NCBI GenBank assembly: GCA_949482135.1
Contig: CASYFC010000002.1
Location: 310,001 to 374,000, forward strand
DNA: 64,000 nucleotides
Direction of reading: 5' to 3'
Source of the DNA: an uncultured Clostridia bacterium
GTDB lineage: Bacteria; Bacillota; Clostridia; TANB77; CAG-508
A program made the translations under genes and the position numbers. Position 1 is the first letter of the stretch; every line of letters starts with the position of its first letter. Shown here one piece after another: positions 1-64,000 of the stretch. The notes below the pieces were generated by a model that was given only the letters and a program-made list of their open reading frames with translations, was not told the DNA's origin and made no database searches.

Positions 1-468
1 GATCCATCTGTTGTGACAGAAATTATGGAAAGAGATAATTTAACAGCTAAAGAAGTAAATACTTTATTAAATAAAAAATCAGGTTTATATGGAATTACAG
101 GTTTAAATCCAGATTTTAGAGAAATAGAACTTGCTTCTTATGAAGATGATAAGCCAAAAGCTCAAGTAGCAATAGAATTATTTACAAAAACAATAGCACA
201 ATTTGTAGCAAAATATGCAGTATCTTTAAAGGGCATTGATGCAATCGTATTTACTGGTGGTATTGGTGAGAATCAAATTAATATAAGAAAGAAAATCTGT
301 GAAAACCTAGAATGGATGGGATTGAAAATAGATTTAGAGAAAAATAATGTTAGAAGTGAAGAAACAAAAATTTCAACAAATGATTCTAAAGTTGTAGCAT
401 ATGTAATACCAACAGATGAAGAAATGGTTATTGCAAGAGATACAAAAAGAATTGTTGAAGCATTATAA
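1..468 (+). CDS. ackA: Acetate kinase, C-terminal part (gene enters from the left)
   Basis: This is the last 155 residues of an acetate kinase, which interconverts acetyl phosphate + ADP and acetate + ATP in the cytoplasm. The reading frame is open from base 1 and begins with DPSVV, matching the conserved D-x-DPS region of the two full copies in this window. The C-terminal ATP-binding signature FTGGIGEN and the terminal PTDEEMVIARDT block are present. It differs from the other two copies: it has SGLYGITG where they have AWGVSGVS, so it is a more distant paralogue and may be the ancestral-type enzyme. A terminator follows directly. No pta gene is visible in the window. The family call is secure; the 5' end is outside the window. 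Confidence 0.93.
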   Translation, partial: DPSVVTEIMERDNLTAKEVNTLLNKKSGLYGITGLNPDFREIELASYEDDKPKAQVAIELFTKTIAQFVAKYAVSLKGIDAIVFTGGIGENQINIRKKICENLEWMGLKIDLEKNNVRSEETKISTNDSKVVAYVIPTDEEMVIARDTKRIVEAL

Positions 469-499
469 TATACAGAAGATTTGTTATTAAAATAATAGC

Positions 500-545
500 A
501 GTGGGCAATATTGAATTTAATAAATAAAAATATTGTCCACTTTTA
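500..545 (+). terminator. Terminator after first acetate kinase gene
   Basis: A 12-bp stem (GTGGGCAATATT with AATATTGTCCAC, one G-U pair) is followed by a T-rich run. It ends the acetate kinase transcript and lies just before the ribosome site of the next gene. Confidence 0.75.
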
Positions 546-574
546 CTTTAATTGTAGCAAAAGAGGGGATAAAT

Positions 575-2638
575 ATGGGATATTTATACATATGTACTCT
601 TATACTTTTAGGAATAGCATTTATGCTTTTTAAAAAGTCTGACGAGAAATTAAATTTTATAAAATGGATATGTATTTTTGTTGTAGGAATTTATGCATAT
701 AATATAACGGTATGTATGATACTTGGTGTTTTACATATAACTCAAAATATATGGCTTTTATCACTTATAAATATAATTATAGGTGTAACACTTTTATATA
801 AAACAATAAGAAAGCATGAATATCAAAAATACAAATGTTCAAAACTAGATACTATTGCACTTGTTGTAATATGTGTTTTTTTTGTAGTAATGTTTATAAA
901 AGATTTATATATTTGGAATGGAGATATAAGCCATTGGGCAGTTGATTCTGCAATTCATTATAGAGCAGCAGAACATTATTCTAAAAACTTAAATTTATTT
1001 GTTTTCTTAGAAGACAAAACATTTTTTAATTTTAATATAATGCAAACAGGAGCATATATAAATGATGGCATTTTTATGAACGTTATAAATAATATAACAA
1101 GGATAGAAAAAGTATATCTTTATCAGATATTTGAAACACTTACACTGTTTGCAAGTGGTGTGGCATTATATGCGTTTTTTGCAGATAGAATAAAAACTAA
1201 AAGAGGGTTAATAGGCACTTTAATTTTATTTGGATTATATATTTATGGATATCCATATAATTCTTGGATGTATGGTTTTTCATATCTTTCAGTTGGAATT
1301 TGTATGGTAACATTGCTACTTTCAGTTGTAGAAATGTTATTCTCAAAAGAAAATGTAAAAAAATCAGTTATTATTATAATGATTGTAATGGCATCAATGG
1401 GAGTAATATTTTCATATTGTTTATTTGTGCCAGCAATTTTCTCAAGCATTTGTATATATGCATTTTTAGAAGAATTAAAAGATAAAAATTCAAAAAAATA
1501 TTTAAAAATATTTGGGAAAAACACTCTAATTGTAACAGGATTATTGTTAGTAGTTACAGCTTTTGGAATTGGTTATTTATTTATACCATCATTTATAATA
1601 GAAGGACAAAAAAATTTAGTTAGTGCACTTCAAGACAATGGTGCAATATACACAGAAAAATATATTAATTTTATTCCTTATATACCTTTTGCTATAATCT
1701 TTTTATATGAATTGGTAAAAAAAATCAAACAACAAGAAATTAAATTTTTAGATATACTTTGTGTAATTTTAACAGGCTATTTAGCGATATTTTATTTAGG
1801 AATGCTAGCTAATAAAGTATCACCTTATTATATGATAAAGATTTATTTTGCAGAATGGATTATAGTTTTTGGTGTTGTTATAGATATTTTAAATAATAAT
1901 ATAGATAAAAAAGTATTTAGAATAGATGTAATTCTTTTAATTACTTTATTTGCATATTTAGTAATAAAAGGAAAAAATATAGAATCAATATTTAAAATTT
2001 ATTTATTAATAATACTTGCTTTTTTTACAACATTGCCTCAAATTTTAAAACAAATTGATTTTAGTAAATTATCAGAAAAATTAAAAATAAAAGATTTAAA
2101 AGTTACACCATTTGTTTATGTTGTTTCAATTAGTGTATTAGTATGTAGTTGGACATGGCTTAAATCTGGACAAATCCTTGGAGAGGGCGAAAAACATGGC
2201 TTAATTAATTTAGTTGGGATGTATTATACAGAAAACTGTGATCGTAGAAAAGCAGTTGACGTGATTCAAAATTTCAATAATAATAATATTTTAATTACAA
2301 AATATGCAAGAGAAAATTTAGATGATATGACTGCAGATAATACAATTATAATTACTGAAGGTGGTCCATATGGTTCTTATAGGACAATGTGGGCAATGGC
2401 AACCTTAGAATATACAAGTAATAGCTTAACATTTAGAGATATAATAAAAATGATAGACAAGTATACGATTCAAGATGCAATAGAAAATGAAAATATAAAA
2501 TATATAGTAAGATTAGATCCAAAAGACCAAACTAGAATACAAGAATGTAAAAATAATATTGATGAAATAAACATGTCACAAAATGCAGAAATACTTTATT
2601 CAAATGAAAATGGATTTGTAGCCAAAATTAGTAGATAG
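575..2638 (+). CDS. Polytopic membrane protein, GT-C-like, unknown function
   Basis: This 687-residue protein is an integral membrane protein with about a dozen hydrophobic segments and a C-terminal extracytoplasmic domain of roughly 150 residues. The ATG at 575 is chosen because AAGAGGGG lies 5 bases upstream; a longer frame from a TTG at 533 starts inside the preceding terminator. The layout (many helices, soluble C-terminal domain with YIVRL-like strands) resembles GT-C-fold glycosyltransferase-like or polysaccharide-associated membrane proteins, but I see no diagnostic catalytic motif. It heads a three-gene operon with 19- and 11-base gaps, and the two partners are also membrane proteins, so a role in surface glycan assembly is an inference only. 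Confidence 0.7.
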   Translation: MGYLYICTLILLGIAFMLFKKSDEKLNFIKWICIFVVGIYAYNITVCMILGVLHITQNIWLLSLINIIIGVTLLYKTIRKHEYQKYKCSKLDTIALVVICVFFVVMFIKDLYIWNGDISHWAVDSAIHYRAAEHYSKNLNLFVFLEDKTFFNFNIMQTGAYINDGIFMNVINNITRIEKVYLYQIFETLTLFASGVALYAFFADRIKTKRGLIGTLILFGLYIYGYPYNSWMYGFSYLSVGICMVTLLLSVVEMLFSKENVKKSVIIIMIVMASMGVIFSYCLFVPAIFSSICIYAFLEELKDKNSKKYLKIFGKNTLIVTGLLLVVTAFGIGYLFIPSFIIEGQKNLVSALQDNGAIYTEKYINFIPYIPFAIIFLYELVKKIKQQEIKFLDILCVILTGYLAIFYLGMLANKVSPYYMIKIYFAEWIIVFGVVIDILNNNIDKKVFRIDVILLITLFAYLVIKGKNIESIFKIYLLIILAFFTTLPQILKQIDFSKLSEKLKIKDLKVTPFVYVVSISVLVCSWTWLKSGQILGEGEKHGLINLVGMYYTENCDRRKAVDVIQNFNNNNILITKYARENLDDMTADNTIIITEGGPYGSYRTMWAMATLEYTSNSLTFRDIIKMIDKYTIQDAIENENIKYIVRLDPKDQTRIQECKNNIDEINMSQNAEILYSNENGFVAKISR

Positions 2639-2657
2639 ATTTAGAAAAGGATAAAAA

Positions 2658-3140
2658 ATGAAATTATTAGAATTAGAAAATGATAAAAAAAATTATATAA
2701 AAATATTATGTGTATGTATAATACTTGTTTGTACTATGCTTGCTGTTTATTATGTTTCTTTGTTATCATATAGAACATTTAAATTGGAAGACGAAACTAT
2801 AATTGCAGATATTGGTGAGCAAGATATGAATGTTCATATAGATAGTATGAGTTATCAAAATGGCAAAGGTGAAATTGTTGGCTGGGCATACAAAGAAGGC
2901 GAAAAGATAAAAACAATTAATTGTAGCTTTGTTTTAAAAAGTGTAGAAAAAGATGATATGTACATTCTTAGAACAAGACATGAAGAAAATTTTAATGTAC
3001 CAGAACAATATCGAATTTCAGGAATACATACACGTTTTTTTGCCAAAAAAATGCCAAAAGGTAGATATGATGTTTATGTTATATATAAAAATAATAATAA
3101 CAAAATACTTGCTAAAACAGGAATTTTTATAGATATTTAG
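2658..3140 (+). CDS. Small single-pass membrane protein with extracytoplasmic beta domain
   Basis: This 160-residue protein has one membrane segment at about residues 16-37. The rest is a probable outside domain of short beta strands (IVGWAY, INCSFVLKS, YDVYVIYK). AAAGG lies 7 bases before the ATG. I do not recognise the family. Its place between two polytopic membrane proteins in a tight operon suggests it is an accessory subunit or modulator of the same surface pathway. No catalytic motif is visible. Confidence 0.65.
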   Translation: MKLLELENDKKNYIKILCVCIILVCTMLAVYYVSLLSYRTFKLEDETIIADIGEQDMNVHIDSMSYQNGKGEIVGWAYKEGEKIKTINCSFVLKSVEKDDMYILRTRHEENFNVPEQYRISGIHTRFFAKKMPKGRYDVYVIYKNNNNKILAKTGIFIDI

Positions 3141-3151
3141 AGGAAAATAAA

Positions 3152-4546
3152 ATGAAAGAAAAAATGAAAAGATTATTTGAAAATGGAACTTATGCACTAA
3201 TTTTATTATTTATTTTAGAAATTATTTTAATAATGTTTGTTACTCCTAATTTATATGATGATGAATGGTTTATAAAGAAAGTAACAAATGAAATAAATCC
3301 AGAAACAAATGAAGTAATTGAACACAATATAACTGGCTTTGTTCAAGAAAGATATTTTAACTGGTCATCAAGAGTAATAATTGAGTATATTTTATGTTTA
3401 ACATTAAAGACTTCAAAATATTTGTGGATATTATTAGAAGCATTAATGGTAACAATAGTTGGATATTCAATATCCAAAATATTTGTAAAAGATAATAAAA
3501 AAGAAAATAATGCTATTTTAATATCAATGATTTTGATTTATCCATATACAATTATGCATCAAGCTGGGTGGGCTGCTACAACAATAAATTATATGTGGCC
3601 ACTAGCTATGTGTTTATTCGCATTAATACCAATAAAAAAGATGTGGTATGGTGAAAAAATTAAATTGTGGGAATACCCACTTTATTCTGTTTCTCTTTTA
3701 TTTGCAGGAAATCATGAACAGGCAAGTAGTTTGTTAGTTTGTTTTTACATACTATTTACAGTAATAATGATTGTAAGAGATAAGAAAATAAAACCATATA
3801 TGCTTATTCAAAGTGTTTTGGCTCTTAGCTCAATAATATTTATTTTAACTTGTCCAGGAAACTATGTGAGACAAGAAGAGGAAATGCGTAGATTTATAGA
3901 TTTCGGAATGTTAACATTTTTAGATAAATTTGTATTAGGATTTACATCAAGTTTTGGACAAATAATTGCAAATCAGAATATAGTTTATACATTACTTACA
4001 TCGTTACTTGCAATTTATATATTTTCTAATTATAAGGCAAAGATATATAGAGTAGTTTCGTTAGTACCATTAGTTTCTATATTGGTATTTGGACATTTTT
4101 CGAGTATAACTTTTGAAATATTTCCTAATTTAGAAATATTTTATGAATTATTAACTACAAAAGATGTATTGCTTACAGTAGCAAATTGTAATAAAATTTA
4201 TTATACATTTCCAATTATATTTACTTTTGCAAATTTTATTTGTATTGGAATGTCTTTATTATTACTTACTAAAAAGTATAAGAATAATATAGCTGTACTA
4301 ATATATTTGGCAGGATTAGCTTCAAGAGTTATTATGGGATTTTCGCCAACTGTATTTGTTTCCAAAACAAGAACAATGATATTTTTAGATTTTGCAATGA
4401 TAATAATAAGTTTCTTAATATGGCAACAACTAAATACTAAGAAAGTAAAGGGAATAAATTATATAAATGGAATTATAAAGCTCACAGCAGTTATACAATA
4501 TTTAAATATCATGATATATATTTATAGTGAACAAAAATTATATTAA
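3152..4546 (+). CDS. Polytopic membrane protein of DUF6056-like type
   Basis: This 464-residue protein has about 11 hydrophobic segments. After the first helix there is an acidic motif, YDDEWF, followed by FNWSSRVIIEY. That pattern (aromatic-DD-x-W/Y plus a later W-S-x-R) is typical of the DUF6056 group of GT-C-like membrane proteins in Firmicutes, where the acidic pair is thought to sit at an active site. It also has a GNHEQAS motif near residue 188. It is the last gene of the operon starting at 575 and is followed by a strong terminator. Assignment to a lipid-linked sugar transferase fold is inference; the substrate is unknown. Confidence 0.6.
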   Translation: MKEKMKRLFENGTYALILLFILEIILIMFVTPNLYDDEWFIKKVTNEINPETNEVIEHNITGFVQERYFNWSSRVIIEYILCLTLKTSKYLWILLEALMVTIVGYSISKIFVKDNKKENNAILISMILIYPYTIMHQAGWAATTINYMWPLAMCLFALIPIKKMWYGEKIKLWEYPLYSVSLLFAGNHEQASSLLVCFYILFTVIMIVRDKKIKPYMLIQSVLALSSIIFILTCPGNYVRQEEEMRRFIDFGMLTFLDKFVLGFTSSFGQIIANQNIVYTLLTSLLAIYIFSNYKAKIYRVVSLVPLVSILVFGHFSSITFEIFPNLEIFYELLTTKDVLLTVANCNKIYYTFPIIFTFANFICIGMSLLLLTKKYKNNIAVLIYLAGLASRVIMGFSPTVFVSKTRTMIFLDFAMIIISFLIWQQLNTKKVKGINYINGIIKLTAVIQYLNIMIYIYSEQKLY

Positions 4547-4555
4547 TTAATTTTT

Positions 4556-4597
4556 AAAAAGAACCTAATTGAATTTATATTCAATTAGGTTCTTTTT
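4556..4597 (+). terminator. Strong terminator after membrane-protein operon
   Basis: An 18-bp perfect stem (AAAAAGAACCTAATTGAA and its complement) with a 6-base loop ends in TTTTT. It may act in both directions. The 240 bases that follow, up to the next gene, show nothing else that I can support. Confidence 0.85.
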
Positions 4598-4836
4598 AAA
4601 TGTGCAAAGCAAAGATGTTGCTAATGTGATGCATGGTGTGGATTGCAGAGAAGTGAAGGGATTGAGCGTTTTTAAAAAATAAACAAGAATTGTGAAAACT
4701 TGTATGTGTTGATATTACTGGATTTTGATGTTGCTTCCCAAAATGAGCATAAATTGTACTCATTTTTGGATATATGATAATATTTACTTGGAAAAAAATA
4801 AAAAATTGAAGATGATATAAATAAAATGGAGTTAGA

Positions 4837-7800
4837 ATGAAACAAAATAATAAAAAAACAGGCATTTATTTGTGGAAACTTATGTTAATAATTATATATA
4901 TTTTTATCCTTTGCATTTCGATAGAAGGATTTTTAATAGTTGAGAGAAAAATAAAAAACTTAATTGTTGGGAACTCAAATGAATATGATTCTTCAATAGA
5001 AATTCAAGAGAATGGAAAAGATGGTATAAGTGAAACACTTAATGGAGATAAAGCATATGTAAGTTATATAGAGATACCATCAAACTCAAATACTGAGTCT
5101 GGAAAGGATATAAAAACGGGGACTGCACCATATGATACAGAAAATAGTCAAGATGATAGTGATTATACAAAAACATTAGTTGCAGGAGATGATAATACAG
5201 CATTAAACAACATAGTACGTACATTTGATACAATTTCATATAAAGTAAGTGTTTATACATCAATGAGTGATAGTACTATAAGTGGTTTTAAATATGGTAA
5301 AGTTTATTTTGAATTACTATTGCCATATTCAAATGAGGAAGCTATATTTGAAACCGATGGTATGGGGTCATTATTAAGTCAAAAAGAAATAGAATTTAAA
5401 ATAATTACAATTAATAATGAACAAACAGGAGGAAAAGATTGGCAAGTACTAAAAGGAAGTTTTCTAAGTACACCAAATAATAATAATGAAATTTCAATTG
5501 GAAATTCATATATGACTTTTGATGTTGTAATTAGAGTTTTATCAATGAAAAATGGAGAAAAAATGCAACCTAAGTTTACTTTCTGGTTACAAGATAATGA
5601 TGTATTTGGAGGTCAAGAGTTTGATACAGCAATAAATAATTGGTATACAGATGAAACTAATAATAGTTTTTTAGTTACTTTAAATGGTAGTAAGTGTAGT
5701 ATTCATCAAACTCAAGATGGTCAAGAACTTCAGGAATATCAAACTTGTGTGCCACCAGAAATAATGGTTACAGCAGTTCCAAGATATAATTTGCAAGTGG
5801 TAAGTGGAAATCAAATGTGGAATCAAAAATTAGGGGTTTTCGATTTTAATGTTGGAGAAAAATGGGCACCTAATTATGGAATAGGAAAAGTAAATGGACG
5901 TTTAATAGGGTATGGTATTGTAGTTCAATTAGTTGGGAAAACAAAATCTCATGGATTAAAAGGAGTTGAATTACCAGATACAAGTAGACCAATTACTTTT
6001 AATTTGAAATTATCTTCAAAATATCTTCATGGTGAAAACACTATAGATGTAACAGAAGAGTATAAACCATTATTATATAGCTTAGAAGGAAATGAACCTT
6101 GGGGGGACAAACAAGAAGATGGTAGAATAATAACAGCAAATCATTATGGATGTTTAGATATTCCAAGAAATATTAGAGCGCCATGGAATGGGATAATAGA
6201 TTCTTGTTATAATGGTGGAACTTGGAGAGGAAAAGTAAATGAAGACAATTCAGTAACTATAACAATTACTGACTTTAAAATTAATTTAAATGAATTACCA
6301 TGGGGAATTTTAGATAGTGGAAAAATTACTTACTATAATCCAAATGAAATAAATAATTATTGGGAAATACAAACAGGATGCATAGGAGCAGGAGAAATAT
6401 GGCTAGTTCAACCTTTTTATAATTCTAATGAAGAATCAGATTCATATAAAAAACATATATTAGACCAATATGGTAGTGGAACATTTAATGTTTCTATAGA
6501 AGATAGTAATTTACATATGTATGGTATAGATGGAAAAAATGTAGAAAAGCAATCAGTAGAAAGTGATGATATAGCAACAACTGATTGTTATTTAGAAAAA
6601 GAAGGTTATATTACATCACACATTTTTTATAAAAAATATAAGGGGAATCAATGGAATGATTCATTAGCAGATGGATGTTTTGATAATGGCAGAGATTATG
6701 CATCTCCAAAACAAAAATTTACACTTGCTGAATGGATAACACATAGTGCTCCAGAAGGAAAATATGTAGGTACTGCTTTTGATTCTCTTATAAAATGGGA
6801 TAGTGATTTTGTTGAAGTAGAAGGCTGTGAAATAGAGGAAAGATCCCCTGAGTTTGTACAAAAAGATGGTATAGTTCGTTTATTATGGGCTGCCAAACCA
6901 GATAAGACTGGATGGAATCATAATGGTTTAAAATCTGATGAAAATGGTTATGATGAAGAAATGATAAATGCAACTGCAGATGATTTAGTGTTTTTTGAAT
7001 CTTTAGAAGAATTACAAGAAAAAGGCTATATATGTCTTGGATTGCTATTGGAAACAAGAGGTGTAGAAGATGAAGGAATTCAAAATGAAATAGGAGTCCA
7101 TGTGCATACAACTGTAAAAGAAGATTGTATACCTGGAAATGTTTATATGATAACACATAATAATTATGTATGGAATAAATCAGATCTTAAAGAATTAGTA
7201 TCTGAATATTCTGGAAAAGATGTATCAGAATTAGATGATAATGATTATAATAATTATGTAAAAAGCGATAAATTTCCTACAAGAAAAAATCAAAATTCAA
7301 AAGAAAATGCGTTAAATTATGAAAGAGATTATCCTAATGCATGTTGGGTTAAAACAGCAGATACATTTGAAGATATAAAAGGATATATAAAAACTAAATA
7401 TAATGAAGATGGTTCAATAATAGGAAGTGGTGGAAATATACTTGGAGATTCATGTTTAGTTGTAGAGTATAATGTAAATAACAAAATAACAACAGCTCAA
7501 ACAGGTATTAACGAAAGTGGTAATAAGGGTGAAAAGAAAAATTATAATTTAGACTTAGGAGAACGTATTGTAGATTTTAAAATTAGCTCAGAAGTTACTT
7601 CTAAAGTTGAAATAAGTGGTACAGAAAATACCAGAAAAACAACATTAACTTTAAAAGCAACGCTATGTAAAGGACTAAAGTATATAAGAAATTCATCATT
7701 TTGGGGAGGTACTTATAAAGAAGCAAGTGTAGGTCAAGGAAGTGTTGAAAACTCTGCTCAGATATTTGCAGAAGTAATTGAAAATGATGATGGTACTACA

Positions 7801-9768
7801 GATTTAATTTGGAAAATACCAAATATATCTTTTGAGTTAAAAGATATTGTGCCTTTAGATAATTTATATTTTTCTTGTGAGATTATAAATCCAGATGAAA
7901 TACAAAATGGTACAGAATTATTTGCTAAAACAGAAATTAGAAGTACAGAAGATAATATTAGGGAAATTTCAGAAATAAATGGAAACTTATCTACAACTAG
8001 TATTAGAGTTTTAAAAAATAATTCTGCGGTTCTTATAAAAACGGCTGATAAGCCAGTTATAGAACTTGGGGAAGATATGGGATTTACAATGAGTTATGAA
8101 AATACAGCATCTAATCCAGAAAAAATGGTATTAGTTGAAGGTATTCCATATAATGATGAGAATAATAAATCAAAATTTAATGGTAATTTGTATGTTCATG
8201 AATTTACTGCTGAATGTGGAACTTCTGAAAATACCAATATAGATACATATAAATTTTATTACACAGAAAACGAAGAATATAGAAATAAAAAAAGTATAGA
8301 TTTAGTAGATTCAACAAGTGAAAAAAATGAAGATTTTAAAAATACAAATATATGGAAGGAATTAGGAATAAAATCTAAAACGGGAAATAAAATTTATTTA
8401 GATGTACCTGAAAATTTTTCGCCAGTATTAATTGTTGTTATAGGTGATTTAAATCCAAGAGATAAAATAAAATTACATAATATAATTAGATTACCTGATG
8501 CGAAACGTGGAGATTATATTACAAATTATTTAAGCCAAAATAGATTAGAAACATCTGCAATGTCAGGAATAGTAACACGTATGATTGATGGAAATGTTTG
8601 GTTAGATTCTAATAGGAATGGTCTTCAAGGAACTTCTGAAGAAAAAATACAAAATTTAATTGTAAAACTTATGAAAAAAGCTGATAACGGTGAATATGAA
8701 TATGTGAAATATAATGGGGAAGATATAAAAATACATACTAATCAGCAAATAGATATATTAACAGGTAAAACAACTAATTATGAATTTGCATATCCACCAA
8801 TAGATTTAAAAAACGATGAAAATACTATAAATGATGAGGCCAAAGGATATTATAGATTTTATAATTTAGATAAAGGAACATATAAAGTAGTATTCTTGAG
8901 TAATGAAGGGGATTCAACAAAGATTGATTTATCTAACTTTAATGTATCCCCTAAAGATGTAGGAACAGATGATTTTATAGATTCAGATGGATTAGGATAT
9001 AATTTTGAAAATAATGTAATAGTAGATGATATAAATAATAAATTAAATTATGCAGAAATTACTGATATAAATTTAGAAAAAGTAGAAAATTTAACAGATA
9101 TGTATTTTTCTAATAGACATAATGATTTAGGGCTTTATAGAATAGTAGATTTTGAATTTTATAAAGTAGATAAAGATAATTTAGATAATTATTTATCAGG
9201 TGCAAGATTTAATTTATACAAGTTAACATGTACAGATAAAGGGCACAATCATGATGAATTAATATCAAAAGATAAAACTGATTGTTGGAATTTAATACGA
9301 CACGATATAGAAAGCAAATCTTTATTTAGTCGTAGTACAGGAAGAGTTGTAATAGAAGATATATTATTAAATCAAGAATATAGGCTGATAGAAATAAAAG
9401 CACCAATTGGAAGGATACTCCCAAAAACTCAATGGAAAATAATTATAAGATCAGATAATGAGTTAGAAATAGGCAAAGAAAAAATTCTTATAGAAGCAAT
9501 AGGAGATAATTTTATATTTAAATATCAAGAAAATGGAACATCAAATGTAGGAGTAATACAGAATGAATATTTAAGCTTATCTGAAAATACGTTTAAGTTA
9601 ACAAATGAATTACTAATTTTGCCAATTACAGGAGGAATTGGTATAGAAAAAATAACAACTATTGGAATTTCAATTTGTATAATATCTATACTTATAAAGG
9701 GTAATACAAAGAAAGTAAATGTAAATGGTTTGAGAAAACCAAAAAGAAGAAAAAGAAAAGCTCATTAA
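4837..9768 (+). CDS. Giant LPITG-anchored surface protein with SdrD-B/prealbumin-like domains
   Basis: This 1643-residue cell-surface protein has an N-terminal membrane/signal segment (about 13-38) and a very long Asn/Thr-rich extracellular region with many beta-type strands and several GNSY/WNGxx segments. An SdrD B-like repeat follows at about 1245-1310 (DGNVWLDSNRNGLQ) and a Cna-B/prealbumin-like domain at about 1430-1580 (ARFNLYKL through YRLIEIKAPIG). LPITG lies at residues 1595-1599, then a hydrophobic stretch and a basic tail (KPKRRKRKAH) that is longer than usual. This is a sortase substrate covalently linked to peptidoglycan. The start has TGGAG 5 bases upstream. The gene is monocistronic between two terminators. 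The ligand is unknown; adhesion or an external coat are both possible. The sortases in this window are at 17.8 and 49.4 kb. Confidence 0.85.
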   Translation: MKQNNKKTGIYLWKLMLIIIYIFILCISIEGFLIVERKIKNLIVGNSNEYDSSIEIQENGKDGISETLNGDKAYVSYIEIPSNSNTESGKDIKTGTAPYDTENSQDDSDYTKTLVAGDDNTALNNIVRTFDTISYKVSVYTSMSDSTISGFKYGKVYFELLLPYSNEEAIFETDGMGSLLSQKEIEFKIITINNEQTGGKDWQVLKGSFLSTPNNNNEISIGNSYMTFDVVIRVLSMKNGEKMQPKFTFWLQDNDVFGGQEFDTAINNWYTDETNNSFLVTLNGSKCSIHQTQDGQELQEYQTCVPPEIMVTAVPRYNLQVVSGNQMWNQKLGVFDFNVGEKWAPNYGIGKVNGRLIGYGIVVQLVGKTKSHGLKGVELPDTSRPITFNLKLSSKYLHGENTIDVTEEYKPLLYSLEGNEPWGDKQEDGRIITANHYGCLDIPRNIRAPWNGIIDSCYNGGTWRGKVNEDNSVTITITDFKINLNELPWGILDSGKITYYNPNEINNYWEIQTGCIGAGEIWLVQPFYNSNEESDSYKKHILDQYGSGTFNVSIEDSNLHMYGIDGKNVEKQSVESDDIATTDCYLEKEGYITSHIFYKKYKGNQWNDSLADGCFDNGRDYASPKQKFTLAEWITHSAPEGKYVGTAFDSLIKWDSDFVEVEGCEIEERSPEFVQKDGIVRLLWAAKPDKTGWNHNGLKSDENGYDEEMINATADDLVFFESLEELQEKGYICLGLLLETRGVEDEGIQNEIGVHVHTTVKEDCIPGNVYMITHNNYVWNKSDLKELVSEYSGKDVSELDDNDYNNYVKSDKFPTRKNQNSKENALNYERDYPNACWVKTADTFEDIKGYIKTKYNEDGSIIGSGGNILGDSCLVVEYNVNNKITTAQTGINESGNKGEKKNYNLDLGERIVDFKISSEVTSKVEISGTENTRKTTLTLKATLCKGLKYIRNSSFWGGTYKEASVGQGSVENSAQIFAEVIENDDGTTDLIWKIPNISFELKDIVPLDNLYFSCEIINPDEIQNGTELFAKTEIRSTEDNIREISEINGNLSTTSIRVLKNNSAVLIKTADKPVIELGEDMGFTMSYENTASNPEKMVLVEGIPYNDENNKSKFNGNLYVHEFTAECGTSENTNIDTYKFYYTENEEYRNKKSIDLVDSTSEKNEDFKNTNIWKELGIKSKTGNKIYLDVPENFSPVLIVVIGDLNPRDKIKLHNIIRLPDAKRGDYITNYLSQNRLETSAMSGIVTRMIDGNVWLDSNRNGLQGTSEEKIQNLIVKLMKKADNGEYEYVKYNGEDIKIHTNQQIDILTGKTTNYEFAYPPIDLKNDENTINDEAKGYYRFYNLDKGTYKVVFLSNEGDSTKIDLSNFNVSPKDVGTDDFIDSDGLGYNFENNVIVDDINNKLNYAEITDINLEKVENLTDMYFSNRHNDLGLYRIVDFEFYKVDKDNLDNYLSGARFNLYKLTCTDKGHNHDELISKDKTDCWNLIRHDIESKSLFSRSTGRVVIEDILLNQEYRLIEIKAPIGRILPKTQWKIIIRSDNELEIGKEKILIEAIGDNFIFKYQENGTSNVGVIQNEYLSLSENTFKLTNELLILPITGGIGIEKITTIGISICIISILIKGNTKKVNVNGLRKPKRRKRKAH

Positions 9769-9785
9769 TAATAATATTAAATAGC

Positions 9786-9831
9786 AAAAGACTCAATGTT
9801 AAGATATTTTATAACATTGAGTCTTTTTTTT
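9786..9831 (+). terminator. Terminator shared by convergent genes
   Basis: A 15-bp stem (AAAAGACTCAATGTT and its complement) has T runs on the plus side and an A-rich start on the other. It sits 18 bases after the LPITG protein and 7 bases before the end of the convergent minus-strand gene, so it probably serves both. Confidence 0.8.
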
Positions 9832-9837
9832 ATTTAA

Positions 9838-11787
9838 TTATTTATAGTGAATTTTATATATATGGTAATTATGAGAATCATTATATATAAGTTCAAATTC
9901 TTGATTTTCGTCGTTAAACTCTTCCATAACACCAACAGTAAAAATGTATTTTATATTCATATCTTTTAAGTCTTGAGGTGTTATATAAATTTTAATTACA
10001 TCAGTAGATATTAATTCAAATTTATCTTCTATGTTGTCTTCATTATCAACAAGAATCATTTTTACATGTGCATATCTGTTATATATTACATCATATTTTT
10101 TCTCTTTTTCCTTATCTAACATTTCCCACAATTCCATATTAGGATAAATATTGGTTGCATTTATAACAGGGCAACCAGCCATTTCAAGATAATTTTGACA
10201 AGGAAAGTCTAAGTTTTCAGCAAGCCAAATACCATTTTCATTTTTATTTATTTCTTGAGCTGCTTGCAAAATTGGACTATCTGTTATTATATTAAATTCA
10301 GAACTAATTGGATTAACAGTAAATCCAGCTAAAAACATAGTTATTATTATTCCATATGTAAATAAGTATTTACCATATTTAGTATTATATTGTATAGCAG
10401 TAAAAAATAAATATAAACACATTACAAATAAAAAACTTGCTAAAATCTTTCCAACATAATTTGGATTTAATTTATGACAAATAAACACTAATATAAAACT
10501 TGTAATAAAGGATATTATCAATGATATCCATATTTTTGAAGATTTTTTTGTTATTGAAAGAGCTCTTATTAAAATAAGTATATCTATGTATCCAATAGCG
10601 ATTATAGCTCTATTCACACTTGAATAACTTAAGAGTGTTAATTGTGGAAGATATGGGATTTTAAACATACAAAATGCTCCAATTATTACGTAAGGAATAG
10701 AAAGTATAATTATAGATAAATCTAATTTTTTATTTTTAATCATTGCTAGTATAGCAATGATTATTCCCATTGGGAATAATCCGAACATAACGGCTTCTTT
10801 GGCAGGATGAGTTTCCATTCCTTTTTCTTTATAAGGAAGGAATATATTACCCATATAACTTACATATTTTCTAAAAGCTCCACCACCTTCAGAAATCCTA
10901 TTTCCAGGATAAACTGTATTTAACAATGCACAGATAGTATCTCTAGATGTATAAATAATAGAAGCCATTAAAAGTATAAATATTAGTAAAGTAATTATTA
11001 TTGAAATTATATCTTTTTTTGTAATTTTTGTATTTTTAAAATTTGTTGCAATAATGTAAATTGCTAATGACAAAAATACATAAAACATTGGAATTTGAAA
11101 TGCTGGGTATAAAATTAACACATATCCACCAGCACATATAATCATAAAAATAAGGCAAATTAATTTATGCTTAAAGTTTTCTATATTTAAATATTTATAA
11201 AGTAGAATTAATGCTAATTGCCCAAAGATAAATAATTCAGCAGTACCATTTGTAGCAAACCACCACTGAACAATTGGTGCAAGTGAAATCATAAAACTAC
11301 CAATTAGAGATAATCTTTTATTTTTATTAGTGAAAATCATAAAAAATTCAAAGCTCACTAAAAATAAAGCAATAAATCTTGAAATCCAGAAGAAAGATAA
11401 CCCTCTTGCTAATCCTAAAAATAAATAACCTAAATGAAATGGTCTGAATATTTCAAATAAACTAATAACTGGAAGTCCATAAATTGTAAAGGCATCAGTT
11501 GAAGTTCCACCTCTTAAAATATCTGAAAAATATTTAAATCCATTAAATGCTTGTGAGAATATAAGTGGAGTAGTAACTGCCCATTCATCACTTCTAATAC
11601 TTCTTGGAGTTCCTAATATTAAAGATGTATCTAGTTTATCAATATTAATATAATTATTCCAATAAGAAATTGATGAACCATGAAGTTTAAATAAAACTCC
11701 TAAAACTATAAGTACAATTGCTATAATAAATCTATACTTATAAATAAAATCTAATATTTTGTTTTTTATATCAATTATTTTATCCAT
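9838..11787 (-). CDS. Polytopic membrane protein, GT-C/YfhO-like, unknown function
   Basis: This 649-residue protein has about 13 hydrophobic segments and a C-terminal soluble domain of about 130 residues. Between helices 1 and 2 it has an RSDEWAV motif. An R-S-D-E-W loop is typical of a group of large membrane proteins in Firmicutes related to GT-C transferases and YfhO-like proteins. The minus-strand ATG has AGGAG about 6 bases upstream. It is convergent with the giant surface protein and divergent from the second acetate kinase. The soluble tail ends in strands (MKYIFTVGV, YHIYKIHYK) reminiscent of the C-terminal domain of the protein at 575-2638, so these two may be functional analogues. 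The substrate is unknown. Confidence 0.65.
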   Translation of the reverse strand: MDKIIDIKNKILDFIYKYRFIIAIVLIVLGVLFKLHGSSISYWNNYINIDKLDTSLILGTPRSIRSDEWAVTTPLIFSQAFNGFKYFSDILRGGTSTDAFTIYGLPVISLFEIFRPFHLGYLFLGLARGLSFFWISRFIALFLVSFEFFMIFTNKNKRLSLIGSFMISLAPIVQWWFATNGTAELFIFGQLALILLYKYLNIENFKHKLICLIFMIICAGGYVLILYPAFQIPMFYVFLSLAIYIIATNFKNTKITKKDIISIIITLLIFILLMASIIYTSRDTICALLNTVYPGNRISEGGGAFRKYVSYMGNIFLPYKEKGMETHPAKEAVMFGLFPMGIIIAILAMIKNKKLDLSIIILSIPYVIIGAFCMFKIPYLPQLTLLSYSSVNRAIIAIGYIDILILIRALSITKKSSKIWISLIISFITSFILVFICHKLNPNYVGKILASFLFVMCLYLFFTAIQYNTKYGKYLFTYGIIITMFLAGFTVNPISSEFNIITDSPILQAAQEINKNENGIWLAENLDFPCQNYLEMAGCPVINATNIYPNMELWEMLDKEKEKKYDVIYNRYAHVKMILVDNEDNIEDKFELISTDVIKIYITPQDLKDMNIKYIFTVGVMEEFNDENQEFELIYNDSHNYHIYKIHYK

Positions 11788-11993
11788 TTTGTACTCCTAA
11801 AATTTTTATTTATGCGGATATTATATCATAAGAGATTTATTTTTTAAACTTGGTTGAAAATTATTTTCACATAAAATTTACACAAAGAACATATTATAGT
11901 TTGTTTTAATTTATATAGTGACAATATAACTTTAATTTTATATAATGTAAAAAATATATATTAATATGTGTAAGTGAAAAGGAGGATTTGCTA

Positions 11994-13184
11994 ATGAAAG
12001 TATTAGTATTAAACTGTGGAAGTTCATCATTAAAATGTCAATTAATAGACATGGAAAAAAAAGAAAGAATAATGAAAGGCCATTACGACAGAATTGGTGG
12101 AGCAAGATCCTCACTTCGTTTTAATGTAAGAGGAAATAAAGTTGTTATAGAACACCCTGCTAGAGATTTTGAAGAGGCAATTTCAGAAATACTAAGACTT
12201 CTTACAAGTGAAGAATATAAAGTTATAAATGATTTAAATGAAATAGGAGCAGTAGGTCATAGAATAGTTCATGGTGGAGAAAAATTCAAAAACTCAGTAA
12301 TAATAGATGATGATGTTATAAAAGCAATTGAAGACAACATAACTTTAGCACCATTACATAATCCGGCAGGCTTAGCGGGAATTTCTGCTTGTAAAAAATT
12401 ATTACCAAAAACACCAATGGTAGCAGTATTTGATACATCATTCCACCAAACAATGGAAGAAAAAGCATTTATTTATCAACTACCATATAAATATTATGAA
12501 GATTATAAAATAAGAAAATATGGTTTCCATGGAATATCTCATAGATATATAGCAGGTAGAGTTGCAGAAATTATAGGAAAAACAGATTTAAAAATTATAA
12601 ACTGTCACTTAGGACAAGGAGCATCATTATGTGCTATTAAAGATGGAAAATCTGTAGATACAACAATGGGATTAACACCACTAGCTGGTGTACCTATGGG
12701 AACAAGATGTGGAGATGTTGATCCTTCAATTATTCCAACAGTTATGAAATTATATGACATAAAACCAGACGAAATGCTTAGAATAATGAACAAAGAATCA
12801 GGAGCATGGGGAGTATCTGGTGTATCAACAGATTTCAGAGATATTGAAAGAATGGCTTCTCAAGGTGATGAAAGATCAATACTTGCACTAGAAAGCAGAG
12901 CATATACAATAGCTCAATATATTGCAAAATTTATTGTAACTTTAAATGGAGTAGATGTTATAACTTTTGCTGGTGGTATTGGAGAAAATGGCTTTGAAGA
13001 AAGAGAAAGAATTTGTAATTATTTAGAATGTTTTAGAATAAAGTTAGATAAACAAAAGAATTTGATAAGAGGTGAAGAAACAAAAATCTCAAGTGATGAT
13101 TCGAAAGTTCAAATTTATATTATTCCTACAAATGAAGAAATCGTAATTGCAACAGATGCATATGAATTAACAAAAAATTTATAA
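11994..13184 (+). CDS. ackA: Acetate kinase, second copy
   Basis: This 396-residue full-length acetate kinase matches the family's usual length of about 400. It has the N-terminal LNCGSSSLKCQL motif, the HRIVHGGEKF substrate-site motif, FDTSFHQTM, HGISHRY, GQGAS and the C-terminal FAGGIGEN. The ATG at 11994 is preferred because GGAGG lies 8 bases upstream; an in-frame TTG at 11988 is too close. It is closer to the third copy than to the partial copy at the window start. A Cys sits in the first motif (KCQL) where the third copy has Phe. The gene is single between a divergent membrane gene and a terminator. It should act in acetate/ATP metabolism, but why three copies exist is not clear. Confidence 0.95.
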   Translation: MKVLVLNCGSSSLKCQLIDMEKKERIMKGHYDRIGGARSSLRFNVRGNKVVIEHPARDFEEAISEILRLLTSEEYKVINDLNEIGAVGHRIVHGGEKFKNSVIIDDDVIKAIEDNITLAPLHNPAGLAGISACKKLLPKTPMVAVFDTSFHQTMEEKAFIYQLPYKYYEDYKIRKYGFHGISHRYIAGRVAEIIGKTDLKIINCHLGQGASLCAIKDGKSVDTTMGLTPLAGVPMGTRCGDVDPSIIPTVMKLYDIKPDEMLRIMNKESGAWGVSGVSTDFRDIERMASQGDERSILALESRAYTIAQYIAKFIVTLNGVDVITFAGGIGENGFEERERICNYLECFRIKLDKQKNLIRGEETKISSDDSKVQIYIIPTNEEIVIATDAYELTKNL

Positions 13185-13190
13185 AAATTA

Positions 13191-13230
13191 ATCCCAAATG
13201 CTAGTTAAAATTTCAGCATTTGGGATTTTA
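13191..13230 (+). terminator. Terminator after second acetate kinase
   Basis: The stem ATCCCAAATGCT/AGCATTTGGGAT is followed by TTTT, 7 bases after the stop codon. It faces the convergent regulator gene at 13254 and may serve both. Confidence 0.75.
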
Positions 13231-13253
13231 ATATTTATAAGTTATCATTTGTT

Positions 13254-13490
13254 TTAATCATCTTCTACATCTAAAAATATTTCATTAGCAAAAAAATCTT
13301 TCAGTTGTATATTAAATCCTTCACAAATATGAAGAATAGTGTTAATTTTTAATAGTTTGGACTTACCAGTTAGAAAAGTACTTAATGTAGAACAAGGTAT
13401 TCCTGTTGCTTTGCATAAATCCCAAACTTTCATGTTATTTTCCTTTAACAACTGTTTTATTCTTAATCTAAGTGCTTCTGAAAGTTGCAT
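13254..13490 (-). CDS. XRE-family helix-turn-helix regulator
   Basis: This small protein of 78 residues is almost entirely a Cro/CI-type HTH domain: LKENNMKVWDLCKATGIPCSTLSTFLTGKSK gives the five-helix pattern with the recognition helix at PCSTLSTFLTG. The first Met is taken at 13490 because AGAAGGG lies 10 bases upstream; the longer frame from 13499 would leave only one base after that site. It is transcribed away from the cohesin operon. An 18-bp palindrome overlaps that operon's promoter 150 bases upstream, which makes this protein a natural candidate for its repressor. The link is positional only. The acidic tail (FLDVEDD) is short and no effector domain is present. Confidence 0.85.
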   Translation of the reverse strand: MQLSEALRLRIKQLLKENNMKVWDLCKATGIPCSTLSTFLTGKSKLLKINTILHICEGFNIQLKDFFANEIFLDVEDD

Positions 13491-13607
13491 GAAAATCATT
13501 CCCTTCTAATTAGATTTCCCCCAAATAAGTATATAATTTTAAAATATTAAACCACTTTGGTATATTGAAAAAACAATTAAAATTTCAATAAATCGAAGTG
13601 ATTTTTG

Positions 13608-13636
13608 TTGACAAAAAAAGAAATATAAAATATAAT
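13608..13636 (+). promoter_or_regulatory. Consensus sigma-A promoter of the cohesin operon
   Basis: TTGACA at 13608-13613 and TATAAT at 13631-13636 are separated by exactly 17 bases. This is a perfect match to the housekeeping consensus, so strong expression is expected unless it is repressed. Confidence 0.85.
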
Positions 13637-13670
13637 TCGATTAATCGAATTACTTCGGCGCGACGAAGTA
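13634..13670. promoter_or_regulatory. Palindromic operator candidate plus 5'-UTR hairpin
   Basis: Bases 13634-13651 form a perfect 18-bp palindrome (AATTCGATTAATCGAATT) that overlaps the -10 box and start point of the cohesin operon promoter. It is directly abutted by a 7-bp hairpin at 13651-13670 (TACTTCG, loop GCGCGA, CGAAGTA). The first looks like an operator for a dimeric regulator, plausibly the adjacent XRE protein; the second would form in the transcript about 25 bases before the start codon. Confidence 0.6.
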
Positions 13671-13694
13671 AAAATTTAAAATAAGAGGAAAAAT

Positions 13695-14648
13695 ATGAGA
13701 CGTTTATGTATACTTTTTCCAATTTTTGTACTTATTATTACATTTTCTACAATTGTATATGCAGATTCAAAAACAAAAGTATATATTGAAAATGCAACAA
13801 AATATGAAAACTCAAAAAATGTTACAATAAAGGTTTGCATGGAAAATATTAATGAAGAGATTGTTACACTAAGTTTAGATGTAAAATATGATGCATCTAA
13901 ATTAGAATATGTAAGTTCAAAGGCTGGAAAAGATTTAGAGGCAACATTAAATTTAGCAGAAAATATTCAAGAAGAATCAAGAGTAGCTATTGGAATAGTA
14001 AGCCTTGGTGGTTTAAATGCTGATGGTGAATATTATTATGTTACATTTAAAGTTAAAGATGATAGTTCAGATATACCAGTATCATTAAATATTAGAGAAT
14101 CAACAGATTCTAAAGGAAATGATATAAATGTTGAAACTGAAGATGGAACAATAAAAATGACTTCTAAGAAAAAGAAAGAAGATACTAAAAAACAAGCAAT
14201 AAAAAACTTTGAAATAGAAGATGTACAAGAAATAGAAACAATAGAGAATATAATTAGTAAAAATGCAGACATAAAAATTAAGCCTGAAGATTCAATAACA
14301 TATGAAGTTGAAAATTCTGATATTGCAGAAATTGCTAATAATGGATTAATAATTCCAAATCAAGAGGGAACAACTGCAGTAAAGGTGAAATTAAACGGAC
14401 AAGATATAGGAACATTAGCTGTTGTTGTAAAAGATGGAAAAGTTCAAAAGGTTTCATCATCACAAACAGAAAATGCATCTTTAGAAGAAATTATTGAAAA
14501 CGAAATGAAAAATAGCAATGATTATGAAAATACACATGTTTCTCAAAATGTACATATATTAAAGAATTATATTGCTATTACAATAATTTTTGTCATTATT
14601 ATTTTAATATTTATATTAATCTTAATTAAAAAAAGGAGGAGAAAATGA
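13695..14648 (+). CDS. Membrane-anchored cohesin-domain protein
   Basis: This 317-residue secreted protein has a signal peptide at 1-23. A cohesin-type beta domain spans about 28-152 (strands SLDVKYDASKLEYVSS, VAIGIVSLGG, YYYVTFKVKD match the family pattern, including the conserved 'Y-D-x-x-x-L-x-Y' and terminal 'F-K-V'). A Lys-rich linker is followed by a Big2-like Ig domain at about 185-252, then a membrane segment (about 292-312) and a basic tail KKRRRK. It therefore stays in the membrane rather than being sorted to the wall. It is translationally coupled to the next gene by an ATGA overlap. Cohesins bind dockerins, and three dockerin proteins are encoded in this window, so it is a probable docking receptor. 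The binding specificity is not known. Confidence 0.8.
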   Translation: MRRLCILFPIFVLIITFSTIVYADSKTKVYIENATKYENSKNVTIKVCMENINEEIVTLSLDVKYDASKLEYVSSKAGKDLEATLNLAENIQEESRVAIGIVSLGGLNADGEYYYVTFKVKDDSSDIPVSLNIRESTDSKGNDINVETEDGTIKMTSKKKKEDTKKQAIKNFEIEDVQEIETIENIISKNADIKIKPEDSITYEVENSDIAEIANNGLIIPNQEGTTAVKVKLNGQDIGTLAVVVKDGKVQKVSSSQTENASLEEIIENEMKNSNDYENTHVSQNVHILKNYIAITIIFVIIILIFILILIKKRRRK

Positions 14649-17600
14649 AAAAAATTACTAAAAAAAGCTTGTCTATTTTAATTATTGCAGTAATGCTTAG
14701 CTCACTTATTCCAAATTTAATAAGTTATGCAGTAGAAGCACCAGTAGTTGATATGACGGTTAGTGGAAGGCATGAAGTAGAAGCTGATGTTGGTAAGTCA
14801 ATAACATTAGATTTAAATTTGGTTAGTGGACTTGCAAATCAGAAATATTTCTCAGTTATAATAGGTTATAACCCAGAATATCTAAGACCATCAGAAGGAA
14901 GTTATTTTCGCGATGAAAATAGTGAAAACAAAATGGCCTGGGACGTAGGAACAGGATTGTCTTTAGAAATTCTTGCACAATGTAATTCTAAACTTGTTAT
15001 GGGAATTGAATGTGGAAAATATGAAGAAGGAAATATATATGAAGGAATATTATTATCATACAATGCTGTTGATAGACTAGATTTTGTTGGACTTTCAGGA
15101 AGTTTAGGTACTTTAAAATTTGATGTATTAAAAGGTGGAAAAACAGATATTGTTTTTGCTAAAGTTGCATATTCAGATGGTGGAGATTCTGAAAAGATAG
15201 AATTTCCTTCATCATCTAAAGTAACAATTACAGCACCAATTCCTATGATAGGATTAAATGTAGTGCCAGTTTCAAAAAATATGAAAAAAGGTGAAACATT
15301 TACAGTTTCTGCAACAAAAGAACCAGTAGAGACAACAGATAAAACACCAATTACATATAAAAGTTCAAATGAAGCTGTTGCAAAAGTAAATACAAATGGA
15401 GTTGTAACAGCAGTAGGAAATGGAAATGCAGAAATTACAGCTGTATGTGGAAAATATTCTACAAAATGCGCAACAATAAATGTTACAACACCTTTAACAG
15501 GAATTAAATTAAATCAATCATCAGTTACATTAAATAATGGTGGAGAAACAAAATTAGTAGCAAGCAAAGATCCGCAAGATACATCACAAGATATAAATGT
15601 AACATGGACATCAAGCAATGAATCAGTTGCAATAGTTTCACAAGATGGAATAGTAAAGGCAGTTGGAAATGGTGATGCAGTAATCACAGCAACAGCTCCA
15701 AAAGCTGAAGGTGGAAATGTAACTGCAACATGTAATGTAAAAGTTATAACACCATTAAATAAATTAGTAATTGATAAAAAAGAATTAACATTATCAAGAG
15801 GTGAAACATCAAAATTAACTGTTACAAAAGATCCTGAAAATACAACAGTAACAGATAATATTGTATGGACATCAAGTGATGAGACAAAAGTTAAAGTTTT
15901 ACAAGATGGAACAGTTACAGCATTAGCTGCAACAGGAGAAAAACCAGTAGTTATAAAAGCAACATGTGGTGGAAAAGAAGTAAGTTGCTCAGTTAGTGTT
16001 GGAGTTCCAATTTCAAAAATTACAATAAATAATGGTGATATCACATTAAAAAAATCTCAAACAGAAAATTTAACAGTTAGCTATGAGCCAACAGATTTTA
16101 CTGGTTCAAAGGCAATTAAATGGTCATCTAGTGATGAGGCAAAAGTAAAAGTTGAAAACGGAGTTATAACAGCTGTTGCTCCAACAGAAAAAGACGGAGT
16201 AAACACACCAGTAGTTATAACAGCCGAAACAGTAAATGGTATTAAAGGAACTATAAATGTTACAGTACCAGAAGTAAAATCAACAGAATTAATAATAAAT
16301 AAAAATAAAACATCGATAGAAAAAGGCTCAGAAGAAACTTTAACAGCTGAAATTTTACCAGAAGATACAACAGATGAATTAGATGTAACATGGACATCTA
16401 GTGATGAAACAAAAGTTAAAGTTGAAAATGGAGTAGTAAAAGCAATTGCCCCAACTGAAGCAGCAGTAATAGTAACTGCAACAGCAAGCGATGGCTTAAA
16501 GGCTACATGTGAAGTTACAGTTACATGTGCACTTGAAAGTATTACATTAAATGAAACGGCTTTAAAACTTGAGGCTGGAGAAGAATCTGAAACAATTTTA
16601 GTAGTTACAAAAAATCCAACAGATGCAACAGTTGATGTAGTAGATGTAAAATGGGAAAGTTTAGCTCCAACAATTGCAACAATTGAAAATGGAAAAGTAA
16701 CAGCAGTTCAACCTGGAACAACATATATTAGGGCTACTTTAGATGGAAAAGTTGCTGAATGTAAAGTTGAAGTAATTGCTACATTAAAAGGTGTATCAAT
16801 TGAAAATAGTAATGAAAACTTAGAAGTATATAAAAATAAAACAGCAGAAATGAAAGTTGTATATAATCCAAGTTATGCAACAGAAATACCAGAAGCAACA
16901 TGGACATCAACTAATGAAGAAGTTGCAACTGTAAATAATGGTGTAGTAACAGGTATAAAAGAAGGAACTGCAAAAATTACTGTTGATTATGGAAATGGAA
17001 TAATAGCTTCAAGAATTGTAAAAGTAAAAGAAGTAAAAGCAACAGGAGTAACAATTACGGTAAAACCAGAAACATTATTAAAAAATGAACAATCTGTTCT
17101 TGAAATTAATGTTTCAAAAGATGAAAATGAAACAGAAGAAATTACAGATGAAATTGTATGGACATCAAGTGATGAAACAGTAGCAAAAGTTATTTTTGAA
17201 AATGGACAATATAAAGTAAAAGGTATTAAAGCAGGAAAAGCTGAAATAACAGTACAAGTTGGTGATTATACAGATACTTTTGAAGTTGAAGTAAAAGAAA
17301 AACCAATTACATCAATAAATGTTTCAATAGTAGGAAATAAAAATACAATAGAAGAAGATCAGTTAGCACAATTAAGTGTTAAAGTAAATCCACAAGATAC
17401 AACAGATGAACAAGTATTTTCTTATAAATCTAAAGATGAAGCTATTGCAAAAGTTGTAAAAGGCGAAGATGGCAATATGTATCTAAAAGGTATTAATGCA
17501 GGAACAACAAAAATAATTGTTACAGCAGAAAATGGAGTAGAAGGAGTTTATGAAGTAACAGTTGTTGCTAAAAAAACTACAAATGTTCAAGGTACAACCA

Positions 17601-17746
17601 ATAATAATCAATCTGCATCAGCACCAGTTCAAGTAGTTAGCGGATTAGTAACATCACCACATACAGGAGATATGAATGTGATTGCTTTAGTAGTTATGGC
17701 AATAGTATCTTTTGCTGGAATGATAATAACAATAAAGAAAAAATAA
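14645..17746 (+). CDS. Cohesin-like scaffold with nine Big2 repeats and SPHTG sorting signal
   Basis: This 1033-residue wall protein has a signal peptide (1-28) and a cohesin-like domain at about 33-198 (FSVIIGYNPEYLRPSEG, SGSLGTLKFDVL). Nine Ig-like Big2 repeats follow at about 198-975, each with the W-x-S-S-x-x-x-V/K-A-x-V pattern. The C-terminal sorting signal is SPHTG at residues 1004-1008, a hydrophobic helix and KKK. [SP]PxTG is the motif class known for clostridial class B sortases, and a class B sortase gene follows. Its ATG overlaps the stop of the upstream cohesin gene, so the two are co-translated. The repeats would hold the cohesin far from the wall. Scaffold function is inferred from the architecture. 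Confidence 0.83.
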   Translation: MKKITKKSLSILIIAVMLSSLIPNLISYAVEAPVVDMTVSGRHEVEADVGKSITLDLNLVSGLANQKYFSVIIGYNPEYLRPSEGSYFRDENSENKMAWDVGTGLSLEILAQCNSKLVMGIECGKYEEGNIYEGILLSYNAVDRLDFVGLSGSLGTLKFDVLKGGKTDIVFAKVAYSDGGDSEKIEFPSSSKVTITAPIPMIGLNVVPVSKNMKKGETFTVSATKEPVETTDKTPITYKSSNEAVAKVNTNGVVTAVGNGNAEITAVCGKYSTKCATINVTTPLTGIKLNQSSVTLNNGGETKLVASKDPQDTSQDINVTWTSSNESVAIVSQDGIVKAVGNGDAVITATAPKAEGGNVTATCNVKVITPLNKLVIDKKELTLSRGETSKLTVTKDPENTTVTDNIVWTSSDETKVKVLQDGTVTALAATGEKPVVIKATCGGKEVSCSVSVGVPISKITINNGDITLKKSQTENLTVSYEPTDFTGSKAIKWSSSDEAKVKVENGVITAVAPTEKDGVNTPVVITAETVNGIKGTINVTVPEVKSTELIINKNKTSIEKGSEETLTAEILPEDTTDELDVTWTSSDETKVKVENGVVKAIAPTEAAVIVTATASDGLKATCEVTVTCALESITLNETALKLEAGEESETILVVTKNPTDATVDVVDVKWESLAPTIATIENGKVTAVQPGTTYIRATLDGKVAECKVEVIATLKGVSIENSNENLEVYKNKTAEMKVVYNPSYATEIPEATWTSTNEEVATVNNGVVTGIKEGTAKITVDYGNGIIASRIVKVKEVKATGVTITVKPETLLKNEQSVLEINVSKDENETEEITDEIVWTSSDETVAKVIFENGQYKVKGIKAGKAEITVQVGDYTDTFEVEVKEKPITSINVSIVGNKNTIEEDQLAQLSVKVNPQDTTDEQVFSYKSKDEAIAKVVKGEDGNMYLKGINAGTTKIIVTAENGVEGVYEVTVVAKKTTNVQGTTNNNQSASAPVQVVSGLVTSPHTGDMNVIALVVMAIVSFAGMIITIKKK
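15237..17575 (+). repeat. Nine tandem Big2 Ig-like coding repeats
   Basis: Units of about 80-90 codons repeat nine times inside the scaffold gene, with recurring codon blocks for TWTSSDE and related segments (for example near 15600, 15866, 16390, 16899 and 17157). The related text raises the chance of unequal recombination and length variation. Confidence 0.8.
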
Positions 17747-17757
17747 TAATGTAACTA

Positions 17758-17801
17758 CAAAAGAGGCATAATCTAAATAATTTTTAATATGCCTCTTTTT
17801 A
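17758..17801 (+). terminator. Terminator between scaffold and sortase genes
   Basis: AAAAGAGGCAT and ATGCCTCTTTT pair around an AT-rich loop and run into T residues. It lies 10 bases upstream of the sortase ribosome site, so sortase expression may depend on read-through. Confidence 0.75.
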
Positions 17802-17822
17802 TCTTATTAATTGGAGAGAAAG

Positions 17823-18599
17823 ATGTCAAAAAGATTAAAAGAAAATAAGCATTCATATGAAGAAAAGCTCAAGAAAAATAATATGCGATTAATTATTTTT
17901 ATAATATTTGCAATTATATTTATTTTTTCAATTGTGAATTTATCTAGATGGGCAATATACAATAAAAAATCTGCCAATTTAATTAAAGATATCGTAAACG
18001 AAAATTTTCAAGATACTCTAGAAAAGGAAGAAGAAAATAAAAATCCTGTAAATTTTGGGGAATTATGCAAAATAAATAAAGATATAATAGCATGGATTAG
18101 AATTAAAAATACAAAAATAAACTATCCAATTGTTCAAACAGATAATAATTATTATTATCTAAAAAAAGATATAAACAAAAAATATAGTACATGTGGCTGG
18201 ATTTTTATGAACTATAAAAATAGTAATAATTTTTCAGATAGAAATACAGTATTATATGGTCATAATATTAAATCAGGATTAATGTTTTCAGACTTGCAAA
18301 AGATTTATAAAAATGAACTTGGAACAGATGGTGTAATTGAAATATATACTGAAAAAGAAAAACTAGAATATAAAGTTTTTTCAAGTTATTTAACAGAGCC
18401 AGAGGAATACAGTACAAAACCTATTTTAGATGAAGATAGTGAAAAAGAATATCTACAAGAAATTTTAAAAAGAAGTTCAATTATGTATAACATTGTTCCT
18501 GATAAATCAGATAAATTGATAACCTTATCAACTTGTGATAATTCAGGTAAAAATAGAATATTAGTTCATGGATTTTACATAGGAGGAGAAAAATATTAA
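17823..18599 (+). CDS. srtB: Class B sortase
   Basis: This 258-residue membrane transpeptidase cleaves sorting signals and links proteins to peptidoglycan. The N-terminal membrane anchor is at about 24-46. The catalytic triad is visible: His147 in YGHN, Cys238 in TLSTC, and Arg245 in NRILVHG. The long insertion between His and Cys and the TLSTC-x-x-S spacing fit class B. The ATG at 17823 is used because GGAGAG lies just upstream; the longer TTG frame overlaps that ribosome site. It follows the SPHTG scaffold gene, and clostridial class B enzymes are known to act on [SP]PxTG, so that protein is its likely substrate. The substrate pairing is inference. Confidence 0.92.
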   Translation: MSKRLKENKHSYEEKLKKNNMRLIIFIIFAIIFIFSIVNLSRWAIYNKKSANLIKDIVNENFQDTLEKEEENKNPVNFGELCKINKDIIAWIRIKNTKINYPIVQTDNNYYYLKKDINKKYSTCGWIFMNYKNSNNFSDRNTVLYGHNIKSGLMFSDLQKIYKNELGTDGVIEIYTEKEKLEYKVFSSYLTEPEEYSTKPILDEDSEKEYLQEILKRSSIMYNIVPDKSDKLITLSTCDNSGKNRILVHGFYIGGEKY

Positions 18600-18693
18600 A
18601 AGTAGAAGAAGATTTTATGTGTTTGCTATGTTTCTGATGCAAATGAAAATGATTAATACTTAATTTTTTACCAACTAAAAGTAAAATATACTT

Positions 18694-18792
18694 GCAGAAT
18701 ACACAGCTGTTGTTCCAGGAGACGTAACAGGAAATGGATATTTAAGAATGTATGATATATTTCAATTTTTAAAAGATTCATTATTTAATTAA
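18694..18792 (+). pseudogene. Remnant of a dockerin-protein C-terminus
   Basis: The frame here reads AEYTAVVPGDVTGNGYLRMY and then DIFQFLKDSLFN before a TAA, which is nearly the end of the two large dockerin proteins downstream (GDVTGNGYSRMYDAFQ, LKDSLFN). It has no start codon, and an in-frame stop lies at 18682. Only half a dockerin is left. It looks like the scar of a third dockerin gene lost by deletion or by recombination between the repeated 3' ends. The rest of the 18600-18847 gap shows nothing I recognise. Confidence 0.75.
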
Positions 18793-18847
18793 TAAAATTT
18801 TTAATAGAAAGATTATATTTAAAATATAACTTAGAAAGGAGAATAAT

Positions 18848-21508
18848 ATGAGAAGTAAAAAAATGATACTAATGATGATACTAATAACATTAATATTAAA
18901 TTGGTTTAATTTTAGTTATAAAGTAGAAGCAACCACAAATGGATATACACCAGACACTGCGATAGAATATGTAAAATCGTTAATTGATCAAACAATAGAT
19001 ATGGATGGAATTTATCCTGGTGAATGTGTAGATTTAATTATGAAGTATGAAAAAGAATTAAGTGGCACTTATTTTAATGGAAATGGAGCAGATTATGTAT
19101 ATAATGGTTTACCAGATGGATGGACTAGACTTCAGAATGGAACACCTCAAAAAGGAGATATATTAGTATATACTGGAGGTTATGGACATGTTGCAATATA
19201 TGAGTCTGATAATATTACATATCATCAAAATTATAATTGGGAAAAAAAGGTGAAACGTGTTAATGGATATTATAAAACTTTATATAGTGGATGGACATAT
19301 TGGGGAGTCATTAGACCTGATTTTAATAATGACACAATCATCCCTAAAATTGAAGATGTATACATACGAGCAGATTCTATGACTGGAAGTTCTTATAAAT
19401 TATATGTAAAAGCATCAGATAATGTTGGAGTTACAAAAGTTAGAGTTTGTTCATGGGCAGATACTGTTGGTCAAGATAATAATCAAAAGTGGTTAGAGCA
19501 AACATCAACTCAAAATGGTTATTATGTTTTTGAAATAAAAGCATCAAATCATGATAATATAATAAATTCAACATATACAAATAGAATATTTGCTTATGAT
19601 GCAGCAGGAAATCATTCAAGTGGAAGTAATCCAAGAGGTTATGACTTTTCTAATATACCAATGAACACAATTATCGATAATTCATTTAAAGAATTTACAG
19701 CAAGAATTGTATCAAGTGAAAATTCAAATTTAGTTGTAGGAACTGCAGGCAATTCAATGGGAAGTAATGTATTATTAAAACAAAAAGAAATGGGTAACAA
19801 ATCACAAATTTGGAAATTTACTCCCAATAGCGATAAGACTTATACAATTACAAATCTTGAATCTGGAAAAAGACTACATATAGATGGGGGAAAAGATGAA
19901 TATGGCACAAATGTTAAACTATGGGAAGCCAATACTTCAGATGCACAAAAATTTTATATAATGAAATATTATGATGGATATAGATTAGTTCCAAAGTCTA
20001 CAAAAAGTTTAAAAGCAATAGATATTAATACTGGAGATATAAAAGCAGAACAGAACATACAAATATGGGATGCTGCTGGACAATCTCCTAATCCAGCTCA
20101 AAGATGGAATTTTGAAAAAGTTCCAATTTCAATTAATTTATCGGAAACAGAAATTATTGTAGAAAAAGGTTCAACAGAAAATTTAACAGCAACATTAGAT
20201 TTAAAAGATTCTGAATTAGTTTGGACAAGTTCTGATACATCAGTAGCAACAGTTTCAAATGGAACAGTAACAGGAAAAAAACTTGGAACAGCTACAATTA
20301 CAGTTTATCCTGAAAATAGAACAGATTTGGTAGCAACATGTAATGTTACAGTAACAAATGTTGCTACAAGTTTCTCATTAAGTTCTTCAGAATTTCAAAT
20401 AAATAGTTTAACAGAAAGACCACAATTAATTGCAACATTAGATACAGGCGCTAAAGCTAAAGTTACATGGTCAAGCTCTAATAGTGAAGTTGCAACAGTA
20501 GACTCAAATGGTATAGTAACACCAGTAAGAGGTGGTTTTGTACATATAACAGCAACAAATGAAAGATTTGGAAAAAAAGATTGTTGGATATATGTGTGTA
20601 CGCTAATATCACTAAAAGATGGAAGTAAAGCTTATGCAGGAGATTTAGATAGAGATGGTAGATTTACTTCATTAGATGCTTCTAGGATTTTAGACATGTA
20701 TAAAAATGGTGCTACATCTGATGATAGAAAACTAGCAGATCTTGATGGAAATGGAGTAGTAAATGCTAATGACGCTTCAATTATGCTAGATATATATAAA
20801 AATAATAGTAAGTTTCATCCAGGACAATATAATCCAATTCAAAATATAATATTAAATAAAACTCAGATTGAACTTGAAAAAGAAAATACCATAAAATTAA
20901 GCGCAACATATACTCCAATAGATACAACAGATAGTCCAAATTTAACATGGACATCTAGTAATGAAAAAGTTGCAACAGTTGACAATACAGGAAGAGTAAC
21001 TGCACTAAGAGCTGGAAAAGCAACAATAACAGTAAAAACATCTAATAATAAAACTGCAACTTGCGAGGTAACAGTGCCAGGATTAGTGTATACTACAATT
21101 CCGACAGAAGATGCCTCTCAAAAAGAAGTTATGCTATTTAAAGCTAAAACAGGATTTGAATCAATATTAACATCAGAAAATTTTCCAATATTAGATTCAA
21201 ATTACAAAGTTGAACTGTATGATTCTTCAAATAATTTAAAACAAAATACAAACAAAGTTGGTTCAAAAAATATTATTAAAATAAAAGATACAGATGGAAC
21301 AGTGGTTGCAGAATATATGATGGCAATAAAAGGAGATGTAACAGGAAATGGATATTCAAGAATGTATGATGCGTTCCAAATATTAAAAGATTCATTGTTT
21401 AATGAAAAACTAGATGAAATTGATATGTTAATTAGAGATTATGATGGAAACGGGCATGTTAGAATGTATGATGCATTTCAATTTTTGAAGGATTCATTAT
21501 TTAATTAA
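18848..21508 (+). CDS. Secreted CHAP-domain hydrolase with ricin-type lectin, Big2 and two dockerin domains
   Basis: This 886-residue secreted protein has a signal peptide at 1-29. A CHAP cysteine amidase/peptidase domain spans about 33-157 (GECVDLIMKYE with the Cys, GHVAIYE with the His). A GBS-Bsp-like Ig domain lies at about 170-265, a ricin-type beta-trefoil lectin at about 286-425 (repeated Q-x-W: SQIWKF, AQRWNF), and Big2 domains at about 425-580. Dockerin 1 is at 598-652 (GDLDRDGR, ADLDGNGV), another Big2 at about 660-740, and dockerin 2 at 828-886 (GDVTGNGY, DYDGNGH). CHAP domains cut peptidoglycan cross-links and the lectin would bind glycans. The AGAAAGGAGA ribosome site fits the ATG. 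It is probably docked on the cohesin proteins encoded upstream. Dockerin 2 ends exactly at the C-terminus. Confidence 0.87.
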   Translation: MRSKKMILMMILITLILNWFNFSYKVEATTNGYTPDTAIEYVKSLIDQTIDMDGIYPGECVDLIMKYEKELSGTYFNGNGADYVYNGLPDGWTRLQNGTPQKGDILVYTGGYGHVAIYESDNITYHQNYNWEKKVKRVNGYYKTLYSGWTYWGVIRPDFNNDTIIPKIEDVYIRADSMTGSSYKLYVKASDNVGVTKVRVCSWADTVGQDNNQKWLEQTSTQNGYYVFEIKASNHDNIINSTYTNRIFAYDAAGNHSSGSNPRGYDFSNIPMNTIIDNSFKEFTARIVSSENSNLVVGTAGNSMGSNVLLKQKEMGNKSQIWKFTPNSDKTYTITNLESGKRLHIDGGKDEYGTNVKLWEANTSDAQKFYIMKYYDGYRLVPKSTKSLKAIDINTGDIKAEQNIQIWDAAGQSPNPAQRWNFEKVPISINLSETEIIVEKGSTENLTATLDLKDSELVWTSSDTSVATVSNGTVTGKKLGTATITVYPENRTDLVATCNVTVTNVATSFSLSSSEFQINSLTERPQLIATLDTGAKAKVTWSSSNSEVATVDSNGIVTPVRGGFVHITATNERFGKKDCWIYVCTLISLKDGSKAYAGDLDRDGRFTSLDASRILDMYKNGATSDDRKLADLDGNGVVNANDASIMLDIYKNNSKFHPGQYNPIQNIILNKTQIELEKENTIKLSATYTPIDTTDSPNLTWTSSNEKVATVDNTGRVTALRAGKATITVKTSNNKTATCEVTVPGLVYTTIPTEDASQKEVMLFKAKTGFESILTSENFPILDSNYKVELYDSSNNLKQNTNKVGSKNIIKIKDTDGTVVAEYMMAIKGDVTGNGYSRMYDAFQILKDSLFNEKLDEIDMLIRDYDGNGHVRMYDAFQFLKDSLFN
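20582..21508 (+). repeat. Long direct repeat, copy A (dockerin-Big2-dockerin module)
   Basis: The last 308 codons of the CHAP protein (from CWIYVCTLI onward) closely match the last 310 codons of the next gene at protein and DNA level, so a module of about 930 bp has been duplicated. Confidence 0.8.
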
Positions 21509-21511
21509 ACT

Positions 21512-21540
21512 AAAAGCCGAAGTTTATCCTTCGGCTTTTG
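21512..21540 (+). terminator. Terminator after CHAP-dockerin gene
   Basis: AAAAGCCGAAG and CTTCGGCTTTT form a compact stem 4 bases after the stop codon. The next gene starts 30 bases later, so partial read-through is likely. Confidence 0.8.
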
Positions 21541-21568
21541 ATAAATAAATTAGAAAGGAAAATATATC

Positions 21569-23890
21569 ATGAAGAAAATTATAAGAATAGAAATATTATT
21601 AATTATTATGTTTTTACTAATTTTTACTAATAAATCTTATGCATCAATTACAAGTGGTAATTATAAATACGACCAATTATCAGATGGAACAATAAGTATT
21701 GTCGGTTATAGTGGGACAGATGAAACTATTACAGTTCCAAGTACAATTGATGGAAAAAAAGTAACGATGATAGGAATATTAGCTTTTGAAAAAAATCCTA
21801 TTGTAAGAACTATTATATTACCAGAAGGTTTATTAAAAATTGATGCTTATGCATTTGATAGTTGCTCAAATTTAACAACAGTAAAAATGCCATCAACTTT
21901 AAATTGTGTAAGTAATATTTTTAAAGATGCATGCCCTAAACTTACAGAGTATACAATTCCATCAAGTCTTACATTGTTAAGTGATGGATCTTATAGAAAA
22001 ATTGTAAATATGAATACAAGTGGTACATATAATTATGATAAAGCAAAAGAAATAGTAGATTTAGTAAATGAGGAAAGAGCAAAACTTAGTTTATCACCAT
22101 TTCAAATAGATAATAGCTTAATGGAATCAGCAATGCAGAGAGCCTCAGAACTTTCTATATATTGGGATCATGAAAGACCTAATGGATTATCATGTTTTTC
22201 AGTAAATAATAAAATTAACGGAGAAAATATAGGCGTTGGTTCAAGTAGTACATTAGTTATAATGGATAAATGGATGAATTCATCAGGACATAAAGCACAA
22301 ATAGTTAAAAGCACTTATAATTCTATAGGAGTAGGATGCTATACTCATAATGGATTAACTTATTGGGTGCAATTATTTTCAAAAAGTAATTCAAACAATA
22401 CGAATATTTCATCAGGTAAAAAAGATGTAAACAATAGCATACAAGTAGCTGTTGGAGAAAAACGTGTAAATCCTGTTATAAAAGGATTTGAAGAAAACAA
22501 TGTTTTATCAATAGGAGATACATTGTCACCAACTTCTATAAAAAACAAAAATGCTGGATATAATAATGTACAAACAGGAATTTCATTTTCGGACTTAACT
22601 TGGAATTCTTCAAATGAAAATGTATTTACAGTAAATGAAAATGGTACAGTAACAGCAATAGGAGAAGGAAATGCAGTTCTTACAGCAAGTATTGGAGATT
22701 TTTCAGTTACATATAATATAACAGTTACCAATCCAATACCAGAGGACTATAAAATTAAATTAAATCATTCAGAATATCAAATGAATAGTTTGAACGAAAC
22801 ATTATTATTAAGCGACCAATACTTATCAGGAAATTCAATTACATGGAAATCAACAAATCCAAAAGTTGCAACAATAGATGAGAATGGAAAAGTAACTCCA
22901 CAAAATGGTGGATTTACATATATTGAAGCAACTACTGAGAACTACGGTTCTACAAGATGTTGGATATATGTGTGTACATTAATAACTTTAAGTGATGGTA
23001 GTAAAGCATATGCAGGAGATTTAGATAGAAATGGAACAATAAATGCGAATGATGCTGCATTAATTCAAAATTTGTTTTTAACAGGTAGTGGTAATGATGA
23101 AGCATTAAAATTAGTTGCAGATATTGATGGAAATGGTATTGTGAATGCAAATGATGTTGCAATAATCTTAGATATATACAAAGGTGGTAGCTCTTTTGAA
23201 GTAGGAGAATATAATCCAATTCAAAATGTTGTTTTAAATAAAAATAATATAGAACTTGAAAAAGGTGTTACATCAAAACTTAGTGCAACATATAGCCCGT
23301 TAGATACAACAGATAGTCCCAATTTAACTTGGAAATCTAGTAATGAAAAGGTTGCAACAGTAGATAGTACAGGAAAAATAACAGCAGTAAGATCTGGAAC
23401 AGCAATAATAACAGTAAAAACATCTAATGGTAAAACTGCAACTTGTAATGTAATAGTACCAGGATTGGTTTATACTACAATTCCAACAACAGAAATTTCA
23501 GAAAAAGAAGTTATGATTTTTAAATCAAAAACAGGATATGAATCAATATTAACATCAGAAAACTTTCCGATATTAGATGTAAATTATAAAGTTGAACTTT
23601 ATGATACATTAGGAAATACAAAAGATAACAATTCAAAAATAGGTTCAAAAAACATAATAAAAATAAAAGATACAGAAGGAAATGTTGTTGCAGAATATAT
23701 GATAGTAGTAAAAGGAGATGTAACAGGAAATGGATATTCAAGAATGTACGATGCATTCCAAATCTTAAAAGATTCATTATTTGATGGAAAATTAGATGAA
23801 TTTGATATGTTAATTAGAGACTATGACGGAAATGGACATGTTAGAATGTATGATGCATTTCAATTCTTGAAAGATTCTTTATTTAATTAA
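21569..23890 (+). CDS. Secreted leucine-rich repeat/CAP-domain protein with two dockerin domains
   Basis: This 773-residue secreted protein has a signal peptide at 1-25. A BspA-like LRR_5 region spans about 50-135 (YSGTDETITVPSTIDGKKVT, IILPEGLLKIDAYAF). A CAP/SCP domain lies at about 160-272 (VNEERAKLSLSPF, WDHERP, GENIGVG, WMNSSGHKAQI, YWVQLF). Big2 domains span about 290-460, dockerin 1 is at about 483-540 (GDLDRNGT, ADIDGNGI), a Big2 at about 548-625, and dockerin 2 at 715-773. CAP domains with His/Glu at these positions occur in many secreted clostridial proteins, but their activity is often unknown. The 3' part duplicates that of the CHAP gene. AGAAAGGA precedes the ATG. It is likely another client of the cohesin proteins. 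Confidence 0.85.
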   Translation: MKKIIRIEILLIIMFLLIFTNKSYASITSGNYKYDQLSDGTISIVGYSGTDETITVPSTIDGKKVTMIGILAFEKNPIVRTIILPEGLLKIDAYAFDSCSNLTTVKMPSTLNCVSNIFKDACPKLTEYTIPSSLTLLSDGSYRKIVNMNTSGTYNYDKAKEIVDLVNEERAKLSLSPFQIDNSLMESAMQRASELSIYWDHERPNGLSCFSVNNKINGENIGVGSSSTLVIMDKWMNSSGHKAQIVKSTYNSIGVGCYTHNGLTYWVQLFSKSNSNNTNISSGKKDVNNSIQVAVGEKRVNPVIKGFEENNVLSIGDTLSPTSIKNKNAGYNNVQTGISFSDLTWNSSNENVFTVNENGTVTAIGEGNAVLTASIGDFSVTYNITVTNPIPEDYKIKLNHSEYQMNSLNETLLLSDQYLSGNSITWKSTNPKVATIDENGKVTPQNGGFTYIEATTENYGSTRCWIYVCTLITLSDGSKAYAGDLDRNGTINANDAALIQNLFLTGSGNDEALKLVADIDGNGIVNANDVAIILDIYKGGSSFEVGEYNPIQNVVLNKNNIELEKGVTSKLSATYSPLDTTDSPNLTWKSSNEKVATVDSTGKITAVRSGTAIITVKTSNGKTATCNVIVPGLVYTTIPTTEISEKEVMIFKSKTGYESILTSENFPILDVNYKVELYDTLGNTKDNNSKIGSKNIIKIKDTEGNVVAEYMIVVKGDVTGNGYSRMYDAFQILKDSLFDGKLDEFDMLIRDYDGNGHVRMYDAFQFLKDSLFN
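22958..23890 (+). repeat. Long direct repeat, copy B (dockerin-Big2-dockerin module)
   Basis: This is the second copy of the 3' module described at 20582. Differences are scattered and many are synonymous, so the duplication is not very recent or is partly homogenised. Confidence 0.8.
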
Positions 23891-23930
23891 TTGATAAAGA
23901 AATGTATCTAAATATTAAGCTAAAACAATC

Positions 23931-23961
23931 AAAAAAGCTATGAATTTTTCATAGCTTTTTT
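23931..23961 (+). terminator. Terminator after CAP-dockerin gene
   Basis: AAAAAAGCTATGA pairs with TCATAGCTTTTTT around a short loop. It closes the cohesin-dockerin block. Confidence 0.8.
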
Positions 23962-24068
23962 GTATTGACGATATATAATAATTTTAATAAAAAATAAGTA
24001 TTGTGAATACACTAATTTAATGTTAAAATTGTTTAGGAAAAAAGTTTTATGAAAAGAGGATGTTGTTT

Positions 24069-25253
24069 ATGAAAATATTAGTATTGAACTGTGGAAGTTC
24101 ATCTTTAAAATTCCAACTTATAAATATGGATAACAATGAAAGAATGGCAAAAGGAAATTTTGAAAGAATTGGAGGTATGAAAACAACTCTAAAATTAAAT
24201 GTAAAAGGTAATAAGGAAGAATTACTTCATATAGCCAGAGATTATGATGAAGCTATTAGCTTTGTATTGGAAGTTTTATTAAAACCAGAATATGATTTAA
24301 TAAAATCTTTAGATGAAATAGGAGCAGTAGGACACAGAATTGTTCATGGTGGAGAAATGTTTAGTAAATCAGTTATAATAGATAATGAAGTAATAGAAGA
24401 AATAGAAAAATGTATAGATTTAGCACCACTACACAATCCAGCAGGTGTTGCTGGAATAAAGGCAGCACAAAATGCACTTCCAAATGTCCAAATGGTTGCA
24501 GTTTTTGATACAGCTTTCCATCAAACAATGGATCCTAAAGCTTATGTATATCAAATACCTTATAGATATTATACAAGTTATAAAATTAGAAAATATGGAT
24601 TTCATGGAACAAGTCATAAATATGTAGCATCAAGAGTTGCAGAACTTGAAGGAAAAGAAGATTTAAAAGTTATAAATTGTCATTTAGGTCAAGGAGCTTC
24701 AATATGTGCAATTAAAGATGGAAAATCAGTAGATACATCAATGGGGTTAACACCACTTGCTGGTATTCCAATGGCTACAAGATGTGGAGATATAGATCCA
24801 GCAATAATTCCATATATTATGAAAAGAGATAACCTTGGGCCAGAAGATATAGAAGAAATTTTAAACAAACAAGCAGGAGCTTGGGGGGTATCAGGAGTTT
24901 CATCAGATTATAAAGATATAGAAGATGGATATAATATGGGAGATCAAAGATCAATTCTTACTTTAGATAGTCAAGCATATAAAGTTGCTCAATATATTGG
25001 GCAATATATGATATCACTTGGAGGATTAGATGTATTAACATTTGCGGGTGGAGTTGGAGAAAATGGAATAGAAACTAGAGAAAGAGTATGCAAGTATTTA
25101 GAACCATTTGGTGTTAAATTAGACTATACTGCAAATAAAGTTAGAGGAAAAGAAAAATGTATTTCTACAGAAGATTCTAAAGTAAAAGTTTATGTAATAC
25201 CAACAAACGAAGAATTGATGATTGCAAAAGAAACTTATGAGTTAATTAAATAG
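24069..25253 (+). CDS. ackA: Acetate kinase, third copy
   Basis: This 394-residue complete acetate kinase has the motifs LNCGSSSLKFQL, HRIVHGGEMF, FDTAFHQTM, HGTSHKY, HLGQGAS and FAGGVGEN. The ATG at 24069 is chosen because AGAGGA lies 8 bases upstream; the in-frame ATG at 24060 overlaps that site. Like the second copy it has AWGVSGVSxD in the C-terminal lobe, so these two form a pair distinct from the partial copy at the window start. It stands alone between terminators. All active-site motifs appear intact in both complete copies, so neither looks like a decayed duplicate. Confidence 0.95.
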   Translation: MKILVLNCGSSSLKFQLINMDNNERMAKGNFERIGGMKTTLKLNVKGNKEELLHIARDYDEAISFVLEVLLKPEYDLIKSLDEIGAVGHRIVHGGEMFSKSVIIDNEVIEEIEKCIDLAPLHNPAGVAGIKAAQNALPNVQMVAVFDTAFHQTMDPKAYVYQIPYRYYTSYKIRKYGFHGTSHKYVASRVAELEGKEDLKVINCHLGQGASICAIKDGKSVDTSMGLTPLAGIPMATRCGDIDPAIIPYIMKRDNLGPEDIEEILNKQAGAWGVSGVSSDYKDIEDGYNMGDQRSILTLDSQAYKVAQYIGQYMISLGGLDVLTFAGGVGENGIETRERVCKYLEPFGVKLDYTANKVRGKEKCISTEDSKVKVYVIPTNEELMIAKETYELIK

Positions 25254-25262
25254 ATGATATTG

Positions 25263-25296
25263 AAAAAGAGAACCTATGAGCCTAGGTTCTCTTTTT
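25263..25296 (+). terminator. Terminator between convergent ackA and rqcH
   Basis: AAAAAGAGAACCTA pairs with TAGGTTCTCTTTTT, with T runs on both strands. It can stop transcripts from both sides. Confidence 0.85.
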
Positions 25297-25305
25297 AAGT
25301 TATTA

Positions 25306-27027
25306 CTATTTCACAATTATTGTTTTAAAATTATTATAAATAACCATTCCAGGTTTGCTTCCAGCAGATTTTTTTACAAATTTGGCATAACAATAGTCAA
25401 CAGAAACGTTTAAACTAGAAGATGCTTTACTATTTTCTTTAGCTAAACGTGCACAATTAAATAAAACATTTTCAGGAATATCTTCAATATCTAGATTCTC
25501 TGGATTTCTTAATAACACATGACTTCCATGAATCTTTTGTGTATGGAACCAAATATCGTTAGGATTTGAAAATCTTAAACTAATATAATCATTTTGAATA
25601 TTATTTTTACCAATATAAACTGTATAACCATCAATTTCTACTAAATCAAGTTCAATTTTATCAGAAGCTCTTTTTTTATTTTGCTTGTTTTTTTGTTGCT
25701 TTGAAATTGTTTTTTTTGTTGAAACATTTTCTGCAATTTCTTCATAAACTTCGTTTATATCATTTAAAGTTTTGCTATTACTTAGGTTAAATACAATACT
25801 TTCTATATAATTTAATTCTTGTTCAGCTTCTTTTTTTTGTGCTGATACAATAACTAAAGCATTTTTAAGTTTATTATATTTCTTAAAATATTTTTCAATA
25901 TTTTTTTGAACAGAAATACTTTTATCAAGTGGGATAGTAATTAAATTACTATTATCATAATAATTTTCAACTGTTAAACTTTCGTAATTTAAACTAGAAT
26001 CTATTTTATATAGATTAGCAGTTAAAAGCTCACCATAAAGCCTAAATTTATCCATGTTATCACATTCTTTTAATTTTAAATCTATATTTTCTAATTTTTT
26101 ATATACTTTCTTTAAAGAAGTTGAAACTATTTTTAATAAGTTATTTCTAGAATTAATAAAAATACTATTTTCTTCTTTATTATAATAAAATTCATCAAGA
26201 AAATAATTAACATGCAATATATCATTTTCATAAGTTGCATTTTCAAAATCTGATTTATTTAATACTAATGTGTAATCTTTGTCAGAAATTTTTTTACAAT
26301 TTACTTTAGTAGTTCCTAAATTTAAAATTAATTTAGTGAAATAATCATATAGAGTTTGCAAATTTTCGTTTGAAAAATCTTCATCAGATATGTTTAAAAT
26401 TGTAAGAGTTTCTTTAATAAGAGGTTTACTAAATCCAATAAAGGTATTCATAAAAAATTGAATTATTGATATACATTCTGAATTATTTTTTAATTCTATT
26501 AAATCGTCAAAACTAGTATCTAAGAAACTAACTTTATTAATTGGAGTAAAAACATATTCATGAGCTGGGAGTAATTCTCTTACATTATTATCAAAATGTT
26601 TTAAAGTATCTATAATAATATTGTTTTCATTTGTTAAAATGATATTACTTTGCCTACTCATAATCTCAACAAACAATTTTCTTTTTACTAAATCATTTAA
26701 ATCGTTATAACATTCAAATTGAATTTCAATAGTTCTTTCTAAATCGTAATTTGAAATTTTGGTTATTTTACCTCCAATAAGATATTTTCTAAGAAGCATG
26801 CAAAAATTATAAGCATTTTGAGGGTTTTGTTTTGAATGTGTAGTCAAACAAATTCTACAGAATTCGGGATTTGCACAAAGATCTAATAAATAATTATTTC
26901 CATTATTATATAAACTTAAGACAACATCATTTTTTGTTGGTTCATATACTTTATTTACTTTAGCTCCTATAAGTGTGTTATTTAATTCTGTTATAACTGA
27001 TTTTGTAATAAATCCATCAAATGCCAT
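25306..27027 (-). CDS. rqcH: RqcH (NFACT) ribosome quality-control factor
   Basis: This 573-residue protein, the usual length for RqcH/FbpA, binds stalled 50S-peptidyl-tRNA complexes and drives alanine tailing of the nascent chain. NFACT-N is at about 1-210 (MAFDGFITKSVITELNNTLIGAKVNKVYEP, NPEFCRICLT). A helix-hairpin-helix and long coiled coil span about 300-430, and the NFACT-R domain is at about 455-573 with DIWFHTQKIHGSHVLLR. A short Lys-rich stretch (KKTISKQQKNKQNKKR) separates the coil from NFACT-R. AAAGGAGA precedes the minus-strand ATG. Older annotation calls the family fibronectin-binding protein. It is divergent from pgi. Confidence 0.93.
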   Translation of the reverse strand: MAFDGFITKSVITELNNTLIGAKVNKVYEPTKNDVVLSLYNNGNNYLLDLCANPEFCRICLTTHSKQNPQNAYNFCMLLRKYLIGGKITKISNYDLERTIEIQFECYNDLNDLVKRKLFVEIMSRQSNIILTNENNIIIDTLKHFDNNVRELLPAHEYVFTPINKVSFLDTSFDDLIELKNNSECISIIQFFMNTFIGFSKPLIKETLTILNISDEDFSNENLQTLYDYFTKLILNLGTTKVNCKKISDKDYTLVLNKSDFENATYENDILHVNYFLDEFYYNKEENSIFINSRNNLLKIVSTSLKKVYKKLENIDLKLKECDNMDKFRLYGELLTANLYKIDSSLNYESLTVENYYDNSNLITIPLDKSISVQKNIEKYFKKYNKLKNALVIVSAQKKEAEQELNYIESIVFNLSNSKTLNDINEVYEEIAENVSTKKTISKQQKNKQNKKRASDKIELDLVEIDGYTVYIGKNNIQNDYISLRFSNPNDIWFHTQKIHGSHVLLRNPENLDIEDIPENVLFNCARLAKENSKASSSLNVSVDYCYAKFVKKSAGSKPGMVIYNNFKTIIVK

Positions 27028-27182
27028 AATTTTCTCCTTTGATTTATCTTCTTTAATAAACTATATAATATTCTTTTTTTCTAAAAAGGTCAATAATTTT
27101 TCACAGAAAAAACATATCCAAAATTTTTTCTATGTGATATAATTTGATCGTGGAAATTAAAGTTGTCAAATAGGAGGTTAAT

Positions 27183-28487
27183 ATGATTAAATTTAATTTT
27201 GAAAATTCAAGCATAGAAGAAAAAGTAATTAATGAATATAGTGAGGAAGTTGCTAGAATTCATGAAGATTTGCATAACAAAGCAAATGATGAAAAAGAAT
27301 TTTTAGGTTGGATAGAACTTCCAACAAATTATGATAAAGAAGAATTTGCAAGAATAAAAAAGGCAGCTAGCAAAATTCAAAAAGATTCTGATGTTTTAGT
27401 GGTAATTGGAATTGGAGGTTCTTATTTAGGTGCTAGAGCTGTTATTGATAGTTTATCTCATACATTTTATAATAATATGCCAGAAGAAAAAAGAAAGTAT
27501 CCTCAAATAGTTTATGCTGGAAATAATTTAAGTCCAGTATATATGAATGATTTATTAGAATTTGTTTCTGATAAAGATATTTCAGTTAATGTAATTTCAA
27601 AATCTGGTACAACAACAGAACCTGCTATTGCATTTAGAATATTTAGAGATGTATTAGAAACGAAATATGGAGTAGAAGAAGCAAGAAAAAGAATATATGT
27701 TACAACAGATAAAACAAGAGGCGCTTTAAAAACATTAGCAAATGAAGAAAAATATGAAACATTTGTAATTCCTGATAATGTAGGTGGAAGATTTTCTGTA
27801 TTAACAGCAGTTGGGCTATTACCAATAGCAACAGCTGGAATTAATATTGATAAATTAATGAATGGTGCAAAAATGGCACAAGATAAATATGCTGATCCAA
27901 ATTTAAAATATAATGATTGCTATAAATATGCAGTAGCAAGAAATCTTTTATATAACTCTGGAAAAACAATTGAAATACTAGCAAATTATGAGCCAAAACT
28001 TCATTATATTACAGAATGGTGGAAACAACTTTATGGAGAAAGTGAAGGAAAAGATTTAAAAGGAATATTCCCAGCTGGTGTTGATTTAACAACAGATTTG
28101 CATTCTATGGGCCAATATATTCAAGATGGTAGAAGAGATTTAATTGAAACTGTTTTAAAAGTTGGAACAAATTCTTCTGAAATGACAATTCAACCAGATG
28201 ATAGAAATTTAGATGGCTTAAATTATTTACAAGGAAAAACATTAGGTTATGTTAATAATAAAGCAATGGAAGGAACAGTACTTGCTCATGTTTCTGGAAA
28301 TGTACCTAATTTTATGATTGAAATTGAAAGAATTGATGAAGAAAATATAGGAGAATTGATCTATTTCTTTGAAAAAGCTTGTGCAATTTCTGGAACAATT
28401 CTTGGAGTTAATCCATTTAATCAACCAGGTGTTGAGGAATATAAGAAAAATATGTTTAGACTTTTAGAAAAACCAGGATACTGCTAA
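27183..28487 (+). CDS. pgi: Glucose-6-phosphate isomerase
   Basis: This 434-residue enzyme interconverts glucose-6-phosphate and fructose-6-phosphate in glycolysis. Sugar-phosphate binding motifs are clear: [11 protein letters not shown] at about 79-89, [11 protein letters not shown] at about 138-148, and [14 protein letters not shown] at about 201-214 (family signature). [15 protein letters not shown] and the C-terminal [12 protein letters not shown] with the catalytic Lys are also present. The length matches Gram-positive forms of about 430-450. TAGGAGG lies 5 bases before the ATG. It is single, with a strong terminator after it. Confidence 0.96.
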
Positions 28488-28510
28488 TCAAGTTTTGTTT
28501 TATGCCTAGT

Positions 28511-28570
28511 ACTTCGAGAAGCGAAGTTATAAATAAAAACCCCTTTACGAATTTGTAAAAGGGGTTTTTA
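28511..28570 (+). terminator. Double hairpin with terminator between pgi and convergent gene
   Basis: A small hairpin (ACTTCG, loop AGAAG, CGAAGT at 28511-28527) is followed by a strong terminator at 28536-28570 (ACCCCTTTAC with GTAAAAGGGGT, then TTTT). The small hairpin stem shares ACTTCG/CGAAGT with the 5'-UTR hairpin at 13652-13669. Confidence 0.8.
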
Positions 28571-28579
28571 CTAATATTA

Positions 28580-28972
28580 TTAAATTTTATTACTACTACT
28601 ACTATTATTATTATTATTATTTTCTTCTTCAAAATCTAAATTAAATATTTGATCTAATTTTTCAAGATTATCCAATTTATCTAATTTTTTAGAAATTAAA
28701 GTTAATTTTCTTAAAACGGCTACTTTCCAATATCCATCTTCGATTTCTTTACTTGTATTTCCTGTTACGAATAAAGATATAAAGAAAAATAATAAAGTTG
28801 ACACTGCAATAATAATTGGACTAAACATTGAGTTATACATTAAAACTGTTACAACAAAAGAACTAACTAAAACTCCTATAATACAACCAATAATGCTAAA
28901 TAAAATCATTGAAAAAACTCTTTTTACTTTTAATAAAGTTAAATGACGAGTATATGAATCTTCATTATACAT
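28580..28972 (-). CDS. Small membrane protein with two transmembrane segments
   Basis: This 130-residue protein has a short cytoplasmic start, two hydrophobic segments at about 20-42 and 47-68, then a soluble region with a Leu-rich helix (LTLISKKLDKLDNLEKLDQIFNL) that could form a coiled coil. It ends in a run of Asn and Ser encoded by a trinucleotide-like tract (28590-28620), which is low-complexity and prone to slippage. AAAGGAGA precedes the ATG. I do not recognise the family. It is convergent with pgi and shares its terminator. Confidence 0.65.
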   Translation of the reverse strand: MYNEDSYTRHLTLLKVKRVFSMILFSIIGCIIGVLVSSFVVTVLMYNSMFSPIIIAVSTLLFFFISLFVTGNTSKEIEDGYWKVAVLRKLTLISKKLDKLDNLEKLDQIFNLDFEEENNNNNNSSSSNKI

Positions 28973-29151
28973 AATAATATCTCCTTTAATGAATAGTACT
29001 TTTTACTAAAATCATTGCTTTAATTATATTATTCTAAATATTATTAGTCAAGTATGAATAAAGGGATTTTAATCTTTACTTTATGCTAAAATAATTATAT
29101 AATAAACAACTGATGATAATATTAAAATATAAGAAAGGACAGATTGCTAAT

Positions 29152-32100
29152 TTGAAAAAAGCACTTATTAAAGATAGTTTAAAACAAATTGTAAAAACAA
29201 ATAAACGTTTTATATCAATACTTCTAATGGCATTTATGGGAGTAGGGTTCTTTGCTGGTGTAAGAGCAACAAGTCCTGATATGCGAGATACATTAGATAA
29301 ATATTTAGATAGCAAAAATATGTATGATATAAGCATCATTTCTACTTTAGGATTAACAGTTGATGATATAAATGCAATATCAACTGTATCAGAAGAAAAA
29401 AATAAAGTAGTTGGTATTTATAGTGAAGATGTATTTATAAAATTTGAAGATGAAGAAGTTGTTGTAAAAAACATTACATATAATAATGAAATAAATAATT
29501 TAGAAATTATTGAAGGAAGTATCCCACAAAGTGAAGATGAATGTGTTATTGAATATAACATGAATATTGGAAAAAGTGTAAATTTGGGTGATTATATAGA
29601 AATTGAAGAAAATTTAGGAGAGGATGAAGAGGCAACTTTTAAAAATACTAAACTAAAAGTTGTGGGAATTGCTAAAAGTCCATTATATATGTCTAGAGAT
29701 AGAGGAACAACTATTCTTGGAGATGGAAAAGTAGACTATTTTATTTATGGAAATAAAGATAATGTAGATTCAGAGTTTTATACAGAAATTGATATTTCTT
29801 TAAGTAATAGTCAAAAATTTAATACTTTAACAGAAGATTATAAAAATTTAATAGAAAATAAAAAAAATGATTTAGACGCAATAAAAGAAGAAAGACAAAA
29901 GTTAAGATATAATGAAGTAATAGCGGAAGCAACAACAAAGCTAGATGATGCACAAAAAGAATTTGATGAAGAAAAAGCAAATGCAGAAAAGAAGATTGCA
30001 GACGCTGAAAAAGAAATTAGTGATGGAAAAAAAGAAATTCAAAAAAATGAGAAAAAAATAAAAGACGCTGAAAAAGAATTACAAGATGGAAAAAATACAG
30101 CTAAAACAGAATTTGCAAATGCAGAAGTTCAAATTTCGTCAGCAGAAACAAAGCTTGCAGAAGCAAGAACAGCAACATTAGATGGAAAAGCATATTTAGA
30201 AGCCAAGAAAAAAGAAGCAGAGCAAGGAATTGCACAAATAAATAGTGGAATAGAAACTATAAATTCTAAACTAGAAGAGTTGGAAAAAAATAAAGATCTT
30301 GCCCAAAGTGTTTTATCAGGAATAAATAAAATTGATTTAGGTCTATCAGAATTAAATAATATGTTAGAATATAATAAATCATTATTAGAGAATGTTACAA
30401 CAGATGAAGAAAAAACAGAAATAAATAATAGGATAATATATATAAATTCCCAAATAGGAGAATTAAATTCTCAAAAGCAAGAATTATTATCATATGGAAT
30501 TACAGAAAATAGTTTAAATCAAATAAATGTTGGGATAGAAGAATGTAAAAAACAGAAAACAGAATTAGAAGTTCAGATATTAAATATAAATTCAGAAATA
30601 TCAAAAAGTGAAAACGAAATAGCAATTGCTGAAAATCAAATTGCTGCTGGATATGAACAATTAGAAGCTTCAAAATCACAATTAGTAGAAAAAAGAAATG
30701 AAACAAACAAAAAAATTTCAGATGGAGAAAAAGAAATTACCGATGGAAAAAAGAAGATAGAAAGTGCCAAAAAAGAACTTACAGATGGAGAAAAAGAACT
30801 TTCAGAAAAGAAAGAGGAGTTTAATACAAAAATAAAAGATGCAGAAAATAAATTAGTAGATGCAAGAGAAAAATTAAATGATATTGAAAATGCTAAATGG
30901 TATATATTAGATAGATATAATAATGATGGATTTAATAGTTTTTCTCAGGATTGCGATAATGTTGAAAAATTAGGTAAAGTTTTTCCAATAGTTTTTTTTA
31001 TAATTGCAACTTTAATTAGCTTAACAACAATGACAAGGATGGTCGAAGAAGAAAGAGTTCAAATAGGAACTTTAAAAGCTTTAGGATATAATAAAATACA
31101 GATTATGTCTAAATATATAATTTATTCTTTAACAGCCTCAATAATTGGTGGAGTGTTAGGTGCAATATTTGGATTAAAATTTTTTCCTTATGTTATTATA
31201 ACAATGTATCAGATGATGTACGATGTTACAAATTTAGTTATAGAATTTAATTGGTATTATACAATTCTTGGAATTAGTTTAATTACAATTTGCATAGTAG
31301 GTGCTACAATTTATACAGCAAGTAAAGAACTTAAAAGTACTCCAGCAGAAATGATGAGACCTAAGGCTCCAAAACCAGGAAAAAGAGTGTTACTTGAAAA
31401 AATACCATTTATATGGAATAAATTATCATTTACTCAAAAAGTAACTGTTAGAAATATGTTCAGATATAAGAAAAAATTCTTTATGACAGTTATTGGCATT
31501 TGTGGATGCACAGCACTAATTGTTGCAGGGTTTGGATTGAAAGATTCTATTTCAGGAATTATGGATTTTCAATATAAAGATATATATGATTATGATATGA
31601 TGATTGGATTAAAAAGTACTTTAACAGAAGATGAAAAAGAAAATTTAATTCAAGAATTAGAAAATAAAAATGAAATTCAAAAATGTATTACATCACATAT
31701 TTTTGCTGGAGATGTAAAAAATAATAATCTTGAAGAAGAAAGTCAAATAATGGTTGTAAAAAATACTGAAACCATAGATAACATAGTAAAACTTAAAAGT
31801 TTAAAAAACGGAGAAAAACTAGAACTAAATGATAATGAGGTTATAATTACAGATAAACTTTCACAACTTTTAGATGCAAAAATAGGAGAAGAAATCAAAA
31901 TTGTAGATTCTGATGATAAAGAAATAGTAGTGAAAATTTCTGGAATAACAGAACATTATATTTCTCATTATGTATATATGACTGATAATTTATATCAGAA
32001 ACTATATAATGAGAATCCAGATACTAATGTAATATTTACAAAATATACAAATAAGTTAGATGAGAATACTGAAAATGTATTATCAAAAGAATTATTAGTA

Positions 32101-32571
32101 AACTCAAAAATTGCATCAATTACATTAACAAGTTATTTAATAACAATAATGGATGAAACTTTAAGTGCTATGAATTTTGTTGTATATGTTTTAATTGTAT
32201 CAGCTGGATTACTTGCATTTATAGTACTTTTCAATTTATCTAATATTAATATAAGTGAGAGAATAAGAGAACTTGCAACAATTAAAGTATTAGGATTTTA
32301 TGATAAAGAAGTATATGATTATGTAACAAGAGAAATTATATTGCTAACAGTAATAGGAATTTTATTTGGATTAATATTTGGATATATTTTAAACTATTTT
32401 ATATTAGGAACTTGTGAAATAGGAATTTTACGATTTAAAAAAACAGTTTTACCACAAAGCTATTTATTTGCTGCATCAATTACAATTATATTTACAACAA
32501 TAATTAATTTTATAACATATTTTTCTTTGAAAAAAGTTGATATGATAGAGTCTTTAAAAAGTGTTGAATAG
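29152..32571 (+). CDS. FtsX-type ABC transporter permease with long coiled-coil insert
   Basis: This protein of about 1139 residues starts at a TTG. The sequence after it (KKALIKDSLKQIVKTNKRFISILLMAFMGVGFFAG) matches how this family normally begins, and AAAGGA lies 12 bases upstream; the ATG at 29113 would add an unlikely tail. It has an N-terminal membrane segment at about 19-35, an extracytoplasmic MacB-like domain at about 40-235, a very long Lys/Glu coiled coil at about 240-605, a first FtsX helix bundle at about 625-725, a second segment at about 780, another outside domain, and a last FtsX bundle at about 1010-1135. Such permeases usually pair with an ATPase gene, but none is adjacent. 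Function may be lipid or peptide export, or activation of a wall hydrolase. Confidence 0.85.
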   Translation: MKKALIKDSLKQIVKTNKRFISILLMAFMGVGFFAGVRATSPDMRDTLDKYLDSKNMYDISIISTLGLTVDDINAISTVSEEKNKVVGIYSEDVFIKFEDEEVVVKNITYNNEINNLEIIEGSIPQSEDECVIEYNMNIGKSVNLGDYIEIEENLGEDEEATFKNTKLKVVGIAKSPLYMSRDRGTTILGDGKVDYFIYGNKDNVDSEFYTEIDISLSNSQKFNTLTEDYKNLIENKKNDLDAIKEERQKLRYNEVIAEATTKLDDAQKEFDEEKANAEKKIADAEKEISDGKKEIQKNEKKIKDAEKELQDGKNTAKTEFANAEVQISSAETKLAEARTATLDGKAYLEAKKKEAEQGIAQINSGIETINSKLEELEKNKDLAQSVLSGINKIDLGLSELNNMLEYNKSLLENVTTDEEKTEINNRIIYINSQIGELNSQKQELLSYGITENSLNQINVGIEECKKQKTELEVQILNINSEISKSENEIAIAENQIAAGYEQLEASKSQLVEKRNETNKKISDGEKEITDGKKKIESAKKELTDGEKELSEKKEEFNTKIKDAENKLVDAREKLNDIENAKWYILDRYNNDGFNSFSQDCDNVEKLGKVFPIVFFIIATLISLTTMTRMVEEERVQIGTLKALGYNKIQIMSKYIIYSLTASIIGGVLGAIFGLKFFPYVIITMYQMMYDVTNLVIEFNWYYTILGISLITICIVGATIYTASKELKSTPAEMMRPKAPKPGKRVLLEKIPFIWNKLSFTQKVTVRNMFRYKKKFFMTVIGICGCTALIVAGFGLKDSISGIMDFQYKDIYDYDMMIGLKSTLTEDEKENLIQELENKNEIQKCITSHIFAGDVKNNNLEEESQIMVVKNTETIDNIVKLKSLKNGEKLELNDNEVIITDKLSQLLDAKIGEEIKIVDSDDKEIVVKISGITEHYISHYVYMTDNLYQKLYNENPDTNVIFTKYTNKLDENTENVLSKELLVNSKIASITLTSYLITIMDETLSAMNFVVYVLIVSAGLLAFIVLFNLSNINISERIRELATIKVLGFYDKEVYDYVTREIILLTVIGILFGLIFGYILNYFILGTCEIGILRFKKTVLPQSYLFAASITIIFTTIINFITYFSLKKVDMIESLKSVE

Positions 32572-32615
32572 AAAAAACGAGAAAAACTGAGAATGAGTTA
32601 GATAAAATGAGATTT

Positions 32616-32656
32616 AAAAAGCTTTTAAGTTCTTTTAGAAACTTAGGAGCTTTTTA
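32616..32656 (+). terminator. Terminator after ABC permease
   Basis: The stem AAAAAGCTTTTAAGTT with AACTTAGGAGCTTTTT (two G-U pairs) ends in T residues. Confidence 0.65.
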
Positions 32657-32682
32657 TTTTTCAAAAGAATTCTATAAAAAGT

Positions 32683-32711
32683 TTGTTAAAATTTTTTAAA
32701 AATGCTATAAT
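32683..32711 (+). promoter_or_regulatory. Promoter of the large structured RNA
   Basis: TTGTTA at 32683-32688 and TATAAT at 32706-32711 are spaced by 17 bases. It fits a transcript starting near 32718. Confidence 0.65.
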
Positions 32712-32717
32712 AAAAAA

Positions 32718-33305
32718 CATCGTTGGTGCATTATTCTAGTGTATACTCCTGTTATGAGGGTGGGCCTAAAAATCTACTATAGAGTGTTATCAGTCGAAGT
32801 TTCTTAGAGCACTGCGCATTACGCCCAGTTTTGCGTGGTCCTGAGGAGTAAAGGAATTAGGATAGCATGTAATGGCATATATGTGATTCCTGCTTCCGTT
32901 GAGACTTATTCGTTTTATTCCAGAATAGGTAAACCCATAGGCTTTTGCATATGGTGGTAATAACTTGTCTTGAGTGGTGATTTGGGATTAATCGCAAAGT
33001 ATAATAAGATATTGGCCAAATACTTTATTATATTTGATTATGAAACTATTACTGCAAAAGAGACTAATAGCAGGCTAGGATACTCAAAGAAAATTTCTAG
33101 AGTGTTTGCTTAGATTGATAAGCAAAAGAACTTGAGGATTAAGGTACGGATTTAAGTGGTGATCTGGCGACACCTTTTTATAGGTGGGGTTTTCCCTAAG
33201 CGGAAACGGCTTTTTAGTAATGAAAAGTGGAAAATTGAGAAAATCTGCTAGACCTAAACCGTAAAATTTACTCAAGTTCTTACCAAATTCATATTAATTA
33301 TTTAG
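32718..33305 (+). ncRNA. ole: OLE-like large structured RNA
   Basis: About 590 bases without a credible gene are visibly richer in G and C than the surroundings and contain many paired segments, for example ACTTGAGGATTAAGG at 33130 facing CTCAAGTTCTT at 33270, and GACACCTTTT/TAGGTGGGGTTTTCC near 33168-33195. OLE (ornate, large, extremophilic) RNAs are about 600 nt, occur in Firmicutes, and usually lie immediately upstream of the gene for their membrane partner OapA. Here the next gene looks like OapA. They form a membrane-associated ribonucleoprotein linked to stress and magnesium homeostasis. I rely on size, position and neighbour; a covariance-model search (Rfam OLE) would settle it. No protein frame here is believable. 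Confidence 0.75.
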
Positions 33306-33320
33306 GAGTAAAAATAACAA

Positions 33321-33864
33321 ATGAAGGAAAAGAAAGAAAAACCCAAGTCGAAAAACAGTAATAATTCATGGGTAATATTTATATCAATAACAACATTTAT
33401 ACTATCTTTAACATTTTCATTTATATCAAATACAGTAATATCAAACTTAAGTATAATTATTGGGTTAATTGTATTAATAATAGTTATAGCAATAGGTATT
33501 ATATTTGACTTAATAGGTGTTGCAGTTACAGTTGGTAATGAAGAAGACTTTCATGCACAAGCAAGTAAGAAAATAAAAGGTGCAAAAACTTCTATAAAAA
33601 TGATTAGAAATTCAGCAAAAGTTTCAAATTTTTGTGCAGACGTTATAGGAGATATTTGCCGGAGTACTTAGTGGAGCGATAAGTGCAATGATTGCATTAA
33701 AGCTTACAGAAAATTATGGAATGGATTCTAATATACAATTTATATTTAGTGCATTGGTTGCATCAGTTACCGTTGGTGGTAAAGCTGCAACAAAACAAAT
33801 AGCAAAACAAAATTCTACAGTGATAGTTGGATTTGTAAGTAAGATAGTAAATTTAGATAAATAA
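33321..33864 (+). pseudogene. OapA-like membrane protein, interrupted by a one-base frameshift
   Basis: The first frame (33321-33671) encodes 116 residues: a basic start, two membrane segments at about 17-38 and 42-63, then FDLIGVAVTVGNEEDFHAQAS and KVSNFCADVIGDIC before going out of frame. Removing one base near 33659-33660 (TTTGCCGG to TTTGCGG) restores GVLSGAISAMIALKL and a third membrane region, running to TAA at 33862-33864. The joined product is about 180 residues with no other lesion. The IGVAVT, FHA-x-AS, KVxxF and DVIGDI blocks are what I recall for OapA, the OLE-binding protein often labelled a CorB-like transporter. Because everything after the shift is still conserved, a sequencing or assembly error is as likely as a true mutation. 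Confidence 0.75.
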
Positions 33865-33887
33865 AGTCATCTTAAGATGGCTTTTTT
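33863..33887 (+). terminator. Terminator after OapA-like gene
   Basis: AAAGTCATC and GATGGCTTTTTT pair around TTAA, immediately after the restored stop codon. This supports 33864 as the true gene end. Confidence 0.7.
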
Positions 33888-34002
33888 GTTTACACAAATA
33901 TCAAATTAGTTGCGAAATTTACAATATATGATATACTAATGATAGTTCTTAATGTGAGAGAATTAATTGATAATATGTAAATATAAAATTAGGGAGAAAT
34001 TT

Positions 34003-35019
34003 ATGGATTTATCATATGATGCATTAAATAAAAGGATTCAAACTGAATTAAAACCAATATATTTTTTGTATGGTGGAGAACAATATTTAATAGATACCGC
34101 TATACATAAAATAAAGAAAGTATTTGGAGAATTACTTTTAGGAATAAATTATATAGTGCTAGACGAATCAAATATAGAAAATTTGATTTCAGATATTCAA
34201 ATGCCAGCATTTGGATATGATAAAAAACTTATAATAATAAAAAATTCAGGATTATTTAAAAAAGATGGAAGAAAGAAAACAGGAACTCCTATACAAGAAA
34301 AAGTTGCTGATTTTATAAAAAATAATATAGATACAATTTCAGAGTCAGTTGTACTTATTTTTGCTGAATCAGAAGCAGATAAAAATAGTGTTTTTGAAGC
34401 TATATCAGAAAATGGAATAGTATGTAATATAGAAGAATTAAAACCAGTTCAATTGGTAAAGAAACTAAAACAAATATGTAATTTATATAAAGTGAATTGT
34501 GATGAAGTTACATTAAATTATCTAGTAGAAATTGCAGGAACAAATCTTGAAATTTTAATAAATGAAATAAGAAAACTAATTGAATATGCAGGAATAGGTG
34601 GAACAATAACTATTAATGATGTAAATCAACTATCAGTAAAACAAATAGATAGTGTAATATTTGAACTTACAGATAATTTGGCAATAAGAAAAATCGATAA
34701 AGCATTAGAAGTTTTGAATAATTTAATTTATCAAAAAGAAGCTCTTCAAAAAATATTAATTACTTTGTATAATCATTTTAAAAAAATATATTTATGCAGA
34801 ATTGCTGCTGAAAATAATAAAGATATAGTAAATTCATTAAGTTTAAGACCAAATCAAACTTTTTTGGTTGCAAAGTATAAAAAGCAAGCATCATATTTTA
34901 AAATGGAAGAATTAAAAGGAATTTTAAATTCATTAATAGATTTAGATTATAATTCTAAAAATGGAAAAATAGATATAGATATTGGTTTGAGAAGTATTTT
35001 GTGTAGATATTGTAGTTAA
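34003..35019 (+). CDS. holA: DNA polymerase III delta subunit
   Basis: This 338-residue clamp-loader subunit opens the beta sliding clamp. It starts at the ATG at 34003, 6 bases after AGGGAG; the longer frame from TTG 33967 lacks a ribosome site. Motifs include FLYGGEQYLIDTAIHKIKK at about 19-37 (the degenerate P-loop region of HolA), MPAFGYDKKLIIIKN at about 67-81, and a C-terminal helical collar domain (LDYNSKNGKIDIDIGLRSIL), all typical of the family. The length is normal (about 330-345). A terminator follows. Confidence 0.9.
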   Translation: MDLSYDALNKRIQTELKPIYFLYGGEQYLIDTAIHKIKKVFGELLLGINYIVLDESNIENLISDIQMPAFGYDKKLIIIKNSGLFKKDGRKKTGTPIQEKVADFIKNNIDTISESVVLIFAESEADKNSVFEAISENGIVCNIEELKPVQLVKKLKQICNLYKVNCDEVTLNYLVEIAGTNLEILINEIRKLIEYAGIGGTITINDVNQLSVKQIDSVIFELTDNLAIRKIDKALEVLNNLIYQKEALQKILITLYNHFKKIYLCRIAAENNKDIVNSLSLRPNQTFLVAKYKKQASYFKMEELKGILNSLIDLDYNSKNGKIDIDIGLRSILCRYCS

Positions 35020-35031
35020 AAATATATTATA

Positions 35032-35081
35032 AAAGTTTAAAATAGATAAAATAATTTGTCTACTTTAAACTTTATTTTTTT
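35032..35081 (+). terminator. Terminator after holA
   Basis: AAAGTTTAAA-ATAGA pairs with TCTA-CTTTAAACTTT around an AT-rich loop, then T residues. The stem is AT-rich but long. Confidence 0.65.
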
Positions 35082-35183
35082 ATAGGATATTGAAAAAAAT
35101 CTTTTATAATGATATAAATATAGAAAATTAAATAATAATTTATTAATTTTTAATCAAGTTTCCTATGGAGGAAAAAATTAAAT

Positions 35184-36416
35184 ATGATTAATGTAAATGA
35201 AAACTTTTTAAACTTACAAAATAGCTACTTATTTGTAACAATAGTAAAAAAAGTAGCAGAATATGCAAAGGAGAACCCTGATGCAAAAATTATTAAATTA
35301 GGTGTTGGAGATGTAACAAGACCAATACCAAAACCAATTCTAGATGCTATGAACAAAGCTACAGAAGAATTAGGAGAAAAAGAAACATTTAAGGGATATG
35401 GACCAGAAATTGGATATGATTTCTTAAAAGAAAAAATTAAAGAATTTGATTATAAAAGATTAGGAGTAGATATTGATATAAGTGAAATATTTATTTCTGA
35501 TGGAATAAATTCTGATTGTGGAAACATAGTGGATTTATTTTCAGAAGATAACAAAGTCGCAATTGCAGACCCAGTATATCCTGTATATCTAGACACAAAT
35601 GTAATGTCTGGAAGAAGTGGAAAATACAATGAAACTACCAAAAAATATGAAAATATAGTATACTTGCCAGTTACAGCAGAAAATAATTTCATACCTGAAC
35701 TTCCAAAAGAACCAGTAGATATGATTTATTTATGTTATCCAAACAATCCAACAGGAACAGTATTAACAAGAGCAGAGTTAAAAAAATGGGTTGATTATGC
35801 AAGAGAAAATAAATCAATAATATTATTTGATGCAGCTTATGAAGTATTTATTTCAGATGAAGATGTTCCACACAGTATATATGAAATAGAAGGAGCAAAA
35901 GAAGTTGCAATAGAATTCAAAAGCTATTCAAAAACAGCTGGATTTACAGGAATAAGATGTGCTTATGTAGTAGTTCCTAAAGAAGTAAAAGCTTATACAA
36001 AAAAAGGAGAACCTATTGAATTAAATAAATTATGGGATAGAAGACAATGTACAAAATTTAATGGAGCTTCATATATAAGCCAAAGAGGTGCAGAAGCCAC
36101 ATACACAGAGGAAGGAAGAAAACAAGTATTAGAAAATATAAATTATTATAAAGAAAATGCTAAGATAATCAAAAATGGATTAGAAGAAGCAGGATATACA
36201 GTATATGGTGGGGTTAATTCTCCATATATTTGGTTAAAAGTTTCAAATGGATTAACTTCTTGGGAATTTTTTGATAAATTATTAAATGAAATTAATGTAG
36301 TAGGAACTCCTGGTGTTGGTTTTGGTCCAAGTGGAGAAGGATATTTTAGATTAACGGCATTTGGAACAAGAGAAAACACAATAGAAGCAATAGAAAGAAT
36401 AAAAAATATGAAATAA
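35184..36416 (+). CDS. dapL: LL-diaminopimelate aminotransferase
   Basis: This 410-residue PLP enzyme converts tetrahydrodipicolinate directly to LL-diaminopimelate, the short lysine/peptidoglycan route found in some Clostridia. Family features include the start [70 protein letters not shown], the PLP-lysine region [14 protein letters not shown] at about 248-261 and the late [22 protein letters not shown]. The length matches DapL (about 410). TGGAGG lies about 12 bases before the ATG. It is followed at 27 bases by guaB, probably co-transcribed. Confidence 0.95.
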
Positions 36417-36443
36417 AATAAAAAACAAAGGAGGAAATTTTTA

Positions 36444-37955
36444 ATGGCTGAAATACTAAAAGATATATCAAGAACTTTTAATGAGTTTTTGTTATTACCA
36501 AATTTAACTGATGAAAGATGCATACCAAACAATGTTAGTTTAAGAACACCACTTGTAAAATTTAGAAGAGGAGAAAATCCAAAATATTGTGCTAATATAC
36601 CAATGGTTTCTGCAATAATGCAATCAGTATCTGGAGAAAAGATGGCTATTGCACTTGCAAGAGAAGGTGGATGTGCATTTATATTTGGAGCACAATCTAT
36701 AGAATCACAAGCTCAAATGGTAAAAAATGTAAAAAAATATAAAGCAGGTTTTATAACAAGTGATTCAAATGTAAAACCTTATAATACAATTGGCGAAGTC
36801 TTGAACTTAATAGAAGAGACAGGACATTCAACAGTTATGATTACAGAAGATGGTTCAGCCAATGGAAAGTTTTTAGGATTAGTAACAGATAAAGATTTTA
36901 GAATATCAAGAGTATCTTTAGATGAACCAGTAAGTAAATATATGGTTCCTGTAGAAAAGTTAGTTTATGCAAGGAGAGGAATTTCTTTACATGATGCAAA
37001 TGATTTAATATGGGATAACAAAATAAGTTGTCTTCCAATATTAGATGATAATGGAAATTTAGATACATTAGTATTTAGAAAAGATTATGAATCAGATAAA
37101 GAAAATCCAAATTCTTTATTAGATGATAATAAAAGATTTATAGTTGGTGCAGGAATAAATACAAGAGATTATCAAGAAAGAATACCAGCTTTAGTAGAAG
37201 CAGGAGTGGATATGATATGTATGGATTCTTCAGATGGATATTCTGTATGGCAGAAAAATACTATAGATTGGGTAAGACAAAATTATGGAGATTCAGTAAA
37301 AATTGGAGCAGGAAATGTTGTAGATAAAGCTGGATTTTATTATTTAGCAGATGCTGGAGCAGACTTTATAAAAGTTGGTGTAGGCGGAGGATCAATTTGT
37401 ATAACTCGCGAAACAAAAGGAATTGGTAGAGGGCAAGCAAGTTCTCTAATGGATGTTGTTGAAGCTCGTGATGAATATTTTGAAAGAACAGGAGTATATA
37501 TTCCAATTTGTTCTGATGGTGGAATTGTTCATGATCATCATATAACTTTAGCGTTAGCAATGGGAGCAGATTTTGTTATGATGGGAAGATATTTTGCTAG
37601 ATTTGATGAAAGTCCTTCAAGAAAAGTAAAAAGAAATGGAACTTTTATGAAAGAATACTGGGGAGAAGGGTCAAATAGAGCTAGAAATTGGCAAAGATAT
37701 GATTTAGGTGGAGATGCAAAAAATAAATTAACTTTTGAAGAAGGTGTTGATTCATTAATTCCTTATGCTGGACCTTTAAAGGATAATGTTGCCATAACAA
37801 TTAGCAAAATAAAATCAACTATGTGTAATTGTGGTTCAATATCAATTCCAGAATTACATCAAAAAGCAAGATTAACTATGGTTTCTAATGTAAGCATTAA
37901 AGAAGGCGGAGCACATGATGTAATATTAAAAGATTATGATACTGGGAGATTATAA
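36444..37955 (+). CDS. guaB: IMP dehydrogenase
   Basis: This 503-residue enzyme oxidises IMP to XMP, the committed step to GMP. Visible features are a catalytic barrel with CBS insert (about 95-225: [34 protein letters not shown]), the catalytic-loop Cys in GGSICITRE at about 313-321, [40 protein letters not shown] and the flap-like GEGSNRARN. The sequence after the catalytic loop is of the clostridial/parasite-like branch rather than the Bacillus type. AGGAGG precedes the ATG. A terminator follows. Confidence 0.95.
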
Positions 37956-37979
37956 TAAATTATTAATATAACTATAATC

Positions 37980-38029
37980 AAAGAAGAATATTTAGAAAAA
38001 TTAAAATTCGACAATATTCTTCTTTTTTG
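37980..38029 (+). terminator. Terminator after guaB
   Basis: AAAGAAGAATATT pairs with AATATTCTTCTTT around a 20-base loop and ends in a T run. Confidence 0.7.
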
Positions 38030-38049
38030 TGTATTTAAAGTGAAAATCG

Positions 38050-38078
38050 TTGACAAAATGTAAAAAAAATATTACATT
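38050..38078 (+). promoter_or_regulatory. Promoter with inverted repeat before the amylase gene
   Basis: TTGACA at 38050-38055 is spaced 17 bases from TACATT (38073-38078). An inverted repeat, AATGTAA ... TTACATT (38057-38079), fills the spacer and -10 box and could be an operator. Confidence 0.5.
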
Positions 38079-38144
38079 ATAAGAGAAAGTTGTAACTTTT
38101 TTTAAGATATAAAGCCCTGTACTTTAATTAAAGGAGGAGTTGTA

Positions 38145-39977
38145 ATGAAGGTTAACCAAAAGATTTTCGTCCATTACAGTTCGCCTAACATATTGGGAGA
38201 GAAAATGGACATCACTTTGTCTATCTCCAATGACCTTGGATTTGTAAGCGATGTTACTGCTCTATTCAATCGGAGAGGTGAACAGCCAGGAACTGTTAAA
38301 TGCAGTTTGACGTATGATGCTGAGAAATCAACAGAAACACAGAGTGCTTTTGTAGGTACTGTATCTTTTGCTACTCCGGGCTATAGAACATTTTATATAA
38401 CACTGAAAATAAATGGTCTGGAAGAGGAAATAAAATATGATGCAGATAATGATTGCGCTGTTATAGCAGAAGGTAGAGAACTGCCATTCTGGGAATGCTT
38501 TTCACACTATCGTTTTAATACACCAGAGTGGATTAAGGGAGCTGTAATGTATCAGATTTTTGTTGATACTTTCTACTCTTCTGAGTTGCCTGAGGAGTTT
38601 AAAGCTCAAACGGTTTCGTGGAATACATTTCCTAAGTGGCGCAGAGATCCTGATGGAGAATTTCGTAACAATCAAAGATATGGTGGCAATATTAAAGGTA
38701 TCATCAAAAAATTGCCCTATATTAGAAGTTTAGTACCTGAAGAAACAACAATTGTACTTTATCTTACACCTATTCTCAAAAGTCCATCTCAGAACGGATA
38801 TGATACATCTGATTATGAGAAAGTTCATGAAATGTTTGGCGATTGGGAAGATGTTGAAACTTTGAGAAATGAAGCACACAAATGTAATATGAAAATTATT
38901 TTGGATGTTGTGCTTAACCATTCCAGTAATGAAAATCCCTTACTTAAAGATGATCCTGAAATGTATTCGTGGCAACATAAATACACTGTGCCTAACTGTT
39001 GGTGGGGATATAAATCACTGGTCGAATTCAACAAAAACAGCCCTAGATACATGGAGAATCTTAAAAAGTGGCTCAATTTGTATGCTCAATATTTTGATGG
39101 CATTCGCTTGGATGTTGCAGATAATTTACCAGACTTTATCTTAAAAGCGATTAGAATTACCTTTAAAAAGCTTATAATTGGTGAAGTTTGGAAAAATGCT
39201 GTTACAGGCGAATATCGGGAGTTCTTTTTTGGGGATGAGTTGGATTCGGTTATGAACTACCAGTTTGCAATTGCGATATATAGATATATTCGTTGGGGAA
39301 ATTACAGAAACTTTAGGCATATTGTCAAAAAAATCTGTAAATTGTACCCTAAGGAGGCGCTTGTGGCCTCTCCGATATTCTGTACATCGCATGATATTCC
39401 GAGAATGATGAATATTCTGGTTGGAGATTTCATGAAAGAAGAAATTGAATATGAAACTCCTTGGGATATGGAGAAGAATGAATTCTGGTATACGTATGGT
39501 CAATTCGATACAGATAAATTTCGCAAATGGGAATTTGAACATGACAAGATTCCTGATGAAAAAATGGAGTTGGCATATGATTTGCAAGGATTAGCAGTAT
39601 TCCTTCAGTATACTTTGCCAGGACTTCCATCAATTTTTGCTGCTGATGAAGCTGGTATGATGGGATACAAAGATCCTATGAACAGAAAACCGTTTCCTTG
39701 GGATAATATCAATCAAAGATGCTTTGAGCTCTATCGCAGATTGGGAATATTTAGGAATGAGCATCAGGATGTATTTTCTGATATGGATTTCAAAATTCTT
39801 GAAATTGATGAGAGCAAATTAGTTTATCAAAGAAATGATTTGATTTTTGTTTTGAACAGAACTTCTAATTATATTCCGTTGTGGGAATTTACTGTAAATG
39901 AAGTTGTATTTTCTCTGAAGGAAACCGAAGAGAAGTATGTTCTTAGTCCATACAATGCTATTGTATTCAAAGCGTAA
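38145..39977 (+). CDS. GH13-family alpha-amylase/neopullulanase-like enzyme
   Basis: This 610-residue glycoside hydrolase lacks a signal peptide, so it is probably cytoplasmic and acts on imported maltodextrins or glycogen. It has an N-terminal beta domain at about 1-120 and a (beta/alpha)8 barrel from about 140 with region I DVVLNHSS, nucleophile Asp323 in GIRLDVADN, acid/base Glu347 in IIGEVW and Asp417 in TSHDIPR, then a C-terminal beta domain. The triad is intact. Codon use differs sharply from its neighbours (many CGG, CTG, GTC-type codons, higher GC), which suggests horizontal acquisition. It has its own promoter and terminator. The subfamily cannot be fixed by eye; neopullulanase or cyclomaltodextrinase type is most likely. 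Confidence 0.88.
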   Translation: MKVNQKIFVHYSSPNILGEKMDITLSISNDLGFVSDVTALFNRRGEQPGTVKCSLTYDAEKSTETQSAFVGTVSFATPGYRTFYITLKINGLEEEIKYDADNDCAVIAEGRELPFWECFSHYRFNTPEWIKGAVMYQIFVDTFYSSELPEEFKAQTVSWNTFPKWRRDPDGEFRNNQRYGGNIKGIIKKLPYIRSLVPEETTIVLYLTPILKSPSQNGYDTSDYEKVHEMFGDWEDVETLRNEAHKCNMKIILDVVLNHSSNENPLLKDDPEMYSWQHKYTVPNCWWGYKSLVEFNKNSPRYMENLKKWLNLYAQYFDGIRLDVADNLPDFILKAIRITFKKLIIGEVWKNAVTGEYREFFFGDELDSVMNYQFAIAIYRYIRWGNYRNFRHIVKKICKLYPKEALVASPIFCTSHDIPRMMNILVGDFMKEEIEYETPWDMEKNEFWYTYGQFDTDKFRKWEFEHDKIPDEKMELAYDLQGLAVFLQYTLPGLPSIFAADEAGMMGYKDPMNRKPFPWDNINQRCFELYRRLGIFRNEHQDVFSDMDFKILEIDESKLVYQRNDLIFVLNRTSNYIPLWEFTVNEVVFSLKETEEKYVLSPYNAIVFKA

Positions 39978-39984
39978 CTCGTTA

Positions 39985-40022
39985 ACCACAAAAGAGACTG
40001 CCTTGTAAGGCGGTCTCTTTGA
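39985..40022 (+). terminator. Terminator after amylase gene
   Basis: AAAGAGACTGCC pairs with GGCGGTCTCTTT around TTGTAA. It is more GC-rich than other terminators here, matching the foreign composition of the gene. Confidence 0.8.
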
Positions 40023-40148
40023 AATTTTTTATATAAGATTGTTCTAGAATAAAATTATTGATAAAACAATAGTATTATGTTAAAATATATAAAGTGATAA
40101 AAAAATAGGGACTAGAAGTTCCTTTTTATTATTTAGTTAGGAGAAAAT

Positions 40149-40919
40149 ATGAGAGTATTAGCAGTTGGTGATATTGTGGGGAAAACAGGTCTTCAAAAAT
40201 TAAAAGATGTGTTACCATATATTATAAAGGAAAATGCAATAGATTTTATTATTGTAAATGGAGAAAATGCAGCGGATGGAATGGGGCTTACAGAAAAGAT
40301 GTATAAAGAAATAAGGGGATTAAATGTTGATGTTGTAACTATGGGAAATCATACATGGGGAAAAAAAGAAATATTTAATTTCATAGATGATAAGCATATT
40401 ATAAGACCAGCAAATTATTCTTCAAACAATCCTGGAAAAGGGTATGAATTTTATGAGTGTAGAGGAAAAACAATTGCTGTAATAAATTTGATTGGAAGAA
40501 CAACAATGCCAGTTCTTTCAGAAAATCCGTTTATAGTTGCAAGAGATATTATAGATGAAATAAAAGAAGCAGTAGATATAATAATTATAGATTTTCACGC
40601 AGAAGCGACAGCTGAAAAAATTGCTTTAGGATATTATTTAGATGGTGATGCAACTATTATTTTTGGAACACATACACATGTTCAAACAGCAGATGAAAAA
40701 ATATTAGAAAATGGAACAGCATATATTTCTGATATTGGAATGACAGGACCAAAAAAATCTGTTATAGGAATGGATGTGGATGCATCAATAAAAAGATTTG
40801 TTACATCATTACCAGAAAAATACAGAGTTGCAGAAGGAAAAGGTATGTTTAATAGTTGTATTTTTGAAATTGATGATAGTACAAATAAAGTTACAAAAAT
40901 TGAAAGATTAAATAAATAG
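40149..40919 (+). CDS. ymdB: YmdB-family metallophosphoesterase
   Basis: This 256-residue binuclear metal phosphoesterase is, in Bacillus, a 2',3'-cyclic-nucleotide phosphodiesterase that influences biofilm versus motility choice. All family blocks are present: VGDIVGKTG, VNGENAADGMG, MGNHTWG, DFHAEATAEK and GTHTHVQTAD, together supplying Asp, Glu, Asn and His metal ligands. The length matches the family (about 260). The TAGGAGAA ribosome site fits the ATG. In many Firmicutes ymdB lies just upstream of spoVS, as it does here, which supports both calls. Confidence 0.94.
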   Translation: MRVLAVGDIVGKTGLQKLKDVLPYIIKENAIDFIIVNGENAADGMGLTEKMYKEIRGLNVDVVTMGNHTWGKKEIFNFIDDKHIIRPANYSSNNPGKGYEFYECRGKTIAVINLIGRTTMPVLSENPFIVARDIIDEIKEAVDIIIIDFHAEATAEKIALGYYLDGDATIIFGTHTHVQTADEKILENGTAYISDIGMTGPKKSVIGMDVDASIKRFVTSLPEKYRVAEGKGMFNSCIFEIDDSTNKVTKIERLNK

Positions 40920-41126
40920 TAAAATTTTATATTTCAATTATGATAATTTTTATAATTATTTGATAAATAGATAAACAAAACGACTAAAAAAATAATATTA
41001 AATGTCGAAAAACGCAAGAGACTGTAAGTTTTGGTAGATGAGATTTCCTAGACAAAAGTTTCCTCAAAGGGTAAAATTAATTTGTTCAAAAACACAAGAT
41101 AAATTAAAATAATAGGAGGAAGAAAA

Positions 41127-41390
41127 ATGGAAGTTTTAAAAATTTCATCAAAATCAAACCCAAATTCAGTTGCAGGAGCAATAGCAGGGTTAGTAAAAGA
41201 ATCTACAAGAGCAGAGATGCAAGCAATAGGAGCAGGAGCTTTAAATCAAGCAATAAAAGCAGTGGCAATAGCAAGAGGATTTGTAGCACCAGCAGGAGTA
41301 GATTTAATCTGTATACCAGCATTTGCAGAAGTTCAAGTAGAAGGAGAAGATAGAACTGGTATAAAATTAATTGTTGAGTCAAGAAAATAA
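41127..41390 (+). CDS. spoVS: Stage V sporulation protein S
   Basis: This 87-residue Alba-fold protein begins MEVLKISSKSNPNSVAGAIAG and includes GAGALNQAIKAVAIARGF and LICIPAFAEV, matching SpoVS over its full length. In Bacillus it is needed for late spore coat and septation steps under SigH control; it is also found in some non-sporulators. AGGAGGAAGA gives a strong ribosome site. The gap before it (40920-41126) shows no SigH promoter that I can defend. Confidence 0.95.
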   Translation: MEVLKISSKSNPNSVAGAIAGLVKESTRAEMQAIGAGALNQAIKAVAIARGFVAPAGVDLICIPAFAEVQVEGEDRTGIKLIVESRK

Positions 41391-41405
41391 TTATATATAG
41401 ATATT

Positions 41406-41437
41406 AAGAAGCATTAGAAATAATGCTTCTTTTTTAT
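41406..41437 (+). terminator. Terminator after spoVS
   Basis: AAGAAGCATTA pairs with TAATGCTTCTT around GAAA-type bases, followed by TTTT. Confidence 0.85.
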
Positions 41438-41513
41438 AGAACAATTTATAAATAAGTATTGAAAATGTAATAAAAATAATATATAGTATCACGTGTAGAA
41501 AGGTAAGAAAAAT

Positions 41514-43082
41514 ATGGGCGGTAATAATGTAATTAAATACATATTTTCTGTAGTTGTTGTTATTTTAATATTAGGAACTATGTATTTTATTGTGAAAAAC
41601 AGATCAAAAAATGAAGACTATTCATTAGATCAAACCTCAACAGTTAGTAATATACAAACTGATTTGAGATTCGCTATTGCAGAGTATGATACAATAAATC
41701 CATTACTTAGTGATAATAGAAATGTTCATGAAATTTCAAAAATAATTTATGAACCATTAGTTACTTTAAATGAAAACTATAAAATGGAATATTGTTTAGC
41801 AGAAGAAATTGGAAAGCAAGATGATGTAACATATGTTATAAAATTAAGAAAAGGTGTTTTATGGCAAAATGGAAATAATTTTACTGCAAATGATGTTAGA
41901 TTTACTATGGATATTATAAGAAGTGGTATTAATACAATGTACACTGATAATTTAAGATATGTGGCAGACTATGAAGTAGTAGATAGTACAACAATTAAAA
42001 TTTATTTAACAGAGCCAATACCATTTTTTGAATATTATTTAACGTTCCCAATAATGTGTGAAAATTATTATATTGAAGAAGCATTTGATAGTAAAGCACC
42101 TATTGGAACAGGGCCATTTAAGATTTCTGATTTAAGTTCCAATGTTATAAAATTAGTTAAAAATGATATTTATTGGGATTCAAATAAAGAATTCATGGCA
42201 ACAGAAATAAATATAAATTTATATGCTACAATTGGTGAAGTATATTCGGCATTTAAAAATGGTGAAATAGATATACTAACAGTGAAAATTCCAGATGTAG
42301 AAAAATATATAGGTTCATTAGGATATAACAAGATTGAGTATAAGTCTAGAGAATATGATTTTCTTTCACTTAATACTACAAGTGAAGTGTTATCAGATCC
42401 TGCAGTTAGAAAAGCAATAAGTTTAATTATAGATAAAAACAATATTGTTGCATCTTGTTTAGGAAGTGGTTATGTATCTTCAAACTTCAGCTTAGATATG
42501 GGATGTTGGCTTTATACTAAAGATTTAAATATTGGTGTAGATACAGAACAGGCAAATAATTTACTAGCATCAAGTGGCTGGCAACGCTCTAATAATTTAT
42601 TGATTAAGGATCATAAAAGACTTGCTTTATCACTAGCAGTAAATACAAATAATGAACTAAGAGTTCGTGTTGCAGAAAATATAAAAGAACAATTAGAAAA
42701 TTTTGGAATTCCAGTTACAATTCAATATTTATCAGCTGAAAGCTATGCAGATGCTATAAATAATAGAAATTATGAAATGGTACTAACAGGAATAAGATTA
42801 GGATATTCTCCAAATTTAAATACATTTTTTGGAGACGGAAATATTGCAAATTATTATAATCCAGAAGTTGCAGAAATAATGAATGTAGTATCGAATACAA
42901 ATGATGATAATGCTCTATATGAAAAATATAATAGATTATATGATATATATCTAGAAGAGGCACCATATATAGGATTATATAGAGACACAAATATAATTGT
43001 TTATCATCAAAGTTTAGTAGGAAATATAAAAGCAAATGAATTTAATATTTATCATAATATAGATAAATGGTACAGACAATAA
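41514..43082 (+). CDS. Oligopeptide-type extracellular solute-binding protein (SBP family 5)
   Basis: This 522-residue protein belongs to the OppA/DppA class that captures peptides or related ligands for ABC import. Instead of a lipobox it has an N-terminal transmembrane segment at about 8-26, so it is probably held by an uncleaved anchor. Family pattern: YDTINPLLSDNRNVHEISKIIYEPLVTLN, YVIKLRKGVLWQNGNNFTANDVRFTMD (the SBP5 signature), GTGPFKI and a C-terminal lobe with EKYNRLYDIYLEEAPYIGLY. No permease or ATPase genes are beside it, so it may be an orphan receptor or signal a partner elsewhere. The ATG has AAAGG upstream. Confidence 0.87.
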   Translation: MGGNNVIKYIFSVVVVILILGTMYFIVKNRSKNEDYSLDQTSTVSNIQTDLRFAIAEYDTINPLLSDNRNVHEISKIIYEPLVTLNENYKMEYCLAEEIGKQDDVTYVIKLRKGVLWQNGNNFTANDVRFTMDIIRSGINTMYTDNLRYVADYEVVDSTTIKIYLTEPIPFFEYYLTFPIMCENYYIEEAFDSKAPIGTGPFKISDLSSNVIKLVKNDIYWDSNKEFMATEININLYATIGEVYSAFKNGEIDILTVKIPDVEKYIGSLGYNKIEYKSREYDFLSLNTTSEVLSDPAVRKAISLIIDKNNIVASCLGSGYVSSNFSLDMGCWLYTKDLNIGVDTEQANNLLASSGWQRSNNLLIKDHKRLALSLAVNTNNELRVRVAENIKEQLENFGIPVTIQYLSAESYADAINNRNYEMVLTGIRLGYSPNLNTFFGDGNIANYYNPEVAEIMNVVSNTNDDNALYEKYNRLYDIYLEEAPYIGLYRDTNIIVYHQSLVGNIKANEFNIYHNIDKWYRQ

Positions 43083-43177
43083 TGCCAAAAATGTGTTTGC
43101 TTTTGGACGGCGAAACAAAACAGGAAAATATTTATATAACTGAATTTTGAGAAAAAATAATTTTTTTAAAAAAAGTA

Positions 43178-43205
43178 TTGACAAAAGAAAAATTAAGGAT
43201 ATAAT
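43178..43205 (+). promoter_or_regulatory. recA promoter
   Basis: TTGACA at 43178-43183 and TATAAT at 43200-43205 are spaced by 16 bases, a near-perfect SigA promoter about 45 bases upstream of the recA start. Confidence 0.8.
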
Positions 43206-43223
43206 AAGAACATAAGTTTTACG

Positions 43224-43237
43224 AACGAATATTTGTT
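43224..43237. promoter_or_regulatory. Possible SOS (LexA) box before recA
   Basis: AACGAATATTTGTT is an imperfect palindrome (AACnAATATTnGTT) downstream of the -10 box, preceded by CG as in the CGAAC half-site of Gram-positive SOS boxes. The right half is TTTGTT rather than GTTCG, so this is only a candidate. Confidence 0.4.
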
Positions 43238-43250
43238 AGGAGGAAATATA

Positions 43251-44303
43251 ATGGGAGACAATTCAGAAAAAAGAAAAGCATTAGATGCTGCAATGAGTCA
43301 AATAGAAAAACAATTTGGTAAAGGTTCTGTTATGAAATTAGGAGATTACAAATCTATGGAAATCGAAGCAATTTCAACAGGTGCTTTAAATTTAGATATA
43401 GCTTTAGGAATAGGCGGTATTCCAAGAGGAAGAATTATAGAAATATATGGTCCAGAATCATCTGGTAAAACAACACTTGCATTACATGCTGTTGCAGAAG
43501 CTCAAAAGAAAGGTGGAGAAGCAGCTTTTATAGATGCAGAACATGCACTAGATCCATCATATGCAAAAAAAATTGGTGTAGATATAGATAACTTAATAGT
43601 ATCTCAACCAGATACTGGAGAACAAGCATTAGAAATAGCAGAAGCTTTAATTAGAAGTGGAGCTATAGATATAGTTGTTGTAGACTCTGTTGCTGCATTA
43701 GTACCAAAAGCAGAAATAGATGGAGATATGGGAGATGCTCATGTTGGACTTCAAGCAAGATTAATGTCACAAGCATTAAGAAAATTAGCAGGAACAATTA
43801 ATAAAACAAATGCAACAATCATATTTATTAATCAATTAAGAGAAAAAGTTGGTGTAATGTTTGGAAATCCAGAAACAACAGCTGGTGGTAGAGCATTAAA
43901 ATATTATGCATCAGTAAGAATGGATATTAGAAGAATTGAAGCGATAAAACAAGATGGTGAAGTAGTAGGAAATAGAACAAGAGTAAAGGTTGTTAAAAAT
44001 AAAGTTGCTCCACCATTTAGAGAGGCTGAATTTGATATAGTATATGGAAAAGGTATCTCAAAAGAAGGTAGTGTATTAGATTTGGCTGTTGATTTAGATA
44101 TAATTGAAAAAAGTGGATCTTGGTTCAGTTATAATGGAGAAAAAATAGGACAAGGTCGTGAAAATGTAAAAAAACAATTAGCAGAGAATCCTAAATTTAT
44201 GGCTGAAGTAGAAAAGAAAGTTAGGGATAATTTTAATAAAGCATTTGAAAATGCATTAGTTGAAGAAGAAAAAGAAGAAGAATTTGAAGAAGATGACCAA
44301 TAG
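43251..44303 (+). CDS. recA: Recombinase RecA
   Basis: This 350-residue protein catalyses homologous strand exchange and triggers LexA cleavage. The ATG at 43251 follows TTAGGAGG at the right distance; a longer frame from 43233 would include the ribosome site. Key segments are the Walker [25 protein letters not shown], the Walker B region [36 protein letters not shown] (loop 2 and signature) and an acidic C-terminal tail ([13 protein letters not shown]). The length is normal. It lies upstream of recX with a hairpin between them. Confidence 0.98.
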
Positions 44304-44330
44304 AATTTTCTAATTTAATTATAGTTTAAC

Positions 44331-44372
44331 ATAACAATATTAGGTGGCATTTAAGTCACCTAATATTGTTAT
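44331..44372 (+). terminator. Long hairpin between recA and recX
   Basis: A 16-bp perfect stem (ATAACAATATTAGGTG and its complement) encloses a 10-base loop. No T run follows (GTTATATAAG), so it may be an RNA-stability or attenuating hairpin that sets the recA:recX ratio rather than a full terminator. Confidence 0.65.
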
Positions 44373-44419
44373 ATAAGAGAGAAAATATAGTTAAAACATA
44401 TACATGGTGGAGGTAGTTT

Positions 44420-44896
44420 ATGGAATATATGAGCAAAGAAAAGTTTGAACAGGCTGAGAAAGTAGAAAAGTTCAAAAATAAAATGCTTAAATATATAGTA
44501 TATAAAAAAAGAACAGAAGCAGAAATAAGACAAAAGTTTTCAGAAGAAGACGAAAATATGGTAGAAGAGGCGATAGAATATTTTAAAGAGTTAAATTATA
44601 TAAATGATGAAGTATATGTTGAAAGAGCTATTAACGAATTCAAAGCATTAAAAAACATGTCAATTAAAGAAGTTGAATATAAATTAGTACAAAAAGGAAT
44701 AAGAAAGAAATTTATAGATGACTATATTTGCAAAAACAAAGAAACTATGTTAGAATATGAAATATCTTCTGCTAAATCAATAATATTGAAAAAACAATGT
44801 AAATTAGAGGAAAAAGATATAAAGGATTATTTATATAAAAAAGGTTATATGGCTGATAGTATAAATATAGCATTTGATGAATTAAATGAAAATTAA
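44420..44896 (+). CDS. recX: Regulatory protein RecX
   Basis: This 158-residue RecX-family protein is a modulator of RecA filaments. The three-helix repeats are visible: ALxYI-like LKYIVYKKRTEAEIRQKF, VEEAIEYFKELNYINDEVYVERAINE and the C-terminal IKDYLYKKGYMADSINIAFDEL. The family is weakly conserved but its position directly after recA is decisive. GGTGGAGG lies about 9 bases before the ATG. It is followed at 12 bases by scpA. Confidence 0.88.
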   Translation: MEYMSKEKFEQAEKVEKFKNKMLKYIVYKKRTEAEIRQKFSEEDENMVEEAIEYFKELNYINDEVYVERAINEFKALKNMSIKEVEYKLVQKGIRKKFIDDYICKNKETMLEYEISSAKSIILKKQCKLEEKDIKDYLYKKGYMADSINIAFDELNEN

Positions 44897-44908
44897 AGTA
44901 GGTAGGAA

Positions 44909-45721
44909 ATGAATAACAAAATAATATCACTTGAGTCAAAAAAATATGAGCTAAAATTAAATAACTTTGAAGGTCCATTGGATTTATTATGTTATTTAAT
45001 AGATAAAAATAAAATGGATATATATAAAGTAAATATATCTGAAATAACAGATCAATATATTAAATATTTAAAAGAACAAGAAAATATGAATCTTGAGATA
45101 GCCAGTGAGTTTTTAGTTATGGCATCTACTTTATTATTAATAAAATCAAAGCAATTATTACCAAAAGAAGTTGAAGATGAAGCAGAGTTAACAGAAGAAG
45201 AACTATTAAGAAGAATTATAGAATATAAAAAATACAAAGAAATTAGTAAAACTTTTAAAGAGAAAATAATGGTATTCTCTAAAAGACTATACAAATTACC
45301 AGATAAAGTTGAACTTCCAAAACAAGAACTAGAAAAGGAATTTACTAGTGAAGATATTATAGATAGATATAAAAAACTTGTTGAAAGAAATGAAAACAAG
45401 AAAAATGAAAATGCAATTAATATTGAAAAAATAGCTGTATATGATACATTTTCGGTGTCAGATAAAGTAAAGGACATATTTAGAGAATTAGTAAAAAAAC
45501 CAAAGTTTATATTTGGAAAATTATTTTCTTTATCAGAAAAGCCAAAAGCAGAAGTTGTTACAGCCTTTTCCGGAGTTTTAGAATTAAGTAGAAGAAGTAA
45601 AATAAATGCATATCAAGAAGAGATTTTTGGAGATATAATAATTTCAAAAAGAAAAAAAGAGAATATGTTAGATCAAGAAAATAGTGAAGAATCAAATATT
45701 GAAACTAGTTCATTAGTATAA
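44909..45721 (+). CDS. scpA: Segregation and condensation protein A
   Basis: This 270-residue kleisin of the SMC-ScpAB complex organises and segregates chromosomes. It begins with the diagnostic YELKLNNFEGPLDLLCYLIDKNKMDIYKVNISEITDQYIKYL, then NLEIASEFLVMASTLLLIKSKQLLP, and ends with a winged-helix-like region (FSGVLELSRRSKINAYQEEIFGDI). The length is typical (about 250-270). It is likely co-transcribed with recX. The usual partner gene scpB does not follow; a terminator and a minus-strand gene come next. Confidence 0.94.
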   Translation: MNNKIISLESKKYELKLNNFEGPLDLLCYLIDKNKMDIYKVNISEITDQYIKYLKEQENMNLEIASEFLVMASTLLLIKSKQLLPKEVEDEAELTEEELLRRIIEYKKYKEISKTFKEKIMVFSKRLYKLPDKVELPKQELEKEFTSEDIIDRYKKLVERNENKKNENAINIEKIAVYDTFSVSDKVKDIFRELVKKPKFIFGKLFSLSEKPKAEVVTAFSGVLELSRRSKINAYQEEIFGDIIISKRKKENMLDQENSEESNIETSSLV

Positions 45722-45723
45722 AG

Positions 45724-45758
45724 AAAAAAACACAAAATAATAAATTTTGTGTTTTTTT
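45724..45758 (+). terminator. Terminator after scpA
   Basis: AAAAAAACACAAAAT pairs with ATTTTGTGTTTTTTT around AATAA. The symmetrical A and T runs could serve the convergent gene as well. Confidence 0.8.
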
Positions 45759-45800
45759 GTTGGCCAAAAATAATTTAGTATGGTATTTTGGCGAGTATAT

Positions 45801-46550
45801 TTAAGGAGTACTTTCTATATATAAAATTTTTGCTATGTATGGTACAACCTCACTAAATTCATACCAACCTGAGCTCTTAGAATCATTTTTTAAACCATTG
45901 GGATTAGAAATATAAACCATATTCTCACCATCAGTTGCAAGCAATACCATATAGTGAGATTTAGTTGTCCATCTATTTTTGGAATTCTCATCCCAAACAC
46001 ATATAATAATAGGTCTCCCTGTTTCTAAATGTTGTTTTATATTTTTTTCAGAACGATTAATTCTATCATAATAAAAATCAGAATTCTCTATACCAAAACT
46101 TTTAAGTTCCTCAGAAAGTTTATCATAGTTTAATTTTGGATAGTATTTATTTCTTAAATTTTCAGGAGTATAATTTTTATTATATCCGCTTAAAATAATA
46201 GAAAGAGACGTTATCCCACAACCATTTTCTTCCATTGTTCCTCCCCAATAAGAATTCTTACTCCATGAACTGTCACCATTTTGCTTATATTCTAAGTATT
46301 TTATATTTGTATCAGTTGTAAATGTTGTAAAATAACCGTCTTTATTAGAAATCTTTTCTTGTCCAATACCAGAATAATTTGGATTAGTATCTTGTTTTAT
46401 TATTTTATAATCTGAGCTAATAAAAATATTTTGTAAAAATCGATTAATTTTATTATTATATTTATTATATAAATTAACCATCAGAACTATTAAAATAATT
46501 AATAGAAATGTTTTTTTAAAATTTAATTTTCTTTTATTGTGCTTTCTCAA
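45801..46550 (-). CDS. Membrane-anchored C39-like cysteine peptidase
   Basis: This 249-residue protein has a basic start (MRKHNKRKLNFKK), one membrane segment at about 12-30 and an outside papain-like C39_2-type domain at about 75-249. The catalytic Cys is in ENGCGITSLSIILS, followed by the helix typical of the fold, the His in KSHYMVLLAT and the Asn/Asp in ISNPNG. This matches secreted peptidase_C39-like proteins rather than bacteriocin-exporter C39 domains, since no ABC portion exists. The substrate is unknown. It stands alone on the minus strand. Confidence 0.8.
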   Translation of the reverse strand: MRKHNKRKLNFKKTFLLIILIVLMVNLYNKYNNKINRFLQNIFISSDYKIIKQDTNPNYSGIGQEKISNKDGYFTTFTTDTNIKYLEYKQNGDSSWSKNSYWGGTMEENGCGITSLSIILSGYNKNYTPENLRNKYYPKLNYDKLSEELKSFGIENSDFYYDRINRSEKNIKQHLETGRPIIICVWDENSKNRWTTKSHYMVLLATDGENMVYISNPNGLKNDSKSSGWYEFSEVVPYIAKILYIESTP

Positions 46551-46732
46551 AAAATTTCCTCCAATAGTTTATTTTTATGAATTACAATTTTATTCTACAT
46601 AAAACATATTAATATTTATTTAACAAAATATTAAGTTTTTCTTAAAATAGTTAGTACTAAAATCTCTTTACTTTTAATTGCTTAATAAATATAATGTAAA
46701 TAATATTTTATTAAATAAATATAGGAGATTAT

Positions 46733-48052
46733 ATGATAGAAAAAATAAATGAAGTTTTAGAAAAATTAAAAGAAATAAAATATGGTTGGATAGATAATTC
46801 TGGAATAGTGCATAAAAAAGCTGGAAGAAATTTCTTTATAAATAATTATAGATTACAAACAATAGAAGAAACTATAGAATATAAAGTTGGAACTTGCTGG
46901 GAACAAGTAGAACTTGCAAGATATTATTTAGAAAAAGAAGATGTTTCAGTTCAAACATATCTTATTTTATATAATCAAGAAAATAAAATTGCTAGACATT
47001 CGATTCTTATTGCAGAAAATTTTGGAGAATATTGCTTAGTAGAAAATTCTTGGAAAATAGAAAATTGTATATATACTGCTGAAAGAGTAGAAGATATATT
47101 AGTTAAAATAATTGATTTATTTCCTCAAATGTATAAAATTTATGATTTTGATATGTCTAAAATAGAAATATATAAATACGATAAACCAGAGCCAAGGTTA
47201 GATTATAATGGATTTACAGAGTATTGTAAAAATCAAGAAAGAATTTTACTAGATAAATATTTTTTAGAAAAATTAAATGAATTTTATATTTATGCAAATA
47301 AAGGGTTATATATAGATGAGATAATAGAAAAGCCGTTATATAAATTAGCACATAGTTATTTTGTTAAAGATTATGATTGTAACTATGTAATAGATATAGA
47401 TGGTAGAGAAAACTTTTCTGAAATTGAAAAAGATGTAGAACTAGAAATGAAAAGAATTGATGCTGAAGCATGTTATATAATAACACCAATGTCTAATATA
47501 TATCAAGAAAGAGATATTATCTTTAATCCTAATGAATATAAAGAGGTGAGTAAAGAAGTTTGGCAAATTTTTGAAAACTTTAATAATATAGATAATATAG
47601 CTTCAAAATGTAATTTGAATGTAAAACTAGAAAAAACAACTAATATGAAAATGCTAGCTGAGATTAACCAAAAATCATTTAATACAAATGATATAGAAGA
47701 TCCATACAGAAGTATAGATTCAGGTTATAATCAAATTTATGAAAATTATAAAGGTACAACCAATAAATATAAAAGAGATTTTTATTTTATTAAAGTAGAC
47801 GAAAAAATTGTTGGTATTACAATGGGAGTATATGATGATAGAATTTATGGAATATATGGATTAGCAGTTTTAAAAGAGTATAGAGGAAAAGGAATTGGTA
47901 CAGAATGTTTAAAACAACAGTTGAAAATTTGTAATAGAAAAAATAAAAAAATGGCTTTTCTTCAAACTGAAGACGGATATTATCCAGCTAAATTATATAG
48001 AAAAATAGGATTTAAAGATGTATGTACTGCATACTATTATGTAAAAAAATAA
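46733..48052 (+). CDS. Transglutaminase-like domain fused to GNAT acetyltransferase
   Basis: This 439-residue two-part cytoplasmic protein has an N-terminal half (about 1-150) resembling a papain/transglutaminase-like fold: VGTCWEQVELARYYL carries the Cys at the start of a helix, ARHSILIAEN the His, and CLVENSW an acidic/Asn position. The C-terminal GNAT domain (about 285-439) has the acetyl-CoA loop GLAVLKEYRGKGIGTECLKQQL and LYRKIGFKDV. A middle segment links them. There is no signal peptide. Roles could include peptide modification or small-molecule resistance, but nothing in the context decides. TAGGAGA precedes the ATG. It is monocistronic with a strong terminator. Confidence 0.75.
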   Translation: MIEKINEVLEKLKEIKYGWIDNSGIVHKKAGRNFFINNYRLQTIEETIEYKVGTCWEQVELARYYLEKEDVSVQTYLILYNQENKIARHSILIAENFGEYCLVENSWKIENCIYTAERVEDILVKIIDLFPQMYKIYDFDMSKIEIYKYDKPEPRLDYNGFTEYCKNQERILLDKYFLEKLNEFYIYANKGLYIDEIIEKPLYKLAHSYFVKDYDCNYVIDIDGRENFSEIEKDVELEMKRIDAEACYIITPMSNIYQERDIIFNPNEYKEVSKEVWQIFENFNNIDNIASKCNLNVKLEKTTNMKMLAEINQKSFNTNDIEDPYRSIDSGYNQIYENYKGTTNKYKRDFYFIKVDEKIVGITMGVYDDRIYGIYGLAVLKEYRGKGIGTECLKQQLKICNRKNKKMAFLQTEDGYYPAKLYRKIGFKDVCTAYYYVKK

Positions 48053-48060
48053 ATTATTAA

Positions 48061-48107
48061 ATGCTGAAGCTGTTAAAGTAAAACTTTAACAGCTTCAGCA
48101 TTTTTTT
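48061..48107 (+). terminator. Terminator after TGase-GNAT gene
   Basis: An 18-bp perfect stem (ATGCTGAAGCTGTTAAAG and its complement) is followed by seven T residues. Variants of the same stem occur at 49270-49350. Confidence 0.9.
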
Positions 48108-48171
48108 CCGAATAATTAATACAAAAAATTCACATTATAAAAATATAGAACAAAAAAGGAGGAATTTAGAG

Positions 48172-49218
48172 ATGAAAAAAATAATTAGTTCTATTATTTT
48201 ATTAATGATAGTTTTTATAATTATGTTTTCAGTAAATAGTTATGCAGTTTTATTAGATAGAGTTGATGTACAAGTAGATAAAACAACTGTAAGACCAGGA
48301 GAAAATGTAACAGTAAATATTAATTTTGGAGAGAACTTGGGAGCATATACTGCAAATATTTCTTATGATAATAAACTTTTTGAATATGTAAGCACAGAGG
48401 GAGGAACGGCAAATGATCAAACAGATAAGGTAAAAGTTGTTTATTTTGATCAAACAGGTGGACAAAATCCAAGAAGTAATATGAGCGTTACTTTTAAAGC
48501 TAAAGATGATATAACAACATCAAATCCTACTGAATTTACTGTAACTTTAGAGGGGATGGCAAATAATAATGCATCTATAACTTTTGATGATATAACAACA
48601 CCAATTGTCAAAAATGTAGTTGTGGAACCAGAGTTTTTAGATTATTTACTAAAATTGGAATATACAGGAGATGTTATAGAAAATGAAGAAAAGGATATGA
48701 AAATTTCATATTCATCTAGCAGTGGAAAACATTATGCAAAAGCAAGATTAGTATTAGATGCAACAACACCAGATGGAGCAAGTGTACAATTAATAGGTAT
48801 AGATAATGAAAATTTAAAACATGATATTATTCAAAGTGGATGGGGAGATTCTCAAGGTTATGAAATAGGTGGAAAAAATTTTGCACAAGTTTTAGATGTT
48901 CAAGGTACTTTTTCTAAAAAAGGTGCTTATACTATTACTTTAAAATTAATAGATAGAGAAAATTCAGATACAGTAATTGCTCAAAATACAGTTAATATAA
49001 CTGTTTCTGAAAAAGAAGAACAAGTTCAAAAGCCAGAAGAAAATGTTGGTGAATTAACTCCAGAAAATACGAAACCTCAAGATCAAACAACACCAGAGAT
49101 TCAAAATACAGCAAAACAACCAAGTAAATTACCTAAAACTGGCACTAATATATATATTCCATTAGGAATGATTTTATTTAGTTTGGTTGGAGCAGTTATA
49201 GTTAATAATAAAAAGTAA
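48172..49218 (+). CDS. Cohesin-domain protein with LPKTG wall anchor
   Basis: This 348-residue surface protein has a signal peptide at 1-25. A cohesin domain spans about 28-150 (VDVQVDKTTVRPGENVTVNI, ANISYDNKLFEYVSTEGG, MSVTFKAKDD, PTEFTVTLEGMA). A second beta domain lies at about 160-278, then a Pro/Glu/Thr linker. LPKTG is at 320-324, followed by a hydrophobic helix and NNKK. It should be linked to the wall by a sortase; a sortase gene is the next one. The dockerin-bearing glucosaminidase at 50044 is two genes on, a plausible partner for this cohesin. AGGAGG precedes the ATG. Confidence 0.85.
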   Translation: MKKIISSIILLMIVFIIMFSVNSYAVLLDRVDVQVDKTTVRPGENVTVNINFGENLGAYTANISYDNKLFEYVSTEGGTANDQTDKVKVVYFDQTGGQNPRSNMSVTFKAKDDITTSNPTEFTVTLEGMANNNASITFDDITTPIVKNVVVEPEFLDYLLKLEYTGDVIENEEKDMKISYSSSSGKHYAKARLVLDATTPDGASVQLIGIDNENLKHDIIQSGWGDSQGYEIGGKNFAQVLDVQGTFSKKGAYTITLKLIDRENSDTVIAQNTVNITVSEKEEQVQKPEENVGELTPENTKPQDQTTPEIQNTAKQPSKLPKTGTNIYIPLGMILFSLVGAVIVNNKK

Positions 49219-49268
49219 AAAATAACGTGGACTGAAAATGATCTTAATAATTTATGAAATGAATTATT

Positions 49269-49352
49269 AAGTACTGAAGCTGTAACAAATATAAAGCTTA
49301 GATTCTTGAAGTACTGAAACTGTAACAAGTAAAATTTAACAGTTTCAGTAAC
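49269..49352 (+). repeat. Short repeated hairpin element
   Basis: AAGTACTGAAGCTGTAACAA at 49269-49288 recurs with one change at 49309-49328. The second copy forms a 12-bp stem with ACAGTTTCAGTA at 49339-49350. The stem is related to the terminator at 48061. No T run follows, so it may limit rather than stop transcription into the sortase gene. Confidence 0.6.
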
Positions 49353-49387
49353 AGGCTTCAGGATACATAATCTATAGAAAGGCAAGA

Positions 49388-50020
49388 ATGATGAGTAGGA
49401 AAGAAAGGAGAAAAATAAAAGAAAAAAGAGTTATAAATATTTTTTTTATAATTGCAATTTTTGTAGTATTTTTTTATATTGCAGTTGAGGTATATAAAGA
49501 AAAGAAACAAGAAAAAGAAAATAATTATCAAGTAAAAAGATTATTTATAGATGAATACGAAAATAATTCTGATGAAATTGAAAAAGAGAAATATCCTAAG
49601 GAAAAAATAGATGAAATATATAAAGGATATGATGTACTTGCTAAATTAGAAATTCCAAAAATAAATCTTGAAACATATGTAATTAATTTTTCAGAAAGTG
49701 CATTAAATGTTTCGGTTACTAAATTTTGGGGAAAGAAACCTAACGAAGTAGGAAATTTTTGTGTAGCAGGTCATAATTTTAAAAATAAAAATATGTTTCA
49801 TAATTTAAAGAAATTAGAAGTTGGAGATAAAGTAATTTTAAAAGATAATGATATTGGTTGTGTAGAGTATGAAATTTATAATATTTATACTGTTGTTCCA
49901 GAAGATGTAAGTTGTCTTTCTCAAAATACTGATGGAAGAAAAGAAGTTACTTTAATTACATGTACAAATGATTCTAAAAGGAGAATTATTATAAAATCAA
50001 GAGAATGTATTGAAACATAA
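49388..50020 (+). CDS. Sortase (class D-like)
   Basis: This 210-residue membrane transpeptidase has an N-terminal membrane segment at about 15-35. The catalytic residues are His129 in VAGHN, Cys192 in TLITCTN and Arg at 198-199 in SKRRIII. The compact size, the short distance between His and Cys and the TLxTC-x-N motif point to class D rather than the class B enzyme at 17.8 kb. It sits between an LPKTG cohesin protein and a dockerin hydrolase, so it probably anchors the LPKTG protein and perhaps the LPITG giant protein. AGAAAGG precedes the ATG. Confidence 0.85.
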   Translation: MMSRKERRKIKEKRVINIFFIIAIFVVFFYIAVEVYKEKKQEKENNYQVKRLFIDEYENNSDEIEKEKYPKEKIDEIYKGYDVLAKLEIPKINLETYVINFSESALNVSVTKFWGKKPNEVGNFCVAGHNFKNKNMFHNLKKLEVGDKVILKDNDIGCVEYEIYNIYTVVPEDVSCLSQNTDGRKEVTLITCTNDSKRRIIIKSRECIET

Positions 50021-50043
50021 AATAATAATTAAAGAGGTTGCAT

Positions 50044-51546
50044 ATGAAAAAAATAAAAATTTGTATAATGATATTTTTATTAGAATTATTTTTCATAATA
50101 TTGTATTTTAAAGTAAATGCATATACCAAATTAGAAGGAATAGAATGTTTTCCATTAAGTTATCAGGGATATTTACAAGAGCTAAAGAAAAAACATCCAA
50201 CCTGGAATTTTACAGCTCTATATACCGATTTAAATTGGAATTATGTGATAGAACAAGAAAATATCTTTGGCAAAAACTTAGTTCCAAAAAATTACTCTGA
50301 TAATTGGAAAAATTCAAATCCTAATGAATATAACTTAGAGGTAGATTTAGGCTGGGTAGATAGTTCTAAAAGAGCTGTTGAATATTGTATGGATCCAAGA
50401 AATTTTTTAAATGAAAAAAGAATTTTTCAATTTGAAGCTTTATCATATAATTCTAAAACCAATAATATAAATGGAATTGAAAAGATTTTATATGGAACTG
50501 AATTTTACAGCAAAAAAGTAGAATATTTAAATAGTAATGGAAATACAATTAATATGAATGAAAAGTATTCTGATTTAATATTAAAAGCAGGACAAACATC
50601 TGGAGTTAGTTCATATCATTTAGCATCACGTATAAAACAAGAAGTAGGACCATTTTTGACACATAATTCAATTAGTGGAAAAGTGGAAGGATTTGAAGGG
50701 CTATATAATTTTTATAATATAGGAGCAACAAGTTCAAGTCAGCCAATGGGAGCAATAAAAAATGGACTCGAGTTTGCAAGGAATGGTAAAAATGCTTCAG
50801 AAGATATAAAGAGAGCTTATTTACTTCCATGGAATACCAAAGAAAAAGCAATTACAGGTGGTGCAATATTTATAGGTTCTAGTTATATTAATAAAGGGCA
50901 AAATACTATTTATTTACAAAAATTCCATGTAAATACGAATGGAGATAGTGGATTATTTTGGCATCAATATATGACGAATGTTTTGGCACCATATAGTGAA
51001 TCATTATCTATTTATAATGGATATAATAGAAGTAATTTATTAGATATAGATAGAGAATTTATTATTCCAATTTTTAATAATATGCCTATTGTTCAAGTAC
51101 AAAATCCCAATATTAATCTAAATGAATTTATAGATAATAATTCAAGAGTTTATTGTAATGGAGAAAATGTTAATATAAGAACTGGACCAAATACATCTTA
51201 TGAAATTATTACTACAATTTCATATCCAGAAAAATTAAAAAGAATTAAATTTGGAAATCAATCAGGAGAAAAATGGGATATGGTAATTCTAGAAAATGGA
51301 ATAGTTGGATATATATATCAAAAGTATATTACAAATGATGATGAAATTTTATATGGAGATGTAAATGGTGATGGAAAAATTACAAGTATAGATTTATTAG
51401 TTTTACAAAGACACATTTTAGGATTAGAAATTCTCGAAGAAAGATATAAAAAAGCAGGGAATACTAGTAAAAATGGACAAGATCCAACATCTGTTGACTT
51501 ATTAGTAATTCAAAGACACATATTAGGGATAGAACAAATTAATTAA
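50044..51546 (+). CDS. Secreted N-acetylglucosaminidase with SH3 and dockerin domains
   Basis: This 500-residue peptidoglycan hydrolase starts at the ATG at 50044, 6 bases after AAAGAGG. A signal peptide (about 1-24) is followed by a region typical of clostridial glucosaminidases (FPLSYQGYLQELKKKHPTWNF, GWVDSSKRAVEYCMDPRNFL) and the glucosaminidase core at about 185-320 with SSYHLASRIKQEVGP carrying the probable catalytic Glu, plus YNFYNIGA. A bacterial SH3 domain lies at about 375-430 (NVNIRTGPNTSYEII), and the dockerin at about 436-500 has the first loop GDVNGDGKITSIDLLVLQRH; the second half lacks the usual Asp-rich loop (SKNGQDPTSVDLL). It probably docks onto the LPKTG cohesin protein. Confidence 0.87.
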   Translation: MKKIKICIMIFLLELFFIILYFKVNAYTKLEGIECFPLSYQGYLQELKKKHPTWNFTALYTDLNWNYVIEQENIFGKNLVPKNYSDNWKNSNPNEYNLEVDLGWVDSSKRAVEYCMDPRNFLNEKRIFQFEALSYNSKTNNINGIEKILYGTEFYSKKVEYLNSNGNTINMNEKYSDLILKAGQTSGVSSYHLASRIKQEVGPFLTHNSISGKVEGFEGLYNFYNIGATSSSQPMGAIKNGLEFARNGKNASEDIKRAYLLPWNTKEKAITGGAIFIGSSYINKGQNTIYLQKFHVNTNGDSGLFWHQYMTNVLAPYSESLSIYNGYNRSNLLDIDREFIIPIFNNMPIVQVQNPNINLNEFIDNNSRVYCNGENVNIRTGPNTSYEIITTISYPEKLKRIKFGNQSGEKWDMVILENGIVGYIYQKYITNDDEILYGDVNGDGKITSIDLLVLQRHILGLEILEERYKKAGNTSKNGQDPTSVDLLVIQRHILGIEQIN

Positions 51547-51567
51547 TAATAATAAGGAGATAATATT

Positions 51568-52329
51568 GTGAGTAAATTAAAAAATTTAAGAATTAATCAA
51601 GAGGGAATTCTACCAAGTTTTGATAAAGAAATTCATGATTATTATTTAACTATAAATGAAGACATTTATAATTTACAAATTGAAGCAATACCTGAAAATA
51701 TAAATTCAAAAATAGAGATTTTAGGTAATAGTAATTTTAAAAATGGAGAGAATTTGGTAAAAATTATTGTTAAAGGAGAAAGTGATGAAACTTATAATAT
51801 ACATGTAAATAAAGTTAGTAACTTAAATTTATCTAATGCTAATCTTGAAAATCTTGCAGTAGAAAATGAATTATTAAATCCTCCATTTAATACCAATATA
51901 ACAGAATATAGTTTAGAAATATCAAATGATATTGAAACCTTAAATATATTAGCTATCCCAGAAAATGAAAGTTCGAAAATAGAAATTATTCGAGAAAGTA
52001 GATTAAATATAGGAAATAATTTAATTAAAGTTATTGTGACTTCAGAAAATAGTAGTGTAAAAAAAGTTTATGAGATACATGCATATAAAAAAACTAAAAG
52101 AGAAACAGAAGAATATAACAAAATTCAACAAGAAAGCTATGAGAATGCGCAAGAATTGTTAAAAGAAAATTACAATATAGATAATCATTATAATACAGAA
52201 AAAACTAGTATTATGGTAACACAATACAAATCGAATAATGAAATTGTAAAAATAGGAATATTTATAAGTATAGTATTTATTTTGTTAATAGTTGTTATAT
52301 TAATAAAATATAAAAGGAAGAAAAAATAA
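51568..52329 (+). CDS. Tail-anchored protein with two cadherin-like beta domains
   Basis: This 253-residue protein starts at a GTG preceded by AAGGAGA at 8 bases, with an in-frame stop just upstream. Two cadherin-like beta-sandwich domains are visible, at about 3-90 (LKNLRINQEGILPSFDKEIHDYYLTI) and 93-170 (LENLAVENELLNPPFNTNITEYSLEI). A Lys/Glu linker and one membrane segment at about 229-248 with KRKKK follow. There is no signal peptide, which is odd for domains of this type that are normally extracellular. It could be a tail-anchored protein, or the piece of a larger secreted protein that lost its start. It follows the glucosaminidase gene by 21 bases and is probably co-transcribed. Confidence 0.7.
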   Translation: MSKLKNLRINQEGILPSFDKEIHDYYLTINEDIYNLQIEAIPENINSKIEILGNSNFKNGENLVKIIVKGESDETYNIHVNKVSNLNLSNANLENLAVENELLNPPFNTNITEYSLEISNDIETLNILAIPENESSKIEIIRESRLNIGNNLIKVIVTSENSSVKKVYEIHAYKKTKRETEEYNKIQQESYENAQELLKENYNIDNHYNTEKTSIMVTQYKSNNEIVKIGIFISIVFILLIVVILIKYKRKKK

Positions 52330-52353
52330 ATCGCAAAAGATTAACATAAAGTG

Positions 52354-52382
52354 TAGACAATTCGCAAACGTTGTGTTATAAT
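52354..52382 (+). promoter_or_regulatory. Promoter of the SPFH gene pair
   Basis: TAGACA at 52354-52359 and TATAAT at 52377-52382 are spaced by 17 bases. The untranslated leader of about 85 bases contains an extra AAAGGAGG at 52409-52416 that is not used by the annotated gene. Confidence 0.7.
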
Positions 52383-52473
52383 AATTAATGAGTTTTCTCA
52401 AATAAATAAAGGAGGTTATAAGTTTTTTGTACCTATCAACCAAGTTTCAAACAACATGAAAGGAAGGAACAAT

Positions 52474-53613
52474 ATGCTTTTAATCAAAATCTTTTTGGCA
52501 CTACTCGTAATCGTGGGCGCAGTTTTCTCAATCATCAAGAATACAGCGGCAGGCCTTACTGTCGGCGATGAGGAAAATATGGATTCCTATGAACGCCGGC
52601 GGATCAATGAAGCCAAAGACGACTTAAACAGGGTTCATAAGCTTAAGCCCATCGTTGTGGGAGCAATTTGTCTGATTTTTGCTGTGTGCTGTGTTTTCGG
52701 CTCTGTGTATTTCACAAGTGAGCAGGAAATCGGTTTCACTAGCATGTTCGGTCAGAATACCATGATTGATGGACCTGGTATGCATTTCAAGATTCCATTC
52801 TTGAGCCAGAAGCACATTTATGATGCGACAACCCAGGGCATGCCGATTGGGTATTATGAAGAGACTGACGAGACTATGCCCGAAGACAGTCTGATGATTA
52901 CATCTGACTTCAACTTCGTGAACATTGATTTCTACGTGGAGTATCGTATTACAGACCCGATTGAGTACTGCTATGGAAGCAACGACCCTGAAGGTGTATT
53001 GAAAAACGTTGCACAGGCATCTATCAGAAATACTGTTGGACAGTATGATGTTGATGCTGTTATGACTACTGGTAAGGTAGAGATTGAGGCTAAGGTCCGT
53101 GAAGACATCATCAAGGAACTCGAGGGTCACAACTTGGGTATTTCCATTGGTAATGTTACAATTCAGGATTCTGAAGCGCCTACCTCAAAGGTAGCACAGG
53201 CTTTCACAGATGTAAGTGATGCCAGAACTAAAGCAGAAGAGGAAATCAATGCAGCTCATGCATATGAGAATAGCAAGATTCCTGCTGCAGAAGCTCAGGC
53301 AGAAGAAATTAAGCAGGCGGCAACTGCAGCTAAAACTGAGAGAGTAAATAGCGCTAAAGAAGAGGTTGCACGGTTTGAAGCTCTGTTTAAGGAGTATCAG
53401 AACAATCCTGAAACGGTGAAAACGCGGCTGTATTATGAGGCAATGCAGGAAATTCTTCCTAACATGGAAATCATTATTGGCGAAGATGCCAAGATTATCT
53501 ATGTAAAGGATGAGGCTGGTAACAGTGTCGGTACTTCTACTGCTGTCTCTCAGGCTACGTCTACTCCTAAGAATACTACATCTGAACCTGCGGCTGAAAC
53601 TCCGGCTCAGTAA
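52474..53613 (+). CDS. SPFH/Band-7 membrane protein, HflK-like
   Basis: This 379-residue protein starts at the ATG at 52474, just after AGGAAGGA. It has two hydrophobic segments (about 2-22 and 57-77), an SPFH/prohibitin domain at about 80-270 (SEQEIGFTSMFGQNTMIDGPGMHFKIPFL, VEYRITDPIEYCY), an Ala/Glu/Lys-rich coiled coil at about 255-310, and a Thr/Ala/Pro tail (TSEPAAETPAQ). SPFH proteins make large membrane cages that organise proteases or microdomains. It is paired with an HflC-like gene 48 bases on. GC and codon use are clearly higher than in neighbouring genes, which indicates horizontal transfer. There is no ftsH nearby. Confidence 0.85.
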   Translation: MLLIKIFLALLVIVGAVFSIIKNTAAGLTVGDEENMDSYERRRINEAKDDLNRVHKLKPIVVGAICLIFAVCCVFGSVYFTSEQEIGFTSMFGQNTMIDGPGMHFKIPFLSQKHIYDATTQGMPIGYYEETDETMPEDSLMITSDFNFVNIDFYVEYRITDPIEYCYGSNDPEGVLKNVAQASIRNTVGQYDVDAVMTTGKVEIEAKVREDIIKELEGHNLGISIGNVTIQDSEAPTSKVAQAFTDVSDARTKAEEEINAAHAYENSKIPAAEAQAEEIKQAATAAKTERVNSAKEEVARFEALFKEYQNNPETVKTRLYYEAMQEILPNMEIIIGEDAKIIYVKDEAGNSVGTSTAVSQATSTPKNTTSEPAAETPAQ

Positions 53614-53661
53614 CAAAAGTTTTTGCAACTTTAATAACAACACTTTGGAGGGTAAAACAAT

Positions 53662-54528
53662 ATGAAGAAAAATGTGAGAACTATCATCTTTTCCGTTATT
53701 GCAATTTTGCTGATTTTTGTCGGGACCAGTTTCTTCGGCTATAACACCAAAAACAACAATGTTCTGATTATCCAGTTCGGTGAAGTGGTTGATACCAAAA
53801 CCGAGCCGGGAATCTATTTCAAGATTCCCATCATTCAGACCACCAAAAATGTTTATGTTGGCGAGCGACTGTATGATATTCCGTCCTCTGAGGTAATCAC
53901 TTCTGACAAGAAGACAATGATTGCCAATTGCTATGTAACGTGGCAGATTACGGATCCTAAGAAGTACTATCAGACGCTTTCATCTGAGGCAGTGGCACAG
54001 GGCAGAATTGACGTAGTTGTCTATAATGCCATGAAAAATGTCATTAGCTCCACTTCACAGGATGATGTAATCGGTGGTAAGGATGGTTCCTTGGGAGCAA
54101 CGATTCTGAATCGAATTTCCATGGAACAATACGGAATTGATATCACTGCCAACGAAATCAAAGTTTTGGATTTGCCGGATGTGAACAAAGAGGCTGTGTA
54201 CAATCGGATGATTTCTGAGCGTAATGCAATTGCAGCTGAGTACAAAGCAAACGGCGAACGTGATGCCAAAAACCTCAGGAGTGCAGCTGACGCACGGGCA
54301 CGAACTCTTGTGTCTGATGCACAGGTTATTGCTGCTAATACCCAGGCTGAAGGTGAAAGTGAGTACTTCAAGACATTGGCTGATGCTTATGGGGCGTCTG
54401 CTGAGCGTCAGGAGTTCTATAACTACATTATTGGTCTGGATGCAATGAGGGAATCTCTTGCAAATGGCGGTACAATCACAATTGACCAAAATTCTCCGTT
54501 GTACAGCATCTTGAACAATCAGAAGTAA
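53662..54528 (+). CDS. SPFH/Band-7 membrane protein, HflC-like
   Basis: This 288-residue partner of the preceding protein has one N-terminal membrane segment (about 7-26), an SPFH domain at about 28-195 (NNNVLIIQFGEVVDTKTEPGIYFKIPII, YVTWQITDPKKYYQTL) and a C-terminal coil (ERDAKNLRSAADARARTLVSDAQ, IGLDAMRESLAN). The layout and SEYFKTLADAYGAS motif match HflC-type subunits that form a mixed cage with HflK-type ones. Composition is as foreign as its partner's. TGGAGG precedes the ATG. A GC-rich terminator follows, and then the micro-ORF unit. Confidence 0.88.
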   Translation: MKKNVRTIIFSVIAILLIFVGTSFFGYNTKNNNVLIIQFGEVVDTKTEPGIYFKIPIIQTTKNVYVGERLYDIPSSEVITSDKKTMIANCYVTWQITDPKKYYQTLSSEAVAQGRIDVVVYNAMKNVISSTSQDDVIGGKDGSLGATILNRISMEQYGIDITANEIKVLDLPDVNKEAVYNRMISERNAIAAEYKANGERDAKNLRSAADARARTLVSDAQVIAANTQAEGESEYFKTLADAYGASAERQEFYNYIIGLDAMRESLANGGTITIDQNSPLYSILNNQK

Positions 54529-54565
54529 AGTAGACAAAAAATAACTTATAACGAGTAATCCTTTG

Positions 54566-54610
54566 ACTCCCCAGCACATATATTTGTGTGCTGGGGAGTT
54601 TTCTTTTTTT
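54566..54610 (+). terminator. Terminator after SPFH pair
   Basis: ACTCCCCAGCACA pairs with TGTGCTGGGGAGT, then TTTTC and seven T residues. It clearly separates the SPFH transcript from the micro-ORF unit. Confidence 0.9.
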
Positions 54611-54693
54611 GTGTATAAAGGATAATTTATTTTAGTATTATAGTAAAATAAAGAAAAATTAAAAAAAATTTCAAAAAAGATTTACATAAACTA

Positions 54694-54722
54694 TTGACAT
54701 ATAAAAGATAGCGTGCTATAAT
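54694..54722 (+). promoter_or_regulatory. Consensus promoter of the micro-ORF unit
   Basis: TTGACA at 54694-54699 and TATAAT at 54717-54722 are exactly 17 bases apart, a perfect SigA consensus. A small hairpin (AGGGATATTTATCCCT, 54735-54750) lies at the start of the transcript. Confidence 0.88.
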
Positions 54723-54783
54723 TATAATTGTTGAAGGGATATTTATCCCTACATCATAAAACTGAATAAAGGAGGGAAATCTA

Positions 54784-54837
54784 TTGACTATCAGAGGCAA
54801 GCCTATGGCTAACATTTTCTTTTCTTATAATGACTAA
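54784..54837 (+). CDS. Possible leader peptide of 17 residues at the head of the micro-ORF unit
   Basis: A TTG at 54784 lies 8 bases after AAAGGAGG and opens a frame reading MTIRGKPMANIFFSYND before TAA. An internal ATG at 54805 is in the same frame. The peptide does not share the TSGF motif of the four micro-ORFs that follow. The strong ribosome site is the only support, and it could instead be a non-coding part of the leader. Confidence 0.3.
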   Translation: MTIRGKPMANIFFSYND

Positions 54838-54904
54838 CCATCAGCGCCGCCGGCGACCCTTAACTGGGCCTGTAGCCAGCAGCCAGTAAAAGAAAGGAGA
54901 ATGT

Positions 54905-54931
54905 ATGCGGTATACAAGTGGTTTTGTCTAG
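54905..54931 (+). CDS. Micro-ORF 1, peptide MRYTSGFV
   Basis: Eight codons end in TAG. AAAGGAGA ends 4 bases upstream. This is the first of four tandem tiny frames sharing [YF]TSGF[VT]. Codons here are TAT ACA AGT GGT TTT GTC; the fourth copy uses different third bases for Thr, Ser, Gly and Val yet keeps the same residues, which supports selection on the peptide. An overlapping frame from the ATG at 54901 (16 codons) is not shared by the other copies. There is no signal peptide or known family. The function is unknown. Confidence 0.65.
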   Translation: MRYTSGFV

Positions 54932-55031
54932 TAACACCCAACCCTGTGTAAGGAAATCACCGGCTACGCCAACAAGGAGGCCCGCGACTGGCGGACCCCA
55001 ATAGGGCGACGAGCAAGGAGGAAAAGATCAG

Positions 55032-55061
55032 ATGTGGCGGTTTACGAGTGGATTTGTGTAG
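55032..55061 (+). CDS. Micro-ORF 2, peptide MWRFTSGFV
   Basis: Nine codons end in TAG. AAGGAGG lies 10 bases upstream, followed by AAAAGATCAG, a segment identical in copy 3. It shares RFTSGFV with its siblings and has an extra Trp after Met. The peptide is short, hydrophobic with one Arg, and has no leader for the Sec pathway. Confidence 0.65.
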   Translation: MWRFTSGFV

Positions 55062-55150
55062 TGTAAAGATTTACCAGAAAAGAAAAGATCGAAGAGCTGC
55101 CCCAGATGAGGGGCCCTGAAGGCGCGTCGCGCCAAGGAGGAAAAGATCAG

Positions 55151-55177
55151 ATGCGGTTTACGAGTGGATTTACCTAG
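55151..55177 (+). CDS. Micro-ORF 3, peptide MRFTSGFT
   Basis: Eight codons end in TAG, with AAGGAGG 10 bases upstream. It differs from copy 2 by loss of the Trp codon and by ACC (Thr) for GTG (Val) at the last position, the only non-conservative change in the shared motif among the four copies. The upstream block is nearly identical to that of copy 2, so these two are recent duplicates. Confidence 0.62.
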   Translation: MRFTSGFT

Positions 55178-55229
55178 TGGCGAAATGTATATCAAAAAAC
55201 GATATGATAGCCGAGAAGGAGACTGAAAA

Positions 55230-55259
55230 ATGCCGGTTTTTACAAGCGGATTTGTGTAG
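55230..55259 (+). CDS. Micro-ORF 4, peptide MPVFTSGFV
   Basis: Nine codons end in TAG. AGAAGGAGA lies 7 bases upstream. The body reads TTT ACA AGC GGA TTT GTG; relative to copy 2, the Thr and Ser codons differ only at silent positions while the start of the peptide (PV) varies. It is the last copy; structured sequence and a terminator follow. Confidence 0.65.
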   Translation: MPVFTSGFV

Positions 55260-55382
55260 TACCGATTTCTATCAAAAGCAATTTTGATCGATTTGCCCTA
55301 GGGCACTGCGCCGCAATGCGGCAGCGAAGCCGATGAGGCATGAAAGCGCAAGATGCGCAATGAGGTTTTATGAATACCACAT

Positions 55383-55416
55383 ACCGCCCCCAAAATGGGG
55401 GCGGTAATCTTTTTTA
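55383..55416 (+). terminator. Terminator of the micro-ORF unit
   Basis: ACCGCCCCC pairs with GGGGGCGGT around AAAAT and is followed by AATCTTTTTT, an exceptionally GC-rich stem for this genome. Confidence 0.9.
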
Positions 55417-55444
55417 TATAAATATTGAATAATATAAATTTTAT

Positions 55445-55473
55445 TTGACATAATAGAAAAAACATAGTAAAAT
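55445..55473 (+). promoter_or_regulatory. Promoter of thrS
   Basis: TTGACA at 55445-55450 and TAAAAT at 55468-55473 are 17 bases apart, starting the T-box leader. Confidence 0.8.
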
Positions 55474-55493
55474 AATAAATGTAGTATATATAA

Positions 55494-55713
55494 GCTATGA
55501 AAAGGAAAAGTAAAATAAAGGTTACCTCAAGAGAGAAAGTGTGATGCGCTGAAAGCACTTTTAGGAAAACATATTTGAAAAACTACCTTGGAGCTTCCAT
55601 TTGAAAAAGTGGCGTGTAAGATACGTTAAAATCTGTTAAGAGTTAAACAGTAGGGTGGAACCGTGAGAAAATAAACTTACCCCTATAGGTAATATTGCCT
55701 ATAGGGGCTTTTT
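55494..55713 (+). promoter_or_regulatory. T-box riboswitch (threonine) upstream of thrS
   Basis: This leader senses uncharged tRNA-Thr and lets transcription continue when charging is low. Visible elements are a stem I with AGAGAG near 55531, a specifier region ACTACC just before TTGGAGC near 55585-55598 (both ACT and ACC are threonine codons), the T-box core AGGGTGGAACCGTG at 55652-55665 that pairs with the tRNA acceptor end, and an intrinsic terminator at 55680-55713 (CCCCTATAGG with CCTATAGGGG, then TTTTT). The downstream gene confirms the amino acid. Confidence 0.93.
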
Positions 55714-55790
55714 GTATATAAAAAGTCCCTAATAAGACAAAATACCTAAATAAATTTTTATACGCTATAAAGCGAAGAAAGGAATTTATT

Positions 55791-57548
55791 ATGTTTAAAA
55801 TTAAATTACATGGAGGACAAACAAGAGAAGTTGAAAAAGGCCTTTATTGGCATACAACTTCACACATTATGGCACAAGCTGTAAAAAGATTATTTCCAAA
55901 TGCAAAACTTGCAATTGGACCATCAATTGAAAATGGATTTTATTATGATTTTGATGTAGAAAAACCATTTTCAGAAGAAGATTTAAGGGCAATTGAAGAA
56001 GAAATGAAAAAAATAATTAAGGAAGATTTAGAACTTGAAAGATTTGAGCTTCCAAGAGAAGATGCACTTAAATTAATGAAAGAAAAAGGAGAACCATATA
56101 AGGTAGAATTAATTAATGACCTACCAGAAGGTGAAGTTATTTCTTTTTATAAACAAGGAGATTTTACAGATTTATGTAGAGGACCACATTTGCCTACAAC
56201 AGGAGCTGTTAAAGCTGTTAAGTTATTAACATCTTCAGGAGCTTATTGGAGAGGTGATGAGCATAACAAAATGCTTCAAAGAATATATGGGATTTCATTC
56301 CCTAAAGCTAGTCAATTAGATGAATATTTAAATATGCTTGAAGAAGCTAAAAAAAGAGATCATAGAAAACTTGGAAAAGAACTAGATTTATTTTTCTTTG
56401 ATGAAACAGCACCAGGTATGGCATATTGGATGCCAAAAGGTTTCAAAATGATGAATATTTTAATAGATCTTTGGAGAAAAGAACATGAAAAAAGAGGATA
56501 TTTAGAATTTTCAGGACCACAATTAAATAGTAGTGAACTTTGGAAAACATCCGGTCACTGGGATCATTATAAAGAAGATATGTTCATATTAACAGATTCA
56601 GATGGTAAAGAACAAGCACTAAAACCAATGAACTGTCCAAACGCGATAAAAATATTTGCTTCAAAATTAAGAAGTTATAAAGATTTGCCATTAAGATATA
56701 ATGATATAGATGTTATTCATAGAAATGAAAAATCAGGACAATTAAATGGACTATTTAGAGTAAGAATGTTCCGTCAAGATGATGCTCACAACTTTATTAC
56801 AGAAGATCAAATTGGTTCTGAGATCAAAGATATAGTTGAAATTGCAAAATACTTATATGGTATATTTGGACTAGATTTTGAATTAACACTATCAACAAGA
56901 CCAGATGATTATATGGGTGATATTGAATTATGGAACAAAGCAGAAGATAATTTAAGAGAAGTATTAGATGAGTTATGTGGAGAAGGACAATATAGAATTA
57001 ATGAAGGTGATGGAGCTTTCTATGGTCCAAAAATTGATATTAAAATGAAAGACTGCTTAGGAAGAGAATGGCAAATGGGAACTGTACAAGTTGACTTCCA
57101 ATTACCACTTAGATTCAATTTATCTTATGTAGATTCTAATGGAGAAAAGAAAACACCAATATTAATTCATAGAGCTTTATTTGGATCATTTGAAAGATTT
57201 ATTGGTATTATTACAGAACATTTTGCAGGTGCATTTCCAGTATGGCTTGCTCCAGTACAAGTAAAAGTTTTACCAATATCTGATAGTCAAAAAGAATATG
57301 CAAATAAAGTTGTAGCTGAGTTAGAAAATAAAGGGCTAAGAGTCGAATTAGATGATAGACAAGAAAAGATTGGATATAAAATTCGTGAAGCTCAACTTCA
57401 AAAAGTACCGTATATGTTAATATTAGGAGAAAAAGAAGTAGAAGCAAATGCTGTTGGAGTACGTGCTAGAAGAGAAGGAGATATTGGAGCTATGAAAATA
57501 GAAGAATTTATCTCAAAAATAGAAAATGAAGTAAAAAGTTTTAAATAA
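55791..57548 (+). CDS. thrS: Threonyl-tRNA synthetase lacking the TGS domain
   Basis: This 585-residue enzyme charges tRNA-Thr. The usual N-terminal TGS domain (about 60 residues) is absent: after 20 residues it enters the editing domain at HTTSHIMAQAVKRLF, with DLCRGPHLP completing the Cys/His site. Class II motifs follow: ELWKTSGHWDHYKEDMF, MNCPNAIKIF with the zinc Cys, RNEKSGQLNGLFRVRMFRQDDAHNF and IHRALFGSFERFIGIITEHFAG. The anticodon-binding domain is at about 485-585. The Met at 55791 has AGAAAGGA upstream, and no in-frame extension exists that would encode a TGS domain. It is controlled by the T-box leader. Confidence 0.95.
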   Translation: MFKIKLHGGQTREVEKGLYWHTTSHIMAQAVKRLFPNAKLAIGPSIENGFYYDFDVEKPFSEEDLRAIEEEMKKIIKEDLELERFELPREDALKLMKEKGEPYKVELINDLPEGEVISFYKQGDFTDLCRGPHLPTTGAVKAVKLLTSSGAYWRGDEHNKMLQRIYGISFPKASQLDEYLNMLEEAKKRDHRKLGKELDLFFFDETAPGMAYWMPKGFKMMNILIDLWRKEHEKRGYLEFSGPQLNSSELWKTSGHWDHYKEDMFILTDSDGKEQALKPMNCPNAIKIFASKLRSYKDLPLRYNDIDVIHRNEKSGQLNGLFRVRMFRQDDAHNFITEDQIGSEIKDIVEIAKYLYGIFGLDFELTLSTRPDDYMGDIELWNKAEDNLREVLDELCGEGQYRINEGDGAFYGPKIDIKMKDCLGREWQMGTVQVDFQLPLRFNLSYVDSNGEKKTPILIHRALFGSFERFIGIITEHFAGAFPVWLAPVQVKVLPISDSQKEYANKVVAELENKGLRVELDDRQEKIGYKIREAQLQKVPYMLILGEKEVEANAVGVRARREGDIGAMKIEEFISKIENEVKSFK

Positions 57549-57551
57549 AAT

Positions 57552-57591
57552 AAAAGTGAAATTTAGGAACATTCCTAAATTTCACTTTTTT
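57552..57591 (+). terminator. Terminator after thrS
   Basis: AAAAGTGAAATTTAGGAA pairs with TTCCTAAATTTCACTTTT around ACA-type loop bases, then T residues. Confidence 0.88.
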
Positions 57592-57683
57592 ACTATTTTA
57601 TATTGTTATTTTTATTATTTATATATATAATTATTTTACTAATATTAAATATAGTCTTTCTATAAAATAATCAAGAAAGGAGA

Positions 57684-57706
57684 ATTAAGATTTTATAAAT
57701 CTTAAT
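57684..57706 (+). promoter_or_regulatory. Inverted repeat between ribosome site and start codon
   Basis: ATTAAGATT and AATCTTAAT pair around TTATA, between AGAAAGGAGA (57674-57683) and the ATG at 57705. Folded, the hairpin would bring ribosome site and start closer, or hide the start codon. It is AT-only, so only weakly stable. Confidence 0.45.
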
Positions 57707-58847
57707 GATAATATTAATGGCAGATAAAGGAACAAATAAAAATGTAATAATAGGATTGGTAACTATAGTAATAATCTTATCTATAATTTTAGCAGTTTCA
57801 TTAATTCAACAAAAAATTGAAACTAATTATACAGAACCATCAACTCCTACTTATAATTCACAAATAAATTTAAATGATATGCTAACAGATATAAATATAG
57901 TTCCAACTATGCAAGATACTATTTTGGAAAATACAGCATGGTGTGGTACTTTCCAACTTGTATGGAATGATATGCAAAACAATTTAGTAAATGGAGATGT
58001 TGAATTTGAAGAACAAAATCAAATGGTGACAAATTTAAATAAACAATCATTTACAGAAAACAGTATACCAGAAGAATATTATTACAAAAAGTGGGGATTA
58101 ATGAATCTTGAGTTAAAAGCTGAAATTGAAAGAGGTATAAGAAATAAATTTAATGAAACAAGTGATATTTTAAACTTATTTAGCTGGCCTTCAGCAGAAG
58201 AAATTGTTAAAGATAAATATTTCTTTTATTCTATTTTAAGAAGAAATTTCGGATTTGAAAATGAATTTTCTGTATTAGAAAATAATAATTTTGGTAATAC
58301 AGAAAACGTTGAATATTTTGGTATAAATGAAGAAACAGATGAAGTTGTTAGAAATCAAGTTGAAGTATTATATTATACAGATAAAGAAAATTTTGCTGTA
58401 ATTTTAAATACAAAACAAAACGATCAAGTTATGCTTGTAAGAAATCCAGATGGAGATACTTTTGAAGACATTTATGCAAATGTGGATAAAAATTATAAAA
58501 AATATAAAGGAAGCAAATCTTTTGGAGAAAAAGATACATTGTCAGTACCAAATCTTAATATAGACATATTAAAAGAATATACAGAACTTGAGAATAAACC
58601 ATTTAAACTAAAAGATGAAGAAAATGCTTTTATTGAACAAGCATTTCAAACAATTCAACTGACGTTAAATAATAAAGGTGGCTCTATTAAGAGTGAAGCT
58701 GGAATGGCTGTTACAAAAGGAATTAAAGAAAAAAATAGCAAATCAAGAGACTTTAATTTTAACGATAAATTTACAATTTTCTTAATAAGTGAGACAAATG
58801 AGCCATATTTTGCTGCTAATATTGAGAATATTGAACTTTTTAAATAA
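57705..58847 (+). CDS. Membrane-anchored protein with serpin-like C-terminus
   Basis: This protein of 380 residues (376 if the in-frame ATG at 57717 is used) has one N-terminal membrane segment at about 15-35, with the rest outside. The C-terminal 80 residues have a serpin-like order: a strand (AFQTIQLTLNNKGGSI), a small-residue stretch like a reactive-centre hinge (KSEAGMAVTKG) and closing strands (FNFNDKFTIFLISETNEPYFAANIENI). Full serpins are about 350-400 residues, so the size fits, but the N-terminal half is not clearly serpin (TAWCGTFQLVWNDMQN). If correct, it would be a surface protease inhibitor, as known in a few gut and clostridial bacteria. It is monocistronic; no terminator is obvious. 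Confidence 0.5.
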   Translation: MIILMADKGTNKNVIIGLVTIVIILSIILAVSLIQQKIETNYTEPSTPTYNSQINLNDMLTDINIVPTMQDTILENTAWCGTFQLVWNDMQNNLVNGDVEFEEQNQMVTNLNKQSFTENSIPEEYYYKKWGLMNLELKAEIERGIRNKFNETSDILNLFSWPSAEEIVKDKYFFYSILRRNFGFENEFSVLENNNFGNTENVEYFGINEETDEVVRNQVEVLYYTDKENFAVILNTKQNDQVMLVRNPDGDTFEDIYANVDKNYKKYKGSKSFGEKDTLSVPNLNIDILKEYTELENKPFKLKDEENAFIEQAFQTIQLTLNNKGGSIKSEAGMAVTKGIKEKNSKSRDFNFNDKFTIFLISETNEPYFAANIENIELFK

Positions 58848-58852
58848 AATAC

Positions 58853-58880
58853 TTGAGATATAAAAATTATGTGTTATAAT
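58853..58880 (+). promoter_or_regulatory. Promoter of the helicase leader
   Basis: TTGAGA at 58853-58858 and TATAAT at 58875-58880, 16 bases apart, start a leader of about 170 bases. Confidence 0.65.
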
Positions 58881-58885
58881 ACTAA

Positions 58886-58980
58886 TTGTGTTTCAAGAAG
58901 ATAATAAGACATCTATAAAAGAAAGTTGCCCCTAATTTTAGGTGGATTTCAAAATAGATGTCTTTTCTGCGTCTTTTTGA
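58886..58980 (+). ncRNA. Candidate leader RNA or attenuator before the HelD gene
   Basis: An 11-bp outer stem (AAGACATCTAT at 58906-58916 with ATAGATGTCTT at 58954-58964) encloses an inner TTGCCCCTAATTTTAGGTGGA hairpin and is followed by TTTCTGCGTCTTTTT. It resembles a terminator-like switch lying well before the gene start. I do not recognise a known riboswitch class. It could also be a small independent RNA. Confidence 0.45.
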
Positions 58981-59057
58981 TTTTTCTAACTGAAAGTTCT
59001 GATTTGAAGAATTTAATTGTCTTGAAATTAGAAATCTATTATTTTAGGAGGTAAAAA

Positions 59058-61283
59058 ATGGACGAAAAAGAATTTTTAAGAGAAAAAGAAAAACTAAAAC
59101 AAGTAGTACAAAAGTTAAATAATGAAGAAAAAGAGCTTGAAGAAAATTCAGCAAAAACGGATAATAATTATGAGAAAGATTCTTATGTAAAGGCACATAT
59201 CGAATATTTAAATAATAAGAAGTTATCTGATTTAAAGAAAATTAAACCAAAACCCTATTTTGCCCGAATTGATTTTCAAGTAAAAAATGAATCTAAAGAG
59301 GAACTATACATAGGAAAAATTTCTGTATTAGATAGTCAAACACAAAATCCAATTGTTATAGATTGGAGAGCACCAATATCTAATTTATATTATGATGGAA
59401 GAATTGGAAAATCTAGTTATAAATCACCAGAAGGAATAATTGAAGGTGAGATATCTTTGAAAAGGCAATACTTTATAGAAAATCAAATATTGCAAAAATA
59501 TTCAGATATAGACTTAAAAACTAATGATGATTTATTACAAGTTGCACTTGAAGAAAAGGCAGATGATAGATTAAAAAATATAGTTGCAACAATTCAAGTA
59601 GAACAAAACAATATAATTAGAGCAGATATGAATAAAGCATTAATTGTTCAAGGTGTTGCAGGAAGTGGTAAAACAACAATAGCACTTCATAGAATTGCAT
59701 ATTTAATATATAATTGTGAAAAAGAATTTGATCCAGAAAATTTTATGATAATAGCTCCAACAAAATTCTTTTTAAATTATATTTCAAACGTACTTCCAGA
59801 TTTAGGAGTTGAAAATGTAAAACAATATACATTTGAAGATTTAGCCTATGAGATTATAGGAAAAAAATTAAAAATTTCAGATAGTAATGAGAAGCTAGTA
59901 ACTATTGTAAATAAAGAATTTGATGAAATAAATAATGGTGATATACAAACAATAATTAATGAAGCAAAGTTTAAATCATCAATTGAATTTAAGAAAGTTG
60001 TTGATGGATTTTTAAATGAAGTAGAAGATAATTATTTACCTGCAAAAGATTTTATTATTGAAAATGTACGAATAATGAGATATGAAAATATAAAAAAACT
60101 TTTTACACAAGAATATAAGGAGCTTGATTTCCAAAGAAGAATTGGCGAAGTGAAAAAACATGTCTTTTCAAAAATTAGAAATAATAAAGATACAATAGTA
60201 AATGCAATTACTAAAAAAAGAAGTCTTAAAATAAATAGAATGCTTCAAGATAATACTTTAACAGAAGAAGAAAAAAGAACAAAAAGAATAGAAATATTTG
60301 AAGAAACAGAGGATTTACTTAAAAAAATAGATAAAGATGATATAAGAGTTGTTGATATTTATTTTAATGAAATTGAAAAGAAAGATTGTATAGAATATTA
60401 TAAAGAATTTATAGAAAATTATATTTATAATAAAATAGATAACAAAATTTTAGCAGAATATTTAGTAAATAATACTCTAAAGAATTTAAACAAAAATGAA
60501 ATTGCATTTGAAGACTTAGCTCCAATAATTTATATACATTACAAAATATTTGGTACAAAAGTAAAGAAAAATTTAAGACATGTTATTGTTGACGAAGCAC
60601 AGGATTATGGTGAGTTTCAGTTTAGTGTTTTAAAAACAATTTTGAAGAGCAATTCAATGACAATTTTAGGCGATATTGCTCAAGGAGTACATTCATATAG
60701 AGGAATTGAAAATTGGAAGAAATTTATAGAAATTGAATTTCCAGAAGGCGATGCAATTTATACTACACTTGAAAAAACATATAGAACAACCAAAGAAATA
60801 ATGTATAAAGCAAATGAGGTTATAGATAAGCTTCCAGATTTTGAGAAAAAATTTATAACTAAAGGGCAACCTGTTATTGATGGAAAAGATTCGATACATA
60901 TTAAAAAATTGGCTTCAGAAGATGAAATAATACAAAATTGTATTGAAAAAATTAATGAATATACTCAAAGTGGATTTAAATCTATTGCAATAATTGGAAA
61001 AGATATTAATGAATGCTATAATATAAAAAAGAAAATTCAAAAATATAATAAGAATGTAAAACTAATTCAAAGTAAGGATTCCGAATATCATGCTGGAATT
61101 TCAATTGTTCCATCATATTTGGCAAAAGGACTAGAATTTGATAGTGTAATTCTATTTAATGTAAATAGTGAAAAATATCAAAATAATGTGTTAGATATTA
61201 AATTGTTATATGTTGCAATTACTAGAGCAATGAGTAAATTAGATATTTTTTATACAAATGAGATTAGTAAAATTTTAGAATAA
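59058..61283 (+). CDS. helD: HelD-type UvrD/Rep superfamily helicase
   Basis: This 741-residue protein belongs to the Gram-positive HelD group, ATPases that bind RNA polymerase and recycle stalled complexes. It starts with an antiparallel coiled-coil arm (about 1-75), then the diagnostic PYFARIDFQ, YIGKISVLD and IDWRAPISNLYYDG blocks, Walker A GVAGSGKT at 199-206, Walker B IVDEAQDYG at about 510-518, GDIAQGVHSYRGIENW, LEKTYRTTKEIM, KGLEFDSVILFN and VAITRAMSKL, which give the SF1A motif set. GGAGG precedes the ATG. It has a dedicated promoter with a structured leader. The related family of plain UvrD helicases lacks the PYFARIDF segment. Confidence 0.9.
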   Translation: MDEKEFLREKEKLKQVVQKLNNEEKELEENSAKTDNNYEKDSYVKAHIEYLNNKKLSDLKKIKPKPYFARIDFQVKNESKEELYIGKISVLDSQTQNPIVIDWRAPISNLYYDGRIGKSSYKSPEGIIEGEISLKRQYFIENQILQKYSDIDLKTNDDLLQVALEEKADDRLKNIVATIQVEQNNIIRADMNKALIVQGVAGSGKTTIALHRIAYLIYNCEKEFDPENFMIIAPTKFFLNYISNVLPDLGVENVKQYTFEDLAYEIIGKKLKISDSNEKLVTIVNKEFDEINNGDIQTIINEAKFKSSIEFKKVVDGFLNEVEDNYLPAKDFIIENVRIMRYENIKKLFTQEYKELDFQRRIGEVKKHVFSKIRNNKDTIVNAITKKRSLKINRMLQDNTLTEEEKRTKRIEIFEETEDLLKKIDKDDIRVVDIYFNEIEKKDCIEYYKEFIENYIYNKIDNKILAEYLVNNTLKNLNKNEIAFEDLAPIIYIHYKIFGTKVKKNLRHVIVDEAQDYGEFQFSVLKTILKSNSMTILGDIAQGVHSYRGIENWKKFIEIEFPEGDAIYTTLEKTYRTTKEIMYKANEVIDKLPDFEKKFITKGQPVIDGKDSIHIKKLASEDEIIQNCIEKINEYTQSGFKSIAIIGKDINECYNIKKKIQKYNKNVKLIQSKDSEYHAGISIVPSYLAKGLEFDSVILFNVNSEKYQNNVLDIKLLYVAITRAMSKLDIFYTNEISKILE

Positions 61284-61291
61284 TTCATATA

Positions 61292-61324
61292 AAAAATGGC
61301 AAAATTAAATGCCATTTTTTTTAA
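61292..61324 (+). terminator. Terminator after HelD gene
   Basis: AAAAAATGGCA pairs with TGCCATTTTTT around AAATTAAA, with T residues following. Confidence 0.8.
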
Positions 61325-61392
61325 ATTAGCTATTCAAAATAAAATTTATATGATATACTTGGCATATATTTTTAAAAGGGAGAAATGTAATT

Positions 61393-63729
61393 GTGGATAA
61401 AGTTACAAAAGGAGATATACAAAAAAAATTAAAATATTTAAATTTAGATTTAGATAAAATACCTGAACAAATAACAGAATTTAAACCACTAAATTATACT
61501 GTTTCTAGGTTAAATAATGATAAAGATCATAGAGTTTTTAGATATGTACCAATAGATAAAATAGAAATACTATTTACTCCATGTTTAAGAACAGATCCAT
61601 TAAAAGAAAAATATTCTAAAGCAATACCTTTATTTAAATATATTCTTCCAGCCGAAAAAGAAGAGGATATTGAGAAATATGCTACTTTTTTAAAAATGCT
61701 AGAAAAAGTTTCTATCCCAGAAGTAGAAAATATAGTTAATCTTCAAAAAGAGCTAGATAAAAAGGAGCCATTTAGAGTTAAATATACTAAAGACCATATG
61801 TGGCAAATATATTATTCTGAAGCAACAGGAACATATTTTATGCTTGTTTGTACAAAAGAAGAAACATTTTCAGAATTTTTCTATTTATTAAAAACAAAAT
61901 TAGAATTTTATAAAAAGAAATCTAGAATTATTCCAAAAATATATGTTCCTATAAATGCAACAAATTATTCAGAAGAGTTCTTAAACAGAACGGAGATTGC
62001 AGATTTAGAAAATTACCTATGGCTTTTTACTAAAGATTGGGCATTAACTTTTGAAGTATATGATAAAAAAAATGTTTTATCTCTACAAATAATTGGAGAT
62101 ACTTATGTATATGATAAAGTTAAAAGTACATATAAAATTAAATTAACAAGTAGAGAAGAAGCTTTAAAATTTTATAAATTGTTAAAAGCTTTATTTATAT
62201 TACAAACAGAAATAAAAAATCATTTTAATTTCACAACAAGAATAGATAGTAATAATAGTTTAGAACTATATATAGGAAAAACAAGGCTTACATTCGATAT
62301 GTTAACAGAGTTTATAAAAAGTGAAGTTAAGATTGCAGAAGAAGAAATAAAAACTCAAAATGGTGAAATAGAAAAATTAGAAGAAGAACTTTCTAATATA
62401 AAAGAATCAGTAAAAGAAAAAGAAGATGAATACCTAATAAAACAAAAGGAAATTTCTACATACTTAGAATACAAAAAAACTTTTATTGGTAAAGTAAAAT
62501 ACTTTTTTAAATCATCAAAAATAAATAAAAAAATAAAAGATTCTCAAAATTTAGAAAATAGTTTATTAAGAAATGAAGAAGATGATAATACACAAACAAT
62601 TAATATAGATCCAATGAGTACAGCTTTTAGAGAAAAGAAATTTTATACAATTGAAGATTTAGTTACAATATATTCATTATATGAAAAAGGTGAAAAAAAT
62701 TGTAAGAATTTAAAACAAGATTTAAAAGCTCAAAAATTGAAATTAGAAAATATAATTTCTAAAGTAAAAAATGCAACATTATATATTGAAGAAATAGATA
62801 AACATAAAAAAAGTATTTTCGATTTCTGGAAGTATTCAAACAAAGATGAAAGATTAAGTCTAGAAATGGGAAATGAAGAAGAAAAAAATGAAAATAAAAC
62901 AGTTTTAAAAAGATTTTTTGATATAGAATCAGATTTCGAAGATTTAGGTGTTAAAGTTGATTCTATACAAAGAAAAAAATTATCAAGAGAAGAAATGGAT
63001 AGTATATTCTTAGCAAAAACAGAGGTGCTTCCTGTCTTAAACATGTTAAGAAATAATAATTTAGATAAAGATGCTATAGAGGAAGTGTTATTAGATTTAA
63101 AAGAACAATTTAATAATAATAAGCAACATATAGAAAGTGAGACATTTGATATATTTGGAAATATAGTTGATGATGCAACTGTACTAAAATATATTGGAAG
63201 TAGAAGTCATAGAGAAAATGAAAAAAGTAAATTTAAAATTTTAAATATAAATAAAAGAATAGATGTTTTTGATTTTACTGAAAAGTTACAAAGTGTTATA
63301 TCATACATAGATGGAGCTATTCCAAAAGGAAGTGCTGAATATGATTTTTCTTTATATAGAGTATCTCAAATAACAGAGCAAATAGATAGTAATTATTTTG
63401 ATATATATAATTTGAATGTTGAAAAAGCATTAGAAGAATTTGAAGATGATGGAGAAGGAGCATTAAATTTAGTAAAATTAAATTTTAAAGAAGGATTACC
63501 ATTATTATATTATTCAAATATTATTTTATATGATAATACAAATCAAACTCTTCCAGTAGGAATGAATTTATCTTCTAGTGTATTAATAGATTGTAAAAGA
63601 TTAGAATTTACATTGGTAGGTAAAAATAAATTTAGAACTAATAATTATTTTACTGAAAGTAGAAATTTAATTTCACCTAAATCTAAAGATGTATTTGTAT
63701 ATGAGTATGATGTAGATTTAAAAGAATAA
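61393..63729 (+). CDS. Large coiled-coil protein of unknown function
   Basis: This 778-residue protein starts at a GTG after AAAAGGGAGAAA. It has no signal peptide or clear membrane segment and is probably cytoplasmic. The N-terminal 290 residues are mixed alpha/beta (VFRYVPIDKIEILFTPCLRTDP). A long Glu/Lys coiled coil spans about 310-375 and a second at about 430-480. The C-terminal part (about 570-778) has beta-rich pieces and ends in a strand-rich stretch (KRLEFTLVGKNKFRTNNYF). I see no nucleotide-binding, nuclease or protease motif. It follows the HelD gene with a terminator between and precedes deoB. Length and coils would suit a structural or scaffold role. Confidence 0.6.
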   Translation: MDKVTKGDIQKKLKYLNLDLDKIPEQITEFKPLNYTVSRLNNDKDHRVFRYVPIDKIEILFTPCLRTDPLKEKYSKAIPLFKYILPAEKEEDIEKYATFLKMLEKVSIPEVENIVNLQKELDKKEPFRVKYTKDHMWQIYYSEATGTYFMLVCTKEETFSEFFYLLKTKLEFYKKKSRIIPKIYVPINATNYSEEFLNRTEIADLENYLWLFTKDWALTFEVYDKKNVLSLQIIGDTYVYDKVKSTYKIKLTSREEALKFYKLLKALFILQTEIKNHFNFTTRIDSNNSLELYIGKTRLTFDMLTEFIKSEVKIAEEEIKTQNGEIEKLEEELSNIKESVKEKEDEYLIKQKEISTYLEYKKTFIGKVKYFFKSSKINKKIKDSQNLENSLLRNEEDDNTQTINIDPMSTAFREKKFYTIEDLVTIYSLYEKGEKNCKNLKQDLKAQKLKLENIISKVKNATLYIEEIDKHKKSIFDFWKYSNKDERLSLEMGNEEEKNENKTVLKRFFDIESDFEDLGVKVDSIQRKKLSREEMDSIFLAKTEVLPVLNMLRNNNLDKDAIEEVLLDLKEQFNNNKQHIESETFDIFGNIVDDATVLKYIGSRSHRENEKSKFKILNINKRIDVFDFTEKLQSVISYIDGAIPKGSAEYDFSLYRVSQITEQIDSNYFDIYNLNVEKALEEFEDDGEGALNLVKLNFKEGLPLLYYSNIILYDNTNQTLPVGMNLSSSVLIDCKRLEFTLVGKNKFRTNNYFTESRNLISPKSKDVFVYEYDVDLKE

Positions 63730-63774
63730 ATTATAAATACTGTTGTTTATAATTAGATTGAGAGGTAATTTCAT

Positions 63775-64000
63775 ATGATAAATAGAGCAATAATAATAGT
63801 TTTAGATAGTTTTGGAGTTGGAGAAACACCAGATGCTGTAGAGTATGGAGATTGTGGAAGTAATACTTTTGCAGGTATATACAATAATACTTCACTAAAT
63901 ATTCCAAATATGAAAAAATTAGGGTTATACAATATTCAAAATATTGGAATTAATAACAAAGAAGATAATCCAATTGGAATATATGGTAAAGCTGATGAAA
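63775..64000 (+). CDS. deoB: Phosphopentomutase, N-terminal part (gene runs off the right edge)
   Basis: The first 75 codons of DeoB are present, a Mn-dependent mutase that interconverts ribose (or deoxyribose) 1- and 5-phosphates in nucleoside salvage. The start [21 protein letters not shown] carries the metal-binding Asp of the alkaline-phosphatase fold, followed by GSNTFAGI and [12 protein letters not shown], matching the family. GAGAGG lies 7-8 bases before the ATG. The rest of the gene is outside the window. Confidence 0.93.

Follow-up and report, generated by a model that had tools for sequence, protein, structure and literature searches.

An array of micro-ORFs in the DNA of an uncultured Clostridia bacterium represents a family of very small genes that share a C-terminal sequence, aromatic-x-S-G-F-x, followed by a stop codon that is usually UAG. 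Its members include 38 loci from 33 genomes of the Clostridia family to which the window belongs (the window is the whole stretch of 64,000 nucleotides that was analysed). Comparison of these loci shows a stand-alone layout, selection on the encoded peptide with conservation at its C-terminus, a bias in the stop codon and, in one subtype, a covarying RNA junction. A possible explanation, to which somewhat less than an even chance is given, is that the micro-ORFs hold ribosomes at termination on a stand-alone riboregulatory RNA.

The first-pass annotation of the window had described a promoter, four micro-ORFs with ribosome sites, and a terminator, and all of these parts were confirmed. Together with a hairpin and a frame with a TTG start, they give the following architecture:

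54694..54722, + strand: promoter TTGACA-17-TATAAT with TG before the -10 element, 12/12 consensus matches
54732..54753, + strand: hairpin near the presumed transcript start, in both the MFE and the centroid structure
54784..54837, + strand: first micro-ORF, TTG start, LTIRGKPMANIFFSYND, UAA; preceded by a ribosome site and different in kind from the SGF frames
54894..54899, + strand: ribosome site AAGGAG of micro-ORF 1
54905..54931, + strand: micro-ORF 1, MRYTSGFV, UAG
55016..55021, + strand: ribosome site AGGAGG of micro-ORF 2
55032..55061, + strand: micro-ORF 2, MWRFTSGFV, UAG
55121..55133, + strand: inverted repeat rich in GC, GGCGCG-TC-GCGCC, directly before the ribosome site of micro-ORF 3
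55135..55140, + strand: ribosome site AGGAGG of micro-ORF 3
55151..55177, + strand: micro-ORF 3, MRFTSGFT, UAG
55216..55221, + strand: ribosome site AAGGAG of micro-ORF 4
55230..55259, + strand: micro-ORF 4, MPVFTSGFV, UAG
55382..55415, + strand: intrinsic terminator of the array transcript, stem 55382-55406, then T

The spacing between ribosome site and start is 5, 10, 10, and 8 in micro-ORFs 1-4, and T follows the UAG in all four. Such an arrangement is not expected by chance: none of 1000 dinucleotide shuffles of positions 54691-55425 contained two ribosome-site-preceded micro-ORFs sharing a tetrapeptide, whereas four share one in the real region. Promoter-like sites with at least 9/12 matches number 5 in the array region versus a mean of 3.8 in 50 shuffles. 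Copies 2 and 3 look recently duplicated, because 24 nt across the ribosome site and start are 96% identical between them; copies 1 and 4 are more diverged. The differences listed earlier for the shared motif hold: the silent pairs ACA/ACG, AGT/AGC, GGT/GGA, and GTC/GTG, a single Tyr/Phe exchange, and a single Val/Thr exchange. The sequence RGKPM.NI of the TTG frame is common to the first frame of a homologous array, L040 (MVRGKPMFNILINFSTNLFA), and in other arrays the first frames are of the M-x-RGP type. A similarly placed 5' hairpin was seen by eye in several other arrays. The window is AT-rich, and the array sits in one of its GC-richer stretches.

Whole-array blastn against 56 genomes returned the locus of the window itself and, beyond it, nothing but short matches at chance level; among phages it gave 2 records with a 25-base match, and among plasmids none. 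The family therefore escapes whole-array DNA similarity. A first scan of public genomes yielded 9 loci, of which L040 (uncultured Clostridiaceae bacterium) and L036 (uncultured Clostridia bacterium), both from the family of the window genome, are plainly homologous arrays with promoter-like, tandem, and terminator-like parts. Six loci (L031, L033-L035, L037, and L039) matched the initial patterns once only, had no tandem partner, and were treated as chance; L032 and L038 are also single matches. A strict pattern, [YF]TSGFV-UAG, occurred in 1 of the 53 genomes searched in the genus and in 2 of 385 in the order. This apparent rarity was overturned by profile models. With a 29-base sequence profile (R1, E 0.05), 24 of 390 family genomes matched, and 20 of them contain such micro-ORFs when read; the matches in G465, G226, G227, and G444 were dropped, there being no micro-ORF with a ribosome site at those places.

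A second profile (R2), together with a promoter pattern, enlarged the set in genera g15 and g14. In g15, R2 matched 20 of 30 genomes (E 0.3), 12 of which showed SGF frames on reading, and 2 more were added by the promoter pattern alone; 14/30 genomes thus have at least one SGF frame with a ribosome site among the loci read, reading being confined to matches with a locus. The corresponding search in g14 matched 18 of 27 genomes (E 0.2), with SGF frames in 14 among the loci read. Across the class, R2 at the strict threshold of E 0.02 matched 1 of 341 genomes, the window's own, which is weak evidence of absence. None of the 13 genomes of family f4 matched. In family f5 of the same order 3 of 36 did, and one of these matches, outside the window's family, is a real array with three frames, MLKCMRFPVGFI, MKTLIFNSGFT, and MKKKKRLTSGFT (the last recognised by eye), all ending in UAG. 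The promoter word TTGACRTTTACATAA was tried as a family marker and rejected: it is present in 27 of 30 genomes, yet it is not specific, since at many of its sites the gene that follows is an aldose epimerase (in one case with Pfam confirmation). The carriers, with up to four of the small frames in a row, are gut-type bacteria known only from assembled genomes, and there are also some contigs classed as viral.

The proposal that selection acts on the encoded peptide, beyond RNA conservation alone, is strongly supported by the relatives. In a scan for GF-x-stop on the array strand of the 38 loci, with a ribosome site and start sought within 28 codons, 76 cores were found. A ribosome site and an in-frame start accompany 68 of them, whereas the two alternative frames give 4 and 6. 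The opposite pattern, in which homologues keep the nucleotides and break the frames, had been named as the result that would speak against peptide coding, and it is not what these 68 cores display. Exceptions are the 8 cores for which no ribosome site with an in-frame start is listed, including a copy in an odd locus, L055, which also has one copy-like stretch without a stop. The 68 in-frame cores collapse to 63 distinct DNA frames and 60 peptides. Serine codons within SGF (n=49) are drawn from both boxes, 32 from AGY (AGT/AGC) and 17 from TCN (TCA/TCT). No single silent step leads from one box to the other, and this usage argues for selection at the peptide level.

The consensus of the frames is R-[YF]-[TP]-S-G-F-[VT]-stop. 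Counted back from the stop, R occupies position -7 in 31/63 frames, an aromatic residue (Y/F/H/W) position -6 in 61/63, T or P position -5 in 43/63, S or T position -4 in 59/63, and V or T the final position in 43/63. Glycine and phenylalanine were required by the scan, so that their invariance, the penultimate Phe of all 63 frames included, is no evidence. Frame lengths range from 8 to 26 aa, with 60/63 at 15 aa or less. The N-termini vary in length and sequence, even between the homologous arrays L040, L048, and L050, whose DNA is ~68-69% identical. Conserved C-terminal residues combined with a free N-terminus are a mark of termination-arrest leader peptides, and one that these frames share. 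Within most arrays the peptides differ from one another; L058 repeats one.

The stop codon is also constrained. The 63 distinct frames end in UAG 55 times, in UAA 8 times, and never in UGA. The search models include the stop, and frames that were not themselves discovery hits were consequently counted separately. This set of 23, hand-picked and leaving out the viral frames, the family-f5 frames, and one frame without a ribosome site, contains 19 UAG and 4 UAA. In the same DNA, UAG ends 18 of 98 stop-free frames of at least 150 codons (Fisher 1e-8 against 19/23), and among the ribosome-site-preceded micro-ORFs of the window, minus the four of the array, it ends 17 of 47 (one-sided Fisher 2.5e-4 against 19/23). 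With one frame per array, UAG is found in 12/16 (p 0.002). The bias is thus less pronounced when the reference is random micro-ORFs instead of genes, and also when each array counts once; it is real, not absolute. The base after the stop is T or C in 58/63 frames. Readthrough of UAG was considered and rejected, the frames beyond the stops not being alike by eye.

Related frames were also found in contigs of a viral collection. Degenerate pattern scans of IMG/VR gave 149 loci, four of which have tandem SGF-type frames:

L166, contig of 139,573 bases: MRRFPTGFV UAG, MYYSGFT UAA, MYPTGFI UAA
L177, contig of 125,807 bases: MREYPTGFI UAG, MYTSGFI UGA
L182, contig of 171,974 bases: MFTSGFL UAG, MYWSGFV UAG
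L307, contig of 38,621 bases: MKYYTGFT UAG, MYSSGFV UAG

Frames lying beside the discovering one end in UAA twice in L166, in UGA once in L177, and in UAG once in L182. Six further loci have one frame of consensus form each, some perhaps by chance. The smallest version on these contigs is a heptapeptide, M-[YF]-x-S-G-F-x, for example MYTSGFT. The flanks of L166, L182, and L307 are promoter-like and terminator-like by eye. Five tRNA genes lie near each of L172 and L189, and three tRNA genes and a tmRNA lie near L188. The viral origin of these contigs rests on collection membership, apart from a YqaJ-like viral recombinase encoded at L188 and the PHROG matches of L166 and L307, where the five proteins tested gave one strong match, one weak match, and three without any.

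Secondary structure was assessed at two levels, by comparison with known RNA families and by folding. In the window, the array has no Rfam match above the gathering threshold, the only matches being OLE and a T-box elsewhere. There were likewise no matches at the gathering threshold in 20 array loci, and in a set of 8 loci (6 of them viral-collection contigs) only the adjacent tRNA and tmRNA genes matched. A further Rfam scan gave matches below threshold only. Local folding was compared with spacer shuffles for 26 arrays and 55 frames (30 shuffles). The 28 bases before the ribosome sites are more stable than chance, with an MFE of -4.08 versus -1.98 in the shuffles (sd 0.26). The 28 nt after the stop show no average hairpin excess (-2.06 versus -2.07), and exposure of the ribosome sites does not exceed that in the spacer shuffles (0.418 versus 0.444, sd 0.021). 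A model in which exposed ribosome sites lie between hairpins on both sides was therefore half rejected, as only the upstream structure is real.

One subtype (L063, L065, L074, L130, L142, and L143) has in addition a three-way junction that begins 5 bases after the stop. Because there is no average structure excess after the stop, the junction is regarded as a feature of the subtype. A covariance model (R3, E 0.1) recovered it in 10 of 27 genomes of genus g14. In an alignment of the 10 sequences that was itself fitted to the structure model, 96.7% of cells are paired, compared with 39-57% when the model is slid. Seven of the 21 pairs have changed on both sides, a value reached in 3 of 500 shuffles and compared with at most 2 pairs in the slid versions. 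Six of these seven lie in helix 2, and helix 1 is invariant. Further pair types in the junction show no excess (12 versus 11.5 shuffled). In four of the ten sequences (L158-L161), the preceding frame ends in KVPGKWFS-UAA, with the stop inside the first hairpin. The position relative to the RNA is thus kept while the conserved C-terminus is a different one, and Phe is again penultimate. In these four frames the penultimate Phe was not imposed by the scan, as they were found through the RNA junction. With a stop codon in the A site, a ribosome of the footprint size generally assumed would probably overlap the closing helix of the junction.

The surroundings of the arrays indicate that they stand alone. 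Downstream of the 38 loci, the nearest stretch of 600 nt or more without a stop is convergent in 26, co-directional in 7 (the window included), and absent from the examined DNA in 5; the 26 convergent cases are not independent, as some are the same gene in related species. Since the downstream long frame is convergent in 26 of the 33 loci that have one, the arrays as a class are not leaders, and most loci are not placed as a 5' leader to any regulated gene. The window array is flanked by two Band-7/SPFH genes upstream and by a T-box and thrS downstream in the same direction, with a terminator and a separate promoter-like site of thrS in between. A sortase for surface proteins is encoded 5 kb away. 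The earlier statement that no modifying enzyme or exporter accompanies the array holds for the 9 window neighbours, in which Pfam identified no processing, modifying, or export family. A survey of conserved neighbours had also been suggested, and it returned neighbours that differ between arrays. By Pfam, these are:

L040: GAPDH and CpsB
L036: ClpC, before the array
L052: class II aminoacyl-tRNA synthetase, after the array
L136: PD-(D/E)XK nuclease-helicase, after the array

At L048, L050, and L135, a short co-directional frame lies downstream.

Termination arrest is proposed because the constraint falls on the stop and on the part of the peptide that would lie at the peptidyl-transferase centre, where known arrest peptides act. 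The locus would be a stand-alone RNA gene, transcribed from its own promoter and ended by its own terminator. On each serial frame that is translated, the nascent C-terminus aromatic-x-S-G-F-x may slow or block the release factor at the stop, usually UAG. UAG is read by RF1 only. Ribosomes would consequently dwell at termination mainly under RF1, whether or not a ligand takes part, and the dwelling ribosome would set the fold, processing, or stability of the RNA beside the stop. The transcript would in this way act as a trans-acting sensor or regulator of translation termination. Against arrest stand the UAA and UGA members, the lack of general structure after the stop, and the fact that most loci have no downstream gene to act as the usual read-out.

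Several known systems resemble parts of this proposal. In MsrDL (MYLIFM), termination is blocked through a clash between F5, the residue before the last, and the glutamine of the release factor, and induction is weaker when UAG or UGA replaces the UAA stop (PMC10314930). MsrDL is like the arrays in its very short frame, in its penultimate Phe facing the GGQ loop of the release factor, and in the importance of stop identity. It differs as a single-copy cis leader of msrD that is macrolide-dependent and prefers UAA, whereas the arrays are stand-alone, often serial, UAG-biased, and of other sequence (PMC10314930). The weakened induction with UAG also means that this codon is no general mark of arrest. 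The TnaC variant R23F, with the change at the penultimate position, lowers the need for Trp ~30-fold, Phe23 would clash with Gln252 of RF2, and SpeFL is described as inhibiting RF1 (PMC8429421). Both peptides share arrest at a stop codon with the proposal, and R23F illustrates strengthening by a penultimate Phe; they differ in sensing Trp and ornithine and controlling a downstream operon, which the arrays mostly lack (PMC8429421). A bulky penultimate residue set against the GGQ loop is a feature of MsrDL and TnaC R23F and not a general rule. As a regulated downstream gene is lacking at most loci, the family is not classed with termination-arrest leaders. The literature searched, which included few subscription papers and no bioRxiv preprints, contained no arrest by SGF-x and no stand-alone serial micro-ORF RNA, and six peptide strings of the family were absent from it.

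Other comparisons concern size and layout. The microcin C precursor gene mccA has 7-8 codons, and its products end in Asn and are encoded beside the adenylating enzyme MccB and an exporter. The arrays are similar in gene size and differ in holding several non-identical copies; 0/63 frames end in Asn, and no MccB-type adenylating enzyme or exporter is among the 9 window neighbours (Pfam), and membership in the microcin C precursors is rejected. OLE, ROOL, and GOLLD are large structured stand-alone RNAs of Clostridia and phages, GOLLD and ROOL occurring also in phages. They are like the arrays in standing alone between genes, in measuring several hundred bases, and in the kind of host, but none of the arrays tested has an Rfam match, and the arrays are built around micro-ORFs. 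The bar minigenes of phage lambda are two-codon frames with no conserved C-terminus whose translation itself has an effect; these tiny frames acting through translation resemble the proposal, and the arrays differ by their conserved C-terminus and longer frames. Type I toxins are hydrophobic membrane peptides of ~20-60 aa with an antisense RNA, a size of which nearly all the array frames (60/63 of 15 aa or less) fall short.

The alternative closest to the first-pass annotation is that the peptides themselves are the product, the array being a multi-copy gene for a linear signal, an RRNPP-type pheromone, a formyl peptide, or an antimicrobial released by a general exporter. In pheromone precursors the active part often lies at the C-terminal end, a layout that the conservation of C-terminal amino acids across synonymous codons fits, while tandem copies would raise the dose. 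This explanation leaves the stop bias and the pyrimidine after the stop unaccounted for. Peptides that differ inside most arrays are also not what it predicts, heptapeptides such as MYTSGFT leave little room for a leader, and neither an RRNPP receptor gene nor an exporter or modifying enzyme was found by Pfam among the 9 window neighbours. With the constraint at the C-terminus and stop, products such as signals, microcin-like, or formyl peptides become less likely, and the explanation as a whole is judged unlikely. An array could instead serve as a sink for ribosomes, RF1, or tRNA, or lead to drop-off of peptidyl-tRNA in the manner of the lambda bar minigenes. A series of strong ribosome sites on a single RNA under its own promoter would suit a sink, as would the proximity of some viral-collection contigs to tRNA and tmRNA genes, where a takeover of translation would pay. 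However, a sink needs no conserved C-terminal peptide, and some loci have a single SGF frame; this explanation is given a slightly smaller probability than that of peptide products.

If the repeats were an RNA motif of a structured non-coding RNA and the frames by-products, the covarying junction of one subtype, the stable structure upstream of the ribosome sites, and the copy without a ribosome site in L055 would be accommodated. Serine from both codon boxes and the in-frame starts of 68/76 cores would not, and a purely structural role is very unlikely. Arrays might also be leaders or attenuators in which stalled ribosomes let RNA polymerase pass the terminator into the next gene. The order of micro-ORFs and terminator is compatible with this, as are thrS in the same direction in the window and the co-directional frames elsewhere (long in 7/33, short at three loci); but the next long frame is mostly convergent, thrS has its own promoter-like site and T-box, and the neighbours differ (GAPDH, ClpC, CpsB, class II aminoacyl-tRNA synthetase, thrS), so that a leader function is given very little probability. 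Equally improbable is a cassette for an A-site endonuclease, in which a RelE-type ribosome-dependent nuclease cuts at the UAG stops and the RNA is processed or acts as a decoy. For RelE, UAG is named among the most efficiently cut A-site codons, in agreement with the UAG bias, but UGA is named too (PMC2807027), which 0/63 frames use. No link to a nuclease gene was noticed on an unsystematic look.

A wider version of the preferred explanation, termination arrest, is put forward tentatively, with a chance well short of even, and would be a new kind of gene: a stand-alone RNA that reads the state of termination in trans. Its serial frames of 7-15 codons would each catch a terminating ribosome through SGF-x, mostly at UAG, and their occupancy would toggle the junctions and hence the activity or lifetime of the RNA. 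Such genes would be common to Clostridia and large phages, some of them beside tRNA and tmRNA genes, and would perhaps serve to sense host translation or to steer it. Annotation overlooks genes of 7-15 codons, and the present family came to light through comparison alone, across more than 30 genomes as well as viral-collection contigs. The motif aromatic-x-S-G-F-x-stop after a ribosome site can be used as a query for ribosome profiling data. If ribosomes are indeed held at these stops, outside leaders, arrest peptides would not only be switches for the next gene.

The subtype of arrays in which a covarying three-way RNA junction begins 5 bases after the stop of the SGF frame (L063, L065, L074, L130, L142 and L143, loci from other genomes) has a leader and a first frame, M-I-R-[GA]-P-T-N, that are strongly conserved (approximately 1200-1300, oriented). 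Frames of the form M-x-RGP, resembling this first frame, also open several other arrays. A sister RNA class is found in four loci, L158, L159, L160 and L161 (approximately 1330-1570, oriented), where the first frame is MTARGNP[KR] and the second ends in KVPGKWFS-UAA. The stop of this second frame falls within the junction common to the SGF subtype.

In the odd array of L055 (approximately 1390-1640, oriented), one copy has a weak ribosome site and another has none, and a copy-like stretch has no stop. The array is apparently either decaying or not translated. In L136, the stretch separating the SGF frame from the first frame holds short tandem repeats (approximately 1270-1470) with a unit of the GCGCAGATGGCGCG type. 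In L089, L091 and L123, the array is followed on its 3' side by another promoter-hairpin-terminator unit, built in the same style and containing no SGF frame. The viral-collection contig L188 carries, close to an SGF frame, a tmRNA and a predicted tRNA with the anticodon TTA (coordinates 4358-4432 and 4729-5057); the codon read by this tRNA would be UAA.

The window itself contains two other RNA elements:

32707-33302, OLE RNA (RF01071), 288.7 bits, E 5e-81
55488-55687, T-box leader 5' of thrS, with a score barely exceeding the gathering score

Consecutive genes at 48172-52326 of the window encode a Cohesin-domain protein with an LPKTG-like C-terminal motif, a sortase, a dockerin-plus-SH3 protein, and a cadherin-like protein, and perhaps constitute a small surface-display cluster.

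Within one genus, the promoter word TTGACRTTTACATAA is present in 27 of 30 genomes, with one to three copies in each (loci L100-L127, L123 and L129); the reversed control of the search gave 1 match. These sites lie upstream of the arrays and of an aldose-epimerase gene (identified by Pfam for one), and a regulator common to both is possible.
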